Of a DNA stretch of 47,535 nucleotides, positions 1 through 47,535 are shown one piece after another. Within the stretch, counting starts at the first letter, position 1. Each line of letters starts with the position of its first letter. The DNA is from Kiritimatiellia bacterium (GTDB taxonomy: Bacteria; Verrucomicrobiota; Kiritimatiellia; JAQICX01): the NCBI GenBank assembly GCA_027858345.1, contig JAQICX010000010.1:1-47535 (forward strand). The letters run 5' to 3'. Below the pieces are notes generated by a model, which saw nothing but the letters and a program-made list of their open reading frames with translations, had not been told where the DNA came from and made no database searches. The position numbers and the translations under genes were made by a program.

Positions 1-119
1 GGGAACGCCGAGTATTACTCGGCTCTTCTGTAGCCGTGTCGCCTCGGCACGGACATAATAATATGAGCATAGCGAATTCCAGTATTTCACCATTCAACGT
101 TTACCATTTATAATTTTTA
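1..119. repeat. Left copy of a 119-bp terminal direct repeat
   Basis: Bases 1-119 are identical to 47417-47535, the last 119 bases of the window. The repeat holds two short hairpins: an 8-bp stem built on GCCGAGTA/TACTCGGC and a weaker CCGTG/CACGG stem. It resembles the other GC-rich hairpin repeats between genes. Either the assembled molecule closed on itself with a fixed overlap, or both contig ends fall in two copies of one interspersed repeat. The housekeeping gene content favours the second reading or a collapsed repeat. Confidence 0.9.
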
Positions 120-481
120 AAGGGGTGTTCATTCGAAATTGCCATTTCGCTACGCTACATTGTTCTTGCAAATTTATTTTTAGTTGCAAAAGCCTCTCTC
201 CCGTTGGTCGAATGAATGTTCCATGCTTCGCTTCGCTATGCAGGACAAAGTCGACGTTCTATCTTTTAGGTCACCTCGGGGCTTGCCCTCGTGGAACCAT
301 GATTGGCGGCAACGCCCGCCCTAAAAAACAATCAATGGCTCCGCCATTCCTTAATTCCGCAGACGATAGTCAGCTCTTTATCTTAACCTTAATCTTCTGG
401 CTGCGCCAGCTTTGGTTGCCTGCCTGTTCGTGTACTCACGCAGACAGGCGGCTATGCCGCTCTAAGTAAAAATGAGGCACT
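120..481. repeat. Intergenic repeat mosaic 3' of dapB
   Basis: No supportable gene. The open frame across 125-469 is a translation of repeat sequence. Visible pieces: inverted words TTCATTCGA and TCGAATGAA about 90 bp apart; a 30-nt segment at 218-247 that recurs with small changes at 9634-9666; and a hairpin near 415-455 with GCCTGCCTGT/ACAGGCGGC arms. A similar CCTG/CAGG hairpin occurs near 47270-47295. Confidence 0.6.
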
Positions 482-1285
482 TCAGCTAAGTCCGAGAATA
501 TCCTGCATATCATAAATGCGAGGTTTCTTATCTGTTATCCAGGATGCTGCAAACACTGCACCATTTGCAAACACTCCTCTGTCCGATGCTTTATGTGTCA
601 GCTCAAAGCGTTCAGAGTCGCCGGCAAAGATAACAGTGTGGTCGCCGATAACATCGCCACCTCGGAGTGTGTGTATGCCAATTTCACCTTTGGGGCGTTC
701 GCCGGTTATGCCTTGTCTGCCGTAACATGCCACATCGGCAAGTTGTCTTTTACGACCTTCAGCTAATGATTCTGCAATTCTCATTGCTGTACCACTTGGA
801 GCATCCTGTTTGTGACGATGATGCATCTCAACAATTTCAGCATCGTAGTCTGGTCCAAGAATTTCTGCCACCTTTTTGGTTAGTGCAAAAAGCAGGTTCA
901 CACCAACGCTCATGTTTGGTGCCCATACAACCGGAATCTTAAATGATTCTTTTCTGACCACCTCTGTCTCTTCTGGTGTCAGTCCTGTTGTGCCTATCAC
1001 AACCGCACAATGTTTTTCTGCAGCAATTTTAATGTTATTTGGAACTGCTGCATGAAATGTAAAATCAATTAATACATCTGCCCCTTCAAGAGCATTGAGT
1101 AAATTGTCTGTTAAAGCAACATTTTGAGTTTCACAACCAGCAAGCTCTCCTGCATCTTTTCCCAAGTTTGGATTTTCCGGCAGATCAACTGCACCATAAA
1201 GTACTGTATCTTCCTTCGCGACAACAGCTTGAATTAATGCTTTTCCCATTCTGCCGCCAGCCCCAACTATAACAACCTTTACCAT
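482..1285 (-). CDS. dapB: 4-hydroxy-tetrahydrodipicolinate reductase
   Basis: Catalyses the NAD(P)H-dependent reduction step after DapA in lysine and meso-diaminopimelate synthesis, in the cytoplasm. The product is 267 residues, normal for the family. An N-terminal dinucleotide-binding motif GAGGRMG lies at residues 8-14. The DapB signature EMHHRHKQDAPSGTA runs from about residue 153 and contains the catalytic His pair (155-156), Lys159 and the substrate-binding SGT. The start at 1285 is preferred over an in-frame ATG 30 nt upstream, because a GAGGA ribosome site sits 7 nt before it, inside the last codons of dapA. The dapA stop ends 4 nt before this ATG, so the two genes form a tightly coupled operon. 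Confidence 0.96.
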   Translation of the reverse strand: MVKVVIVGAGGRMGKALIQAVVAKEDTVLYGAVDLPENPNLGKDAGELAGCETQNVALTDNLLNALEGADVLIDFTFHAAVPNNIKIAAEKHCAVVIGTTGLTPEETEVVRKESFKIPVVWAPNMSVGVNLLFALTKKVAEILGPDYDAEIVEMHHRHKQDAPSGTAMRIAESLAEGRKRQLADVACYGRQGITGERPKGEIGIHTLRGGDVIGDHTVIFAGDSERFELTHKASDRGVFANGAVFAASWITDKKPRIYDMQDILGLS

Positions 1286-1289
1286 AAAA

Positions 1290-2183
1290 CTATCCTCTAT
1301 TGTACATCGGTTCACTTATGATGCCGATATCTATCATAATATTTTTTAAAATTTTACTGTTTTCAAAACTAAGTTCGCACATCGGGAGACGATAAACTTC
1401 ATTAATCATCTCTGCATATGACATTGCTGCTTTGATACCAATTGGGTTTGTCTCCAAAAATAGTGCTTTGAAAAACTTGTAGTATTCATAATGAAGCTTT
1501 TTTGCTTTAACAAAATCGCCATCCATAACAGAGTGAACCAGCTTTGATATAACTGCTGGAATAATGTTTGAAGCAACGCTGACAACTCCAACTGCTCCAA
1601 CAGACATCATTGGCAGTGTTAATGTGTCATCACCTGAGATGACTTCAATGTCACATGCACTTTTAATCTTGCTGACTCGCTCAACAGACCCTGCAGCTTC
1701 TTTTACTGAAACAATATTCGGGTGTTCGGCAAGTCTTACAACTGTTTCAATCTTAATTGGCAAACCTGATCTCCCCGGCACGTTGTAAAGCATCACCTTT
1801 CCACCTTGATCTGCAATGGTATAAAAGTGTCTGTAAAGGCCTTCCTGTGTGGGTTTGTTGTAGTATGGAGTAACCTGCAATGTCCCGTCAACACCATCTC
1901 CAATAGCTCTTTTTGTCAACTCAATTGCCTCGGTGGTTGAGTTTGCACCAGCACCTGCAATAACTTTGATTTTGCCGCCAGCATATTCCACTGCTTTTTT
2001 GACAACCTCACTATGTTCGTCGTTTAGTAGGGTAGGAGACTCTCCTGTTGTTCCAACAGGCACAATCCCATCTATATTGCCGGCAATTTGGATCTCAATT
2101 AACTCTTTAAATTTGCCGAAATCAACGCTTCCATCATTGTTGAACGGCGTTACAAGAGCTGTATATGCACCCTGAAAATTCAT
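1290..2183 (-). CDS. dapA: 4-hydroxy-tetrahydrodipicolinate synthase
   Basis: Condenses pyruvate with aspartate semialdehyde, the first committed step to diaminopimelate and lysine. The protein is 297 residues, a TIM-barrel aldolase of the DapA family. Active-site residues fall at the same numbers as in E. coli DapA: GTTGE at 44-48, Tyr133 in YNVPGR, Arg138, and the Schiff-base Lys161 in VKEA. The ATG has a good GAGGTG ribosome site 5-6 nt upstream. It is the first gene of a dapA-dapB operon; the dapB ribosome site lies in the last dapA codons. A sigma70-like promoter lies about 40 nt upstream at 2225-2253. No lysine riboswitch fold was seen in the short leader. Confidence 0.97.
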   Translation of the reverse strand: MNFQGAYTALVTPFNNDGSVDFGKFKELIEIQIAGNIDGIVPVGTTGESPTLLNDEHSEVVKKAVEYAGGKIKVIAGAGANSTTEAIELTKRAIGDGVDGTLQVTPYYNKPTQEGLYRHFYTIADQGGKVMLYNVPGRSGLPIKIETVVRLAEHPNIVSVKEAAGSVERVSKIKSACDIEVISGDDTLTLPMMSVGAVGVVSVASNIIPAVISKLVHSVMDGDFVKAKKLHYEYYKFFKALFLETNPIGIKAAMSYAEMINEVYRLPMCELSFENSKILKNIMIDIGIISEPMYNRG

Positions 2184-2224
2184 CTTTCACCTCGTTTGTT
2201 TGTGTTTAAAATTCAATTTCCATC

Positions 2225-2253
2225 ATAATAGTATAATCGTACAAAATATGCAA
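2225..2253 (-). promoter_or_regulatory. Promoter of dapA-dapB
   Basis: On the minus strand a TTGCAT -35 (2248-2253) and a TATTAT -10 (2225-2230) are separated by exactly 17 nt. This leaves a leader of about 35 nt before the dapA ATG. Inferred from match to the sigma70 consensus only. Confidence 0.65.
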
Positions 2254-2276
2254 CCAAATTCACCTTAGATTGCTAA

Positions 2277-2525
2277 AAACCTCAATTTTTTCGGTTGGAT
2301 GCCCTTTTACGGCGGGGTGAAGCACCCGACCCTTCCTCCTTCGCTGTTCCAGACTACGGCGTGACAAGAAAGTTGCGGATGCTGAAACCAAAGCTAAATC
2401 CTTGATTTGCAAGTGTTTTGTAGGGTTTTCCTTCAAGGTCCTCTGCGTCGGGCGTAGCCCAGCTACTAACAAGATTTATTATATTGTTAATAGCTGGGCG
2501 AAGACTGATGACCCCGCCTTTTAAA
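2277..2525 (+). repeat. Module A repeat, copy 1 (partial family-2 element)
   Basis: About 230 bp here match 4172-4376 in the same orientation. Both begin with a TTTTTCGGTTG head and end with a CCCGCCTTT tail. The copy contains an inverted repeat at 2457-2499 whose arms are GCCCAGCTACTAACAA and TTGTTAATAGCTGGGC, with one mismatch. No matching right end of the element is seen, so this copy looks truncated or recombined. The open frame across it is not a gene. Confidence 0.75.
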
Positions 2526-2882
2526 TAAAATTTTCATATACACTGTAGCCACATAGCGAAGCATAGAAGGGTAACGTAACGATCTTCGTTGCTGGTGTCA
2601 AAATGCTTTCAATCTGGAAGATTGAGCTACTTTGCAGAATAGCGAAGAATGTAAGGGCGAACAAAAAGGCATGAACCATATAAACCGTGACTGAGCCTCA
2701 TTTTTTAAATTAAATCCGTGTTTGATCCGTACTGCAATCCTTCAAAGTCTTGCGAGTATAGTTTTTTAGGACTAAGGACTCAGGACTCTCGACTAAAACA
2801 AATCATGATGGATCTGTTGCGCTGTCTTGTCGAGCCTTGAAGAGCAAAGGCGATGACTGACGAACATTGAGAAACGCTACAA
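2526..2882. repeat. Degenerate repeat tract upstream of the antiporter stop
   Basis: No gene seen. Bases 2656-2697 resemble the right end of the family-1 element at 42961-43282: both read GGGCGAACAAAAAGGCATGA and both finish with a TGAC-GAGCC type end (here TGACTGAGCC). No left partner was found. Bases 2565-2590 share the word GGGTAACGTAACGATCTTCG with 26417-26442 in inverted orientation. A GAGTCCTGAGTC word lies around 2770-2795 on the minus strand. Confidence 0.5.
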
Positions 2883-4079
2883 TTATTGTTCCAGCAGTTT
2901 TTTGCTGGTTGCAGATATTGCAACAGCTCCTAATGGGGCGGTAATCAATATACTTAAAACCGCCACAGCCAGAATGATCTCACCCGGCATTGTAATCATA
3001 CCAGCTGCTTTCATTGCAAGCAGTGGCACTGCACCCATTGCAGCCTGAACAGTTGCCTTTGGCAGATATGATATGGTTATAAATGCACGTTCCTTAATTG
3101 TGAATATACTTTTCATTAAACACAGCTGAACTCCAATTGAACGCCCTAATAATCCTAGAAAGATTATGATAATTCCACTAACTCCCGCATCTAGAGCAAC
3201 GGGGACATTGACTTCTGAACCAACCAGAATGAATAGGACAAGCTGTGCAAATATCCAGATTTTTGCCAGTTTTGAGGATAACTCATGAGCAATTGGTTCA
3301 CGTTTTTCAAGAATAACAAATCCAATTGTCATTGTTGCCAACAGAGCAGAAAAGTTTATTATGCTGTGGATATTCTCCTGCAAGGCAACCAGAAATATGG
3401 ATGCAGACATCAGAATTAAGACTTTTTTAGTTGCTCTTGGATTGAATTTGTCAAACAGTTTGCACATTATAAGTCCAATTAGTGCTCCTCCTGCAATTCC
3501 CAGTATAATTGAAATTGGCAGGGAGACGACTTGTTGAACAGTGCTCAGTTTGTTGCCGGTATACATGCCTAGGAATGAAGTGCATAACACAATGGCAAAT
3601 GCATCATCGCATGAAGCTGCCGCCAATATAAGGGTAGGGGCTCCATGCTTTTTACCACGACCTTCGTTAATAAACTGAATCATAAACGGAACAACAACCG
3701 CCGGGGAAACCGCTGCAAGTATGCTGCCCAAAATTGCAGACTCCAGTGTGGTTAAATCCAAAAGCTTTGGTCCAAAATAGGTGATCACGCCAACTTCACA
3801 AAGGCATGGAATGAAGGACATTAAAAGTGCCCTTGCACCGACTTTTGCCAATGTGCTTTTGCTTACCTCTAAGCCTGCCCTTAACAGAATAATCACCAAT
3901 GCAATTAATCTTAGATCACTGGCAACATTCTTCATTTCAGGACTGAATACATTCAGGCAGTAGGGACCAACTATTACCCCGATAACCAGCAATCCAATTA
4001 AACCTGGTAACCTGAATTTTCTCATAAGCCAGTCGGCAAGAAGTCCAAATAAAATTATAAAAGCAATACCAGTCGCCAT
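2883..4079 (-). CDS. Cation/proton antiporter, CPA2, NHA (SLC9B)-like
   Basis: A polytopic inner-membrane protein of 398 residues, predicted to exchange Na+ or Li+ for protons. About a dozen hydrophobic segments span the whole length. Two signatures point to the NHA/SLC9B branch: SPAVVVP at residues 125-131, and the Asp pair Asp158-Asp159 in LAAASCDDAFAIV. CPA2 antiporters use this pair for ion binding. LLRAGLEVS near residue 65 fits as well. No cytoplasmic KTN/TrkA domain follows, so it is not KefB/C-like. It stands alone with its own promoter at 4115-4143. A GGAG ribosome site lies about 11 nt before the ATG. Directly repeated intergenic modules flank the gene. The ion specificity cannot be read from sequence. 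Confidence 0.85.
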   Translation of the reverse strand: MATGIAFIILFGLLADWLMRKFRLPGLIGLLVIGVIVGPYCLNVFSPEMKNVASDLRLIALVIILLRAGLEVSKSTLAKVGARALLMSFIPCLCEVGVITYFGPKLLDLTTLESAILGSILAAVSPAVVVPFMIQFINEGRGKKHGAPTLILAAASCDDAFAIVLCTSFLGMYTGNKLSTVQQVVSLPISIILGIAGGALIGLIMCKLFDKFNPRATKKVLILMSASIFLVALQENIHSIINFSALLATMTIGFVILEKREPIAHELSSKLAKIWIFAQLVLFILVGSEVNVPVALDAGVSGIIIIFLGLLGRSIGVQLCLMKSIFTIKERAFITISYLPKATVQAAMGAVPLLAMKAAGMITMPGEIILAVAVLSILITAPLGAVAISATSKKLLEQ

Positions 4080-4114
4080 GTTAATAAACTCTCCATCTAT
4101 AAATTCAGAGCAGA

Positions 4115-4143
4115 AGTATAGTCTTTATATTCTTTAAAGTCAA
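4115..4143 (-). promoter_or_regulatory. Promoter of the antiporter gene
   Basis: On the minus strand TTGACT (4138-4143) and TATACT (4115-4120) are separated by exactly 17 nt. Both are close to the sigma70 consensus. The leader would be about 30 nt. Confidence 0.7.
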
Positions 4144-4171
4144 ATTAACTCATTTTAAAACAATGGTTTCA

Positions 4172-4479
4172 TTAATTTTTCGGTTGAATGCCCTTTTCGG
4201 CGGGGTCACGGACCCCGACCCTACAGTTACGGATGCTGCAACCAAAGTTAAACTGTTGATTTGCAAGTAGTTTGTAGGGTTTTCCTTCAAGGTGCTCTGT
4301 GTTAGGCGTAGCCCAGCTACTAACAAGATTTATTATATTGTTAATAGCTGGGCGAAGACTGATCACCCCGCCTTTAAAATGTTTTTTTCAACTTCATCAC
4401 CCAGTGGGTGATAAAACAATGTGCTTTTTGCTAATTCTATTGGTTCAAAAGCATGTTTTTATCTCCAACCTAAAAATAA
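4172..4479 (+). mobile_element. Family-2 MITE-like element (module A plus inverted module B)
   Basis: The left end TTAATTTTTCGGTTG (4172-4186) is matched in inverted orientation by CAACCTAAAAATAA (4466-4479). The left two thirds is module A, shared with 2277-2525, including the CCCAGCTA inverted repeat at 4311-4353. The right third is module B in reverse, about 95 bp, shared with 9560, 27190 and 34608. Module B contains the palindrome TTATCACCCAGTGGGTGATAA. There is no coding capacity. No target duplication is evident. Confidence 0.65.
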
Positions 4480-4605
4480 ATCTACAATTAACGATTTGAT
4501 AAATTGCGGTTTATGCCTTGTGAACACCTCTGGTCTGCCATCTTTTACTTTTTGGTTTTTGAACGTTTTACCCTAAGCATTCTTTTAAATTTAGTGAAAA
4601 CTTCG

Positions 4606-4703
4606 AAAAAACATGCAAAAAAATCGAAAAAACTAAAAAAAAGCTGTTTTTTTAGGTTAGACATTTGACATATTGAACTTAAAAGACTAATATGCGTTAG
4701 ATT
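4606..4703 (+). promoter_or_regulatory. Promoter of the export locus with phased A-tracts
   Basis: TTGACA (4675-4680), a 17-nt spacer and TAATAT (4698-4703) form a near-consensus sigma70 promoter about 37 nt before the beta-barrel ATG. Upstream lie A6 (4606-4611), A7 (4617-4623), A6 (4627-4632), A8 (4635-4642) and T7 (4647-4653). Their centres are 9 to 12 bp apart, close to one helical turn. Such phasing is known to curve DNA and to boost promoters, so high expression is inferred. Confidence 0.8.
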
Positions 4704-4740
4704 TTAATAAAGTTACATATAAAAGAATAGGAAAAAAAAT

Positions 4741-5958
4741 ATGAAAAAAGTACTGAAGACTGTTGTTGCCTTTGTTTGCACAACCATGTTTGTTACATCA
4801 TCATTTGCCTCTTTTGGTATGGAGGACAAGTTGAATGTTGCTGTTGATACTGGTGTAAATTATACAGATAATAGAGATTCTTCTAATTATGACAAAGAAT
4901 CTACAACTGATTATAGAGTTGGTTTGATTTTGGATGGTAAGTTGGATATGGAGATGAGTCAATTATCATACTTCGCATTACCATACATGCGTTATAGAAG
5001 TAATCCTGCTGTATCTCAAAATTATACACAGTTAATGGGTTCTCTTGGTTTTGAATTTAAGCACAGATTCACTGAAGTTTTTAATATGTCTTTAGACGAA
5101 CGGTTCACATATACAGATGACCAGAGTGTTTATCGTGCAGGAACGGGTGAACAGGTTCGTGGTGATCAGAGTTATTACATGAACATTGCTGGTCTTAACT
5201 TTGATTATTTTAAGACTCAACAAACTAAGTTTAATGTTGCTTTTGGTAACACAATTCAAGAGTACAGGGATAATGATGTTGGCAACAGATCAGATAGAAT
5301 TGAATATTCAGCAAGAGCTAACGTAGTGCATCAGTTTTCAACAACTGCAGCTTGGGAATTGATTGTCGGTTACAAAGAATACGACCTGGCATCTGAAGGT
5401 TTAGCACAAAAACGTGACTTTGGTTCAACTCTTGCTGCTGTTGGTTTGTACAACAATTTCACAGAGCAGTTAACTGCTGGTGTTAGAGCTGGTGTACAGT
5501 ATCAGATCTATAAAGATGGTGATATTGATTCCAATGCTGCACCTTATGCTTCTTTATGGGCTAAAGGTTATACAATTCCAACTGTTAGAATTAACGGTGA
5601 ATTGTCTCACGGTATTGCGGATGCAGCTGATTATCCATTTACATCTGTTGAATATTCAAGAATTAATTTGGCTTTGAATTGGGAATTAACTAAAAAATTC
5701 TCATTTGTGGGCCTTGGTAGTTTTGAATATCAGGATTATAGCTCATCATCTTCTGAAGATACAGTTCCAATAGACCTGTTTCCTAAAAATAAGCGTGAAG
5801 GTTCAAAAGAAATTGGTGTAGCAAAGGTTGCATTAGTTTACACTTTAAAAGAATCTTGCAAGTTGGAATTATCACAAAGATATGAATGCTCAGATTCAGA
5901 TGTAGTTGAATCATTCACAAAGAATGATACTGCTTTGGTTTTGGCTTACGAATTCTAA
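4741..5958 (+). CDS. Outer-membrane beta-barrel, polysaccharide export partner
   Basis: 405 residues, with a Sec signal peptide at 1-23 (KK start, hydrophobic core, cleavage near SFA-S). The rest is rich in alternating aromatic and polar stretches typical of outer-membrane strands, and the C-terminus is a Phe preceded by ALVLAYE, the usual barrel assembly signal. No named family is recognised. It is the first gene of a locus that continues with a Wzc-type kinase and a short OPX lipoprotein. This arrangement fits the composite OPX/beta-barrel polysaccharide translocons described in Myxococcus, in which a barrel replaces the missing outer-membrane helix of the OPX protein. That role is inferred from context. 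It has a strong promoter upstream and a terminator directly after the gene, so its transcript may be more abundant than that of the next genes. Confidence 0.75.
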   Translation: MKKVLKTVVAFVCTTMFVTSSFASFGMEDKLNVAVDTGVNYTDNRDSSNYDKESTTDYRVGLILDGKLDMEMSQLSYFALPYMRYRSNPAVSQNYTQLMGSLGFEFKHRFTEVFNMSLDERFTYTDDQSVYRAGTGEQVRGDQSYYMNIAGLNFDYFKTQQTKFNVAFGNTIQEYRDNDVGNRSDRIEYSARANVVHQFSTTAAWELIVGYKEYDLASEGLAQKRDFGSTLAAVGLYNNFTEQLTAGVRAGVQYQIYKDGDIDSNAAPYASLWAKGYTIPTVRINGELSHGIADAADYPFTSVEYSRINLALNWELTKKFSFVGLGSFEYQDYSSSSSEDTVPIDLFPKNKREGSKEIGVAKVALVYTLKESCKLELSQRYECSDSDVVESFTKNDTALVLAYEF

Positions 5959-5987
5959 GATTAAATAGAGTTTTCTCATTTCTAAAC

Positions 5988-6042
5988 AAGCTTGAGATTA
6001 TAAAAATATATATTTATTTGTAATCCCAAGCTTTTTGTTTTT
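5988..6042 (+). terminator. Terminator or attenuator after the beta-barrel gene
   Basis: AAGCTTGAGATTA (5988-6000) pairs with TAATCCCAAGCTT (6021-6033) with one mismatch, and a T-rich tract follows. The 20-nt loop is AT-rich. It probably reduces transcription into the kinase gene. Confidence 0.7.
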
Positions 6043-6047
6043 ATAAA
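6018..6047 (+). promoter_or_regulatory. Possible promoter of the kinase gene overlapping the terminator
   Basis: TTGTAA (6018-6023), an 18-nt spacer and TATAAA (6042-6047) lie across the right arm of the terminator hairpin, about 28 nt before the next ATG. The match is moderate. Confidence 0.35.
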
Positions 6048-6074
6048 TCACATTTCACAATAATAAGGAATAAT

Positions 6075-8216
6075 ATGTCTACCGACTCGGGGCAAGCACT
6101 ACATTTTTTAGATTACTGGTGGGTTATTCGTTCTCGTAAGGAGATCATTATAGCTGTCGCAATGATTATAATTGCTTTTGGTGTTATTATAACTTTTAAT
6201 TTACCCAAAGTATATAGTTCAGCTTGTTTGGTTGAGGTATATAAAACTAGGTCAGATATAGATCTCTTTGCTCGAAATACTTTTCAGTATGATCCATTTT
6301 TCCTTACAACCCAATTTGAGATTATTCAGTCTAGACCTGTTGTTGAAGATGTTGTTCAAGAGCTTGACTTAGTTCGAATTTTAGGCACAGCTTATGGATA
6401 TGCAGATATGTCTCAAGAGGCAGCACTAAACACCACTGTTGATCTTGTTTCCGGTTCAATGAAGGTTCAGCAATATAAAGAGACTAATTTAATTGAAATA
6501 GAAGTTTATATGGCCGAGCCTAAGGATGGTGCGCCTCAGGTAGCTGCGGATATTGCAAACACTATTGCTGATGTTTATAAAAACCAGGCAATTATGCGTT
6601 CTGAAAAGGTTAAGAAAAAGTCTTTAACAATATTATCTGGAGAAATTGAGAAACAAGATAAAAAGGTTGCTGACCTAAATAATGAGCTTGATAGAATTCG
6701 TGATGAATATAAAATCACACTTGTTAATACTATTGCATCTGACAACAATGCGGGTCAAGTTGTGCAACAGTCTTCTATCAGTCAGCTTGAAAACCAAAGA
6801 ATGCTTGTCACAATTGATTTGGCAAAAAAGGGTGCGTTTCTTGAAAAGATTCAATCTTTATCTCAAAAAGACCTACAAGATGCAGCATCATATTTGACAC
6901 AGGCTCCAGCATTGGAGCAACTTGTTTTTGACAAACGAACAGCAGAAGTTGAATTGAAAAACGTTAAAAAATTGTATGGTGCAAAACACCCTAATGTTCA
7001 AGCTGAAGAGGCTGTTATTGCAGAGCTTGATGTGAAGATAAATGATGCTCTTAATGGTATGAAAACAGGCATTCAGGCTGAATATGAAGCATCACTTGTT
7101 ATGCTTGAGGAAATTGACTCGCAACTTGACGCTTTGAAAGTCGCAGAGCGTAAGGCAGAAGGTGAAGGCTATAAACAATATAAGGCTACGAAGAAGGATT
7201 TTGATAAAGCTCAGTATATTCTAAATGAGCTTGAAGTTCAGTATGTTTCTAAACAGATGGAAACCAAAGTTTCTGATATTACTGTTGAAAACATATCTTC
7301 TGCAAGAAGTAATCCTAAACCTGTCAGACCTAAAGTTATGCTTAATATTATTTTTAGTGTGATTATCGGTGTTGTTGCTGGTATGGTTTTGGCTTTCTTC
7401 CTGGAATACATTGATACATCCGTGAAGACAATCGAAGAGGTTGAGCGCGAAATTGATGAGCAGGTGCTAGGTATTATTCCCCAAAAGGTAAAACCGCTTA
7501 ATGATCCAAACGCCAAACGTGGTCATGCTGAAGCATATCGAGTTTTTTGGACAAATGTCCGTTTTGCCAAAAAGTTTAATGACGCTCGCGTTATTTGTGT
7601 TTCCAGTGGTAGTATGGGTGAAGGCAAATCATTGACTCTGTTTAATACAGCATATACAGTTGCTAGTTTAGGTAAAAAAGTTTTGTTAATTGACTGTGAC
7701 TTGCACAAGCCAACTCAACATAAGATGTTTGGCGTTGAACGAGAAAGAGGTATGACTAATGTATTGTCTGGAGATATCGAAGATGTTAAATCTGTTGTAT
7801 TAAAAACAGACCTTGATATGTTGGATTTTATACCAAGTGGAAGAATGTCTCGCGGTTTGGGGGTTTATGGTTTGGTAGATAACAAACGCATGAAAGCAAT
7901 TATAGATACATTTAGAGATGAATATGATTACATATTTGTCGATTCGCCTCCTATTATCGGCGTTAGTGATGCAGCTATTATATCCAGTGAATGTGATATT
8001 ACTTTGTTGGTTATACAGCACAGAAAGTATCCTATTGCCGTATCTAGAAGAGCAAAGGGTATGCTTGACAATGTTGGTGGAAACATTGCAGGTGTTTGTT
8101 TGAATAATATTAACTCATCACGAGATAATTCTTATTACTATTATTACAAACAACACTATGATTATTATCCTGAAGGTGGTAAAAAGGTTAAAGCACCAAA
8201 AGCAAATAAAGCATAA
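6075..8216 (+). CDS. Wzc-like polysaccharide co-polymerase with tyrosine kinase domain
   Basis: 713 residues in the inner membrane. It controls chain length and export of a surface polysaccharide. There is an N-terminal Wzz domain with a membrane segment at about 25-45, a coiled-coil periplasmic region at about 175-400, and a second membrane segment at about 420-440 after the Pro-rich motif SNPKPVRPK. The C-terminal cytoplasmic BY-kinase domain has a Walker A GSMGEGKS at 512-519, a Walker A' LLIDCD with Asp540 and Asp542, and a Walker B VDSPP with Asp623. Near the end is a tyrosine cluster, SYYYYYKQHYDYY, with eight Tyr, the usual autophosphorylation tail. The fused layout is that of proteobacterial Wzc, not the split Gram-positive form. 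An AAGGA ribosome site precedes the ATG. No polymerase, flippase or glycosyltransferase lies beside it. Confidence 0.92.
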   Translation: MSTDSGQALHFLDYWWVIRSRKEIIIAVAMIIIAFGVIITFNLPKVYSSACLVEVYKTRSDIDLFARNTFQYDPFFLTTQFEIIQSRPVVEDVVQELDLVRILGTAYGYADMSQEAALNTTVDLVSGSMKVQQYKETNLIEIEVYMAEPKDGAPQVAADIANTIADVYKNQAIMRSEKVKKKSLTILSGEIEKQDKKVADLNNELDRIRDEYKITLVNTIASDNNAGQVVQQSSISQLENQRMLVTIDLAKKGAFLEKIQSLSQKDLQDAASYLTQAPALEQLVFDKRTAEVELKNVKKLYGAKHPNVQAEEAVIAELDVKINDALNGMKTGIQAEYEASLVMLEEIDSQLDALKVAERKAEGEGYKQYKATKKDFDKAQYILNELEVQYVSKQMETKVSDITVENISSARSNPKPVRPKVMLNIIFSVIIGVVAGMVLAFFLEYIDTSVKTIEEVEREIDEQVLGIIPQKVKPLNDPNAKRGHAEAYRVFWTNVRFAKKFNDARVICVSSGSMGEGKSLTLFNTAYTVASLGKKVLLIDCDLHKPTQHKMFGVERERGMTNVLSGDIEDVKSVVLKTDLDMLDFIPSGRMSRGLGVYGLVDNKRMKAIIDTFRDEYDYIFVDSPPIIGVSDAAIISSECDITLLVIQHRKYPIAVSRRAKGMLDNVGGNIAGVCLNNINSSRDNSYYYYYKQHYDYYPEGGKKVKAPKANKA

Positions 8217-8239
8217 TTTAAATTGTAAAAGGAAATTGA

Positions 8240-8902
8240 ATGAAAGTTTTTAGAGAAATATCTATTGTCTTATTGTGTTGTTTGATGACTAGTTTGTTTT
8301 TTGGCTGCATATCTTCAACCACATCATCTAGTGATGTTGTTAAAAAGTATGAACCAGTTGACTATGAAAGAAACACGGACAAGTGGGTCATGGAGATGAA
8401 GTTTATGCGCACCCAGAGCATGGCTCCTGTTAACAAACTTCGTAGTGGAGATTCTATTGAGGTTTTCCTGCGTGGTATACCTGAGGAAGTTCATGTTCAG
8501 GATGTTATTGATCATGATGGCTATTTGAACCTTCCTTATATAGGAAGGATTAAACTTGCAGGCAAAACAAGCTCTGAAGTTGAACTTGAGATTGAAGATG
8601 CTTACATAAGTGGCGAGATATACAACAATATTAGTGTCATCATTGTGACTCCGCAAGATGAATATTTTGTCAGAGGTGAGGTCGAACGTCCAGGTAAATT
8701 TGTTATCACCGGCGAAACAACATTGAGCCAAGCTGTTGCAACTGCGGGAGATTTTACTGATTTTTCGGATAAAAGAGACATAATAATCAGACGTAATGGC
8801 AGATCATATAAATATGATATGAACAAGATAGACAAGGGGGAACAAAAGGATCCCTTCGTTTTGCCTGGAGATATTATTGTCGTTGGCAGACGTCTTGTTT
8901 AA
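8240..8902 (+). CDS. Short OPX (Wza-like) polysaccharide export lipoprotein
   Basis: 220 residues. The signal peptide ends in a lipobox-like LFFGC with Cys23 as the lipidation site; the Phe at -2 is atypical. A poly-export domain begins near residue 68 (LRSGDSIEVFLRG) and includes the usual DHDGYLNLPYIG. One SLBB domain runs from about residue 145 (EYFVRGEVERPGKF) to the PGDIIVVGRRLV end. The protein stops directly after the SLBB domain, so it lacks the C-terminal amphipathic helix that forms the outer-membrane pore in E. coli Wza (about 380 residues). It therefore probably needs a separate outer-membrane channel, for which the 4741-5958 barrel is the candidate. An AGGA ribosome site is present, 23 nt after the kinase stop. 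Confidence 0.9.
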   Translation: MKVFREISIVLLCCLMTSLFFGCISSTTSSSDVVKKYEPVDYERNTDKWVMEMKFMRTQSMAPVNKLRSGDSIEVFLRGIPEEVHVQDVIDHDGYLNLPYIGRIKLAGKTSSEVELEIEDAYISGEIYNNISVIIVTPQDEYFVRGEVERPGKFVITGETTLSQAVATAGDFTDFSDKRDIIIRRNGRSYKYDMNKIDKGEQKDPFVLPGDIIVVGRRLV

Positions 8903-8945
8903 TTCAAAATAGCATGTTGCTCTACAGTATAAAACAGATAAAAGA

Positions 8946-9554
8946 ATGAAAAAATTTCTACTAATTTTCTTTGGGATAATTTTGATTTTATTAGGTTTTT
9001 TTAGCGTTAACTATTCTATAAATGCTAGTAGGGCACAGGCTATATACACTCAGTCGAGATATTCACAGAGAGCTGCGGAGCTCTCTCCCGAAAATATATA
9101 TTCAAACTATCTGCATGCAACCAAACTTTATCCTTGGAATTTCTATTTTTCAGCATATGCAGGTGAAGCGCTTTTCTATAATTTATCCAACTATGAAGGT
9201 GATGAGCTTGTGCACTGCAACGAAATTATCGAAGAGATTGCCCGTCAGGGCTTAGAGACCAATCCATATAATACTCAGCTCATATATTTGAATATGAGAA
9301 TGCTTCAACTGGAATCGCCCAAATCAGCATTAGAATATTGGCAGAAATTTGTTGATTGGTATTTTTGGAGTGATTACAATCACTCTGTTCTTGCTGAACT
9401 TTATGCCAAATCTGGTATGTATGAAAATGCTTTAAATGAGTTAAAATATTTAGAAAAATTCCCCAAATTACTCGATCACACAAAACACCTTATAGATGAT
9501 GCTTGGCTGCTGGAGATGAAACAACCTCTTTTGGCTCCCGGTGACAAACAATAA
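8946..9554 (+). CDS. Membrane-anchored TPR-like protein of the export locus
   Basis: 202 residues. One N-terminal hydrophobic segment (residues 4-24) probably anchors it in the inner membrane with the rest in the periplasm. The remainder is helical and Tyr/Leu-rich, with degenerate tetratricopeptide-like repeats. The clearest one is around residues 145-180 (HSVLAELYAKSGMYENALNE). The name of the family is not recognised. It follows the OPX gene by 43 nt on the same strand and is probably co-transcribed. The ribosome site is weak. A scaffold role in polysaccharide assembly or export is only inferred from position. A family-2 element begins 5 nt after its stop. Confidence 0.7.
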   Translation: MKKFLLIFFGIILILLGFFSVNYSINASRAQAIYTQSRYSQRAAELSPENIYSNYLHATKLYPWNFYFSAYAGEALFYNLSNYEGDELVHCNEIIEEIARQGLETNPYNTQLIYLNMRMLQLESPKSALEYWQKFVDWYFWSDYNHSVLAELYAKSGMYENALNELKYLEKFPKLLDHTKHLIDDAWLLEMKQPLLAPGDKQ

Positions 9555-9559
9555 AAACA

Positions 9560-9825
9560 TTAGTTTTCGGTTGGGGACTGAAACATGCATTTCAATTAGT
9601 AAAATTAACAGAAAACGCATTGTTTTATCACCCGTTCCATGCTTCGCTCTTTAGCTACGCAGGACACAGTGGGTGATAAAAACGAAAAATAATTTTCGTC
9701 GGTCAGCGACCGCCGCTACAGTATGAAATGTGCAGTTTAACGGTTAATTGCAAAATTAATGGCTGTAGCGTCGGTCGATGACCGACGGACAATGACGTCA
9801 TGCAATGAGCCAACCGAAAAATTAA
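9560..9825 (+). mobile_element. Family-2 MITE-like element with interrupted palindrome
   Basis: Ends TTAGTTTTCGGTTGG (9560-9574) and CCAACCGAAAAATTAA (9810-9825) are inverted repeats. The left part is module B. Its GGGTGATAAA palindrome is split by a 33-nt segment (9634-9666) that also occurs, slightly changed, at 218-247. The right part holds two facing copies of the CGTCGGTC hairpin cassette (9697-9721 and 9763-9787), which could pair into one long stem. The element fills most of the gap between the TPR gene and the next promoter and has no coding capacity. Confidence 0.7.
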
Positions 9826-9939
9826 GCTAAAAATATTTTTTCTATCTTTTTTTTAAAATTTAGATTTTAATTTTGTTTCATTAACCGTCTCATTTTAAGC
9901 TATTTATAGTCTTATGTCAGAAAGTATGTAACTTAAATC

Positions 9940-9997
9940 AAAAAAAAAGCTTTTTTTAGAAGAAAATACTTGCAAATTGGGTCGGTTTATATAATAA
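9940..9997 (+). promoter_or_regulatory. Probable promoter of the secreted-protein gene
   Basis: An A9-GC-T7 palindromic tract (9940-9957) precedes a TTGCAA -35 (9970-9975), a 16-nt spacer and TAATAA (9992-9997). A near-identical A8-GCTG-T7 tract precedes the -35 of the 4741 gene. The leader would be about 85 nt. Confidence 0.5.
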
Positions 9998-10086
9998 TTG
10001 AAACAAAATCGGATAAATGTATGCTTTTATAGCCTGAAACAGGCTTATAATTGCTTAAATTAAATAATAATGGGAGGTCATAAAAT

Positions 10087-11214
10087 ATGACTCGTTTAAT
10101 AAAAATAATAGCTATAGTTGCTGTTTTAGCTTCTGCTTCTGTGCTACAGGCTCAGATCTTTGACGAGACCTATTCTGGTGCTACAACTAATAGTGGACCA
10201 GCCTACGTTACTAGTAACGGGGTTACATGGGTGGCAAATGAAGGTTTGAATATTTCAAATTCAGCTGCTGTATTTGAATATACAGGTACTGCAAATATAA
10301 CAAATACACAAGTTGCATTTACAATAAAACCTGTGCTAAATGACGCTGTACCAACAGATGTTGCTGGTGCTGCAGTGGTTTTTTGGGTAAACACATCTTC
10401 AAATGTTTATTACCTTGAAACTGCTGGTACTACTGTATCAAACGACGCTGTAAATGTAATTCAAGGTGACGGAACGGTTGATTTCTTCGTTAAGATTAAT
10501 TATGTTGCACAAACTTTTGATCTGAGAGTAAATGGAACAGACTTTGATACCTCTGATATAGTTTTCACTGGTGCTCCTTTCTATTCAACTGATCCAACAA
10601 ACCTTACTCAATTGGTAATCAGAGAAACAAGTGATAGCGATGTTGCTGTTGTTCAAGTTTTTGAAGTTCAAGAACTTGATCCTTCTGGTGCTCCTACCGC
10701 TGTAACAGGTGCAGACATAAAGGTTTACAAGAAAGACGGTAAGGTTTATGTTGAACTGAATATTGAAACAGATGGTAAGCCAACATATTTCTCCGTAGCC
10801 AGAGAAGATGGAAACGGTGTAGTTTTGTGGGACAGTGGAAAAGTTGAATATAAAGACGGACAGGCTGTTTATGTATTTGATAGCGACACCACTATTGATC
10901 CTACCAAAACATACACATATGTAGTTACAGATTTGCTTGAAAATGGAGTTCCTTCTACTTTAGGAGAATGGACAGCATATGATGTAAAAGTTAATCCAAT
11001 GCTTGAAGCTAAGTCTTTTGAAATGACTCAAACACAAATGACTCTTACATTTGCATCAGTTCCTGATGAAACATATAAGGTTGTTGGTTTTGTTACTCTA
11101 GGTGGAGAGTCATCTCTAGTCGAAGATAATATTCAATCTCAAGGTGATACAACAGAAGTAGGAATAAACCTAATTGGTAACACTAACTTCTACTTTCAAA
11201 TTATCAAGAAGTAA
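10087..11214 (+). CDS. Secreted beta-rich protein of unknown function
   Basis: 375 residues with a clear Sec signal peptide (MTRLIKIIAIVAVLASASVLQAQ, cleaved near residue 23). The mature part is rich in Thr, Val, Asn and Asp. It appears to consist of an N-terminal beta-sandwich of about 180 residues, resembling a laminin-G/concanavalin fold (FWVNTSSNVYYLE, VDFFVKINY), then a fibronectin-III-like segment at about 200-300 (TYTYVVTDLLENG). No catalytic motif, lipobox or sorting signal was found. It has its own promoter, a strong GGGAGG ribosome site and its own terminator, so it is a single-gene unit. The similarity of its upstream A/T tract to that of the barrel gene hints at shared control with the export locus. 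The function is not recognised. Confidence 0.75.
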   Translation: MTRLIKIIAIVAVLASASVLQAQIFDETYSGATTNSGPAYVTSNGVTWVANEGLNISNSAAVFEYTGTANITNTQVAFTIKPVLNDAVPTDVAGAAVVFWVNTSSNVYYLETAGTTVSNDAVNVIQGDGTVDFFVKINYVAQTFDLRVNGTDFDTSDIVFTGAPFYSTDPTNLTQLVIRETSDSDVAVVQVFEVQELDPSGAPTAVTGADIKVYKKDGKVYVELNIETDGKPTYFSVAREDGNGVVLWDSGKVEYKDGQAVYVFDSDTTIDPTKTYTYVVTDLLENGVPSTLGEWTAYDVKVNPMLEAKSFEMTQTQMTLTFASVPDETYKVVGFVTLGGESSLVEDNIQSQGDTTEVGINLIGNTNFYFQIIKK

Positions 11215-11243
11215 ATAAATCATCTTTCATCAATTTATCAAAG

Positions 11244-11274
11244 AAGCTCACGGTTCGCCGTGAGCTTTTTTTTT
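11244..11274 (+). terminator. Terminator of the secreted-protein gene
   Basis: A perfect 10-bp stem AAGCTCACGG/CCGTGAGCTT closed by a TTCG tetraloop is followed by a run of T. Confidence 0.95.
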
Positions 11275-11667
11275 GGTTAAGCGGAGATATGTTCGCTTTG
11301 CTCGCAGGTTAAGATTGAGAAGCTCGCAACGCTCGCTTCTCCGAGGTCATTTCCTTCATACTCGGCTACAGCTAGAAGCGTGCAGTTTAGGGGAAGGTTG
11401 CTGAATCAATATCTGTAGCCGGGGAACAATGTTAAAAGTTTGAGTCCTGAGTCGTGAGACCCCTGAGTCCTAATAAGTTAATTCCTGCCTTAGAACGGCA
11501 GTCGCACAGGCTTCGTACAAGGCGAGCTACGAATAAAGGACGCCGAGGACGGCGTCCCTCCCTGCTTGCAAAACAACCATTAAACTGCAGCTTCACACCT
11601 GTAGCCGAGTCGCTCCGGCTCGGGGAGCAACGAGCTAGCTTTGCTAGTCCCGCAGGGCTGGAAACTT
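11275..11667. repeat. Intergenic hairpin-repeat mosaic 3' of dgt
   Basis: No gene is supported. The tract holds GC-rich hairpin pieces: GAAGCTCGC...GCTCGCTTC near 11320-11340, GGACGCCGAGGACGGCGTCC at 11537-11556, and a CTGTAGCCGAGTCGC...GGCTCGG unit near 11600-11622 that resembles the terminal repeat. A GAGTCCTGAGTC word lies at 11442-11472. Confidence 0.6.
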
Positions 11668-12807
11668 TTAGTCGCTTAGTTTTGGCGAGAAGTGAATTTT
11701 TCCTGGCAGTATGATTTGTTTCATGCTTTTCAAAGCAAATGAATCAGTCATGCCTGACACGTAGTCGAGTATAATCTGCTCTGGTTGGTGCTTGTTTTCC
11801 TCTTTATAAAATGGTTGCATTTGCATTAGGAAGCTACCAAACTGGTGATCTAGATCTAAGTTTTCAGGCTCCAGGTATGCATCATTTTCAAAGCCATATT
11901 TTTTAAACATATCAAGTAGATAGTTAAAGATGGTTTGAATTATGTTCTCGCCATAGTTTTTATAGTTTGCAATTTTAGGATGAAAATATATATTTTGGTA
12001 GTTGAAGTTTCTAAGTTCTTTTAGAAGCTCAAATTTATCATCAGAGAAAGTTATTATATCTTTGTCTTTGGATGTCTCAATTAAATCTTTGACCAGTTCG
12101 TTAATGATTTCACCATTGCTTGTGCCCACTTCCTGGCGTAGACTTTTGGGCAGGTTTTTCTTTTCAATAAATCCAGCAATAATCGCATCTTCGATGTCAC
12201 GTCCCAAGTAGGCAACTTTGTCTGAAAAGCGGCAGATGCAACCTTCGTATGATGCTGGATAGTGATTGCGGTCATTGATATCTTCAAGAATTAATTTTTC
12301 GTTTCTTGGCTTTAGATATTGCTCAAATTTTTCACCATTATGAAAAGCTATTCCATCTCTGACTGCATAGGTGAGGTTGAGACCACGTCCGCCACGTGAT
12401 AAGCAGTCAACAACTCTTAGACTGTTGATTTCATGGATGAATTTCATATCGCCAGGGAGTATTTTGCTTAGGGCATTTTCGCCGGCGTGTCCGAAAGGTG
12501 CATGTCCTAAATCATGTCCAAGTCCGATAGAATATGCCAATTCTGTATCTAAATTCCAGTCACCAGCAAGGTTAAGTCCTTTGCAAATGCTGGCAGCAAT
12601 TGTAGCGACGTGCAGAACGTGTTCAATTCTTGTGCATACGTGGTCGTTGTCGGGATCAAAGAACACCTGAGTTTTGTGTTTTAGTCGTCTGAAAGGTGTT
12701 GCGTGTATAATTGCAGTTTGGTCTCTGTAATATTCACCTCTTACGGGATATGTTTTTTCCCTTTTGCGTTCAAAATAAATATTTTGGTCTAGTGGATTTA
12801 CTGGCAT
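11668..12807 (-). CDS. dgt: dGTP triphosphohydrolase (dNTPase, HD superfamily)
   Basis: Hydrolyses dGTP, and in many homologues other dNTPs, to the nucleoside and triphosphate; acts in nucleotide pool control. 379 residues, the size of the short dNTPase class. The HD-domain metal ligands are visible: His63 in RIEHVLH, His98-Asp99 in GLGHDLGHAPFGH, and Asp196 in RFSDKVAYLGRDIED. The N-terminal RDQTAIIHATPFRRLKHKTQVF is the family signature for the segment that contacts nucleotide. An AAAGGT ribosome site lies just before the ATG. It is transcribed divergently from map, and the two promoters overlap. Confidence 0.93.
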   Translation of the reverse strand: MPVNPLDQNIYFERKREKTYPVRGEYYRDQTAIIHATPFRRLKHKTQVFFDPDNDHVCTRIEHVLHVATIAASICKGLNLAGDWNLDTELAYSIGLGHDLGHAPFGHAGENALSKILPGDMKFIHEINSLRVVDCLSRGGRGLNLTYAVRDGIAFHNGEKFEQYLKPRNEKLILEDINDRNHYPASYEGCICRFSDKVAYLGRDIEDAIIAGFIEKKNLPKSLRQEVGTSNGEIINELVKDLIETSKDKDIITFSDDKFELLKELRNFNYQNIYFHPKIANYKNYGENIIQTIFNYLLDMFKKYGFENDAYLEPENLDLDHQFGSFLMQMQPFYKEENKHQPEQIILDYVSGMTDSFALKSMKQIILPGKIHFSPKLSD

Positions 12808-12859
12808 TCTTTACCTTTCTAGTAACTGTATAATAACCACACAAATAATGTATACTGCG

Positions 12860-12888
12860 ATAATAGAAAATAGTAATTGCGAAAACAA
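12860..12888 (-). promoter_or_regulatory. Promoter of dgt
   Basis: On the minus strand TTGTTT (12883-12888), a 17-nt spacer and TATTAT (12860-12865). It shares bases 12877-12888 with the -35 region of the divergent map promoter. Confidence 0.55.
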
Positions 12889-12905
12889 GTATAAAATAAT
12901 ATAAT
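12877..12905 (+). promoter_or_regulatory. Promoter of the map operon
   Basis: TTGCGA (12877-12882), a 17-nt spacer and a perfect TATAAT (12900-12905), about 40 nt before the map ATG. The same TTGCGA-17-TATAAT arrangement precedes the LptF/G gene. Confidence 0.75.
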
Positions 12906-12945
12906 GTCGCATTAATTTATGTAAAGAACTGAAAACAAGCGAGAA

Positions 12946-13800
12946 ATGCAATTTATGAATAAAGTTACACCAGGAATGATTAGTCCCGCATTAAGAGTGC
13001 CTGCAAGTATTGTAAAACCTGTGTATGCTAATACTGGTATTCCAACGCGAGGTCGATCAACACTTTTTTTAACAAATGACAGAATCGAAGCACTGCGGGA
13101 TACTTGTCGAATAGCCAAAGAGGTTTTGGATATTGCGGCAGCTGCAGTAAAAGAGGGGGTGACAGGAACAGAGATTGATTTTATTGCACATGAGGCTTGT
13201 ATTGAGCGTGGTGCATATCCAAGTTGTTTGAACTATAATGGTTTCCCCAAGAGTATTTGTGTTTCTGTTAATGAAGTTATTTGTCATGGAATTCCTGATA
13301 GCAGGGCGTTTGAGAATGGTGATATAGTCAACATTGATGTAACAGTGTTTAAAAATGGGTATCATGGTGATTGCTCTAAGATGGTTTTGGTGGGTGATGT
13401 TGACGAACGTTCCAGGAAGCTTGTTGAGGTTGCTGAAGAGAGCCTATATATAGGAATTAATGCAATAAAAGTTGGTGGGCGTATTAAAGATATTGGAAAG
13501 GCGATTGATTCTTTTGTGCAAAAGAATGGTTTTTCGGTTGTGCAGGCCTATTGTGGTCATGGTATTGGTGAGACTTTTCATGCAGATCCTCAGGTCCCTC
13601 ATAATTTTACTCCAGAGATTAAGTATAAAATTAAGTCGGGAATGGTTTTTACTATTGAGCCTATGATTAATATGGGTGACTGGCGTCATAAGCTTTGGGA
13701 AGACGATTGGACTGCTGTGACGATTGATGGTTTGCCAAGTGCACAGTTTGAGCATACAATTCTTGTGAAAAGAGATGGTGTTGAAGTGCTTACCGGGTAG
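12946..13800 (+). CDS. map: Methionine aminopeptidase, type I
   Basis: Removes the initiator methionine from nascent proteins. 284 residues: a catalytic pita-bread domain from about residue 40, plus an N-terminal extension of about 40 residues not present in the short E. coli type. All metal ligands can be placed: Asp131, Asp142, His205, Glu238 and Glu269, with His114 (CHGIP) and His212 as the catalytic histidines. Two in-frame ATGs (12946 and 12955) are both close to a weak GCGAG/GAGAA ribosome site, so the exact start is uncertain by three residues. First gene of a plus-strand group that includes hemolysin III, a sugar kinase and a flippase-like protein. Confidence 0.95.
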   Translation: MQFMNKVTPGMISPALRVPASIVKPVYANTGIPTRGRSTLFLTNDRIEALRDTCRIAKEVLDIAAAAVKEGVTGTEIDFIAHEACIERGAYPSCLNYNGFPKSICVSVNEVICHGIPDSRAFENGDIVNIDVTVFKNGYHGDCSKMVLVGDVDERSRKLVEVAEESLYIGINAIKVGGRIKDIGKAIDSFVQKNGFSVVQAYCGHGIGETFHADPQVPHNFTPEIKYKIKSGMVFTIEPMINMGDWRHKLWEDDWTAVTIDGLPSAQFEHTILVKRDGVEVLTG

Positions 13801-13838
13801 TAAACTGGTATTAAATTGAAATTTAGAAAGTTGGCATA

Positions 13839-14519
13839 ATGAGTGACATCGATCATAGGAATATATTGAATAACTTTGTTGAGAAGGCAAAACATCAAGA
13901 CAAGCTTGAGTTTATGAATAGTTTAATTCATGGTCTTGCTGCTGTTTTCAGTCTGGTTGCTTTAGCAGCTATGGTTGTGTTTGCATCAATGGAGCAATCA
14001 ACATGGAAGATTGTGAGTTGTGCAATATATGGTGCAACGATGTTTATACTGTTTCTTTCATCAACTTTATATCACGCATTTAAGCAACCTAAGGTTAAAG
14101 AGTTTTTCCACATATTGGATCATTCAGCAATTTTTTTGTTAATTGCCGGCACATATACGCCATTTTTGTTGGCAACAAATTTACGAGGTCCATTTGGTTG
14201 GTCTCTATTTGGTGTGATTTGGGGATTTGCTGTTGTTGGAATAGTGATTAAGGCATTTTTTACGGGTAAGTTTAAAGTTCTATCTACGATGATATATCTT
14301 TTGATGGGTTGGATTATTGTTTTGGCAATGAAAAGGTTGTGGTATGCAATTGAACCGGCTGGTTTCTTCTGGTTAGTAGCTGGCGGTTTACTATATACAC
14401 TGGGTACAATATTCTATTTAAATAGGAAGTTAAAATATCATCATGCAATATGGCATATATTTGTGTTCTTTGCAAGTGTGTGTCAGTTTATATCAGTTAT
14501 GTTTTATGTCATTTTGTAA
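13839..14519 (+). CDS. Hemolysin III family (PAQR) membrane protein
   Basis: 226 residues with seven predicted membrane helices. The PAQR zinc-site residues are present: His79 in SSTLYH, Asp94 in HILDHSAIF, and His202 and His206 in KYHHAIWH. The AGTYTPF motif near residue 104 is also typical. Bacterial members (YqfA/TrhA) affect membrane lipid homeostasis; a true hemolysin role is doubtful. The gene lies 38 nt after map and ends 10 nt before the kinase start, so it is probably in the same operon. The ribosome site is weak. Confidence 0.88.
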   Translation: MSDIDHRNILNNFVEKAKHQDKLEFMNSLIHGLAAVFSLVALAAMVVFASMEQSTWKIVSCAIYGATMFILFLSSTLYHAFKQPKVKEFFHILDHSAIFLLIAGTYTPFLLATNLRGPFGWSLFGVIWGFAVVGIVIKAFFTGKFKVLSTMIYLLMGWIIVLAMKRLWYAIEPAGFFWLVAGGLLYTLGTIFYLNRKLKYHHAIWHIFVFFASVCQFISVMFYVIL

Positions 14520-14529
14520 AAGGAGAAAG

Positions 14530-15633
14530 ATGGATATACAACAAATTAGTGAGAGGTTCTCTATTGCTGGTCGTTTTGTTTCTGCAAAGCCATTGGGAAA
14601 TGGCAATGTCAATGAGACAGTTCTAGTATCTTATGTCCAGGAAAGCGGTCAGGAAGCACGATATGTTTTTCAGCGAATAAATCATAATGTTTTTACAAAA
14701 CCACTAGAGTTGATGGATAACTATGTTAGAGTTTCTCGGCATATAAAAAATAAGTTTGACCAAGATACCTCCGGTACTGCACATAGAAGTGTGGATGTTG
14801 TGCTTACAAAATCTGGAGAAACATGTTGTCTGCTTGAAAATGGGGAGTATTGGCGGGCATATAAGTATCTTGAAAACACAAAGACTTATGAGGTTGTTGA
14901 AAATGCCGATCAGGCATATGAAGCAGCAAAGACATTTGCTGAATTCTTAAAATTGATTAGAGATTTATCTGGCGAAAGGCTACATGAAACAATACCTGAT
15001 TTTCATAATACTTCGAAAAGAATAGAAGTCTTAGAGGAAGCTGTCAAAAATGATTCCTATAATCGACTTAAGGATGTTGAACAAGAGGTTAATTTTATTT
15101 TTGATCGAAAAGAAGAAGCGGGCACACTGCTTAGGCTTTTGGCTGAGGGTAAGTTGACAGAACGAATAACGCATAATGATACAAAATTGAATAATGTTCT
15201 TTTGGATGTTAAAACAGGTTGTGGGGTCTGTGTAATTGATTTAGATACCGTTATGCCTGGACTTATTCACTATGATTTTGGGGATATGGTGCGTAGCGGT
15301 GCTGCTTCTACGGATGAAAACGAAAGTGATTTATCTAAAGTTTATATGAAGTTTGATATGTATAGTGCAATTCTTCATGGTTTCTTAAAAAATTCTAATG
15401 GTTTTATGACCCCTCTTGACAAAGAACTTCTTCCATTAAGTGCAAAGATTATTACTCTAGAGACAGGTGTAAGATTTTTGACTGATTATCTAATTGGTGA
15501 CGAGTATTTTAAGATTAGGTATCCAAATGAGAACTTTGACAGGGCTAGAATGCAGTTAAAGCTTGTTGCATCAATGGAGGAACAATTTGAGAGCATGCAG
15601 AATGAGGTAAGTAAGGTGATTTGCTGTGAGTAG
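14530..15633 (+). CDS. NahK-like sugar kinase (aminoglycoside phosphotransferase fold)
   Basis: 367 residues. The start at 14530 is chosen because AGGAG lies 4-5 nt upstream; a longer frame starting at 14443 would overlap the previous gene. The kinase catalytic loop is HNDTKLNN at 215-222 (Asp217), and the metal-binding motif is VIDLDTVMPG (Asp237), followed by DFGDMVRS. The DTVMPG and GDMVRS pattern is that of N-acetylhexosamine 1-kinase (NahK), which phosphorylates GlcNAc or GalNAc at C1 in salvage of amino sugars. Substrate is inferred from these motifs only. The end overlaps the next gene by 8 bp, suggesting translational coupling. Confidence 0.8.
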   Translation: MDIQQISERFSIAGRFVSAKPLGNGNVNETVLVSYVQESGQEARYVFQRINHNVFTKPLELMDNYVRVSRHIKNKFDQDTSGTAHRSVDVVLTKSGETCCLLENGEYWRAYKYLENTKTYEVVENADQAYEAAKTFAEFLKLIRDLSGERLHETIPDFHNTSKRIEVLEEAVKNDSYNRLKDVEQEVNFIFDRKEEAGTLLRLLAEGKLTERITHNDTKLNNVLLDVKTGCGVCVIDLDTVMPGLIHYDFGDMVRSGAASTDENESDLSKVYMKFDMYSAILHGFLKNSNGFMTPLDKELLPLSAKIITLETGVRFLTDYLIGDEYFKIRYPNENFDRARMQLKLVASMEEQFESMQNEVSKVICCE

Positions 15634-16711
15634 TTTTGAAAAAGATACGAAAAATTTATTTAATAAAAAGGTTTTATTTAAGTATGCCTTGCAGGGTGCA
15701 GTTCTTGCATCTATTGTTGGTGCGGTAATATTTTTTGTAACCCTTTCACCAGACACGTGGGTTGAGCTTAAAAATATAAATTGGTTATATATCGTTTTGC
15801 TATCGTGTATGATTATGCTTGCATGGTTTTGCAACAGTACCCGTATATATCTTCTGACTCACTCAATTAATCATAATATTAGCTTTCGGTCGGCGATGGC
15901 AATTTCAATTTCTACAGAGTTTGGCGTTTCGGCATCTCCTGGAGGTGTTGGAGGTACTGCCGTAAGGCTTGGATTATTAGTCAAATCCGGATTGGATTTG
16001 CCGAGATCAACAGCTCTGTTTGCTTCAGATGTGTTTGTTGACTGTCTATATTTTATAATAATGATGCCTCTTGCAGTTTTTATTATTCTTACAGACCCAA
16101 CATGGAATAACTCTTTTAAAGGTATGGGCAACTTGCCATATATTATTCTGGGTTATATGTTGTTGGTGATTGCTTTAGTCACCTTGGCAATCAGAAACGG
16201 AAAAAAATTAAATAAGTTTGCTCACCGGTTGCTGAGAAAGTATGGTCATAAGCGACGGTTATCTGGTCGTTGGAGAATTGTTACGGGCAATTTTATGACA
16301 AATATCAGTGCTTCTTGGGGTGCTGTAATTTTTTTATGGAAAAACAAGCGATCTGTGTTAGTTTGCAACTTCTTTCTTTCAACAATACAACTTACATGCC
16401 GTTATAGCACTTTGCCAATTCTTCTGATTGCATTTTCTTGTGATAAAAATCCATTTCCACTATTTTTTATTCAAGGAGTTGTTTTTTTGCTATCAGCGAT
16501 GCTTGTTGTGCCTGGTGGTGGTGGTGCCTCCGAAATCATAACATCTTTAATCTTACCTGTTTTTGTTCAGAAATCGGTGATTGGTGTTATTGTTTTACTT
16601 TGGCGTATATATACATATTATTTTTATCTATTTATTGGCGGAGCAGTCTTTTCTTTCACAATAAACCATCTAAATATGTTAAAACCAATTGACAAAAAAA
16701 ATGATAATTGA
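15626..16711 (+). CDS. LPG-synthase-TM / AglD-like flippase family membrane protein
   Basis: 361 residues with about eight membrane helices, belonging to the lysylphosphatidylglycerol synthase TM family (UPF0104). Conserved family marks are SPGGVGGTAVRL near residue 105 and PGGGGASE near residue 290. No C-terminal lysyl-transferase domain is present, so it is not MprF. Members without that domain act in lipid or polyprenyl-linked sugar handling. The start is GTG at 15626, with AAGGTG upstream. It overlaps the sugar kinase by 8 bp. The kinase and flippase pair could supply and use an activated sugar, but this is inference. Confidence 0.82.
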   Translation: MSSFEKDTKNLFNKKVLFKYALQGAVLASIVGAVIFFVTLSPDTWVELKNINWLYIVLLSCMIMLAWFCNSTRIYLLTHSINHNISFRSAMAISISTEFGVSASPGGVGGTAVRLGLLVKSGLDLPRSTALFASDVFVDCLYFIIMMPLAVFIILTDPTWNNSFKGMGNLPYIILGYMLLVIALVTLAIRNGKKLNKFAHRLLRKYGHKRRLSGRWRIVTGNFMTNISASWGAVIFLWKNKRSVLVCNFFLSTIQLTCRYSTLPILLIAFSCDKNPFPLFFIQGVVFLLSAMLVVPGGGGASEIITSLILPVFVQKSVIGVIVLLWRIYTYYFYLFIGGAVFSFTINHLNMLKPIDKKNDN

Positions 16712-16723
16712 TAGCCTTACAAA

Positions 16724-17887
16724 ATGAAAAAGAAAATATTATTAAGTTTTATTGCGTGCTTAAGTGCATTTGTTGGTATGACCACCTTTTTTCAAGGGTG
16801 TGAAACAGAGTCTGCATCAGATAATTTTGTTGAAATAACTCCTGAATATTCATTTGTGGAAGAGGGGCAGTCGGTTGTCCTTGCAGCCTCTGGAGGTTAT
16901 TCTTATGAATGGTCTTTAAGCAACACTGATTGGGGGCTTCTCACAGAGGAGACAGACACAACAGTTAAGTATACCAGTACTTATCAAGGTTCCTCTGATA
17001 ATGAGGTTCAGACCGTTACTGTGAGATCGTATATTGAAGGAGCTTCTTCTTCAACAAATAGTACGACATATGAACATTTTGCATATGCATATATTACACA
17101 TTATGCTGGGTTGTCAATTAGTCCAGATTCTGCAACAGTGGCTTTGAATGCATCTATTACCTTCACTGCATCAGGTGGTGATCCAGACGAGTATAGCTGG
17201 TCATTGTCTGAACCAAGCTGGGGTGTTTTAACCAGAAATGGTTCAAGTGCCACTTACACTAGAAGCGGTGGTCCAAATGATGGCATACAGATCTTAAGTT
17301 TATCATTCAATAACAGCAAAGTGTATGCAACAATTCAGCATACTGGAACAGATGTAACTCTTTCTATATCTCCAACAAGTGCATCTGTTAATTCGTCTGG
17401 TGATATTGTCTCTTTTACAGCCAGTGGTGATGACGATGAAAGTTATTCATGGTGGCTCGCCAATGACTCTTGGGGTGAGTTGACACAAGGTTCTGATACA
17501 CAGGTTTCATATCTCTGGAATGGTTCCGGTGATGGGGAAACACAAATTTTGTATTGTAGAAATGCAGGTCAAACAGTTGAAGCTGCGATTTCTCAGGGCG
17601 AAGCACCTTCTTCTTTGTCAATCAATCCTTCACAGGTAGATGTGATGTATCTTGGACAGGTGACTTTTACTGCTTCTGGTGGTGTTGAAGACACCTATGA
17701 ATGGGGTCTAAGTGAGCCAACATGGGGAACTATGACCCAGAGTTCAGTTAATAAGTCTGTCTATACAAGAACAATTGAAGCTAATGGTGGAATTCAGTAT
17801 ATTACACTCGAGAATGGTTCCGAAAGCGTTCAGGCGGTTGCCATCCATGTTGATACCAATGGAATTCCAACCCCTCCTACACCGTAG
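16724..17887 (+). CDS. Lipoprotein with four Ig-like tandem repeats
   Basis: 387 residues. The signal peptide ends at FFQGC, making Cys26 the probable lipidation site. The mature protein is four tandem repeats of about 75-90 residues, starting near residues 36, 130, 216 and 299. Each begins with LSISP or a variant (VEITP, LSINP) and carries an ASGG-x(4)-Y-x-W-x-L-x(4)-WG-x-L/M-T core. They look like beta-sandwich (Ig-like) domains, but the double-Trp core does not match a family I can name. It ends with a Pro/Thr tail. It lies 12 nt after the flippase gene and is the last gene of the group, with a terminator following. Probably cell-surface or periplasmic; the ligand is unknown. Confidence 0.78.
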   Translation: MKKKILLSFIACLSAFVGMTTFFQGCETESASDNFVEITPEYSFVEEGQSVVLAASGGYSYEWSLSNTDWGLLTEETDTTVKYTSTYQGSSDNEVQTVTVRSYIEGASSSTNSTTYEHFAYAYITHYAGLSISPDSATVALNASITFTASGGDPDEYSWSLSEPSWGVLTRNGSSATYTRSGGPNDGIQILSLSFNNSKVYATIQHTGTDVTLSISPTSASVNSSGDIVSFTASGDDDESYSWWLANDSWGELTQGSDTQVSYLWNGSGDGETQILYCRNAGQTVEAAISQGEAPSSLSINPSQVDVMYLGQVTFTASGGVEDTYEWGLSEPTWGTMTQSSVNKSVYTRTIEANGGIQYITLENGSESVQAVAIHVDTNGIPTPPTP

Positions 17888-17916
17888 TCTTAAAATACAA
17901 AGAGTTTAATTTGTGA

Positions 17917-17950
17917 AAAATCGGAAGTAGAAATGCTTCCGATTTTTTTT
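17917..17950 (+). terminator. Terminator of the map-lipoprotein group
   Basis: A perfect 11-bp stem AAAATCGGAAG/CTTCCGATTTT with an 8-nt loop is followed by T residues. Confidence 0.95.
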
Positions 17951-18042
17951 GCTCAAAATTTTTTAAGATGCCTGTTTTTTAATTTTTTTGTTTCCAATGT
18001 TTATGCTTAAAATTGGTAAATGCCAGTGCGGATTATTATGGC

Positions 18043-18071
18043 TTGCGAAAATTGCGTGAAATTGCTATAAT
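18043..18071 (+). promoter_or_regulatory. Promoter of the LptF/LptG gene
   Basis: TTGCGA (18043-18048), a 17-nt spacer and a perfect TATAAT (18066-18071), about 53 nt before the ATG. Confidence 0.75.
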
Positions 18072-18124
18072 TAAGGAATTGTGATAGTATTTTTTTATAT
18101 TTTACAGGATAGTAAATTATTGTA

Positions 18125-19216
18125 ATGAAGCTTTTAGATAAATATATTTTGGGAGGATTTTTAACGGCCTTTTTTTCAACGGTTGTTGTTTTCTCTTTTT
18201 TGATGAGTATTGGTGCCATTTTTAAGGTTATTCCATATCTTGCCAAAGGTGTGCCATGGAAGCCTGTGTTGAGTATTATTGGTGGTATGTTTCCGGAAGC
18301 TTTGTCGCTTTCAATTCCTGTTAGCCTTTTGGTTGCCAGTTTGCTGATTTTTGGTCGATTGTCATCGGATGGCGAGACAACTGCAATGAGGGCAAGTGGT
18401 TTGAGTATGTGGCAGATTTTATCAAGTTTGATACTTGTTGCTGCTGTTTGTACGATCATCTGTATAATTAATAGTGGTTTTTTGGCACCATACTGTCATT
18501 ATGTCAGGCGTTCTGCTATTCGCAAACTGGTTGTTGAGTCTCCGGTTGAGATGATTGAAGAGGGGCGTTTTATAACTGATTTTAATGGATTAGAATTTTA
18601 TGTAGGTAAAAAAGATGGTAATAATTTGAAAGATATTCGTATCTTTGACAATAGAAACAATCAAGTTAGAAGAGAGTTAAGTGCAGAGAATGGATCTATT
18701 GCACAGGATGAGCTTGATATTCTTATTAAGATGTCCAATGTTAGAATTGACCCGTTTTTTGATGATAAACCAGGCTCTCTTTATGCAGATGATTGGGTAT
18801 TAAGAATACCAGACGTTCTTCAGGATGACGTTTATAACAAAAGAGATTATGATATGAACTATTTCGAGATTTGGGAAAGAATTGTGAATTTTGATTTTTA
18901 TAATCCGGAGGCCACAGAGGAGGAGGCTAAAATTGCAAAGAGTGAGTCTCTCACAGAGATAAGCTCAAGACTGGTTTTGGCTTTTGCCTGTTTGGGATTT
19001 GTAATGGTTGGAGCTCCGTTGGGCACACAGGCTCATCGCAAGGAGTCAAGTCTTGGAATTTTAATGAGTTTGATTGTTGCCGGAGTATATTATATGTCAA
19101 TGATTTTGATTAGTTCATTTGCCGATGTACCAGCTGTTTATCCATATATTGCTATATGGATTCCTAATTTCCTTTTATTTGGATTGGGAACATTTTTAAT
19201 TTTGAAGAACAACTAG
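18125..19216 (+). CDS. LptF/LptG (YjgP/YjgQ) family permease
   Basis: 363 residues, the usual length. Three N-terminal membrane helices, including the family motif SIPVSLLVASLLIFGRLSSD (about residues 59-78), are followed by a periplasmic beta-jellyroll region (about 125-260) and three C-terminal helices with GFVMVGAPLG. LptF and LptG are the membrane subunits of the ABC transporter that extracts lipopolysaccharide from the inner membrane. Which of the two this is cannot be decided; the partner and LptB are not in the window. It implies an LPS-bearing outer membrane. A 17-nt-spacer promoter precedes it, and a family-1 element begins 30 nt after its stop. Confidence 0.88.
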   Translation: MKLLDKYILGGFLTAFFSTVVVFSFLMSIGAIFKVIPYLAKGVPWKPVLSIIGGMFPEALSLSIPVSLLVASLLIFGRLSSDGETTAMRASGLSMWQILSSLILVAAVCTIICIINSGFLAPYCHYVRRSAIRKLVVESPVEMIEEGRFITDFNGLEFYVGKKDGNNLKDIRIFDNRNNQVRRELSAENGSIAQDELDILIKMSNVRIDPFFDDKPGSLYADDWVLRIPDVLQDDVYNKRDYDMNYFEIWERIVNFDFYNPEATEEEAKIAKSESLTEISSRLVLAFACLGFVMVGAPLGTQAHRKESSLGILMSLIVAGVYYMSMILISSFADVPAVYPYIAIWIPNFLLFGLGTFLILKNN

Positions 19217-19246
19217 GTTCCTCTTTATGTTTTGGTTAACAAAAAA

Positions 19247-19720
19247 GGTACTGTCAAAAATAGGACATTACACTGCGTTTCATTGCTGTCGTAAACTCCA
19301 GCCTCACTTCCGCTGGTCGTGGGTATGAAAAATATGAAAACTGAATATCCAATAACCAACATGGAATATCCAAGGAAGAAGTATGTACCCCTCCCACCTC
19401 GCAGGCGAGGTGACTTCCCCTAAAAGCGGGAGGAGTTTTGGCGGACAAGGTTTAGATTGCTGATACAACCATCTGTAGCGTCGGGCGTTGACCGACGAAA
19501 ACACAGGGCTGAAAGCCCGTAATATCACTGCCTGGGGCAACGCCTAGGTGAAATAATAAAAACAAGGTTTTTACCTGCCCACGAAGTGTCGTACATTGGA
19601 AATTGGACATTCCGTGTTGGATATTGGGTGTTGAAAAAAGAGGATAAGACAAAATAGTCTGTATCCCATTGATTTATAACAAAATAGGTATGAAAAGAGT
19701 ACAAAGCTTTTGACAGAACC
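19247..19720 (+). mobile_element. Family-1 MITE-like element with 8-bp target duplication
   Basis: A 474-bp element. The ends GGTACTGTCAAAA (19247-19259) and TTTTGACAGAACC (19708-19720) are inverted repeats with one mismatch. It is flanked on both sides by the exact 8-mer ACAAAAAA (19239-19246 and 19721-19728). Inside are the palindrome CACCTCGCAGGCGAGGTG (19395-19412), a CCCCTAAAAGCGGG hairpin and a CTGTAGCGTCGGGCG cassette (19473-19497). Long stretches align with the reverse strand of 45545-45870. There is no coding capacity. The right end lies 21 nt before the next ATG. Confidence 0.85.
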
Positions 19721-19741
19721 ACAAAAAAATGAAAGATAGAG

Positions 19742-22700
19742 ATGAAAGAAAAAGAGAATAAGTTAGTATTTATATGTGCTTCAATTGTTGGATTGTTGGC
19801 ATTATTGGTTTATATTATTACATTAAGTAGCGGTGTTTTTCCGGGAGAGCCAGCTAGAACGGCTGCAGAGGTTATTGGTGTTGCCCCACGTCTGGGAGCA
19901 GATGCGCCAATTTATCATTTTATAATGAATTTTCTTAATAAGATCAGCGGCGGGAATGTTTTTCTTTTCAACTTTGTAAGTGCAATATTTGGAGCTCTAG
20001 GAGTTGGATTGATGTATATTATAATGCACGATTCTATAAAATACCTTGTTAGCTTGGAAAATGATGACCAGAAGAAGATTACAGTGACTTCGCATATTGC
20101 GGGTGCGGTTTCTTCATTAAGTTTGCTGTTTTGTCTATCTTTCTGGGTTTCAGCAAATCGAGTGGGAGTGTTGAGTTTTCATATTTTCTTGTTGCTTGCT
20201 GTTGTAAAGCTTGTTATCTGGTTTGCTGAAACAGGCTCTTTGAAGGCTCTTCTTGTTGTTATGTTCTGCTATGGCATAGGTATTTGTGAATATGCTTCAT
20301 TCATCACATGCTTTCCAGTTGCAGTGATTTTCTTGTTGATCTTTATGTGGAAGCACGGCATGCTTAAGCCAATGATATGTCTGTATGCAGTTTTAGCCTT
20401 GGTGGTTGGTCTTTCTTTCTATCTGATTTCTTCATGGTTCTTCTATAATTCTCCTGGGTATGAAATCAGAGAGTATGGCAGTTTCTGGCGCATACCGTAT
20501 GGTTATATTAATGATCAAATGATTAGTATTCTTAGAGGTTTGCCTAAGGTGGGCTGGTTGTTGATGATTCTTCTAACCATTGTTCCATGGATTGTAATGC
20601 TGTTTGTTGCACGTAGGTCGTTGAATTATGATGAAGACACTACTTTCTTTTTGTTGCATATTGTACTTTTAGTTGTTGCAGTGCTTGGTCTGTTAGATCT
20701 TCAGGGGTCACCATGGTATATTTTCGGGGTTCGCAAAATTATGATATTACCATATCTTTTAACCACAAGTCTTTTAGGGTATGTAGCTGCATACTTCTTT
20801 GTCGCCACAATAGGCAGAAATAATATTAGATTTGCAAGAGGCAAGATGAAGTTTGTTTCTGAGCATGGAGCTAAGATTATGCTTCTGCCAATTTTTGCTT
20901 GTATAGTTTATTTACCTATCAAAAATGCAGAGATTGCAAATGCAAAAACTTCAAAATATATAAATAGTTTTGCCAAAGATGTTGTGACCAGCATGGATGG
21001 AAGACCGTGGTTATTGTCTAATGGTTTGCTTGATTATAACTTTATGATTGCTGCTAAGCAGGAAGGTGTTGATTTCACATGCTTAGATTTGTCTAAGGGA
21101 AGCACGACTTTATATCTAAATTTCATCAGTAAGAAGTTTGATAATATATCGTTGCAGAATGTTGCTAAAATTGGTCTTCAGCCTTTACTGAAAACTTGGT
21201 TTGATTTGATGGAGGCTGACATAACAAAACAGCTGGCGATTTTATCTGTTCCTGACTTCTGGCTTGCTCAGGGTTATGTGTATGTACCAAACAAGACATT
21301 GTTTTTGGGGGCTCAGGATATTGAATTCATTGACTCTAAAAGACTATTTGAAGTAAATGAAGATTTTTGGGCAACACTAGATGAACTGAATGATAAAGAA
21401 TTCAATGAAAAGAATCTGGCATATATGTATATCAATTATATGCAAAGACATTTGAGTTTGATTGCAAACAATCTTGGGGTTTTATTGGAAGACTTAAAGC
21501 TGAATGACGAGGCAATCAAAGCATATGAAGATGCTATTGATATGAATGAAAATAATATAAGTGCTAAACTAAATCTAATATATATGGGCAAACAGGGAGT
21601 TTATAAGGGCGATGTTGATGTGCTTGAAGAAGAAATCGAAAATTTATCAGATAGCTTAATTAATTCAATTTCTTTGATGGGGGTTTCATACTATAGTGGA
21701 TATGTACGTGAGCCAATGTTTTTTGCTAGAATGGGCTGGGGCTGGGCACTGTCTGGTCAGCCCAAGCTTGCGATTTTTGGTTTGACAAGGGCTATGGATA
21801 TGGTTGATGAATCTCAACAGGCATATATTAAAGGGACCTTGGCGTCTGTTTATCTTAATTCAAATGACATTAGCAAAAGTGCTGAACTGTTTTTAGAAAT
21901 TTTGGAAGAGAATCCTACGAATTTACAAGCATTGGTTGGCTTAGCTAAGATTGAGCGTCTGAAAGAAAATTATGAAGAATCTAAAGGGTATCTTGATAAG
22001 GCGGCAGCAGCTGGTTTAGAACCCCAATATTATGAGTTGGAATTAATTCTTTTAGAAGTTCTTCAAGGTCATATTGAGCCGTCGAGAAAACGAGTTGAAA
22101 AGCTTCTTGAACAGTATCCTGATATGCATGGAGCTCGTGTTCTTTTGTCGAATATGATGATTGGTGATTTGGATAGCAAAGGTGAATTGGCTGATAATCT
22201 AAGGGAGTTGAATTCTGTTAAAGGTGGTAGAGCAATTGCAGATATTATTAAAGGTAATAAAGCATTGCAGGAAAAGGACTATGCACGAGCTAAGTTTTTC
22301 TTCCAGAAAGCTCTGGCCTCCAGAAATCAGGATGTTACTCTGCTTGAGACCCTACTTAGATTGGATTTTCTTTTAAGAGAAAAAGATGATGCAAGAAAAC
22401 ATGTCGTACAGCTTTTAAAGATTGATCCTAACAACTATTTTGGCAACTATATTTATGGAACAATTCAGGATGATGAGGGAGAAAATGATTTTGCAGAAGA
22501 TTCATATCGCAAGTCAATTGCTGTGAAACCGACACCTGATGCATTGAACTCACTTGCATATTTGCTTGTTTCAAAAGGTCAATATGTTGAAGCTGAAGAA
22601 TTGGCAAAACAGGCCTTGGAGTTTGAGCCGAACAATGTTTTGTATTGCGATACATATGGAATAGCTTTGTATTATCTTGATAGGTCGAAGGAGGCATTGC

Positions 22701-22891
22701 CATATTTAAAAAAGGCGGCAGGTGCTCTTGATATTCCTGTTGTTTATCTGCATTATGCAGCTGTTCTTCTTGATGTTGGACAAGTTGAGGATGCAAAGGT
22801 ATATCTTGATAAGGCAAGATCAAATGATGCTACGTTACCATTCAAAGACAAGCAATTGGGTGACGAATTGCATGACCGTTTAAGGAAGTGA
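19742..22891 (+). CDS. DUF2723 (GT-C-like) membrane protein with C-terminal TPRs
   Basis: 1049 residues. The N-terminal half (about 10-400) has around ten membrane helices and the DUF2723 signature near residue 30: GVFPGEPARTAAEV, followed by APRLGADAPIYHF. DUF2723 proteins resemble GT-C membrane glycosyltransferases such as protein O-mannosyltransferases. The C-terminal half (about 560-1049) is a run of tetratricopeptide repeats, clearest near 575-610, 685-760 and 905-1035. A role in transferring sugar from a lipid carrier to secreted proteins or glycans is inferred from the fold. The gene ends one base before the thiD ATG. Its start is directly preceded by a family-1 element, so its native promoter is displaced or supplied by the element. 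The ribosome site is weak. Confidence 0.8.
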   Translation: MKEKENKLVFICASIVGLLALLVYIITLSSGVFPGEPARTAAEVIGVAPRLGADAPIYHFIMNFLNKISGGNVFLFNFVSAIFGALGVGLMYIIMHDSIKYLVSLENDDQKKITVTSHIAGAVSSLSLLFCLSFWVSANRVGVLSFHIFLLLAVVKLVIWFAETGSLKALLVVMFCYGIGICEYASFITCFPVAVIFLLIFMWKHGMLKPMICLYAVLALVVGLSFYLISSWFFYNSPGYEIREYGSFWRIPYGYINDQMISILRGLPKVGWLLMILLTIVPWIVMLFVARRSLNYDEDTTFFLLHIVLLVVAVLGLLDLQGSPWYIFGVRKIMILPYLLTTSLLGYVAAYFFVATIGRNNIRFARGKMKFVSEHGAKIMLLPIFACIVYLPIKNAEIANAKTSKYINSFAKDVVTSMDGRPWLLSNGLLDYNFMIAAKQEGVDFTCLDLSKGSTTLYLNFISKKFDNISLQNVAKIGLQPLLKTWFDLMEADITKQLAILSVPDFWLAQGYVYVPNKTLFLGAQDIEFIDSKRLFEVNEDFWATLDELNDKEFNEKNLAYMYINYMQRHLSLIANNLGVLLEDLKLNDEAIKAYEDAIDMNENNISAKLNLIYMGKQGVYKGDVDVLEEEIENLSDSLINSISLMGVSYYSGYVREPMFFARMGWGWALSGQPKLAIFGLTRAMDMVDESQQAYIKGTLASVYLNSNDISKSAELFLEILEENPTNLQALVGLAKIERLKENYEESKGYLDKAAAAGLEPQYYELELILLEVLQGHIEPSRKRVEKLLEQYPDMHGARVLLSNMMIGDLDSKGELADNLRELNSVKGGRAIADIIKGNKALQEKDYARAKFFFQKALASRNQDVTLLETLLRLDFLLREKDDARKHVVQLLKIDPNNYFGNYIYGTIQDDEGENDFAEDSYRKSIAVKPTPDALNSLAYLLVSKGQYVEAEELAKQALEFEPNNVLYCDTYGIALYYLDRSKEALPYLKKAAGALDIPVVYLHYAAVLLDVGQVEDAKVYLDKARSNDATLPFKDKQLGDELHDRLRK

Positions 22892-22892
22892 T

Positions 22893-23675
22893 ATGATACC
22901 GGTAATGACTATTGCGGGGTCTGATAGTGGTGGTGGTGCAGGAGTTCAAGCTGACTTAAAAACATTTGAGTCAATTGGAGTTTTTGGCACATCTGCAATA
23001 ACTTGCGTTACAGCCCAAAATCCGGATGAGGTAACAGGTATTGAATCGATATCTGTTGAGTTGATTCAGAAACAGATTCTAACAGTTGTTAACTCTTTTG
23101 ATGTGGCTGCAATAAAAACAGGAATGCTGTTTTCACAGGAAATTATTTGTGGTGTTGCTGGTGTTTTAAAAAGGTTGAACAATGCTGCTATTGTTCTTGA
23201 CCCTGTTATGATTGCTACATCTGGAAGTAATCTTTTGCAGGATTCTGCTGTTGAAGCCTTAAAGCATGAGTTGTTACCTTTGGCAAAGGTGATAACACCC
23301 AATATACCGGAGGCAGAAGTGCTTCTGCAGAGAGACATTAAAGGGCTTGCTGAAGCAAGAATGGCTGTTGAAGAGCTTTCACACATGTTTTCGATTGATG
23401 TGGTTCTAAAAGGCGGACACCTTGAAGAAGGTAAGGATGTCTATGATTTGCTGTTTTGTGAAAACAGACTTCATGAATATGTTTTACCGAAAGTAAAAGT
23501 TGATGAAAATCATGGAACAGGTTGTACATTTGCTGCAGCACTAACAGCATATCTCGCATTAGGAAATAATTTGCCGGATGCTGTAAAAAAGTCAAAAGAG
23601 TTTGTTACAAATGCATTAAAATATGCCGTAAAGATGGGGAAGCATCAGCCATTGAATTGGTCGCACGGTTGTTAG
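22893..23675 (+). CDS. thiD: Hydroxymethylpyrimidine/phosphomethylpyrimidine kinase
   Basis: Phosphorylates HMP and HMP-P in the pyrimidine branch of thiamine synthesis; cytoplasmic ribokinase-fold enzyme. 260 residues, normal length. Motifs in order: TIAGSDSGGGAGVQADLKT at 6-24 (substrate site), DPVM at 103-106, TPN at 135-137, KGGH near 173, and the anion hole HGTGCT at 207-212. An AAGGAAG ribosome site overlaps the end of the DUF2723 gene, and the ATG follows that stop by one base, so the genes are coupled. No TPP riboswitch was seen. No other thiamine gene is in the window, so this may be a salvage function. Confidence 0.94.
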   Translation: MIPVMTIAGSDSGGGAGVQADLKTFESIGVFGTSAITCVTAQNPDEVTGIESISVELIQKQILTVVNSFDVAAIKTGMLFSQEIICGVAGVLKRLNNAAIVLDPVMIATSGSNLLQDSAVEALKHELLPLAKVITPNIPEAEVLLQRDIKGLAEARMAVEELSHMFSIDVVLKGGHLEEGKDVYDLLFCENRLHEYVLPKVKVDENHGTGCTFAAALTAYLALGNNLPDAVKKSKEFVTNALKYAVKMGKHQPLNWSHGC

Positions 23676-23739
23676 TTTAGGGCTTGCTGGCCAATTCATA
23701 AACAGTGCACCCTGGTTTATATTATAGAAAGTTAAGAAA

Positions 23740-24957
23740 ATGAAATTAGAAATAGAAAAAGTTGTATATCCTGGAAAAGGTCTTTCGAGGACAGAAGAGG
23801 GAATGGTTGTTTTTACACCTGGAACACTGGTTGGAGAAACCGTTGAAGTAGAGATTGTAAAACAGCATAAGAATTTTGCAGAAGCAAAGTTGTTAAATAT
23901 TGTTGTCCCATCTCCAGATAGAATTGAACCAGCGTGTCCTTTGCAGAAATGTGATTTGGAAGCTAAGTGTCCTGGATGTACATATCAGTATGTAAAGTAT
24001 GAGACAGAAGTTAAGTTCAAGAACGAGCAATTGATTGATTTGCTGACAAACATGGGTAAGGTTGAGCTTGTAGATCAGGTTAAGCCACCAGTTTCCTCTC
24101 CTAAAGAGTATAATTATAGAAATAAGATTTTGCTTCATAGAGATGGAGAGAAGTTTGGATATTTTTCAGAAGATAACAGAACGTTAATTGATGTTTCAGA
24201 GTGTTTGCTTGCTAAGACAGAAATTAATGAACTTTTAAAAGAACTTCGTGAGAGGCCCGGCTTTTTAAAAGAAAATCCAGAAAAAAGGACCGTTACACTA
24301 CGTTATACAGAGACAGATGGTGCTATGCAGTGGTTTGGTAGGACTGGCAGCAAAAATAGAAAATTGAAACTGACGGAGAAAACAAATGTCGGCAAGATTG
24401 AGATGTCCACCGGTGCATTTTTTCAGGTTAATCCGGAAGTTGCAGAAGTTTTGACGAGCAAACTTATAACTCTTATGCAGGAAATAAAACCAACCTATTG
24501 TGTTGATTTGTATTGCGGGGTAGGAGTACATGCTTTTGCGGCATCAAAGGCTGGAGTTCCCAATGTACTTGGTATTGAAATTGATGAAAATGCAATTAAG
24601 GCTGGCAAACAATTTGCACGAGAGAATGGTATGCGAATCACTTTGCTTGCAGGCGCTGTAGAAAAACTTGTGGAAGAGGCACTAAAGGTTACTTCGGCTC
24701 CTGAAACCACCGTTATTGTGGATCCGCCCAGAAGAGGGTTGGAAGATAAAGTTATTAAGTCTCTCGGCAACAATATACCTCGTTACATTGTCTATATATC
24801 TTGTTCTCCTGATACATTATCTCGAGATATCAAGAAACTAGCAAAGTTCGGTTACGAACTGAAATCAGCTCAACTTCTTGATATGTTTCCACGAACTCCA
24901 TATTTTGAGACGTTGGTTCTATTAGAAAAAGATTATAACAAGTTAGCAGAGGAATAA
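23740..24957 (+). CDS. rlmD: RlmD/RumA-type RNA (uracil-5-)-methyltransferase
   Basis: 405 residues. An N-terminal TRAM domain (about 1-55) is followed by a 4Fe-4S ligand set Cys71, Cys77, Cys80 and Cys155, with the spacing of E. coli RlmD. The C-terminal SAM domain has FFQVNPE near residue 227, DLYCGVGVHA near 255, VDPPRRGL near 327, and the nucleophile Cys355 in SCSP. It methylates uridine at C5 in RNA, most likely 23S rRNA U1939. TrmA or RlmC type specificity cannot be excluded from motifs. It lies 64 nt after thiD and 2 nt before the esterase gene. Confidence 0.88.
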   Translation: MKLEIEKVVYPGKGLSRTEEGMVVFTPGTLVGETVEVEIVKQHKNFAEAKLLNIVVPSPDRIEPACPLQKCDLEAKCPGCTYQYVKYETEVKFKNEQLIDLLTNMGKVELVDQVKPPVSSPKEYNYRNKILLHRDGEKFGYFSEDNRTLIDVSECLLAKTEINELLKELRERPGFLKENPEKRTVTLRYTETDGAMQWFGRTGSKNRKLKLTEKTNVGKIEMSTGAFFQVNPEVAEVLTSKLITLMQEIKPTYCVDLYCGVGVHAFAASKAGVPNVLGIEIDENAIKAGKQFARENGMRITLLAGAVEKLVEEALKVTSAPETTVIVDPPRRGLEDKVIKSLGNNIPRYIVYISCSPDTLSRDIKKLAKFGYELKSAQLLDMFPRTPYFETLVLLEKDYNKLAEE

Positions 24958-24959
24958 AT

Positions 24960-26219
24960 ATGTTAAAGAATATTATTGTAGTTGTTTGTTTTGTGTTATC
25001 AACATCCGTTTTTGCGCAAAATATGTATCTTTGGGGAAATAATGATAAAGAAACACCAATATATAAGCCGGGTGAGAAGATGGTTTTTACCATAAAGTTG
25101 TTGAATGAAGAAGACAGACCTGTTGCAGGTAAAAAACTTACATGGACTAGGACTGGTGATGATGGCATCAAGGAGTCTGGCGAAGGTGTGTCATCAACAA
25201 ATGGATATGAAATAATAACATCAACAGATGCTCCAGGTTTTGTTAGAATATATGTTAATGCTTTAGATAATGGCAGCAAAATTCTTTCTGCCAAAGACAG
25301 GCCAATATTCTTTGATGGAGGAGCGTGTGTTGAGCCGGAGAAGCTTAAAGGATTTCCAGAACCCACTGATTTTGATGAGTTCTGGACAAAACAGAAAGCT
25401 ATATTGGCAGAAACTCCGTTAAAAATTCTTGAAATGAAAGAAGTTGAGGGTACTGGTCAGGTTAAAGTTTTTGATGTTAAGTTATCTTGTGCCGGCAAAA
25501 TGCCTGTTTCTGGAATTTTGTCTATGCCGAAGAATGCTGAACCTGGTTCGCTTCCGGCACAGGTTTCCTTTCATGGTTATGGAGTGCGTGGGGCAAACAG
25601 AAACATAGCGAGTGGCAGAAATAAAATAGTTTTTGACATAAATGCCCATGGTATTGAAAATGGTCAACCAGCTGAATATTACAGTGAATTGTCTAAGGGA
25701 GAATTGGCGGGCTATGGGTTTGATAAGGAAAAAAATTTAAAACATGAGACAGTCTACTTCAGAGAGATGTTTTTACGTGCTTTACGTGCTCTTGAATTTG
25801 TGAAAACACTGCCTGAATGGAACGGCAAGGATCTTGAGGCAATCGGAGGAAGTCAAGGTGGTTTGCAGTCTTTGGCGGCAGCTGGACTGGATAACGACGT
25901 TACATACTGCTATGCATGGTCTCCATGGTGCTGTGATATGGTGGGAAGAGTAGAATACAAGCGTCTTATTGGTGGATGGTATGTGAGGCCAACTCCTGTT
26001 ATGGCATATTATGACCCTGTTAATTTTATTAAGAGGGCAAATCCTAAGTGTAAACTTAACATTATTGCTAATTTAGGCGATTATACTTGTCCGCCATCAG
26101 GTGTCTGGATTGCATACAATAATTTTCCTGGTCCCAAAACAATAACAGTTAAACAGGGGTGCGAACATGGATATACTATGAAAAATGCTCCTGTCTATAA
26201 AGAACTGAAAAATCAGTAA
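24960..26219 (+). CDS. Secreted acetyl xylan esterase / cephalosporin-C deacetylase family
   Basis: 419 residues. A signal peptide at 1-20 (SVFAQ) implies export. An N-terminal Ig-like domain (about 20-120) is followed by an AXE1-type alpha/beta-hydrolase. The catalytic triad is visible: Ser298 in GGSQGG, Asp374 in LGDYTCPP and His403 in CEHGY. The family removes acetyl groups from xylan or other acetylated glycans, so this is a likely polysaccharide-degradation enzyme. Substrate is not determined. The start is 2 nt after the rlmD stop, with an AGAGGAA ribosome site, so it is translationally coupled to an RNA methyltransferase gene, an odd pairing. Confidence 0.88.
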   Translation: MLKNIIVVVCFVLSTSVFAQNMYLWGNNDKETPIYKPGEKMVFTIKLLNEEDRPVAGKKLTWTRTGDDGIKESGEGVSSTNGYEIITSTDAPGFVRIYVNALDNGSKILSAKDRPIFFDGGACVEPEKLKGFPEPTDFDEFWTKQKAILAETPLKILEMKEVEGTGQVKVFDVKLSCAGKMPVSGILSMPKNAEPGSLPAQVSFHGYGVRGANRNIASGRNKIVFDINAHGIENGQPAEYYSELSKGELAGYGFDKEKNLKHETVYFREMFLRALRALEFVKTLPEWNGKDLEAIGGSQGGLQSLAAAGLDNDVTYCYAWSPWCCDMVGRVEYKRLIGGWYVRPTPVMAYYDPVNFIKRANPKCKLNIIANLGDYTCPPSGVWIAYNNFPGPKTITVKQGCEHGYTMKNAPVYKELKNQ

Positions 26220-26447
26220 ACCAATTTATATAGGGCTAATTTCAAGAGAGAACACGGATGACGCAGATAAGCCATTCGTTGCACTCATTGATGTCGTAAA
26301 CTCCATCCGCTGTCCCGTTGGTCGAGTTGTACCGATTTTCAATGATACATTTTATAAATCCGTGTAACATCCGCTTTATCAGTGTCATCGGCGTTCCATT
26401 AATGTATTCACTCTTGCAACGAAGATCGTTACGTTACCCTTCGTGGC
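26220..26447. repeat. Intergenic repeat fragments after the esterase gene
   Basis: No gene is supported. It contains TCGTAAACTCCA...CGTTGGTCG words also seen near 19288-19318 and 181-215, and GCAACGAAGATCGTTACGTT (26417-26436), whose complement lies near 2570-2590. No intact element ends were identified. Confidence 0.5.
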
Positions 26448-26478
26448 AAAAAAAAAGCACCAGCCGGAAGGCTGGTGC
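26448..26478 (-). terminator. Minus-strand intrinsic terminator
   Basis: A perfect 9-bp stem GCACCAGCC/GGCTGGTGC with a 4-nt loop is followed on the minus strand by nine T. No minus-strand gene lies upstream for several kilobases, which is why an RNA gene is proposed here. Confidence 0.85.
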
Positions 26479-26588
26479 TCAAGGAGAGGTATATGAAAAA
26501 AATGTTTGAATGATGTACCTTGCAGTTATCAGGGAGGAGGACCCTTATAACGTATAACAAAATACTCAAACATCTTTTGTATTTAACT
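26448..26588 (-). ncRNA. Candidate small RNA with anti-Shine-Dalgarno segments
   Basis: Read on the minus strand, about 140 nt fold into three parts. First, a closing stem pairs 26566-26577 with 26498-26509 (AAAGATGTTTGA with TCAAACATTTTT, 12 pairs including one G-U). It encloses a hairpin GTTATAAGGG/CCCTGATAAC (26525-26551, one mismatch) whose 7-nt loop is TCCTCCT. Second, an unpaired linker carries CCTCTCCTT (26481-26489). Third, a perfect 9-bp terminator hairpin is followed by nine T. Both single-stranded C-rich stretches are complementary to Shine-Dalgarno sequences, a known trait of trans-acting small RNAs. A weak promoter (TTGGCA at 26618-26623, TATAGG at 26596-26601) lies upstream. No known RNA family is recognised. 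Confidence 0.5.
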
Positions 26589-26861
26589 AACTATGCCTAT
26601 ATAATAAGCAATATGCGTGCCAACCTATGAAATTGTTTGTATATTTTTCTTTTTAAATACCTAAGTCGTTTCCCATTATCTGCTTATGGCTTTTTTCTTT
26701 TTTTTCTTGTTGTTTTGTAATGTTTTTTGATGGAGAATATGAGTCTTTAAAATCAGTTTTGTTTCTCATTTTTGACAAAATGATTTTAAGATTGAGAATT
26801 TTTCACTTTTTATTGGGCTTTAGGAGCTGGATTTTACCTATTTTGTTGACAAACCGGGAAA
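26589..26861. other. AT-rich spacer
   Basis: Apart from the possible small-RNA promoter at 26596-26623 I see no gene, repeat or strong structure. T-rich tracts at 26641-26720 are notable but unexplained. Confidence 0.5.
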
Positions 26862-27177
26862 ATATTTTTCGGAGGTCAGCCGTGTCCTGCGAAGCTTGCT
26901 GTGCCCTGCGTAGCCTTAGCGAAGAATGGCGACCGCCCGCTATCCGCCTTCGTTCCTTCCAGCCTTCGCCTGTTAGGCTACGGCGGACAGGCCTTTGCGA
27001 CAGGCAGATTTTATGCAGAAAGATAAATGTTAATAGCAAGTTTCACAATTGTCTTGTCCGCCGTAGCCTAACAGGCGAAGGCTGGAAGCGTCGGTCGGCT
27101 CGTCGGGCGTAGCCTGAAAGGCGAAGACTGATGACCGACGGATATGCAGTCATGCAATGACTCAGCTGAAAAATTAA
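26862..27177. mobile_element. Probable family-2 element with a long internal inverted repeat
   Basis: The right end CAGCTGAAAAATTAA (27163-27177) is a variant family-2 end. A weaker left end, ATATTTTTCGGAGGTCAG, lies at 26862-26879. Inside, an inverted repeat of about 35 bp (26965-27000 against 27054-27090) is built on CCGTAGCCTAACAGGCGAAG and its complement, separated by about 55 bp. The open frames across it on both strands are translations of the repeat. Confidence 0.5.
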
Positions 27178-27189
27178 TGGAAAATGACC

Positions 27190-27663
27190 TTAGTTTTTCG
27201 GTTGGAGATAAATATGTGCGTTTGAGCAAATAAAATTAGCAAAAAACACATTGGTTTATCACCAAACGGGTGATAAAAATGAAAAATATGTGTAAAAGCT
27301 TAATATTCAAGAAATTATGCCCAATACGGCCCCTCCGCCTTCGGCACCTTCAAAGCTGGCTATGCCAGCGGTGATAAGTGGGAAGTGTTAAGTGGAAAGT
27401 ACTGACTTTGTCAGCAGGTTAAGGTTAAGATTAAGGTTGAGAGATACCCCTCCGTCTCTCCGGCTACTACTTTGCTTTTTTTAGAAAGCAAAGTAGTTGC
27501 TGGATCGCCACCTCCCCTAAAAGCGGGAGGAGCTTTGGTGGACTAATGTTTGGCGTGCGTTGAGTTGTTTTGTAAACCTTTTGAATTGCAAGCTCTACAA
27601 CTGCTCCCTCTTTTAGGGGAGCTGTCATGCGTGCATGACTGAGGGGTACTCAACCGAAAAAAA
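27190..27663 (+). mobile_element. Family-2 MITE-like element
   Basis: The left end TTAGTTTTTCGGTTGG (27190-27205) and right end CAACCGAAAAAAA (27651-27663) are inverted. The left part is module B with the palindrome TTTATCACCAAACGGGTGATAAA. The interior holds a 13-bp hairpin ACTACTTTGCTTT/AAAGCAAAGTAGT (about 27467-27498) and CTCCC...GGGAG units. It begins 12 bp after the previous element. The remaining 190 bp to the next gene are AT-rich leader and promoter region in which no clear promoter was found. Confidence 0.65.
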
Positions 27664-27856
27664 TGAAGGTAAAATGGTGTGTGAATATTTTAGTATTGAT
27701 TTCTTATTAGAAATATGTTGTAATCCTTGATAATAATTTACTGTTTATAGGTAGTGAATATGGTCTTTATATACAATAATTTGAAACCAATTTCGTTAAA
27801 TACTTAGTGACGTGTATTTATAGTGACTTTAATATAGATAAAAATAGGAAAATAAA

Positions 27857-30800
27857 ATGAAAAATATAATTAAAAATATAGTTTGTATGACTTTTTTAAG
27901 TCTTGCTTTTGTGGGAGTGGTTGCAAATGCGGATATATATAATCAAAATTTTGACACATGGACCGGTGCTCCTCAGTCTGGGTATACATCATCAACTGAT
28001 AGTTCTGGTTGGAGTGCGGTGTTAACTAAGATTCAAGGTGAGGTTATGTTTGGAATAATTCCATTTAGCGAGCCATATATGGCGAGTATTACTCTTAATG
28101 GTTATGTTCTGTCTCCTAATCTTGCGAATGGTATCAATGATATTAGTTTCCAATATACCGTAGATGGTACACTTGATGCAACTTTTGCCGTTCAGATTTC
28201 AAGCGATGGTTCAAACTGGACGACTTTGGATACAATTAGTACAGTTGGAATATCCGCTAGAACTTGGTATGCGTATTCAAAAAATAATATTAATCAATAT
28301 GGCGATTCCTACTTTAGAGTTAAGGTTCTAACTTATAGTAATGTTAATAGAACTCTAGCTATTGATTCAGTTTCAATTACTGCACCAGCTGCCGATTTGA
28401 ATATAACAGGCACAACAGTTATTCCTGATAATATTTATGATGGTACAGAAGCAACAGTTGTTACTGATATTGAGAAACTGGGAAATGTTCAGAACTTGGC
28501 TGTCACCGCATACTGGAAACCAGCAGGCGGAACATGGACATCTGCAAATATGACTAATACGACTGGTAATTCATATGTTGCAGTATCATCTATTCCAGGG
28601 CAGATTGCCGGAACTAAAGTGGAATATTATGTTGGTACAACATTTACCAGTGCTAATTCGCCAAAATATTCACCATCTGGCGGTGCAAGTTCGCCATATT
28701 CATATAATGTACAAGTTCAAGCCTTCACATCAAAATTTGAAGCGATGGATGTTGATATTGTGCCTATTATTAGTCCCCCAGGAACCCCACAAACAGTAAC
28801 TATGTTTTTGGATGGTAATGATTATCGTCAAGGAGTTGCACTATACGATGGCTATCTTAACGGAATTAATTTTAATGTCGATGCAACGACGACCAATTCT
28901 GTAGAGGAAGCTTATGGTACATCTTCTTCTAATTCTTTTGCTACACCATTTAGTGCAGACCTTAGTTTAGATGGAGATAGTTTTTCTGTGCCGGAGTTTT
29001 TGGTTGCTCAAGTACTTTTTAGAGTTCAAGAAGAAGACATGTCGATAAGTGTTGCAAAATGTGTATATATGGATTTTAACGATTGGCCTGACACTGAAGG
29101 ATATACTGATTCAATATATTCTTTTGCATATAAGGTTTGGTCTGCTTACAATACTGATATAACAACAGATAATGAACGAAAGTTTAGAGGTCAGGCTGCT
29201 TATCTTAACAGTACAGGGGCGACGTCATACGTAAGGTCTCCTGAGATTGACTCTGAACAAGGTTTTGGAGAGTTGACATTCTGGTACAGAAACTTTAGTG
29301 GTGCTGGAGAAGAAGCATCGTTTGATATTCAAGTTTCTGATACAGGTGGAACGCTTGAGACAGAGTGGTCTACGGTAACAAATGTTACAGGCATATATTC
29401 CACAGAATATCTACGGTTTACTCGTTTAATGAATGATCGTTCAAGTTCATATGTCAGAATCAAAAATACGGGTGATTCAAATCTATGCATTGATGATATA
29501 CTTATTGGATATGCACCTGCTGGTATTACTCTAAATAATATTGTTCTAAATCCTGCAAGTCCAAATGTTCTTGATGAGGTTGATGTAGAAGCCGATATTA
29601 CTGCTTTGCAGGGTGCTACTAATATTGTTGCGAAGCTTTACTACAGATTTGGAACATCTGGTAACTATTTGACTACCGTAATGACTAATAGCAGTGACGT
29701 TACTTATTATGCCGAAAGTCCTTTCGAAGCTGGATGTAACGGAACTCTTCAGTATTACTTTGAAGTTACATTTGGTGGTTCAAGAGGCCAGGAAACAGTT
29801 GTTTACCCTTCAGGAGGAGCGACCATACCTTATGAGTTGGAATATACAGATATTTCTTATGAACAGGATTTTGACGAATGGCCAGGGGCTCCTCAGAGCA
29901 GTCCAGGGGCATCTTCTGACAGTACCGGTTGGAGCGTTGACAACACAGCGGTAAAAAAAGGTGTTCCGTTTGTCCTTGATGCTCGTAGTACTAATTATTG
30001 TGCTGTTGTCGATTATTTGGGATATGTACAAAGTCCAATTTTGACAAATGGTTTTGGAGTTTTAAGCTTCTGGTATGGTTTTTCTGCTACTGGGTATCAA
30101 ATTGACATTCAGATTTGGTCTAATGAAAGTGGTTGGGAAACAATTGATTCTGTTGGCTTTGCTGGCTTTAGAGTGTGGAACCAATACCGTAGAGTTTTTC
30201 CGATAAAAGGTATAAATGCTTTATATATAAGATTGAAGTCTTCTGCTCAACAGGCAGGACGTCTTATTTTAATTGATGATATTAAGGTTACTCTTCCTTC
30301 AAGTATGCTAACTATTGGAACACAGACAAGAACGCCGGCATATGTTGCATATAGCGAACCTGTCGATGTTAATACCATTTTTAGTTCGGATACCCCTGAT
30401 TTGCCAGCCGTTGATATTCAAGGCAAGATTTTCTACAGGAAGAAAGGATCTGGACTTGAGTTCTCTTCTGTATATATGAGCAATACAGATTCTGGGAACT
30501 ATCTGGGTACTATTCCTGCGGGAGTTGTTGAGTCCGGTGATACAATTGAGTATTACATTCAATCAAGTTTCAAAGGTTACTCATATACAAATTCTCTAGA
30601 TTTCTCACCAACATATAGTCCTGATGGTGTGGTTTCTATGGGAACTACATATTACACTCCGCCAACGGAGTATTTTGAATATGAGGCTAGGAGGTTTGTT
30701 TCAGATGTTGCAACCATGACAATCACTATGACAAATTCTGCTGGTGGAGTTACACCAATACAAATGTCTCTATATAGCGATGAAGTCTGGCAGGGAATTA

Positions 30801-33800
30801 TTGAAATGGGCGAATATGAAAAGGTCTTCCTTGATATTAGTGCTGCAAATATAAAGATAAACACCGCTAGTATAGCAACGAATATTGTTTATGGCGATGG
30901 GTCACAAGCAGAAACCACACCTCCGCTTGTTGCGACGGCAAAGCCAGGAGATCCATCCATAGAAGTTGACGGCATTACTAATCAGCAGTATGTTGTTAGA
31001 CTGGATATGGATACCCAGGAATATGTTCTAATGGCATGTGATGCTCAGAACTTTGATGACTGGTTTTTGGATTCTGATTTCTATGCAGTAGGTGAAAATT
31101 CCCAAGGTAGTGCAAACAAATGGTTTGTAAATTTTGAAAATTGGTCAACAAATAACCAACAGAAACTTTCTGTTGATTTCAATGATTCTCTTTGGGTTCA
31201 TCCTGATAGTTATGATAGTTCCTGGGTGTATCCGTCTTCTGAGTTAGAAAGTTCCTGGGCTCAATACCAATATCAGATATGGAATACTAAACTGTTTAAT
31301 GATCCTACGAACAACATTGCTGTTGCTCAAATGGAGCCAGGAAAAACACAAGGATTTATGTTCCCTTCTTCTGGCAATCCCATTCATCCTTATGGTGTAG
31401 GAACTGTTTCTTTTAAATACAAGGTTGTTGATGATAATACATATCCTGTTATAGCTGATATGACCCTGACAAATACCTTTATTTCTGAGGTTAATTACAG
31501 AGTTGCAGCTCAAGTGAAAGCTTATGGTGAAAACTTGGACGACGGAAACTATCATGCAATTCGTTTGAGACAAGTTGATGAATTCAACTATATTGAGGGT
31601 CGTGTGGTTCAGACTCATGGTAACAGATATTATCTGGAAATTTGGCTGTGTGAGGCAGGTGTTTTAAGTTGTCTTCCTGAGAATAAAGACACTGGTACAG
31701 ATATGGCAGGATACAGAGGTTCACTTGAAGAAGGCGGGGAATTGGTCTTTAAAATTCAGGATGATTCGGCTGACAACGTGAAAGTTACTTTAGCATATGA
31801 TTCCTCAGTTTCAGATCAGGTTCAGTTAAAAGATAAAGTCATTGAGGCACCTGCTTTATATCAAGAGGCTGCACCTTACGGCTTTGCGGCTTCTGGTGCT
31901 AATATGATTGTTTCCAGCTATTTAGTCAATAGTTTTGCAGGTACTGATCTTCCTTGGTGGGAAGAAGATTTTAATGAAAACGAATTTTCTATTATGCAGT
32001 TTGATGCCAACTGGGTCCATGTTGTCACAACAAATGCAGCTGACATTGTTGACGGCAGAATGCAAAGAATGGGTGTCGGTGGTTTGGCCGGTGCACCATC
32101 AACAAGTATAGCTGTTTCTTTGGATCCAGGAGACAATACTGGTGCTGTTCCTGATAATCGTACGAACTGGATTGATGATTACAGTTCTGACAGTGGATTG
32201 ACTAATCTTTACAATCTTTACTATAAAGATATTGTTGTGAATGTTCATACAGCAGATCATGCTTTTGCTATAATAGAGAGGCTGTCAGCAGAATCAGAGT
32301 TATCTATTAAGTTTTATGATATTGAAATTACTGGTTGGGTTGGGGCTCTTTTGACTCAAGATAATTGGAAGAACAATTATGGCTGGGTTCAATATGAAAA
32401 TTATATAGAAGATGGAATAACATACACTAACAATTATATAGAGCTAAGAAGATCTAAAACACCGGCAGCAGCCCGGCAATATGTTGCTTCTCCTCAATAT
32501 TCAACTTTGGGTTCATTCGGGTTCGAATATATGATTCCAACAAATTCTGCTGTTCCAACTGTAAAGGTTTGGAAAGCAGCCAATATTGCGAACCCTGCAA
32601 CATGGACACTTTTAACAGCAAATGCTGTTGATCCTGCAGATGCAAGAGATGAATGGCTTTTCTTCTCCAGAAGTGTTGGTGATGAAAATGATGGTTATTT
32701 GATTATCGAAAATGCTTCAGCCGCAGGTTCCAATGCAATAATAAGGCTTGATAACATTACTATATATCCAAATGGTGGTGGATCCGTTAGTGCATGGGCT
32801 GCATATAATGCACGTTTAACCGGCGATGAAGATGTGTTTGAGGGGAGGCAGAGTGGTTTCTTGAATCTTAACAGCACCTTGAATACTTTGGATGATAATG
32901 ATTACAATGCATATGATCCATATATCAGATCTCCTAGGTTGCCAAATGGTGTTGGAGAAATTAGTTTCTGGTATGCAATGTTGACAAATGCCGCTGCAAC
33001 ACTTGACTATGCATTGCTAAGAATTGAAACATCTGATACAGGTGATGATGCTGATTGGGATGAGCTTATCACTATGGAAGTGTCTAATCAGCAATATCAA
33101 TTCTTCTCAACAAATATGTTTGATGTAGCTTCAGAATATGTCAGATTCAGTAATGTTACCAGTACAAATGGTGTGCCTAAGCGTTTGGCAATTGATGATC
33201 TGATTATTATTGATCCATATGCCACATCTCTTGATGTGCAGACTGTTCGTACTGTTCCCGAACAGCCGTTGAGTACTGACATTGTAAAAATTCAGGCAGA
33301 TTTATCAAATTATAAGTTTGGTCCATATGATATTGAGCCTGTGACTTATTACTATTACACAACTAATTTGTGGGCAAAGTGGCCTACAAATGTTGCTGAT
33401 GGGGTTTTGCCAATGGAACTGATTTCAATAGATACAAATGCATCGCCAATTGTTTATACTTATCAGACAATTGACAGTATTCCTTCTAATGCGCCAAACA
33501 CATGTGTTCAGTACTATGTTTCTGTTTCATATGATGGTGAGGTCTTCGCGGATAAGACAAGCCCTCAAATTTTCAGAAAGTCATTGCCAAATCCAACTTG
33601 GTATGAGCCGATTAATTATTACACAACATACGGTTCATCAGAGTATAACAATCCATATTACATTGTCTACTCATGTCCTCCATATGCAGTATGGTTCAAT
33701 GAAGTGAATGTTGCTGACGGTGCCTTGGCCTATGGTGTTTTCCATGATGGAACAGGGACTAATACATATGTTGAGTTAACGGGAAAAGCTGGTATAGATA

Positions 33801-34510
33801 TATCAAACTGGAAGTTAGATATTTATAATTATAACGGTGGATTTGAGGATACATATACTATAGGAGCCAATACAACATTGGCTAACAATGGAAATGGCTA
33901 TGGGTTCTTTGTTTTTGGAGCTCCGACAGTTCAAAACAAAGATATGCAGCTGCTACCAAATTATGGAACTTTCATTTCTGAAGAATATAAATATCTACCA
34001 AGTGAAGGTGGTCTTGTTTTGAGACGAGATATGGGAGCAGTAGAGTATAAAATAGCTTATAATACTGAAAATCTTAGTGGACAAGGCTTTCAGTATATTG
34101 GAGATGATGTTAATGTAAGCAGTGCATCTGAGTTGTATTTTAAATCTCTTCAGCTTACAGGAACGGGTAGTAATTACTACAGTTTTGCATGGAGTTGGGA
34201 AGAAGGCTTTACGCCTGGAACAGTAAATACACTTCAGACAATTACTGGCGGTGGCAGTAATGAGTTTGCGCTCATTATTACCGATTATTGGTTTGATGGA
34301 GCCACTGCATATGTTGTTAGTGAAGGTACTGGTGCGTGGAATACACCTGAAATATGGTTTGCAACCAACTTGACAGAAGCCGTTCCATACTGGGAAGCGC
34401 TCGGAGGAGTTTCCAGTGAAGTTAGCGGCAATGTCGTTACGCAATACTTTACAATACCTACAACGCCTACCTCACCTACAATATATTATAGAGTTCAAGG
34501 ACAGCAATAG
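27857..34510 (+). CDS. Giant secreted multidomain protein with lamin-tail domain
   Basis: 2217 residues with a Sec signal peptide (1-25, ending VANA-D). Jelly-roll-like units recur. They open with FD-x-W motifs (QNFDTW 30-35, near 405, QDFDEW near 668, QNFDDW near 1064) and contain an S-P-x-L-x-N-G-x-G-x-I-S-F-W-Y motif at least five times (for example near 94, 470, 725 and 1690). They alternate with Ig-like segments ending in a YSPSGG-type motif. A lamin-tail domain occupies about 1944-2130 (WFNEVNVADGA, TYVELTG). A final 80-residue module ends YYRVQGQQ. No sorting signal or catalytic motif was seen. Such proteins are common in Kiritimatiellota-like genomes and are thought to act at the cell surface. 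AATAGGAAAA precedes the ATG, as at the 4741 gene. Single-gene unit with its own terminator. Confidence 0.85.
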   Translation: MKNIIKNIVCMTFLSLAFVGVVANADIYNQNFDTWTGAPQSGYTSSTDSSGWSAVLTKIQGEVMFGIIPFSEPYMASITLNGYVLSPNLANGINDISFQYTVDGTLDATFAVQISSDGSNWTTLDTISTVGISARTWYAYSKNNINQYGDSYFRVKVLTYSNVNRTLAIDSVSITAPAADLNITGTTVIPDNIYDGTEATVVTDIEKLGNVQNLAVTAYWKPAGGTWTSANMTNTTGNSYVAVSSIPGQIAGTKVEYYVGTTFTSANSPKYSPSGGASSPYSYNVQVQAFTSKFEAMDVDIVPIISPPGTPQTVTMFLDGNDYRQGVALYDGYLNGINFNVDATTTNSVEEAYGTSSSNSFATPFSADLSLDGDSFSVPEFLVAQVLFRVQEEDMSISVAKCVYMDFNDWPDTEGYTDSIYSFAYKVWSAYNTDITTDNERKFRGQAAYLNSTGATSYVRSPEIDSEQGFGELTFWYRNFSGAGEEASFDIQVSDTGGTLETEWSTVTNVTGIYSTEYLRFTRLMNDRSSSYVRIKNTGDSNLCIDDILIGYAPAGITLNNIVLNPASPNVLDEVDVEADITALQGATNIVAKLYYRFGTSGNYLTTVMTNSSDVTYYAESPFEAGCNGTLQYYFEVTFGGSRGQETVVYPSGGATIPYELEYTDISYEQDFDEWPGAPQSSPGASSDSTGWSVDNTAVKKGVPFVLDARSTNYCAVVDYLGYVQSPILTNGFGVLSFWYGFSATGYQIDIQIWSNESGWETIDSVGFAGFRVWNQYRRVFPIKGINALYIRLKSSAQQAGRLILIDDIKVTLPSSMLTIGTQTRTPAYVAYSEPVDVNTIFSSDTPDLPAVDIQGKIFYRKKGSGLEFSSVYMSNTDSGNYLGTIPAGVVESGDTIEYYIQSSFKGYSYTNSLDFSPTYSPDGVVSMGTTYYTPPTEYFEYEARRFVSDVATMTITMTNSAGGVTPIQMSLYSDEVWQGIIEMGEYEKVFLDISAANIKINTASIATNIVYGDGSQAETTPPLVATAKPGDPSIEVDGITNQQYVVRLDMDTQEYVLMACDAQNFDDWFLDSDFYAVGENSQGSANKWFVNFENWSTNNQQKLSVDFNDSLWVHPDSYDSSWVYPSSELESSWAQYQYQIWNTKLFNDPTNNIAVAQMEPGKTQGFMFPSSGNPIHPYGVGTVSFKYKVVDDNTYPVIADMTLTNTFISEVNYRVAAQVKAYGENLDDGNYHAIRLRQVDEFNYIEGRVVQTHGNRYYLEIWLCEAGVLSCLPENKDTGTDMAGYRGSLEEGGELVFKIQDDSADNVKVTLAYDSSVSDQVQLKDKVIEAPALYQEAAPYGFAASGANMIVSSYLVNSFAGTDLPWWEEDFNENEFSIMQFDANWVHVVTTNAADIVDGRMQRMGVGGLAGAPSTSIAVSLDPGDNTGAVPDNRTNWIDDYSSDSGLTNLYNLYYKDIVVNVHTADHAFAIIERLSAESELSIKFYDIEITGWVGALLTQDNWKNNYGWVQYENYIEDGITYTNNYIELRRSKTPAAARQYVASPQYSTLGSFGFEYMIPTNSAVPTVKVWKAANIANPATWTLLTANAVDPADARDEWLFFSRSVGDENDGYLIIENASAAGSNAIIRLDNITIYPNGGGSVSAWAAYNARLTGDEDVFEGRQSGFLNLNSTLNTLDDNDYNAYDPYIRSPRLPNGVGEISFWYAMLTNAAATLDYALLRIETSDTGDDADWDELITMEVSNQQYQFFSTNMFDVASEYVRFSNVTSTNGVPKRLAIDDLIIIDPYATSLDVQTVRTVPEQPLSTDIVKIQADLSNYKFGPYDIEPVTYYYYTTNLWAKWPTNVADGVLPMELISIDTNASPIVYTYQTIDSIPSNAPNTCVQYYVSVSYDGEVFADKTSPQIFRKSLPNPTWYEPINYYTTYGSSEYNNPYYIVYSCPPYAVWFNEVNVADGALAYGVFHDGTGTNTYVELTGKAGIDISNWKLDIYNYNGGFEDTYTIGANTTLANNGNGYGFFVFGAPTVQNKDMQLLPNYGTFISEEYKYLPSEGGLVLRRDMGAVEYKIAYNTENLSGQGFQYIGDDVNVSSASELYFKSLQLTGTGSNYYSFAWSWEEGFTPGTVNTLQTITGGGSNEFALIITDYWFDGATAYVVSEGTGAWNTPEIWFATNLTEAVPYWEALGGVSSEVSGNVVTQYFTIPTTPTSPTIYYRVQGQQ

Positions 34511-34544
34511 GTCCTTAAAGCTTATTAAATAAAGATATATTTTA

Positions 34545-34571
34545 GGGGGAACTTTGCGTTCCCCCTTTTTT
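34545..34571 (+). terminator. Terminator of the giant gene
   Basis: A perfect 8-bp stem GGGGGAAC/GTTCCCCC with a 5-nt loop and six T. Confidence 0.95.
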
Positions 34572-34607
34572 GCCGTTGATAAACAAAAAATCAAGGTTGT
34601 TTTGTCC

Positions 34608-34896
34608 TTAGTTTTTCGGTTGAAAGGAAAAACATGCGTTTGAGCCAATAAAATTGGCAGAAAACACATTGTTTTATCATCAAACGGGAGATAAATTTGA
34701 AAATTAATTTTAAATGACGATGAGGACATCGTCGCTCCCGTTTTTCCAAGACAACGGTTATTTGCATGCTGGGAGCGACACTCGAGCCTGCGAGAGAGGC
34801 TTCTTTCTCTAATGAGAAAAGTAGAAAGAAGCAATGAGCGTAGCGAATGGCCTACATTCGTCCTCGTTGTCATATCACTAACAACCCCAAAATCAA
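34608..34896 (+). mobile_element. Family-2 MITE-like element
   Basis: The left end TTAGTTTTTCGGTTGA (34608-34622) and degenerate right end CAACCCCAAAATCAA (34882-34896) are inverted. The left part is module B with a decayed palindrome (TTATCATCAAACGGGAGATAA). The interior has a GCTTCTTTCT/AGAAAGAAGC hairpin and GACGATGAGGACATCGTC. Imperfect direct repeats (AATCAAGGTTGTTTTG and AATCAAGGTTTTCTTG) lie at or just outside the two ends. Confidence 0.55.
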
Positions 34897-35290
34897 GGTT
34901 TTCTTGTTTGGATCACAAACTTTGTCTTGCAAAAATGTTCATAATATATTACATTTGTTGGATTGAATGTAAATAGGGCTTACTGTTTAATGTGAGATAG
35001 GCCACTTCGCTACGCTCGTTGCTGTCACAGGCTCCAGCCTCAGCAAGCTGGTTCCTGATATCGCATTGCAAATTCATAAATATAGGATAAAAAATTCCTT
35101 AACTCAAGTGCATTGTTTTTTGCAAGAAAATGCTAAAAACCTTGCTCTTCAAAGGTATATTTGCAACTCTAATTTGTTGTTAACACAATGTTTATGAATT
35201 AAACAGGATACCCTAAATAACATATACAGTGAATTGTATAAATACATTATGATTTTAATGATAATATTACTATAAATATGGAGTATACAT
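34897..35290. other. Spacer upstream of gspF
   Basis: No gene is seen. Bases 35003-35055 carry the repeat words CTACGCTCGTTGCTGTC and CTCCAGCCTCAGCAAGCTGG, also found in part near 19280-19315. The last 80 bases are AT-rich and probably hold the gspF promoter, but no 17-nt-spaced pair stands out. A GGAG ribosome site lies 8 nt before the gspF ATG. Confidence 0.5.
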
Positions 35291-36544
35291 ATGCCAAGAT
35301 ATAGATTTGTTGCTATGGATGGTCAAGGAAACGAGACCGAAGGTGTTCTTGATGCCGAAAGTCAAGCTCGTGCGGTTGCCCTAATTAAATCAAGAGGATA
35401 TTTCCCTACAAGAGTTAGCGAAATTGGTGGAGGAACTTCTGCTAAAGCAAAAAAACAAAAAGTTGTATCCAACGACCAAAGTTCAAAATCATCATTCTTT
35501 CAGAAAAAAGTGCGTGCAAGAGAGATGATGACTTTTACTCGTCAGTTTGCAACATTGGTCGATGCGGGCTTGCCGCTTCTTCGTGGCATGAGAATTCTGC
35601 TGAAGCAGGAAAAGCATCCGGCGTTGAAAGATGCCCTAAATGGAATGAGCGAGAGTATTGAGGCTGGTAACACATTTTCAGAGTCATTGACTTTATATCC
35701 AAAGATCTTTGATAACCTTTTTATTAACATGGTTAAGGCTGGTGAAGCTGGTGGTGTTCTAGAGACTGTTCTTTTGCGTCTTGCAGAGTTTATGGAAAAA
35801 GCCGAACACATCAGGAACAAAGTTAAGGGTGCGATGATCTATCCTGTAGTTGTTTTGGTCGCTGCATTTGGTATTGTTACTTTCCTTATGTCTTTTGTTA
35901 TACCCAAGTTTGAGCAGATATTCATTGATTTGGGTGTGAAAATGCCTATCTTTACACAATTTATTATAAATATAAGTGGGTTTGTTAAGGGTAATCTTAT
36001 TCTTATTTTTGTTGTAATTGGTGTATTAATTGTTGGTTCAAAGATTTTCAAGAAGACAAAAAAAGGTGGTGAGATTATGGACAGAGTTGCCATGGTTATG
36101 CCTTTGACGGGACCTCTTGTTAAGAAAACAGCCATTGGTCGTTTTGCAAGAACACTGGGAACACTTATGTCATCGGGCGTGCCGGTTCTTCAGGCTCTTA
36201 ACATTGTTCGTGATACTTCAGGAAACATTGCTGTTTCCGAAGCTATCCAGCAAGTTCACGATAGTGTAAAAGAAGGTGATAGCATGTCGTTGCCGATGGA
36301 AGCATCTGGAATCTTCCCTGGAATGGTTATCAGTATGGTTGACGTTGGTGAAGAGACTGGTGCTCTACCTGAAATGTTAATTCGTATTGCAGACAACTAC
36401 GATGATGAGGTTGATAATGCTGTAGAAGGCATGACGGCAGCTATTGAACCAATTCTTATCATCTTTCTTGCTCTTATCGTTGGCGGCATTGTTATTGCAA
36501 TGTTTATGCCTATGATGTCTATTATGGGTGGTATTGGTGGATGA
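35291..36544 (+). CDS. gspF: Type II secretion / type IV pilus platform protein GspF (PilC)
   Basis: 417 residues, standard length. An N-terminal cytoplasmic segment resembles other GspF proteins (RYRFVAMDGQGNETEGVLDA). Two T2SSF domains follow (about 75-200 and 280-405), each ending in membrane helices, with three helices near 180-200, 235-255 and 390-415. FTRQFATLVDAGLPLLRGM and FARTLGTLMSSGVPVLQAL are the paired family signatures. It forms the inner-membrane platform under a pseudopilus. It leads a cluster of seven pseudopilin genes, but no GspE ATPase or GspD secretin gene is in the window. Confidence 0.94.
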   Translation: MPRYRFVAMDGQGNETEGVLDAESQARAVALIKSRGYFPTRVSEIGGGTSAKAKKQKVVSNDQSSKSSFFQKKVRAREMMTFTRQFATLVDAGLPLLRGMRILLKQEKHPALKDALNGMSESIEAGNTFSESLTLYPKIFDNLFINMVKAGEAGGVLETVLLRLAEFMEKAEHIRNKVKGAMIYPVVVLVAAFGIVTFLMSFVIPKFEQIFIDLGVKMPIFTQFIINISGFVKGNLILIFVVIGVLIVGSKIFKKTKKGGEIMDRVAMVMPLTGPLVKKTAIGRFARTLGTLMSSGVPVLQALNIVRDTSGNIAVSEAIQQVHDSVKEGDSMSLPMEASGIFPGMVISMVDVGEETGALPEMLIRIADNYDDEVDNAVEGMTAAIEPILIIFLALIVGGIVIAMFMPMMSIMGGIGG

Positions 36545-36565
36545 TTTGTTATACTGAATAATAAG

Positions 36566-36606
36566 ACAAGACCAATATTCGTTAATATATACGATGGGTC
36601 TTGTTT
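36566..36606 (+). terminator. Possible attenuator between gspF and the first pseudopilin
   Basis: ACAAGACC (36566-36573) and GGTCTTGT (36597-36604) form an 8-bp stem with a 23-nt loop, followed by TTT. The long loop makes this a moderate candidate. It could lower or uncouple pseudopilin expression. Confidence 0.5.
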
Positions 36607-36659
36607 TACTGACAGGATATGACTTTTACATTATATTAGGAAATTTTGGAGAATTTTAA

Positions 36660-37253
36660 ATGAATGAATTGAAAAAAAATTATAAGTTCGGTTTTACGCT
36701 TGTGGAGCTGCTTGTTGTGATTGCAATTATAGCTATTCTTGCCTCAATCTCTTTTAAGGCTGCATCAGTTATGAATGAACGTACTGCAGCTGCAATAACC
36801 TCGGAAAGACTCGCAGAAATCTCAAACTGTCTCGCTGAATTTTATGCTGAGTTTGGGCAATACCCTCCATCAACCTCTGTTGAATATACGGATTGGTCTG
36901 AAGGTGCAAAACCAGCAAATTTCTGGACTGCACTTGTTCCAGAAAAAAGGGGTGAGGATGACACTTTTGCTCAGGACGATAAAGATGGCTTGCCGTATCA
37001 TTTCAGGCACGTATTGGATCCGCAAACCTGGAACCAGTTTAAAGACAATGTTGGTCTTCATCGTTATGATGTTTTGGAGACCACTGATATTAGTGGTGAT
37101 GTTAGTTATACAAATAGGGTTTATCATTTGCGTGATGGATGGGATCAGAATTTTAGATATAATTGCAAGGAGCCTTGTGCATCATATGAGCTGTATTCCG
37201 TAGGCTCAAGTGGTTCTGAAAAAGATGATATTTATGCGGGCCAGAAATATTAA
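36660..37253 (+). CDS. Type II secretion pseudopilin, GspG-like (first)
   Basis: 197 residues. The prepilin peptidase site is after Gly11 (KFG-FTLVELLVVIAI), with Glu at +5, followed by a hydrophobic helix. The soluble part contains GDVSYTNRVYHLRDGWDQNFRYNC and ends in a GSSGSEKDD sequence, a form of the calcium loop of GspG major pseudopilins. A GGAG ribosome site lies about 9 nt before the ATG. It is separated from gspF by a possible attenuator. First of three similar GspG-like genes in a row. Confidence 0.85.
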   Translation: MNELKKNYKFGFTLVELLVVIAIIAILASISFKAASVMNERTAAAITSERLAEISNCLAEFYAEFGQYPPSTSVEYTDWSEGAKPANFWTALVPEKRGEDDTFAQDDKDGLPYHFRHVLDPQTWNQFKDNVGLHRYDVLETTDISGDVSYTNRVYHLRDGWDQNFRYNCKEPCASYELYSVGSSGSEKDDIYAGQKY

Positions 37254-37277
37254 TAAATTAGGAAAGTGATATTTTAT

Positions 37278-37760
37278 ATGATTAAAAATAGTAAAAAAGG
37301 GTTTACGTTGGTTGAGATGCTTGTTGTTATTGCAATTATAGGAATTCTTATGGCTCTACTTTTCCCTGCATTTACAAGTGTGGTTAAGAAGGCAAAGGTA
37401 ACTAAAGCTAAGACAGAGGTGGCTCAGATCGAACAGGCGTGGAAGCAGTTTCTTATGGACTATAAGGAATTTCCGCCATCTATCAGCGGTCAGGTTGAAG
37501 GCATGAGTTCTGACGTTGTAAAGCATTTGACAGGAGATAATGATATTGTTAATATCAGAAAAACTATGTATATGGAACTCGATCCTGATGAGATTTATAA
37601 AGATCCTTGGGGGCGTGCATATAACATTCAGTTGGACGTGAGTGTTCCGCAACCGCATCCTTGGGCAAATGATGTGGCCGAGATAAACAAACAGGTCTTG
37701 GTCTGGTCGTATGGACCAAATTTGCAGGATGTTCGTGATAATATTAGTAATTGGCGATAA
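37278..37760 (+). CDS. Type II secretion pseudopilin, GspG-like (second)
   Basis: 160 residues from the ATG at 37278. An upstream in-frame GTG at 37266 sits only 2 nt from the GGAAA and is less likely. The cleavage site is after Gly8 (KKG-FTLVEMLVV), with Glu at +5. The soluble part has DPWGRAYNIQLD and ends WSYGPNLQDVRDN, the G-type arrangement with a DPWG turn and a C-terminal WS-G loop. Probably the major or a co-major pseudopilin. Gap of 24 nt to the previous stop. Confidence 0.85.
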   Translation: MIKNSKKGFTLVEMLVVIAIIGILMALLFPAFTSVVKKAKVTKAKTEVAQIEQAWKQFLMDYKEFPPSISGQVEGMSSDVVKHLTGDNDIVNIRKTMYMELDPDEIYKDPWGRAYNIQLDVSVPQPHPWANDVAEINKQVLVWSYGPNLQDVRDNISNWR

Positions 37761-37775
37761 AAATTGGGTTTATAT

Positions 37776-38408
37776 ATGAAAAATTTAAAAAAACAAGGAT
37801 TTACACTTGTAGAACTGCTAATTGTCATTGCTTTGATTATTATTCTTCTCGGAGTGATGATTCCCGCTATTATCAAAGTTAAAGATGTGGGAAAGAAAAC
37901 GATGGCAGAGACTGAGGCGATGGCTTTAGCTAATGCAGTTAAGGCATATCAAACGCGATACGGAATGTACCCTGTTGAGGCTCCAAATAATCTCAACTAC
38001 TATGATAAGACAGGAAATGAAGTCCTTGATATGGATGATTCATGGGCTTTGCTGGAAAACATTGCGGCAAAAAATGGTGATGGGGTGATGCTCATAGAAT
38101 TGGAGAATTACAAAAGAGAGGGTGATTTTGTTCTTGATCCTTATGGAAATCCATATGTTTTTCTTATGGATATGCATGATAATGACACAAATAGAAATAC
38201 TAATGCTACAGGTGATGAGTTTGTTAGCGATGGGAGAATTCAGGTCTCAAAGATGGCCAACCAGCAGGACAATAGTTTTGTAGGAAGATCCGGTACTTAC
38301 AGAATTAAAAGTGGAAAGATTAAAGACACAGATATTCGGACAACGGATGCTAAGGGTGGTATAAGGGTTCTCTTCTTTACTGGAAACGACATGGAGGGAG
38401 CTCCATGA
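37776..38408 (+). CDS. Type II secretion pseudopilin, GspG-like (third)
   Basis: 210 residues from the ATG at 37776; an in-frame TTG 12 nt upstream is rejected because the ATG gives a normal short leader. The cleavage site is after Gly8 (KQG-FTLVELLIV), with Glu at +5. A DPYGNPYVFLMD turn is present near residue 122. Compared with the two preceding genes it has a longer C-terminal part (DGRIQVSKMANQQDN onward) without the GspG calcium loop, so it could be a minor pseudopilin. The ribosome site is weak. The end overlaps the next gene by 4 bp (ATGA). Confidence 0.82.
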   Translation: MKNLKKQGFTLVELLIVIALIIILLGVMIPAIIKVKDVGKKTMAETEAMALANAVKAYQTRYGMYPVEAPNNLNYYDKTGNEVLDMDDSWALLENIAAKNGDGVMLIELENYKREGDFVLDPYGNPYVFLMDMHDNDTNRNTNATGDEFVSDGRIQVSKMANQQDNSFVGRSGTYRIKSGKIKDTDIRTTDAKGGIRVLFFTGNDMEGAP

Positions 38409-38989
38409 TTAGGAAAGCATATAACTCAGGATTTACCTTAATTGAAATGCTGGTTGTGATGGCTCTTATGGCTCTTTTGATTGGAGTTGGGGTCTCCAGC
38501 TTTTACGGCATGGGACAAGGTAGTTCGCTTATTGGGGGTGAAAATGAAGTTCAGGCAGCACTTGCTCTTGCAAGACAGCAGACCATTATGCAAAATGCCT
38601 CTGTAAATATTTATTTCTACCAAGATGATTCTACCGATGATATTGTATACGAGATGTGGGCAATGACCAATGGTGTTAATATTGCCTATGGACCAAAAAC
38701 TGACAGTACTACTTTAACATATGAGATTGGCGATGCAATTAATGAGGATAGAGACAATAAGTATGGATATAAATTGGGGGTTAGATATCATTTTGCTAAA
38801 GGAATTGATGTCACTGTTGATGGCACTACGATAGAAGATGCGAAGAATGAATATATTACACTTAGGCCTACTGGAGCAGCTATTCTCCCAGATAATTCGG
38901 TTATTGAACTTGTTTTGCCGGAAAAAGGCTATGGGCGCAAAATTACAATTTTTTCTGTGACAGGGTTAACGAAGGTGGAGGACATATGA
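38405..38989 (+). CDS. Minor pseudopilin, GspH-like
   Basis: 194 residues. The cleavage site is after Gly9 (NSG-FTLIEMLVV), with Glu at +5. The body QAALALARQQTIMQNASVNIYFY is the GspH/FimT arrangement, in which a helix runs into the first strand. It overlaps both neighbours by 4 bp (ATGA at each junction), so translation is coupled. A minor pseudopilin that caps or initiates the pseudopilus. Confidence 0.8.
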   Translation: MIRKAYNSGFTLIEMLVVMALMALLIGVGVSSFYGMGQGSSLIGGENEVQAALALARQQTIMQNASVNIYFYQDDSTDDIVYEMWAMTNGVNIAYGPKTDSTTLTYEIGDAINEDRDNKYGYKLGVRYHFAKGIDVTVDGTTIEDAKNEYITLRPTGAAILPDNSVIELVLPEKGYGRKITIFSVTGLTKVEDI

Positions 38990-39489
38990 TGTGCAATAAT
39001 AAAAGTGGTTTTTCGCTTATTGAGCTTACCTTTGCTCTTATGATTACAGGAATGGGCATTCTGGCAATATTTCATGTTTTCCCTTCTGGGCTTAATGCCG
39101 GCAAGAATGCTGTTGCTGACACAAGAGCAACAGAATTTTCCCAGGCAGTCTTTGAGGCATATAGAGTTGAGATTGCCTTGATGACACAAAACGAGTGGGA
39201 TATTGAATTTGAAGATGATGATTCTCTTGATATCAGTATTTATATACCGTCTGGTGCCGGAGAGAATGATGAGATCAAAATATCTCCAGTGGATACATTC
39301 CAAGCACCAGATGCAGCCATTGTGTTTCCAAAAGGTTCAAAGCCAACAGAACATATGCGATATAAATTGGCGGCAGTCTTGCTTCCTGGCTCAGATAATC
39401 TTGTAGAGATATATTTAGAGGTCAGTTATGGTAAAATGTCCAGCAATAAACAAATATTCTACACAGCTATTTGTTTTAACAGTATGTAA
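38986..39489 (+). CDS. Minor pseudopilin, GspI-like
   Basis: 167 residues. The cleavage site is after Gly8 (KSG-FSLIELTFAL), with Glu at +5, followed by an unusually mixed helix (MITGMGILAIFHVFPSG). By order between GspH-like and GspJ-like genes and by length it is probably GspI. Tandem ATGATG gives a start at 38986 or 38989. A GGAGG ribosome site lies just upstream inside the previous gene. Confidence 0.72.
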   Translation: MMCNNKSGFSLIELTFALMITGMGILAIFHVFPSGLNAGKNAVADTRATEFSQAVFEAYRVEIALMTQNEWDIEFEDDDSLDISIYIPSGAGENDEIKISPVDTFQAPDAAIVFPKGSKPTEHMRYKLAAVLLPGSDNLVEIYLEVSYGKMSSNKQIFYTAICFNSM

Positions 39490-39516
39490 CTTTTATTACT
39501 AAAATATGGAGTTTTA

Positions 39517-40068
39517 ATGAAAAATAGAAAAGGGTTTACAATTATTGAGATGATGGTTGCCATGGCGGTGCTTTCGATGCTTGTCATTGCAATGTCAAGA
39601 ATTTTTCAGCAAAGTCAGGTTGCATCCAATACAGGTTATAATTTGTCAAAAGGTACCTTGGTTGGAAGAACCCTTCTGCAGTTTGTTGCAGATGATTTGA
39701 GTAATTGTACAACCAATGTTGGAGATCTTTCGTTTACGAGGGTTGTTTTGTCAACGGATGCCAGTCAGGAACCATGGCAAACAATCACTTATGAATTTAA
39801 CGAGGCAGACGGTTCTCTCACTAGGAGCAGTGATGGTGGCACTCCTTTAATTTTGTATGAAGATTCTGATAAAGGTTCAGTTTTTTTAACAGCTTTTGAC
39901 TTCGTCGTAGATGATGAAAGTAATCCGACATACTATGATATTACACTTTCTGTGGACGTCACTCAATATGAGAATGCTACAGCCGGGCAAAAGGATACAA
40001 AAAACTTTACAACTCGAGTCTACCTTCAGAGTAGAAATAGAGACAAATATGGGAAATATAAACTGTAA
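39517..40068 (+). CDS. Minor pseudopilin, GspJ-like
   Basis: 183 residues. The cleavage site is after Gly6 (RKG-FTIIEMMVAM), with Glu at +5. The helix is followed by RIFQQSQVASNTGYNLSKGT and LLQFVADDLSNC, which match the GspJ pattern of a long amphipathic helix before a beta-rich domain (FDFVVDDESNPTYYDI). It lies 27 nt after the GspI-like gene and 31 nt before the GspK-like gene. Confidence 0.78.
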   Translation: MKNRKGFTIIEMMVAMAVLSMLVIAMSRIFQQSQVASNTGYNLSKGTLVGRTLLQFVADDLSNCTTNVGDLSFTRVVLSTDASQEPWQTITYEFNEADGSLTRSSDGGTPLILYEDSDKGSVFLTAFDFVVDDESNPTYYDITLSVDVTQYENATAGQKDTKNFTTRVYLQSRNRDKYGKYKL

Positions 40069-40099
40069 GCCAATTGATATAACATAAGGATTCTCAAGT

Positions 40100-42379
40100 A
40101 TGGAAACTATTAAAAAATTTAAAGAAAAAAAAGGAATTGCATTCATAATAACACTTGGTCTGCTTGCGATGTTAATGATTATGGGAGTCTCTTTTGCTGT
40201 TTATATGAAAGTGGAAAGAGAGGCTGCTGCAAATTTTATGCTTGTTGGTTCAACTCGTCAGCTTGCACTGGCAGGTGTTGCCTATGCTATGGATGATATT
40301 AATTTCTCATTGGACGAAGATCCTGATGATGATTTTGACTTGTATCCTGTGGAAAATAATGCATGGGGGGACCTGAATGATCCGTTTCATGGATGGTTTC
40401 TTGATCCAGCAAATTTTACAGGTGATGATTGGAATGACAACAACAAGTATGCTTATGAAGAGTTAGTTAGTGATGTATATATGAAAAACAAACTGGCTAA
40501 GATGATTATACCAATCAATGCTTTTGAAACTGCAAAAAAACTATATAAAGTTAATAGACTTAAATTGGCCGATATTTTTAATGACGGTGAATTCGTAAAA
40601 GCAACTTTTCCTGGCAATGCATCATATATTGTTATTAATCTTTCCGGCATGATCGACCCAAATTTTGCAGGTGGACAATCCAGAGGCATTGGTGGAACCC
40701 CAGCAGAATTTCAAATTACAGAACTCCCGGGGGTTATGAACGTAAGTTTTCCTGGTGACTGGTATGAAACAATGCAGAAAATTAGTGTTGCTGACGGCAT
40801 TGATGCCGCCAATATAAAATGCTTGTATCCTTTCTCAATGTTTACTTCTTCTGCTGAATCTGTTAATGCTGATTTTAAAGGTGTGATGACAAATGTTGTT
40901 GACTATAGTAATCAAAACATCACTATTCTTAGCAAAATGCTAAAAGATTATTGTGATGTTACAACTAGTGATACCATGTGGGGTGCAGATGCGGTGTTTC
41001 CAACAACAATAAACTTAATTGATTATTTGGACAATGATAGTCTGCCAGGAGGACCAAATGAACAAATGGGTTATATCGGACCCTATGTTGACGCATTTCC
41101 TATGATTAACGAAGTCTATTTAAAAACTATGACAGCAGGTTCGACAGTTGATGATACATTTACGTGTACCATGGTTCTTGATTTGAAAACAGAACTTTTT
41201 TACCCATTCATTGCTCCTAAAATAGCAGACGTGGACTATGATGGAGATTTGGTACTAGAGTATGAGATTACTTTCAAAAAAGCCGGTTCAGGCATACCTA
41301 ATGACTTTTTTATAGAACCTAATGATGCTAATCAAAACCACACCGTAACGAGAACCGTACCAGTTAATATATCAGATTTTCAGAGCAATGCTGACCCGGT
41401 TGTTAAACTCCCGAACTTTATTATTGCCAAAGGTTCTACGACCAATTATCTTCCTGTGACTTACGAACTAACCATTGAACTTGATGTGAAACTGAAGGAT
41501 AATAGTGGAATATATGATGGGTTTTTTCCTAACAACAAAATGACATTTGATCTTGAACTTGCTAATCTAGGGAATTATCCTAGCCCCAAAACAGATGAAT
41601 TTGATTATCAAGTTATTGATCCTCGCATGAATTATAATTTGGACAATTGGGTTTCCACATCAACTGAAGATGCAAATTTAGACACCACATTAAATAATAT
41701 TAATACACCAACTCAAACAGAAATTGATAAGCCTGAAAAAGATAGTGATACTGATATGTTTATCAGAGGATATAAAGGCAATACAGAGGGTGATGCTGAT
41801 GGTGTTTTGCTTGAATCTGTAGGAGAATTAGCATATATTTTTACTGGTAATAATTGGGAAACGGTTAGACTTCTTGATCAAGGTATCAATCCTCGTCATA
41901 AAATATATGAATATTTATATCTTGCAGGAAGCGGGCTAACAAACAGTGGATGTGCTAATATTAACACTGAATACACAGAGGTGCTAAAGGCTGCTCTGAA
42001 GGATATGCCTATTGTGCCAGATGGCAGTGTAACTATTAGTGATACACAATTAGATGATTTAGTTGCAAAGATACAAAACTTGACTGAGGATGGTGGAATT
42101 TCACCTACAAACCTTTTCTCAATTGCTAATCAAAATGCAATTTTTACTGCACTTGGCGTTGACCCGCTGACTGGAACTGAATTTGAAAAAGAAGCTTTTT
42201 ATGTTTCAGGTATGCCTGCTCTTCATTTCAGGCAGAATCTTTTTGCCATTATATCCAAAGGTAGCTATATGAGAAGTAAACAAATTTGTCTGGCAATTGT
42301 CTGGCGAGATCCTGTACCAGATGAAGATGGTAGGCATCCATGCTTTATCCGTGAGCTTGTCTGGTTAAATGGAGAATAA
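40100..42379 (+). CDS. Large minor pseudopilin, GspK-like
   Basis: 759 residues, about twice the usual GspK length (near 330). The N-terminus KKKG-IAFIITLGLLAMLMIMG is a prepilin-type helix that lacks Glu at +5, as is typical of GspK, the tip subunit. The body has extra beta-rich inserts, Asp/Asn-rich and without Cys-rich or repeat features, and ends in a short LAIVWRDPVPDEDGRHP-type sequence also typical of this family in PVC bacteria. Such a large tip protein could contact substrates. Last gene of the cluster; no terminator is evident before the repeats that follow. Confidence 0.75.
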   Translation: METIKKFKEKKGIAFIITLGLLAMLMIMGVSFAVYMKVEREAAANFMLVGSTRQLALAGVAYAMDDINFSLDEDPDDDFDLYPVENNAWGDLNDPFHGWFLDPANFTGDDWNDNNKYAYEELVSDVYMKNKLAKMIIPINAFETAKKLYKVNRLKLADIFNDGEFVKATFPGNASYIVINLSGMIDPNFAGGQSRGIGGTPAEFQITELPGVMNVSFPGDWYETMQKISVADGIDAANIKCLYPFSMFTSSAESVNADFKGVMTNVVDYSNQNITILSKMLKDYCDVTTSDTMWGADAVFPTTINLIDYLDNDSLPGGPNEQMGYIGPYVDAFPMINEVYLKTMTAGSTVDDTFTCTMVLDLKTELFYPFIAPKIADVDYDGDLVLEYEITFKKAGSGIPNDFFIEPNDANQNHTVTRTVPVNISDFQSNADPVVKLPNFIIAKGSTTNYLPVTYELTIELDVKLKDNSGIYDGFFPNNKMTFDLELANLGNYPSPKTDEFDYQVIDPRMNYNLDNWVSTSTEDANLDTTLNNINTPTQTEIDKPEKDSDTDMFIRGYKGNTEGDADGVLLESVGELAYIFTGNNWETVRLLDQGINPRHKIYEYLYLAGSGLTNSGCANINTEYTEVLKAALKDMPIVPDGSVTISDTQLDDLVAKIQNLTEDGGISPTNLFSIANQNAIFTALGVDPLTGTEFEKEAFYVSGMPALHFRQNLFAIISKGSYMRSKQICLAIVWRDPVPDEDGRHPCFIRELVWLNGE

Positions 42380-42404
42380 TGTTTAGTCGCTTGCCCCCTG
42401 TGAT

Positions 42405-42736
42405 AAGTAGGAGATGGGAAGTGGGAAGATGGATCTTTTAAAATTTTCTAATATGGACAGCAGTACCCATTATAAACACCACTGTAATTCTCCGTTGGGC
42501 TTGCCCCATCGGTTATAAGAGATTGCATAACTGAGGCTGTTATTCTCCGGTGGGCTTGTCCCAAGTAGGAGATGGGAAGTGGGAAGATGGATATCTTGAC
42601 CTAAATCTTTTAATATGGACAGCAGTACCCATTATAACCGCCACTGTAATTCTCCGGTGGGCTTGCCTCATCGGGTATAAGAGAGTGCATAACTGATGCT
42701 GTTATTCTCCGGTGGGCTTGCCCCATCGGGTATAAG
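42405..42736 (+). repeat. Two-copy tandem repeat of 158 and about 174 bp
   Basis: Copy 1 (42405-42562) and copy 2 (42563-42736) both run from AAGTAGGAGATGGGAAGTGG through GGACAGCAGTACCCATTATA to TTATTCTCCGGTGGGCTTG. Each copy also contains two internal subunits beginning ATTCTCCG and including TGGGCTTGCCCCATCGG. There are no CRISPR-like spacers and no coding capacity. Confidence 0.85.
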
Positions 42737-42960
42737 ATTTATTGTTTGCTATCGTGGGTGGATATGCAGGCTTGTTCCCCGGTCTGTCATGTAAGGCGTA
42801 CCGCTTCTTGCATAGTAGCAGAACGACCGTGTCCTGCATAGTTTGCAAAACGACGCTGGAAGCGAAAAGAGTGAAGCTTTATATCTGATTTACGGCTTGA
42901 CAAGACAGTAGTGAGCTAGTAAAAAGAAATACAAAGAACGTAAAAAATTTTGAAATATAT
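42737..42960. repeat. Repeat-derived spacer
   Basis: No gene. It includes GTGTCCTGCATAGTTTGC and GACGCTGGAAGCGAA words related to other intergenic repeats (for example 26880-26900). It ends at the left target duplication AAATATAT (42953-42960). Confidence 0.45.
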
Positions 42961-43282
42961 GGCTCTGTCACGGTTTCCGTGGGTAAGGTATTAAATTACT
43001 CATCTTGGCTACGGATGAACACGGATAATTAAAATGTTCGACTACGTTGTAGTCGTCGTGTTATTATCAACATTATCCCCGCATTTCATACGGGGCTAAT
43101 AATATTAGACCACTTCGTGGTCATTAGCAACTGCGAAGCTGTTGAACTTTAATAGCCCCGTATGCAATACGGGGTTAGTTATAATAAAACAATACGACCC
43201 AGCTACTAACTCAGCGAAATAACCGCTAGTTAATAGCTGGGGCGAACAAAAAGGCATGACCCACGGAAACCGTGACAGAGCC
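42961..43282 (+). mobile_element. Family-1 MITE-like element with perfect 24-bp ends and 8-bp duplication
   Basis: A 322-bp element. The 24-bp ends (42961-42984 and 43259-43282, beginning GGCTCTGTCACGG) are perfect inverted repeats. Exact 8-mers AAATATAT flank it (42953-42960 and 43283-43290). Inside are hairpins CCCCGTAT/ATACGGGG (43156-43174), ACCAC/GTGGT, and the CCCAGCTA...TAGCTGGG inverted repeat (43198-43242) also found at 2457 and 4311. There is no coding capacity. The right end is 29 nt before the HAD gene ATG. The junction creates a TATAAT at 43288-43293. Confidence 0.9.
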
Positions 43283-43311
43283 AAATATATAATGTAAAAA
43301 AGGAAAAAATA

Positions 43312-44211
43312 ATGGCGACAAAGGATACGTTCACTAAAGAAGATTTAATTGATTTTAAACCAAAATTCTCAACATTCGTCGGGATAGACTCGGATGGTTG
43401 TGTATTTGACACAATGGAAATCAAACAAAAGCAATGCTTTCATGGGCTAATTGTTTCTCACTGGAATCTTGAACCAATTGAAAAATATGTGCGAGAATCT
43501 GCAGAATTTGTGAATCTATATTCAGCTTTTCGTGGTCAGAACCGTTTTATTGCACTTATTAAATCTTTTGATTTGATTCGTGACCGCAAAGAGGTTGTTG
43601 AATCAGGTGTTGAAGTTCCAATGCTTTCAAGAACTCGTGAGTATATAAACTCAGGATTGCCTTTAGGTAATGCAACTCTTGCAGATGAAGTTGAGAGAAC
43701 CAATGATCCGGAACTAAAGTCTTTATTGCAATGGAGTTATGATGTAAACGACAGGGTTGAAGAGATTGTTCAAGGTGTTGAACCATTCCCATGGGCTCTA
43801 AAAAGTTTGATTAAGATGCAGGATTCGTCTGATGACCTGGTTGTCTCACAGACACCTGAAGAGGCACTTGTACGCGAATGGAAACTTGCAGATATTTTTC
43901 ACTATGTTGAAATTATTGCCGGTCAGGAACTTGGCACTAAAACAGAGCACCTTCATATGGCAACAGAAGGCAAGTATGATGCAGGTGCCGGAAAAATTCT
44001 TATGATTGGTGATGCTCCTGGTGACATGAAGGCTGCAAAAAGTAATAATGCTCTATTCTTTCCTGTTAATCCCGGTCAGGAAGATGCATCATGGAAAGTC
44101 TTCTATGAAGAGGCATATGATAAATTTCTTGCGGGTGAGTATGCAGGTGAATATGAAGATGCTCTAATTGCTGATTTTGAAAAACTCCTTCCGGATACAC
44201 CAAATTGGTGA
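43312..44211 (+). CDS. HAD-superfamily hydrolase
   Basis: 299 residues. Motif I is DSDGCVFDT with Asp26 and Asp28; motif II is VSQTP; a Lys in GQELGTKTEHL probably serves as motif III; motif IV is GDAPGD with Asp234 and Asp238. A large helical cap is inserted between motifs I and II (about residues 45-180). It is probably a phosphatase or phosphoglycolate-like hydrolase with unknown substrate. AAGGA lies 8 nt before the ATG. A family-1 element ends 29 nt upstream, so transcription must start in or at the edge of that element or come from further upstream. Confidence 0.85.
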   Translation: MATKDTFTKEDLIDFKPKFSTFVGIDSDGCVFDTMEIKQKQCFHGLIVSHWNLEPIEKYVRESAEFVNLYSAFRGQNRFIALIKSFDLIRDRKEVVESGVEVPMLSRTREYINSGLPLGNATLADEVERTNDPELKSLLQWSYDVNDRVEEIVQGVEPFPWALKSLIKMQDSSDDLVVSQTPEEALVREWKLADIFHYVEIIAGQELGTKTEHLHMATEGKYDAGAGKILMIGDAPGDMKAAKSNNALFFPVNPGQEDASWKVFYEEAYDKFLAGEYAGEYEDALIADFEKLLPDTPNW

Positions 44212-44213
44212 AA

Positions 44214-44282
44214 ATAGTTAGATAGTTAGACCGTTAGATTGTTAGATAGGTTAGATAACCGTTAGACAGTTAGGTAGTTATT
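44214..44282 (+). repeat. GTTAGA-type short tandem repeat
   Basis: About nine imperfect units of GTTAGAT, GTTAGAC or TAGTTAG in 69 bases between the HAD gene and tRNA-Leu. It is followed by the palindrome TGACTCATTGAGTCA (44304-44318). Confidence 0.75.
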
Positions 44283-44354
44283 AGTATACAGATGTTTTTG
44301 TCCTGACTCATTGAGTCACTTGGTCACTGAGTCTTGGACATTCTTTTTTATATT

Positions 44355-44439
44355 GCTCGGGTGGTGGAATGGCAGACACGCTAGCTTCAGGAGCTAGTGT
44401 CCCTAGGACGTGCGGGTTCAAGTCCCGCTCCGAGCACCA
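44355..44439 (+). tRNA. tRNA-Leu (anticodon CAG)
   Basis: An 85-nt cloverleaf with CCA encoded. The acceptor GCTCGGG pairs with TCCGAGC (one G-U). The anticodon stem CTAGC/GCTAG encloses TTCAGGA, so the anticodon is CAG, reading CUG. A long variable arm of the class II type is present. The T arm is GCGGG-TTCAAGT-CCCGC. Confidence 0.96.
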
Positions 44440-44646
44440 ATTTTAAGGTTAAGATTAAGGTAAAGGTTGAGATGCTGGCTAAGCCAGCAGAGTACTTCTC
44501 CGTAGCCTAACAGGTGAAGGCTGGAAGGAACGGAGACTTCTCCAGCAGTATTAAGTGATAAGTGGGAAGTTGGAAGAAGACTAAAGTTCTTCCTGCCTTA
44601 ACTTATTACTTCTCACATAATACTTAGCACTGCGAGCATCGCGAGC
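44440..44646. repeat. Repeat mosaic after tRNA-Leu
   Basis: Contains TTAAGGTTAAGATTAAGG (also near 27423-27440), the CGTAGCCTAACAGGTGAAGG unit (related to 26965-27090), and a long imperfect hairpin at about 44550-44632 whose arms run GTATTAAGTGATAAGTGGG and its near complement around a GGAAGAA/TTCTTCC core. No gene. Confidence 0.6.
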
Positions 44647-45516
44647 CTAGAATTCATTTCTTTTTAGAATTTTACCCTCACAAAGACCAAATAGTACATT
44701 CTCACCATCTTCATCATCCCCGCCATTTACTTTTCTAATTTTCTCAATATGTCCATCACAAAACACAGCGTACGATGTTCCATCTTTATGATAATGTCCT
44801 AGCACTTCACTGTTTCTTCCTTTTTCAAAATGCCAGTCTCCTTTGCCTGGAGTAGATTCCACCCATTTCCCGGGCATAAAGCAACCGTCCCACTTGTTCT
44901 CATTATTCCAGCCGTGACCAGTTTCATCACCATCTCCTGGGGGGGAAAGAAGAATTGCAATTGCACCTTCTCCAAACATTAATGTTGCAGACATTCGTTT
45001 TACGCGAAATGCATTTTTTTCATCAAGAGCTCTATTAAAAACGTACGTTCTATGTACTTGACCGGAATCAATTGCTGTTGTTTTGTCCAGTGTAACTTTA
45101 AACTCTGGGCATGAGTAGCATTCAATTGACTTTCCTGTGTAGCTCCACAAACTTCCATTGGTAACACTCATATAGCCGTTATCCCCTAGCCATTCTGTGA
45201 CACCAAGTGAGGGATTTGCATAAATTTGCTCTTTTGAGGCTGTTGTTATCCATGTGACCCAACCAATACGTTGTTCAATGTAAGAGTCGTCTCTCTCCCA
45301 AACACGACTAATGGCATTTGGATAGCGAGAAGAGGCTTTGACTCTCAGCATTGTGGCTGTATGGAGGTTTTTGAGGTTGGCCTGGCATTTTACTGCACGC
45401 CCCTTGCTTGCAATTCCTTTGTAGGTTGGCATAATGATTGCCATCAATATGCCAATTATGGTTACAACAATTAAAATTTCAATTAATGAAAATCCGTTCT
45501 TGGTCTTTCTTTTCAT
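44647..45516 (-). CDS. Prepilin-type protein with H-x-DG C-terminus
   Basis: 289 residues. The cleavage site is after Gly8 (KNG-FSLIEILIVV), with Glu at +5. The body has CQANLKNLHTATML after the helix, ECYSCPEF in the middle and HYHKDGTSYAVFCDGHIEKI near the end, the H-x(n)-DG motif of the DUF1559-like prepilin group abundant in Planctomycetes, Lentisphaerota and Kiritimatiellota. These are probably surface or pseudopilus-associated proteins of unknown role. AAGGA lies 8 nt before the ATG. A family-1 element lies directly upstream, between it and panB. It stands apart from the 35-42 kb pseudopilin cluster. Confidence 0.86.
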   Translation of the reverse strand: MKRKTKNGFSLIEILIVVTIIGILMAIIMPTYKGIASKGRAVKCQANLKNLHTATMLRVKASSRYPNAISRVWERDDSYIEQRIGWVTWITTASKEQIYANPSLGVTEWLGDNGYMSVTNGSLWSYTGKSIECYSCPEFKVTLDKTTAIDSGQVHRTYVFNRALDEKNAFRVKRMSATLMFGEGAIAILLSPPGDGDETGHGWNNENKWDGCFMPGKWVESTPGKGDWHFEKGRNSEVLGHYHKDGTSYAVFCDGHIEKIRKVNGGDDEDGENVLFGLCEGKILKRNEF

Positions 45517-45544
45517 AATAATTTCCTTTTTCTTTATTAAATTT

Positions 45545-45870
45545 CTGTCAAAAGTTCCACACTCTTTTCAGCCCTATTCTGTTATAAATCAACCATCTTC
45601 GCTCTTCGAGCTACATCCGGCAAGTTGGGATATAGACGATTTTGTCTTATTCCCTACTCTTCTTGTCGGTCAACGACCGACACTACAGGTGTTGTGTCTG
45701 CAAGCTAAACCCAGTCCTACAAAGCTCCTCCCTCCCGGCTAGCTCGCTAGTCCCGCTCTGCGGGAGGAGGTCACCTCGCCTGCGAGGTGGGAGGGGTACT
45801 TACTTGTTCATTGGATATTCTATTTAAATATATCAGTTTTCACATTTTGCATACAATTTTTGACAGCACC
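45545..45870 (-). mobile_element. Family-1 MITE-like element, older copy
   Basis: Ends CTGTCAAAA (45545-45553) and TTTTGACAG (45858-45866) are inverted; the outer minus-strand bases GGTG extend the panB side to 45870. Read on the minus strand it aligns over most of its length with 19247-19720, including the CACCTCGC/GCGAGGTG palindrome (45772-45789), the CGTCGGTC-type cassette (45664-45687), TAAGACAAAAT, TTGATTTATAACA and GCTGAAAAGAGT. No target duplication remains. It abuts the panB stop codon and ends about 28 nt before the prepilin ATG. Confidence 0.75.
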
Positions 45871-46659
45871 CTAAAATGAGTGTTTCTCTTCGGGGAAAGT
45901 ACCCTCTTTAACTTCACTACTATATTTTGTGAAAGCCGTTTTCATTTTCTCGCCAATATTATCATACTGTTTGATAAATTTTGGTGTAAGTTTTGGATAT
46001 AATCCCAACATATCATGATATACTAGAATCTGTCCATCACAGTGTGCTCCAGCTCCAATTCCAATTGTTGGAATGGAAACTTTTTGAGTAATTTCTTTTG
46101 CAAGTTCAGCAGGAATGCACTCAAGAACTAAAGCGAAAGCACCTGCTTTTTCAATTGCCAATGCATCTTTAATCAGTTTTTCTGCTTCGTCACATTTTTT
46201 ACCTTGAACCTGGAAACCAATTGCTTTGACACTTTGAGGTGTTAGCCCTATATGTCCTAAGACAGGAATGTCATTCTGTGTAAGCTTTAAAATTGTTTCA
46301 ACTCTAACTTGACCACCTTCAATTTTAACTGCGTCTGCATTTGCTTCCTGCAGAAAACGACCTGCATTTTCAATTGCCTGCTCCGGAGATATGTGGAAAG
46401 ACATAAACGGCATATCTGCAACAACAAGGGCATTCGTCACTGCATTTGAAACACACTTTGTGTGGTGAAGCATGACTTCCATTGATACAGACAGTGTGGA
46501 GTCAAGTCCCATCATTGTCATGGCAAGTGAATCACCAACTAAAATTAGGTCAACATTGCTTTGGTCAACAATAAGTGCAGTTGAGTAATCATAGGCAGTT
46601 AATGCTGTGATTTTTTCTTTGCCCTTTAGCTGTTTAATTGTTTTTGCTGTTTTCCTCAT
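45871..46659 (-). CDS. panB: 3-methyl-2-oxobutanoate hydroxymethyltransferase
   Basis: First step of pantothenate synthesis: transfers a hydroxymethyl group from methylene-THF to ketoisovalerate. 262 residues, full length. Metal and substrate residues are visible: Asp43 in VGDSLAM, Asp82 in VVADMPF, Lys112 and Glu114 in VKIEGG, catalytic Glu180 in VLECIP, and TIGIGAG followed by CDGQILVYHDMLG. It starts 12 nt after the folK stop with a weak ribosome site, so it depends on folK transcription. Pairing of a folate gene with a folate-using enzyme makes sense. A family-1 element begins immediately after its stop; the protein does not look truncated. Confidence 0.95.
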   Translation of the reverse strand: MRKTAKTIKQLKGKEKITALTAYDYSTALIVDQSNVDLILVGDSLAMTMMGLDSTLSVSMEVMLHHTKCVSNAVTNALVVADMPFMSFHISPEQAIENAGRFLQEANADAVKIEGGQVRVETILKLTQNDIPVLGHIGLTPQSVKAIGFQVQGKKCDEAEKLIKDALAIEKAGAFALVLECIPAELAKEITQKVSIPTIGIGAGAHCDGQILVYHDMLGLYPKLTPKFIKQYDNIGEKMKTAFTKYSSEVKEGTFPEEKHSF

Positions 46660-46671
46660 ATCAATTCTTTT

Positions 46672-47196
46672 CTAAAACTTATATTTTGTTCCTGGTGCAT
46701 AACGTACAGATGGTTCCTTAGGAAGACGTTTTAAGATCTGCTTAACAGTTTCTGTCTGCCCTGGAATTATCAGATCTGGTCTGACATCTGCCAGTGGTTG
46801 CACAACAAAACGTCTTTCATGCCATCTTTTATGTGGAACTTTAACATATTTGTTGTCGTATTTTAAATTTCCTGCATATATTATATCAATATCAAGTTGC
46901 CTTGGCGAATTCTTTTCATGGTTTAAACTACGTCCATGCTTAAGTTCCATATCTTTAGTTATTTTGAACAATGTATAAGGAGTAATTGTTGTTTCAATAA
47001 CAATGAATGCATTGTAATATTTTATATCTTTGTATTTATCAGGTACTCCAACCGGATCGGTTTCGTAAACTCTTGATTTTGCAATAATGTTAATCTCTTC
47101 ATATGCCTGCAGATCTTCACAAGCCATTTGAAGATATCTCAAACGATCCCCAACACTGGAACCAATACTTAAACCTATTTCTCTAATCTTTGTCAT
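46672..47196 (-). CDS. folK: 2-amino-4-hydroxy-6-hydroxymethyldihydropteridine diphosphokinase
   Basis: HPPK of folate synthesis: transfers pyrophosphate from ATP to hydroxymethyldihydropterin. 174 residues, a typical size. The N-terminus LSIGSSVGDR is the family start. The metal-binding signature SPRQLDIDIIY lies at 97-107 with Asp102 and Asp104, followed by VPHKRWHERRFVVQPLADV near residue 119. First gene of a folK-panB pair. No clear promoter with a 17-nt spacer was found upstream. Confidence 0.93.
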   Translation of the reverse strand: MTKIREIGLSIGSSVGDRLRYLQMACEDLQAYEEINIIAKSRVYETDPVGVPDKYKDIKYYNAFIVIETTITPYTLFKITKDMELKHGRSLNHEKNSPRQLDIDIIYAGNLKYDNKYVKVPHKRWHERRFVVQPLADVRPDLIIPGQTETVKQILKRLPKEPSVRYAPGTKYKF

Positions 47197-47416
47197 ATTC
47201 TTGTTTTTTAATTGCTTCTAACAACTTTCAACGTGATTTTAAGCATATCAACTTTTTGTTTTTGCCACCTGTCTGCGTGCAACGCACAGGCAGGCTAACA
47301 AACACCAGTTGTTTGCATTATGAACGGCCTGTTAAAACAACGCCCTTTCGTCGGTCAACGCCCGACGCTACAGGTGTTGTATCTGCAAACCGCATTAGTC
47401 CGCCAAAGCTCCTCTT
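47197..47416. repeat. Intergenic hairpin repeats at the right end
   Basis: Contains a CCTGTCTGCGTG/CGCACAGGCAGG hairpin (about 47269-47295), the CGTCGGTCAACGCCCGACG cassette (47349-47367, with TACAG to 47373), and GTCCGCCAAAGCTCCTC, which matches the complement of 19424-19447 and 27525-27541. No gene. Confidence 0.65.
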
Positions 47417-47535
47417 GGGAACGCCGAGTATTACTCGGCTCTTCTGTAGCCGTGTCGCCTCGGCACGGACATAATAATATGAGCATAGCGAATTCCAGTA
47501 TTTCACCATTCAACGTTTACCATTTATAATTTTTA
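47417..47535. repeat. Right copy of the 119-bp terminal direct repeat
   Basis: Identical to bases 1-119 over the full 119 bases, ending at the last base of the window. Confidence 0.9.

Follow-up and report, generated by a model that had tools for sequence, protein, structure and literature searches.

The window analysed here, a 47,535-nucleotide stretch of DNA from a Kiritimatiellia bacterium, carries a 322-bp element that is very likely a non-autonomous ISL3-type MITE, holding a REP-dimer-like core between interchangeable ends; its copies, ends and duplications are directly observed, and the transposase that mobilizes it we infer. As we picture it, an ISL3-family DDE transposase supplied in trans would bind the 24-bp ends and insert the unit of 322 bp at an AT-rich position between genes, giving rise to an 8-bp target duplication. 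The interior of the unit is made up of palindromes in a nested arrangement. The central 98 nt would constitute a tail-to-tail GTAG-tagged REP dimer whose spacer is structured. ISL3-type ends, themselves interchangeable, would carry this dimer, compensatory changes would preserve its self-complementarity, and the core may have reached its different ends either by recombination through shared cores or by insertion by a Y1 transposase.

Read directly from the window sequence, the element occupies positions 42961-43282 and is flanked on each side by AAATATAT, the 8-bp target duplication that a preliminary description of this DNA had claimed (Table 1). The same description had presented it as a 322-bp non-coding element with perfect 24-bp inverted ends, and both statements were borne out: the open reading frame listing contains no gene inside the element, and upon direct comparison the ends (GGCTCTGTCACGGTTTCCGTGGGT) proved perfectly complementary (24/24). 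Within the window, the leading 19 bases of the end were found at these two sites only, against a chance expectation of 0.00, and were absent from shuffled sequences, and the folding energy of the element was 11.5 SD below that of shuffles. The insertion site is AT-rich and intergenic. The next gene starts with an ATG at 43312, 29 nt past the last base of the element and 21 nt past the duplication, as had been described, while the HAD identity given to this gene stands only as a weak match (21.7 bits against HAD_2, under the cut-off of 23.8). Upstream of the element, positions 42648-42737 hold two direct copies of ATTCTCCGGTGGGCTTGCCYCATCGGGTATAAG.

Table 1. Parts of the window element in window coordinates, and related elements elsewhere in the genome with their lengths and target duplications (matching positions out of eight).
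Feature	Location	Strand	Description
Left target-site duplication	42953-42960	none	AAATATAT
Left terminal inverted repeat	42961-42984	+	ISL3-type (GG-TCT...GTTT...GTGGG)
Left arm	42985-43035	+	carries a dispersed CACGGATGAACACGGATAA-like motif
Hairpin H1	43039-43055	+	CGACTAC-GTT-GTAGTCG; lies at the start of the shared core (181 nt, from 43036)
Palindrome H2	43077-43095	-	19 nt; first partner of the REP-like tail-to-tail dimer; tag inward; covaries
Junction stem	43096-43155	+	CTAATAATATT / AACTTTAATAG, around H3 and H4
Hairpin H3	43107-43123		within the junction stem; covaries
Hairpin H4	43128-43144		within the junction stem; covaries
Palindrome H5	43156-43174	+	CCCCGTAT-GCA-ATACGGGG; second dimer partner; ATAG before it (GTAG in most other copies)
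Hairpin H6	43195-43244	+	CGACCC...GGGGCG; loop palindrome AGCTACTAAC...GTTAATAGCT at 43201-43238
Right terminal inverted repeat	43259-43282	-	perfect complement of the left
Right target-site duplication	43283-43290	none	AAATATAT
Complete copy	C141		331 bp; duplication TTAATTGT, 8/8
Complete copy	C192		288 bp; duplication 7/8
Complete copy	C7		419 bp; duplication 7/8
Complete copy	C64		331 bp; duplication 6/8
Element with second end type	C184		duplication AAAGGTAC, 8/8
Element with second end type	C16		duplication 7/8
Element with third end type (GGATCTTTCGAGTTTTCTGTGGGT)	C18 (stretch L079, 704-996)		duplication ATTAAGTA, 8/8

The element belongs to a family dispersed through this draft genome of 4 Mb (256 contigs, 90.6% complete), from separate stretches of which the copies were read. 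It gave 69 BLAST matches genome-wide, and the search of the genome for the 24-bp end that had been proposed in the preliminary description returned complete copies with their own 8-bp duplications and, by pattern search, 22 ends with at most three mismatches (reversed control, 0). Homology stops at the GG...CC ends: in five complete copies identity was 89% in the 24-bp end compared with 41% in the outer 30 bp, demonstrating that the ends are true borders, and homology extending past them, which had been named beforehand as an observation that would refute the interpretation, was looked for in these five copies and found absent. In addition, AGAAAAAC flanks a left end on contigs C139 and C214 and a right end on C207 (8/8), in each case where the contig ends, suggesting that the assembly probably broke up one further copy. 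Among the 13 elements possessing both ends, the left and right 8-mers were at least 7/8 alike in seven, where shuffled pairing expects 0.84, and none of 20,000 shuffled pairings reached seven such elements. Multicopy status, homology ending at the terminal repeats and copy-specific duplications are hallmarks of a MITE that this element shows, and the initial interpretation of the element as a MITE with a transposition footprint was correct. Elsewhere in the window, at 2655-2697, a degenerate right end belonging to this same type of MITE (GGCGAACAAAAAGGCATGAACC...GACTGAGCC) stands alone; no left partner was identified for it.

The 181-nt hairpin core, whose conservation, covariation and sharing with differently ended elements had gone unnoticed in the preliminary description, is common to elements with two different ISL3-type ends. 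Interior parts of the window element (element positions 75-240) also lie between a second end type, GGTTCTTCGTAAATTATTGTGG, in elements of which two carry the duplications given in Table 1 and several have none. One element, on C232, combines a first-type left end with a second-type right end and has no duplication, a hybrid that fits recombination through the shared core. The element with the third end type encloses a different set of hairpins, its ends and duplication being present and a match to the core absent. The loop palindrome of H6 in the window element is missing from the other copies, and further palindromes were observed in the hairpin loops of several copies, including an insert in the loop of H3 with a unit of ~83 nt and TGTCCTGCG...GAAGCATGG-like units in the loops of H3 or H4. 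These loop-insert motifs are rare near the 11 Y1 transposase matches of the genome, and so a link between them and the Y1 genes was rejected.

At the centre of the core, 98 nt form a cloverleaf in which compensatory change is strong. We aligned 17 of the 18 prepared core sequences (C117 was left out, and inserted loop palindromes were removed beforehand) and found that within this genome the core consists of five hairpins, with 93% of cells paired. In these copies 16 of 37 pairs were changed on both sides, compared with 0-2 when the structure was slid by 1-3 columns, a control that also favours the structure, which was read from the same 17 copies. The shuffle control is inflated by the relatedness of the copies, and so the weight rests on the slid control and on the pair count. 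The junction stem displayed no covariation within this genome, and when the copies here were folded as single strands, a single long hairpin with H2 paired to H5 was favoured over the cloverleaf. A covariance model built on the core, applied to 146 genomes including this one, gave weak matches in two others of the class, and the three core copies found there are free-standing and built of wholly different stems on the same 98-99-nt plan: a 19-nt palindrome, a CTAT junction stem, two hairpins, the junction stem again and a 19-nt palindrome. When these three were combined with 10 copies from this genome, 21 of 36 pairs were changed on both sides (slid controls, 1-7), a count that favours the structure, since it was the model that retrieved the foreign copies before they were added to it; their different stems stay informative.

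Such strong compensatory change, together with the position of the element 29 nt before a start codon and the report that MITEs influence neighbouring genes as transcribed hairpins (PMC3733652), could indicate that the core is a functional structured RNA, a regulator or an mRNA stabiliser under host selection that the mobile ends only spread. We find this unlikely, given that the covariance model scores the two strands almost equally, that no Rfam family came near its gathering score for the core and that further palindromes sit within the loops; the near-equal strand scores speak for a constraint at the DNA level rather than on one-strand RNA, without proving it. A scan for sigma-70 promoters yielded fewer matches than shuffles.

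As for the engine of this ISL3-type MITE, the likeness of its ends points to ISL3 as the best-supported candidate. Of 288 genomes of the class, 90 contain the ISL3 transposase domain, and several intact ISL3 elements among them have ends of the form GGYTCTTC...GTGGG, some with 7/8 or 8/8 duplications; where both ends were found they read, for example, GGCTCTTCAGCAGAATCTGTGGGT and GGTTCTTCGACGGTTCTTGTGGAG, the latter with an 8/8 duplication. In a profile built from 20 ends that belong to intact ISL3 elements of other genomes in this class, the window element scored 15.7 bits, the second end type 20-22 and the third 15.6-17. The window end reads TCTGTC in place of the TCTTC of most ISL3 ends, and most ISL3 ends, from which the profile itself was built, outscore it. 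Of the features of the ISL3 pattern, the window element displays both the GG-TCT ends and the 8-bp duplication. Across all 3,698 GG-starting 24-mers in the window, a score of at least 15.7 bits was reached only by the two ends of the element and by one stretch at 20436, which lies within an apparent coding sequence and was taken as a chance match.

The sole ISL3 transposase seen in the assembly is a fragment of ~180 aa at a contig end, abutting IS21 genes, and the engine is therefore one we infer. The contig in question, C63 (stretch L077, 84-3163), holds the IS21 genes and the ISL3 transposase remnant with an extra helix-turn-helix region. The preliminary description had also proposed looking for an autonomous transposase gene with the same ends: none lies among the ends listed, and no autonomous element with first-type ends was found in the draft, in which such ends occur at several contig breaks. 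A pair of ends 2.35 kb apart on C52 (4060 and 6411) was considered as an autonomous copy; since its flanks are unlike and the enclosed gene bears no signs of a transposase, we read it as two separate degenerate copies. The window-element end gave four matches in a GTDB scan, about the number expected by chance, and one weak match among 56 relatives.

Alternatively, the ends may stem from a different family with 8-bp duplications, be it IS6, IS1595 or one not yet described, with their likeness to ISL3 being convergent, an explanation that agrees with the presence of only an ISL3 transposase fragment in the assembly and that we hold to be quite improbable, as the match to ISL3 ends covers 24 bp, GTGGG included. 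IS6 ends resemble GGCACTGTTGCAAA, and the start of the window element, GGCTCTGT, is also like them; yet no convincing IS6 transposase was found in the genome, the sole match to an IS240/IS6 domain lying in a 514-aa frame, which exceeds the size of IS6 transposases. The genome has two IS1595 transposase genes, yet the IS1595 copies here end in GGGGTATGCACTTG, which scores -9 to -31 in the ISL3-end profile, and IS1595 was rejected as the mobilizer, as far as this genome goes, on account of these other ends in the copies of both genes. Hence, among the three families named in the preliminary description (IS6, ISL3 and IS1595), ISL3 gained support and IS1595 was excluded on the evidence of the copies in this genome. 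One IS1595-family element, with GGGGTATGCACTTG ends, is located on C30 (stretch L116, about 1076-2110), and the second IS1595 gene at the start of C187.

Judged by its sequence, the core of the ISL3-type MITE resembles a tail-to-tail GTAG-REP dimer. Its two 19-nt palindromes are inverted, each following GTAG or ATAG: the H5 tag is GTAG in most copies and ATAG in the window, the H2 tag is mostly ATAG, and both are GTAG in a free-standing unit on C40. GTAG followed by a short palindrome occurs nine times in the window versus 2-4 times for five control tetranucleotides, all of them commoner, indicating that this window is characterized by palindromes with a GTAG tag. Such palindromes of 8 bp (e.g., GTAG-CGTCGGTC-gat-GACCGACG), which are REP-type repeats, are found at 34, 9769, 11605, 19479, 45682, 47367 and 47450. 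The C40 unit was the one further unit retrieved when a second model was run over the Y1 loci; it has GTAG on both sides, lies ~250 nt from an IS200-like Y1 gene that is apparently broken (two partial matches), and belongs to a cluster of GTAG-tagged palindromes on the same plan as the core (stretch L187, 870-1250). Most other Y1 loci have no core-like unit nearby.

That the whole unit is a REP/REPIN-type element moved by Y1 (RAYT or IS200-like), its ISL3-like ends and duplications being incidental, would accommodate the tagged inverted palindromes, their covariation and the 11 Y1 matches, of which one adjoins a cluster built on the same plan, but is highly improbable, as the duplications lie exactly at the GG...CC ends of elements both with the core and without it (that on C18), and 8-bp duplications are not known from Y1 transposases (IS200/IS605). 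Within the preferred reading as an ISL3-type MITE, we consider it possible, if doubtful, that the 98-nt cloverleaf is a mobile unit in its own right, spread through the class by Y1 and captured between several ISL3 MITE ends; it would then be one parasite using two unrelated machines, single-strand Y1 and double-strand DDE, and growing via palindromes taken into its loops.

A comparable MITE of 187 nt, with GGCTCTTCG ends and 8-nt direct repeats, was described in Microcystis aeruginosa PCC 7806 and attributed to ISL3 (PMC11448079). Similar to it, the window element is short, lacks a transposase, has GG-TCT ends and 8-nt repeats, folds into stem-loops and has a putative ISL3 mobilizer; unlike it, the window element measures 322 bp, has a 24-bp end (compared with 9) of other sequence, and combines a REP-like core shared by several end types with the lack of a detected autonomous partner. 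REP dimers inside longer palindromes were reported in A. variabilis and H. neapolitanus (PMC3733652). With GTAG REP dimers and REPINs (PMC3733652, PMC3116915) the core shares inverted palindromes, inner (G/A)TAG tags and a structured spacer with complementary ends, in a window where GTAG palindromes are frequent and a genome with Y1/REP-type genes; here, however, the dimer lies between ISL3-type ends with 8-bp duplications, and its window tag is ATAG. TIME elements of the Tn3 family (PMC4133298) are likewise miniature and non-autonomous, bear transposon ends and form mosaics, but have Tn3 ends and 5-6-bp duplications, in contrast to the ISL3-type ends and 8 bp of the window element.

An ISL3 MITE by itself is of a known and ordinary kind, and it is the shared hairpin core that is the less usual part. 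This genome is useful in that it unites a covarying core between at least two ISL3-type ends, a hybrid element and palindromes inside loops, providing material for testing how parts pass between REP dimers and MITEs, and whether a need at the DNA level (cruciform or single-strand), rather than an RNA function, keeps the hairpins complementary.
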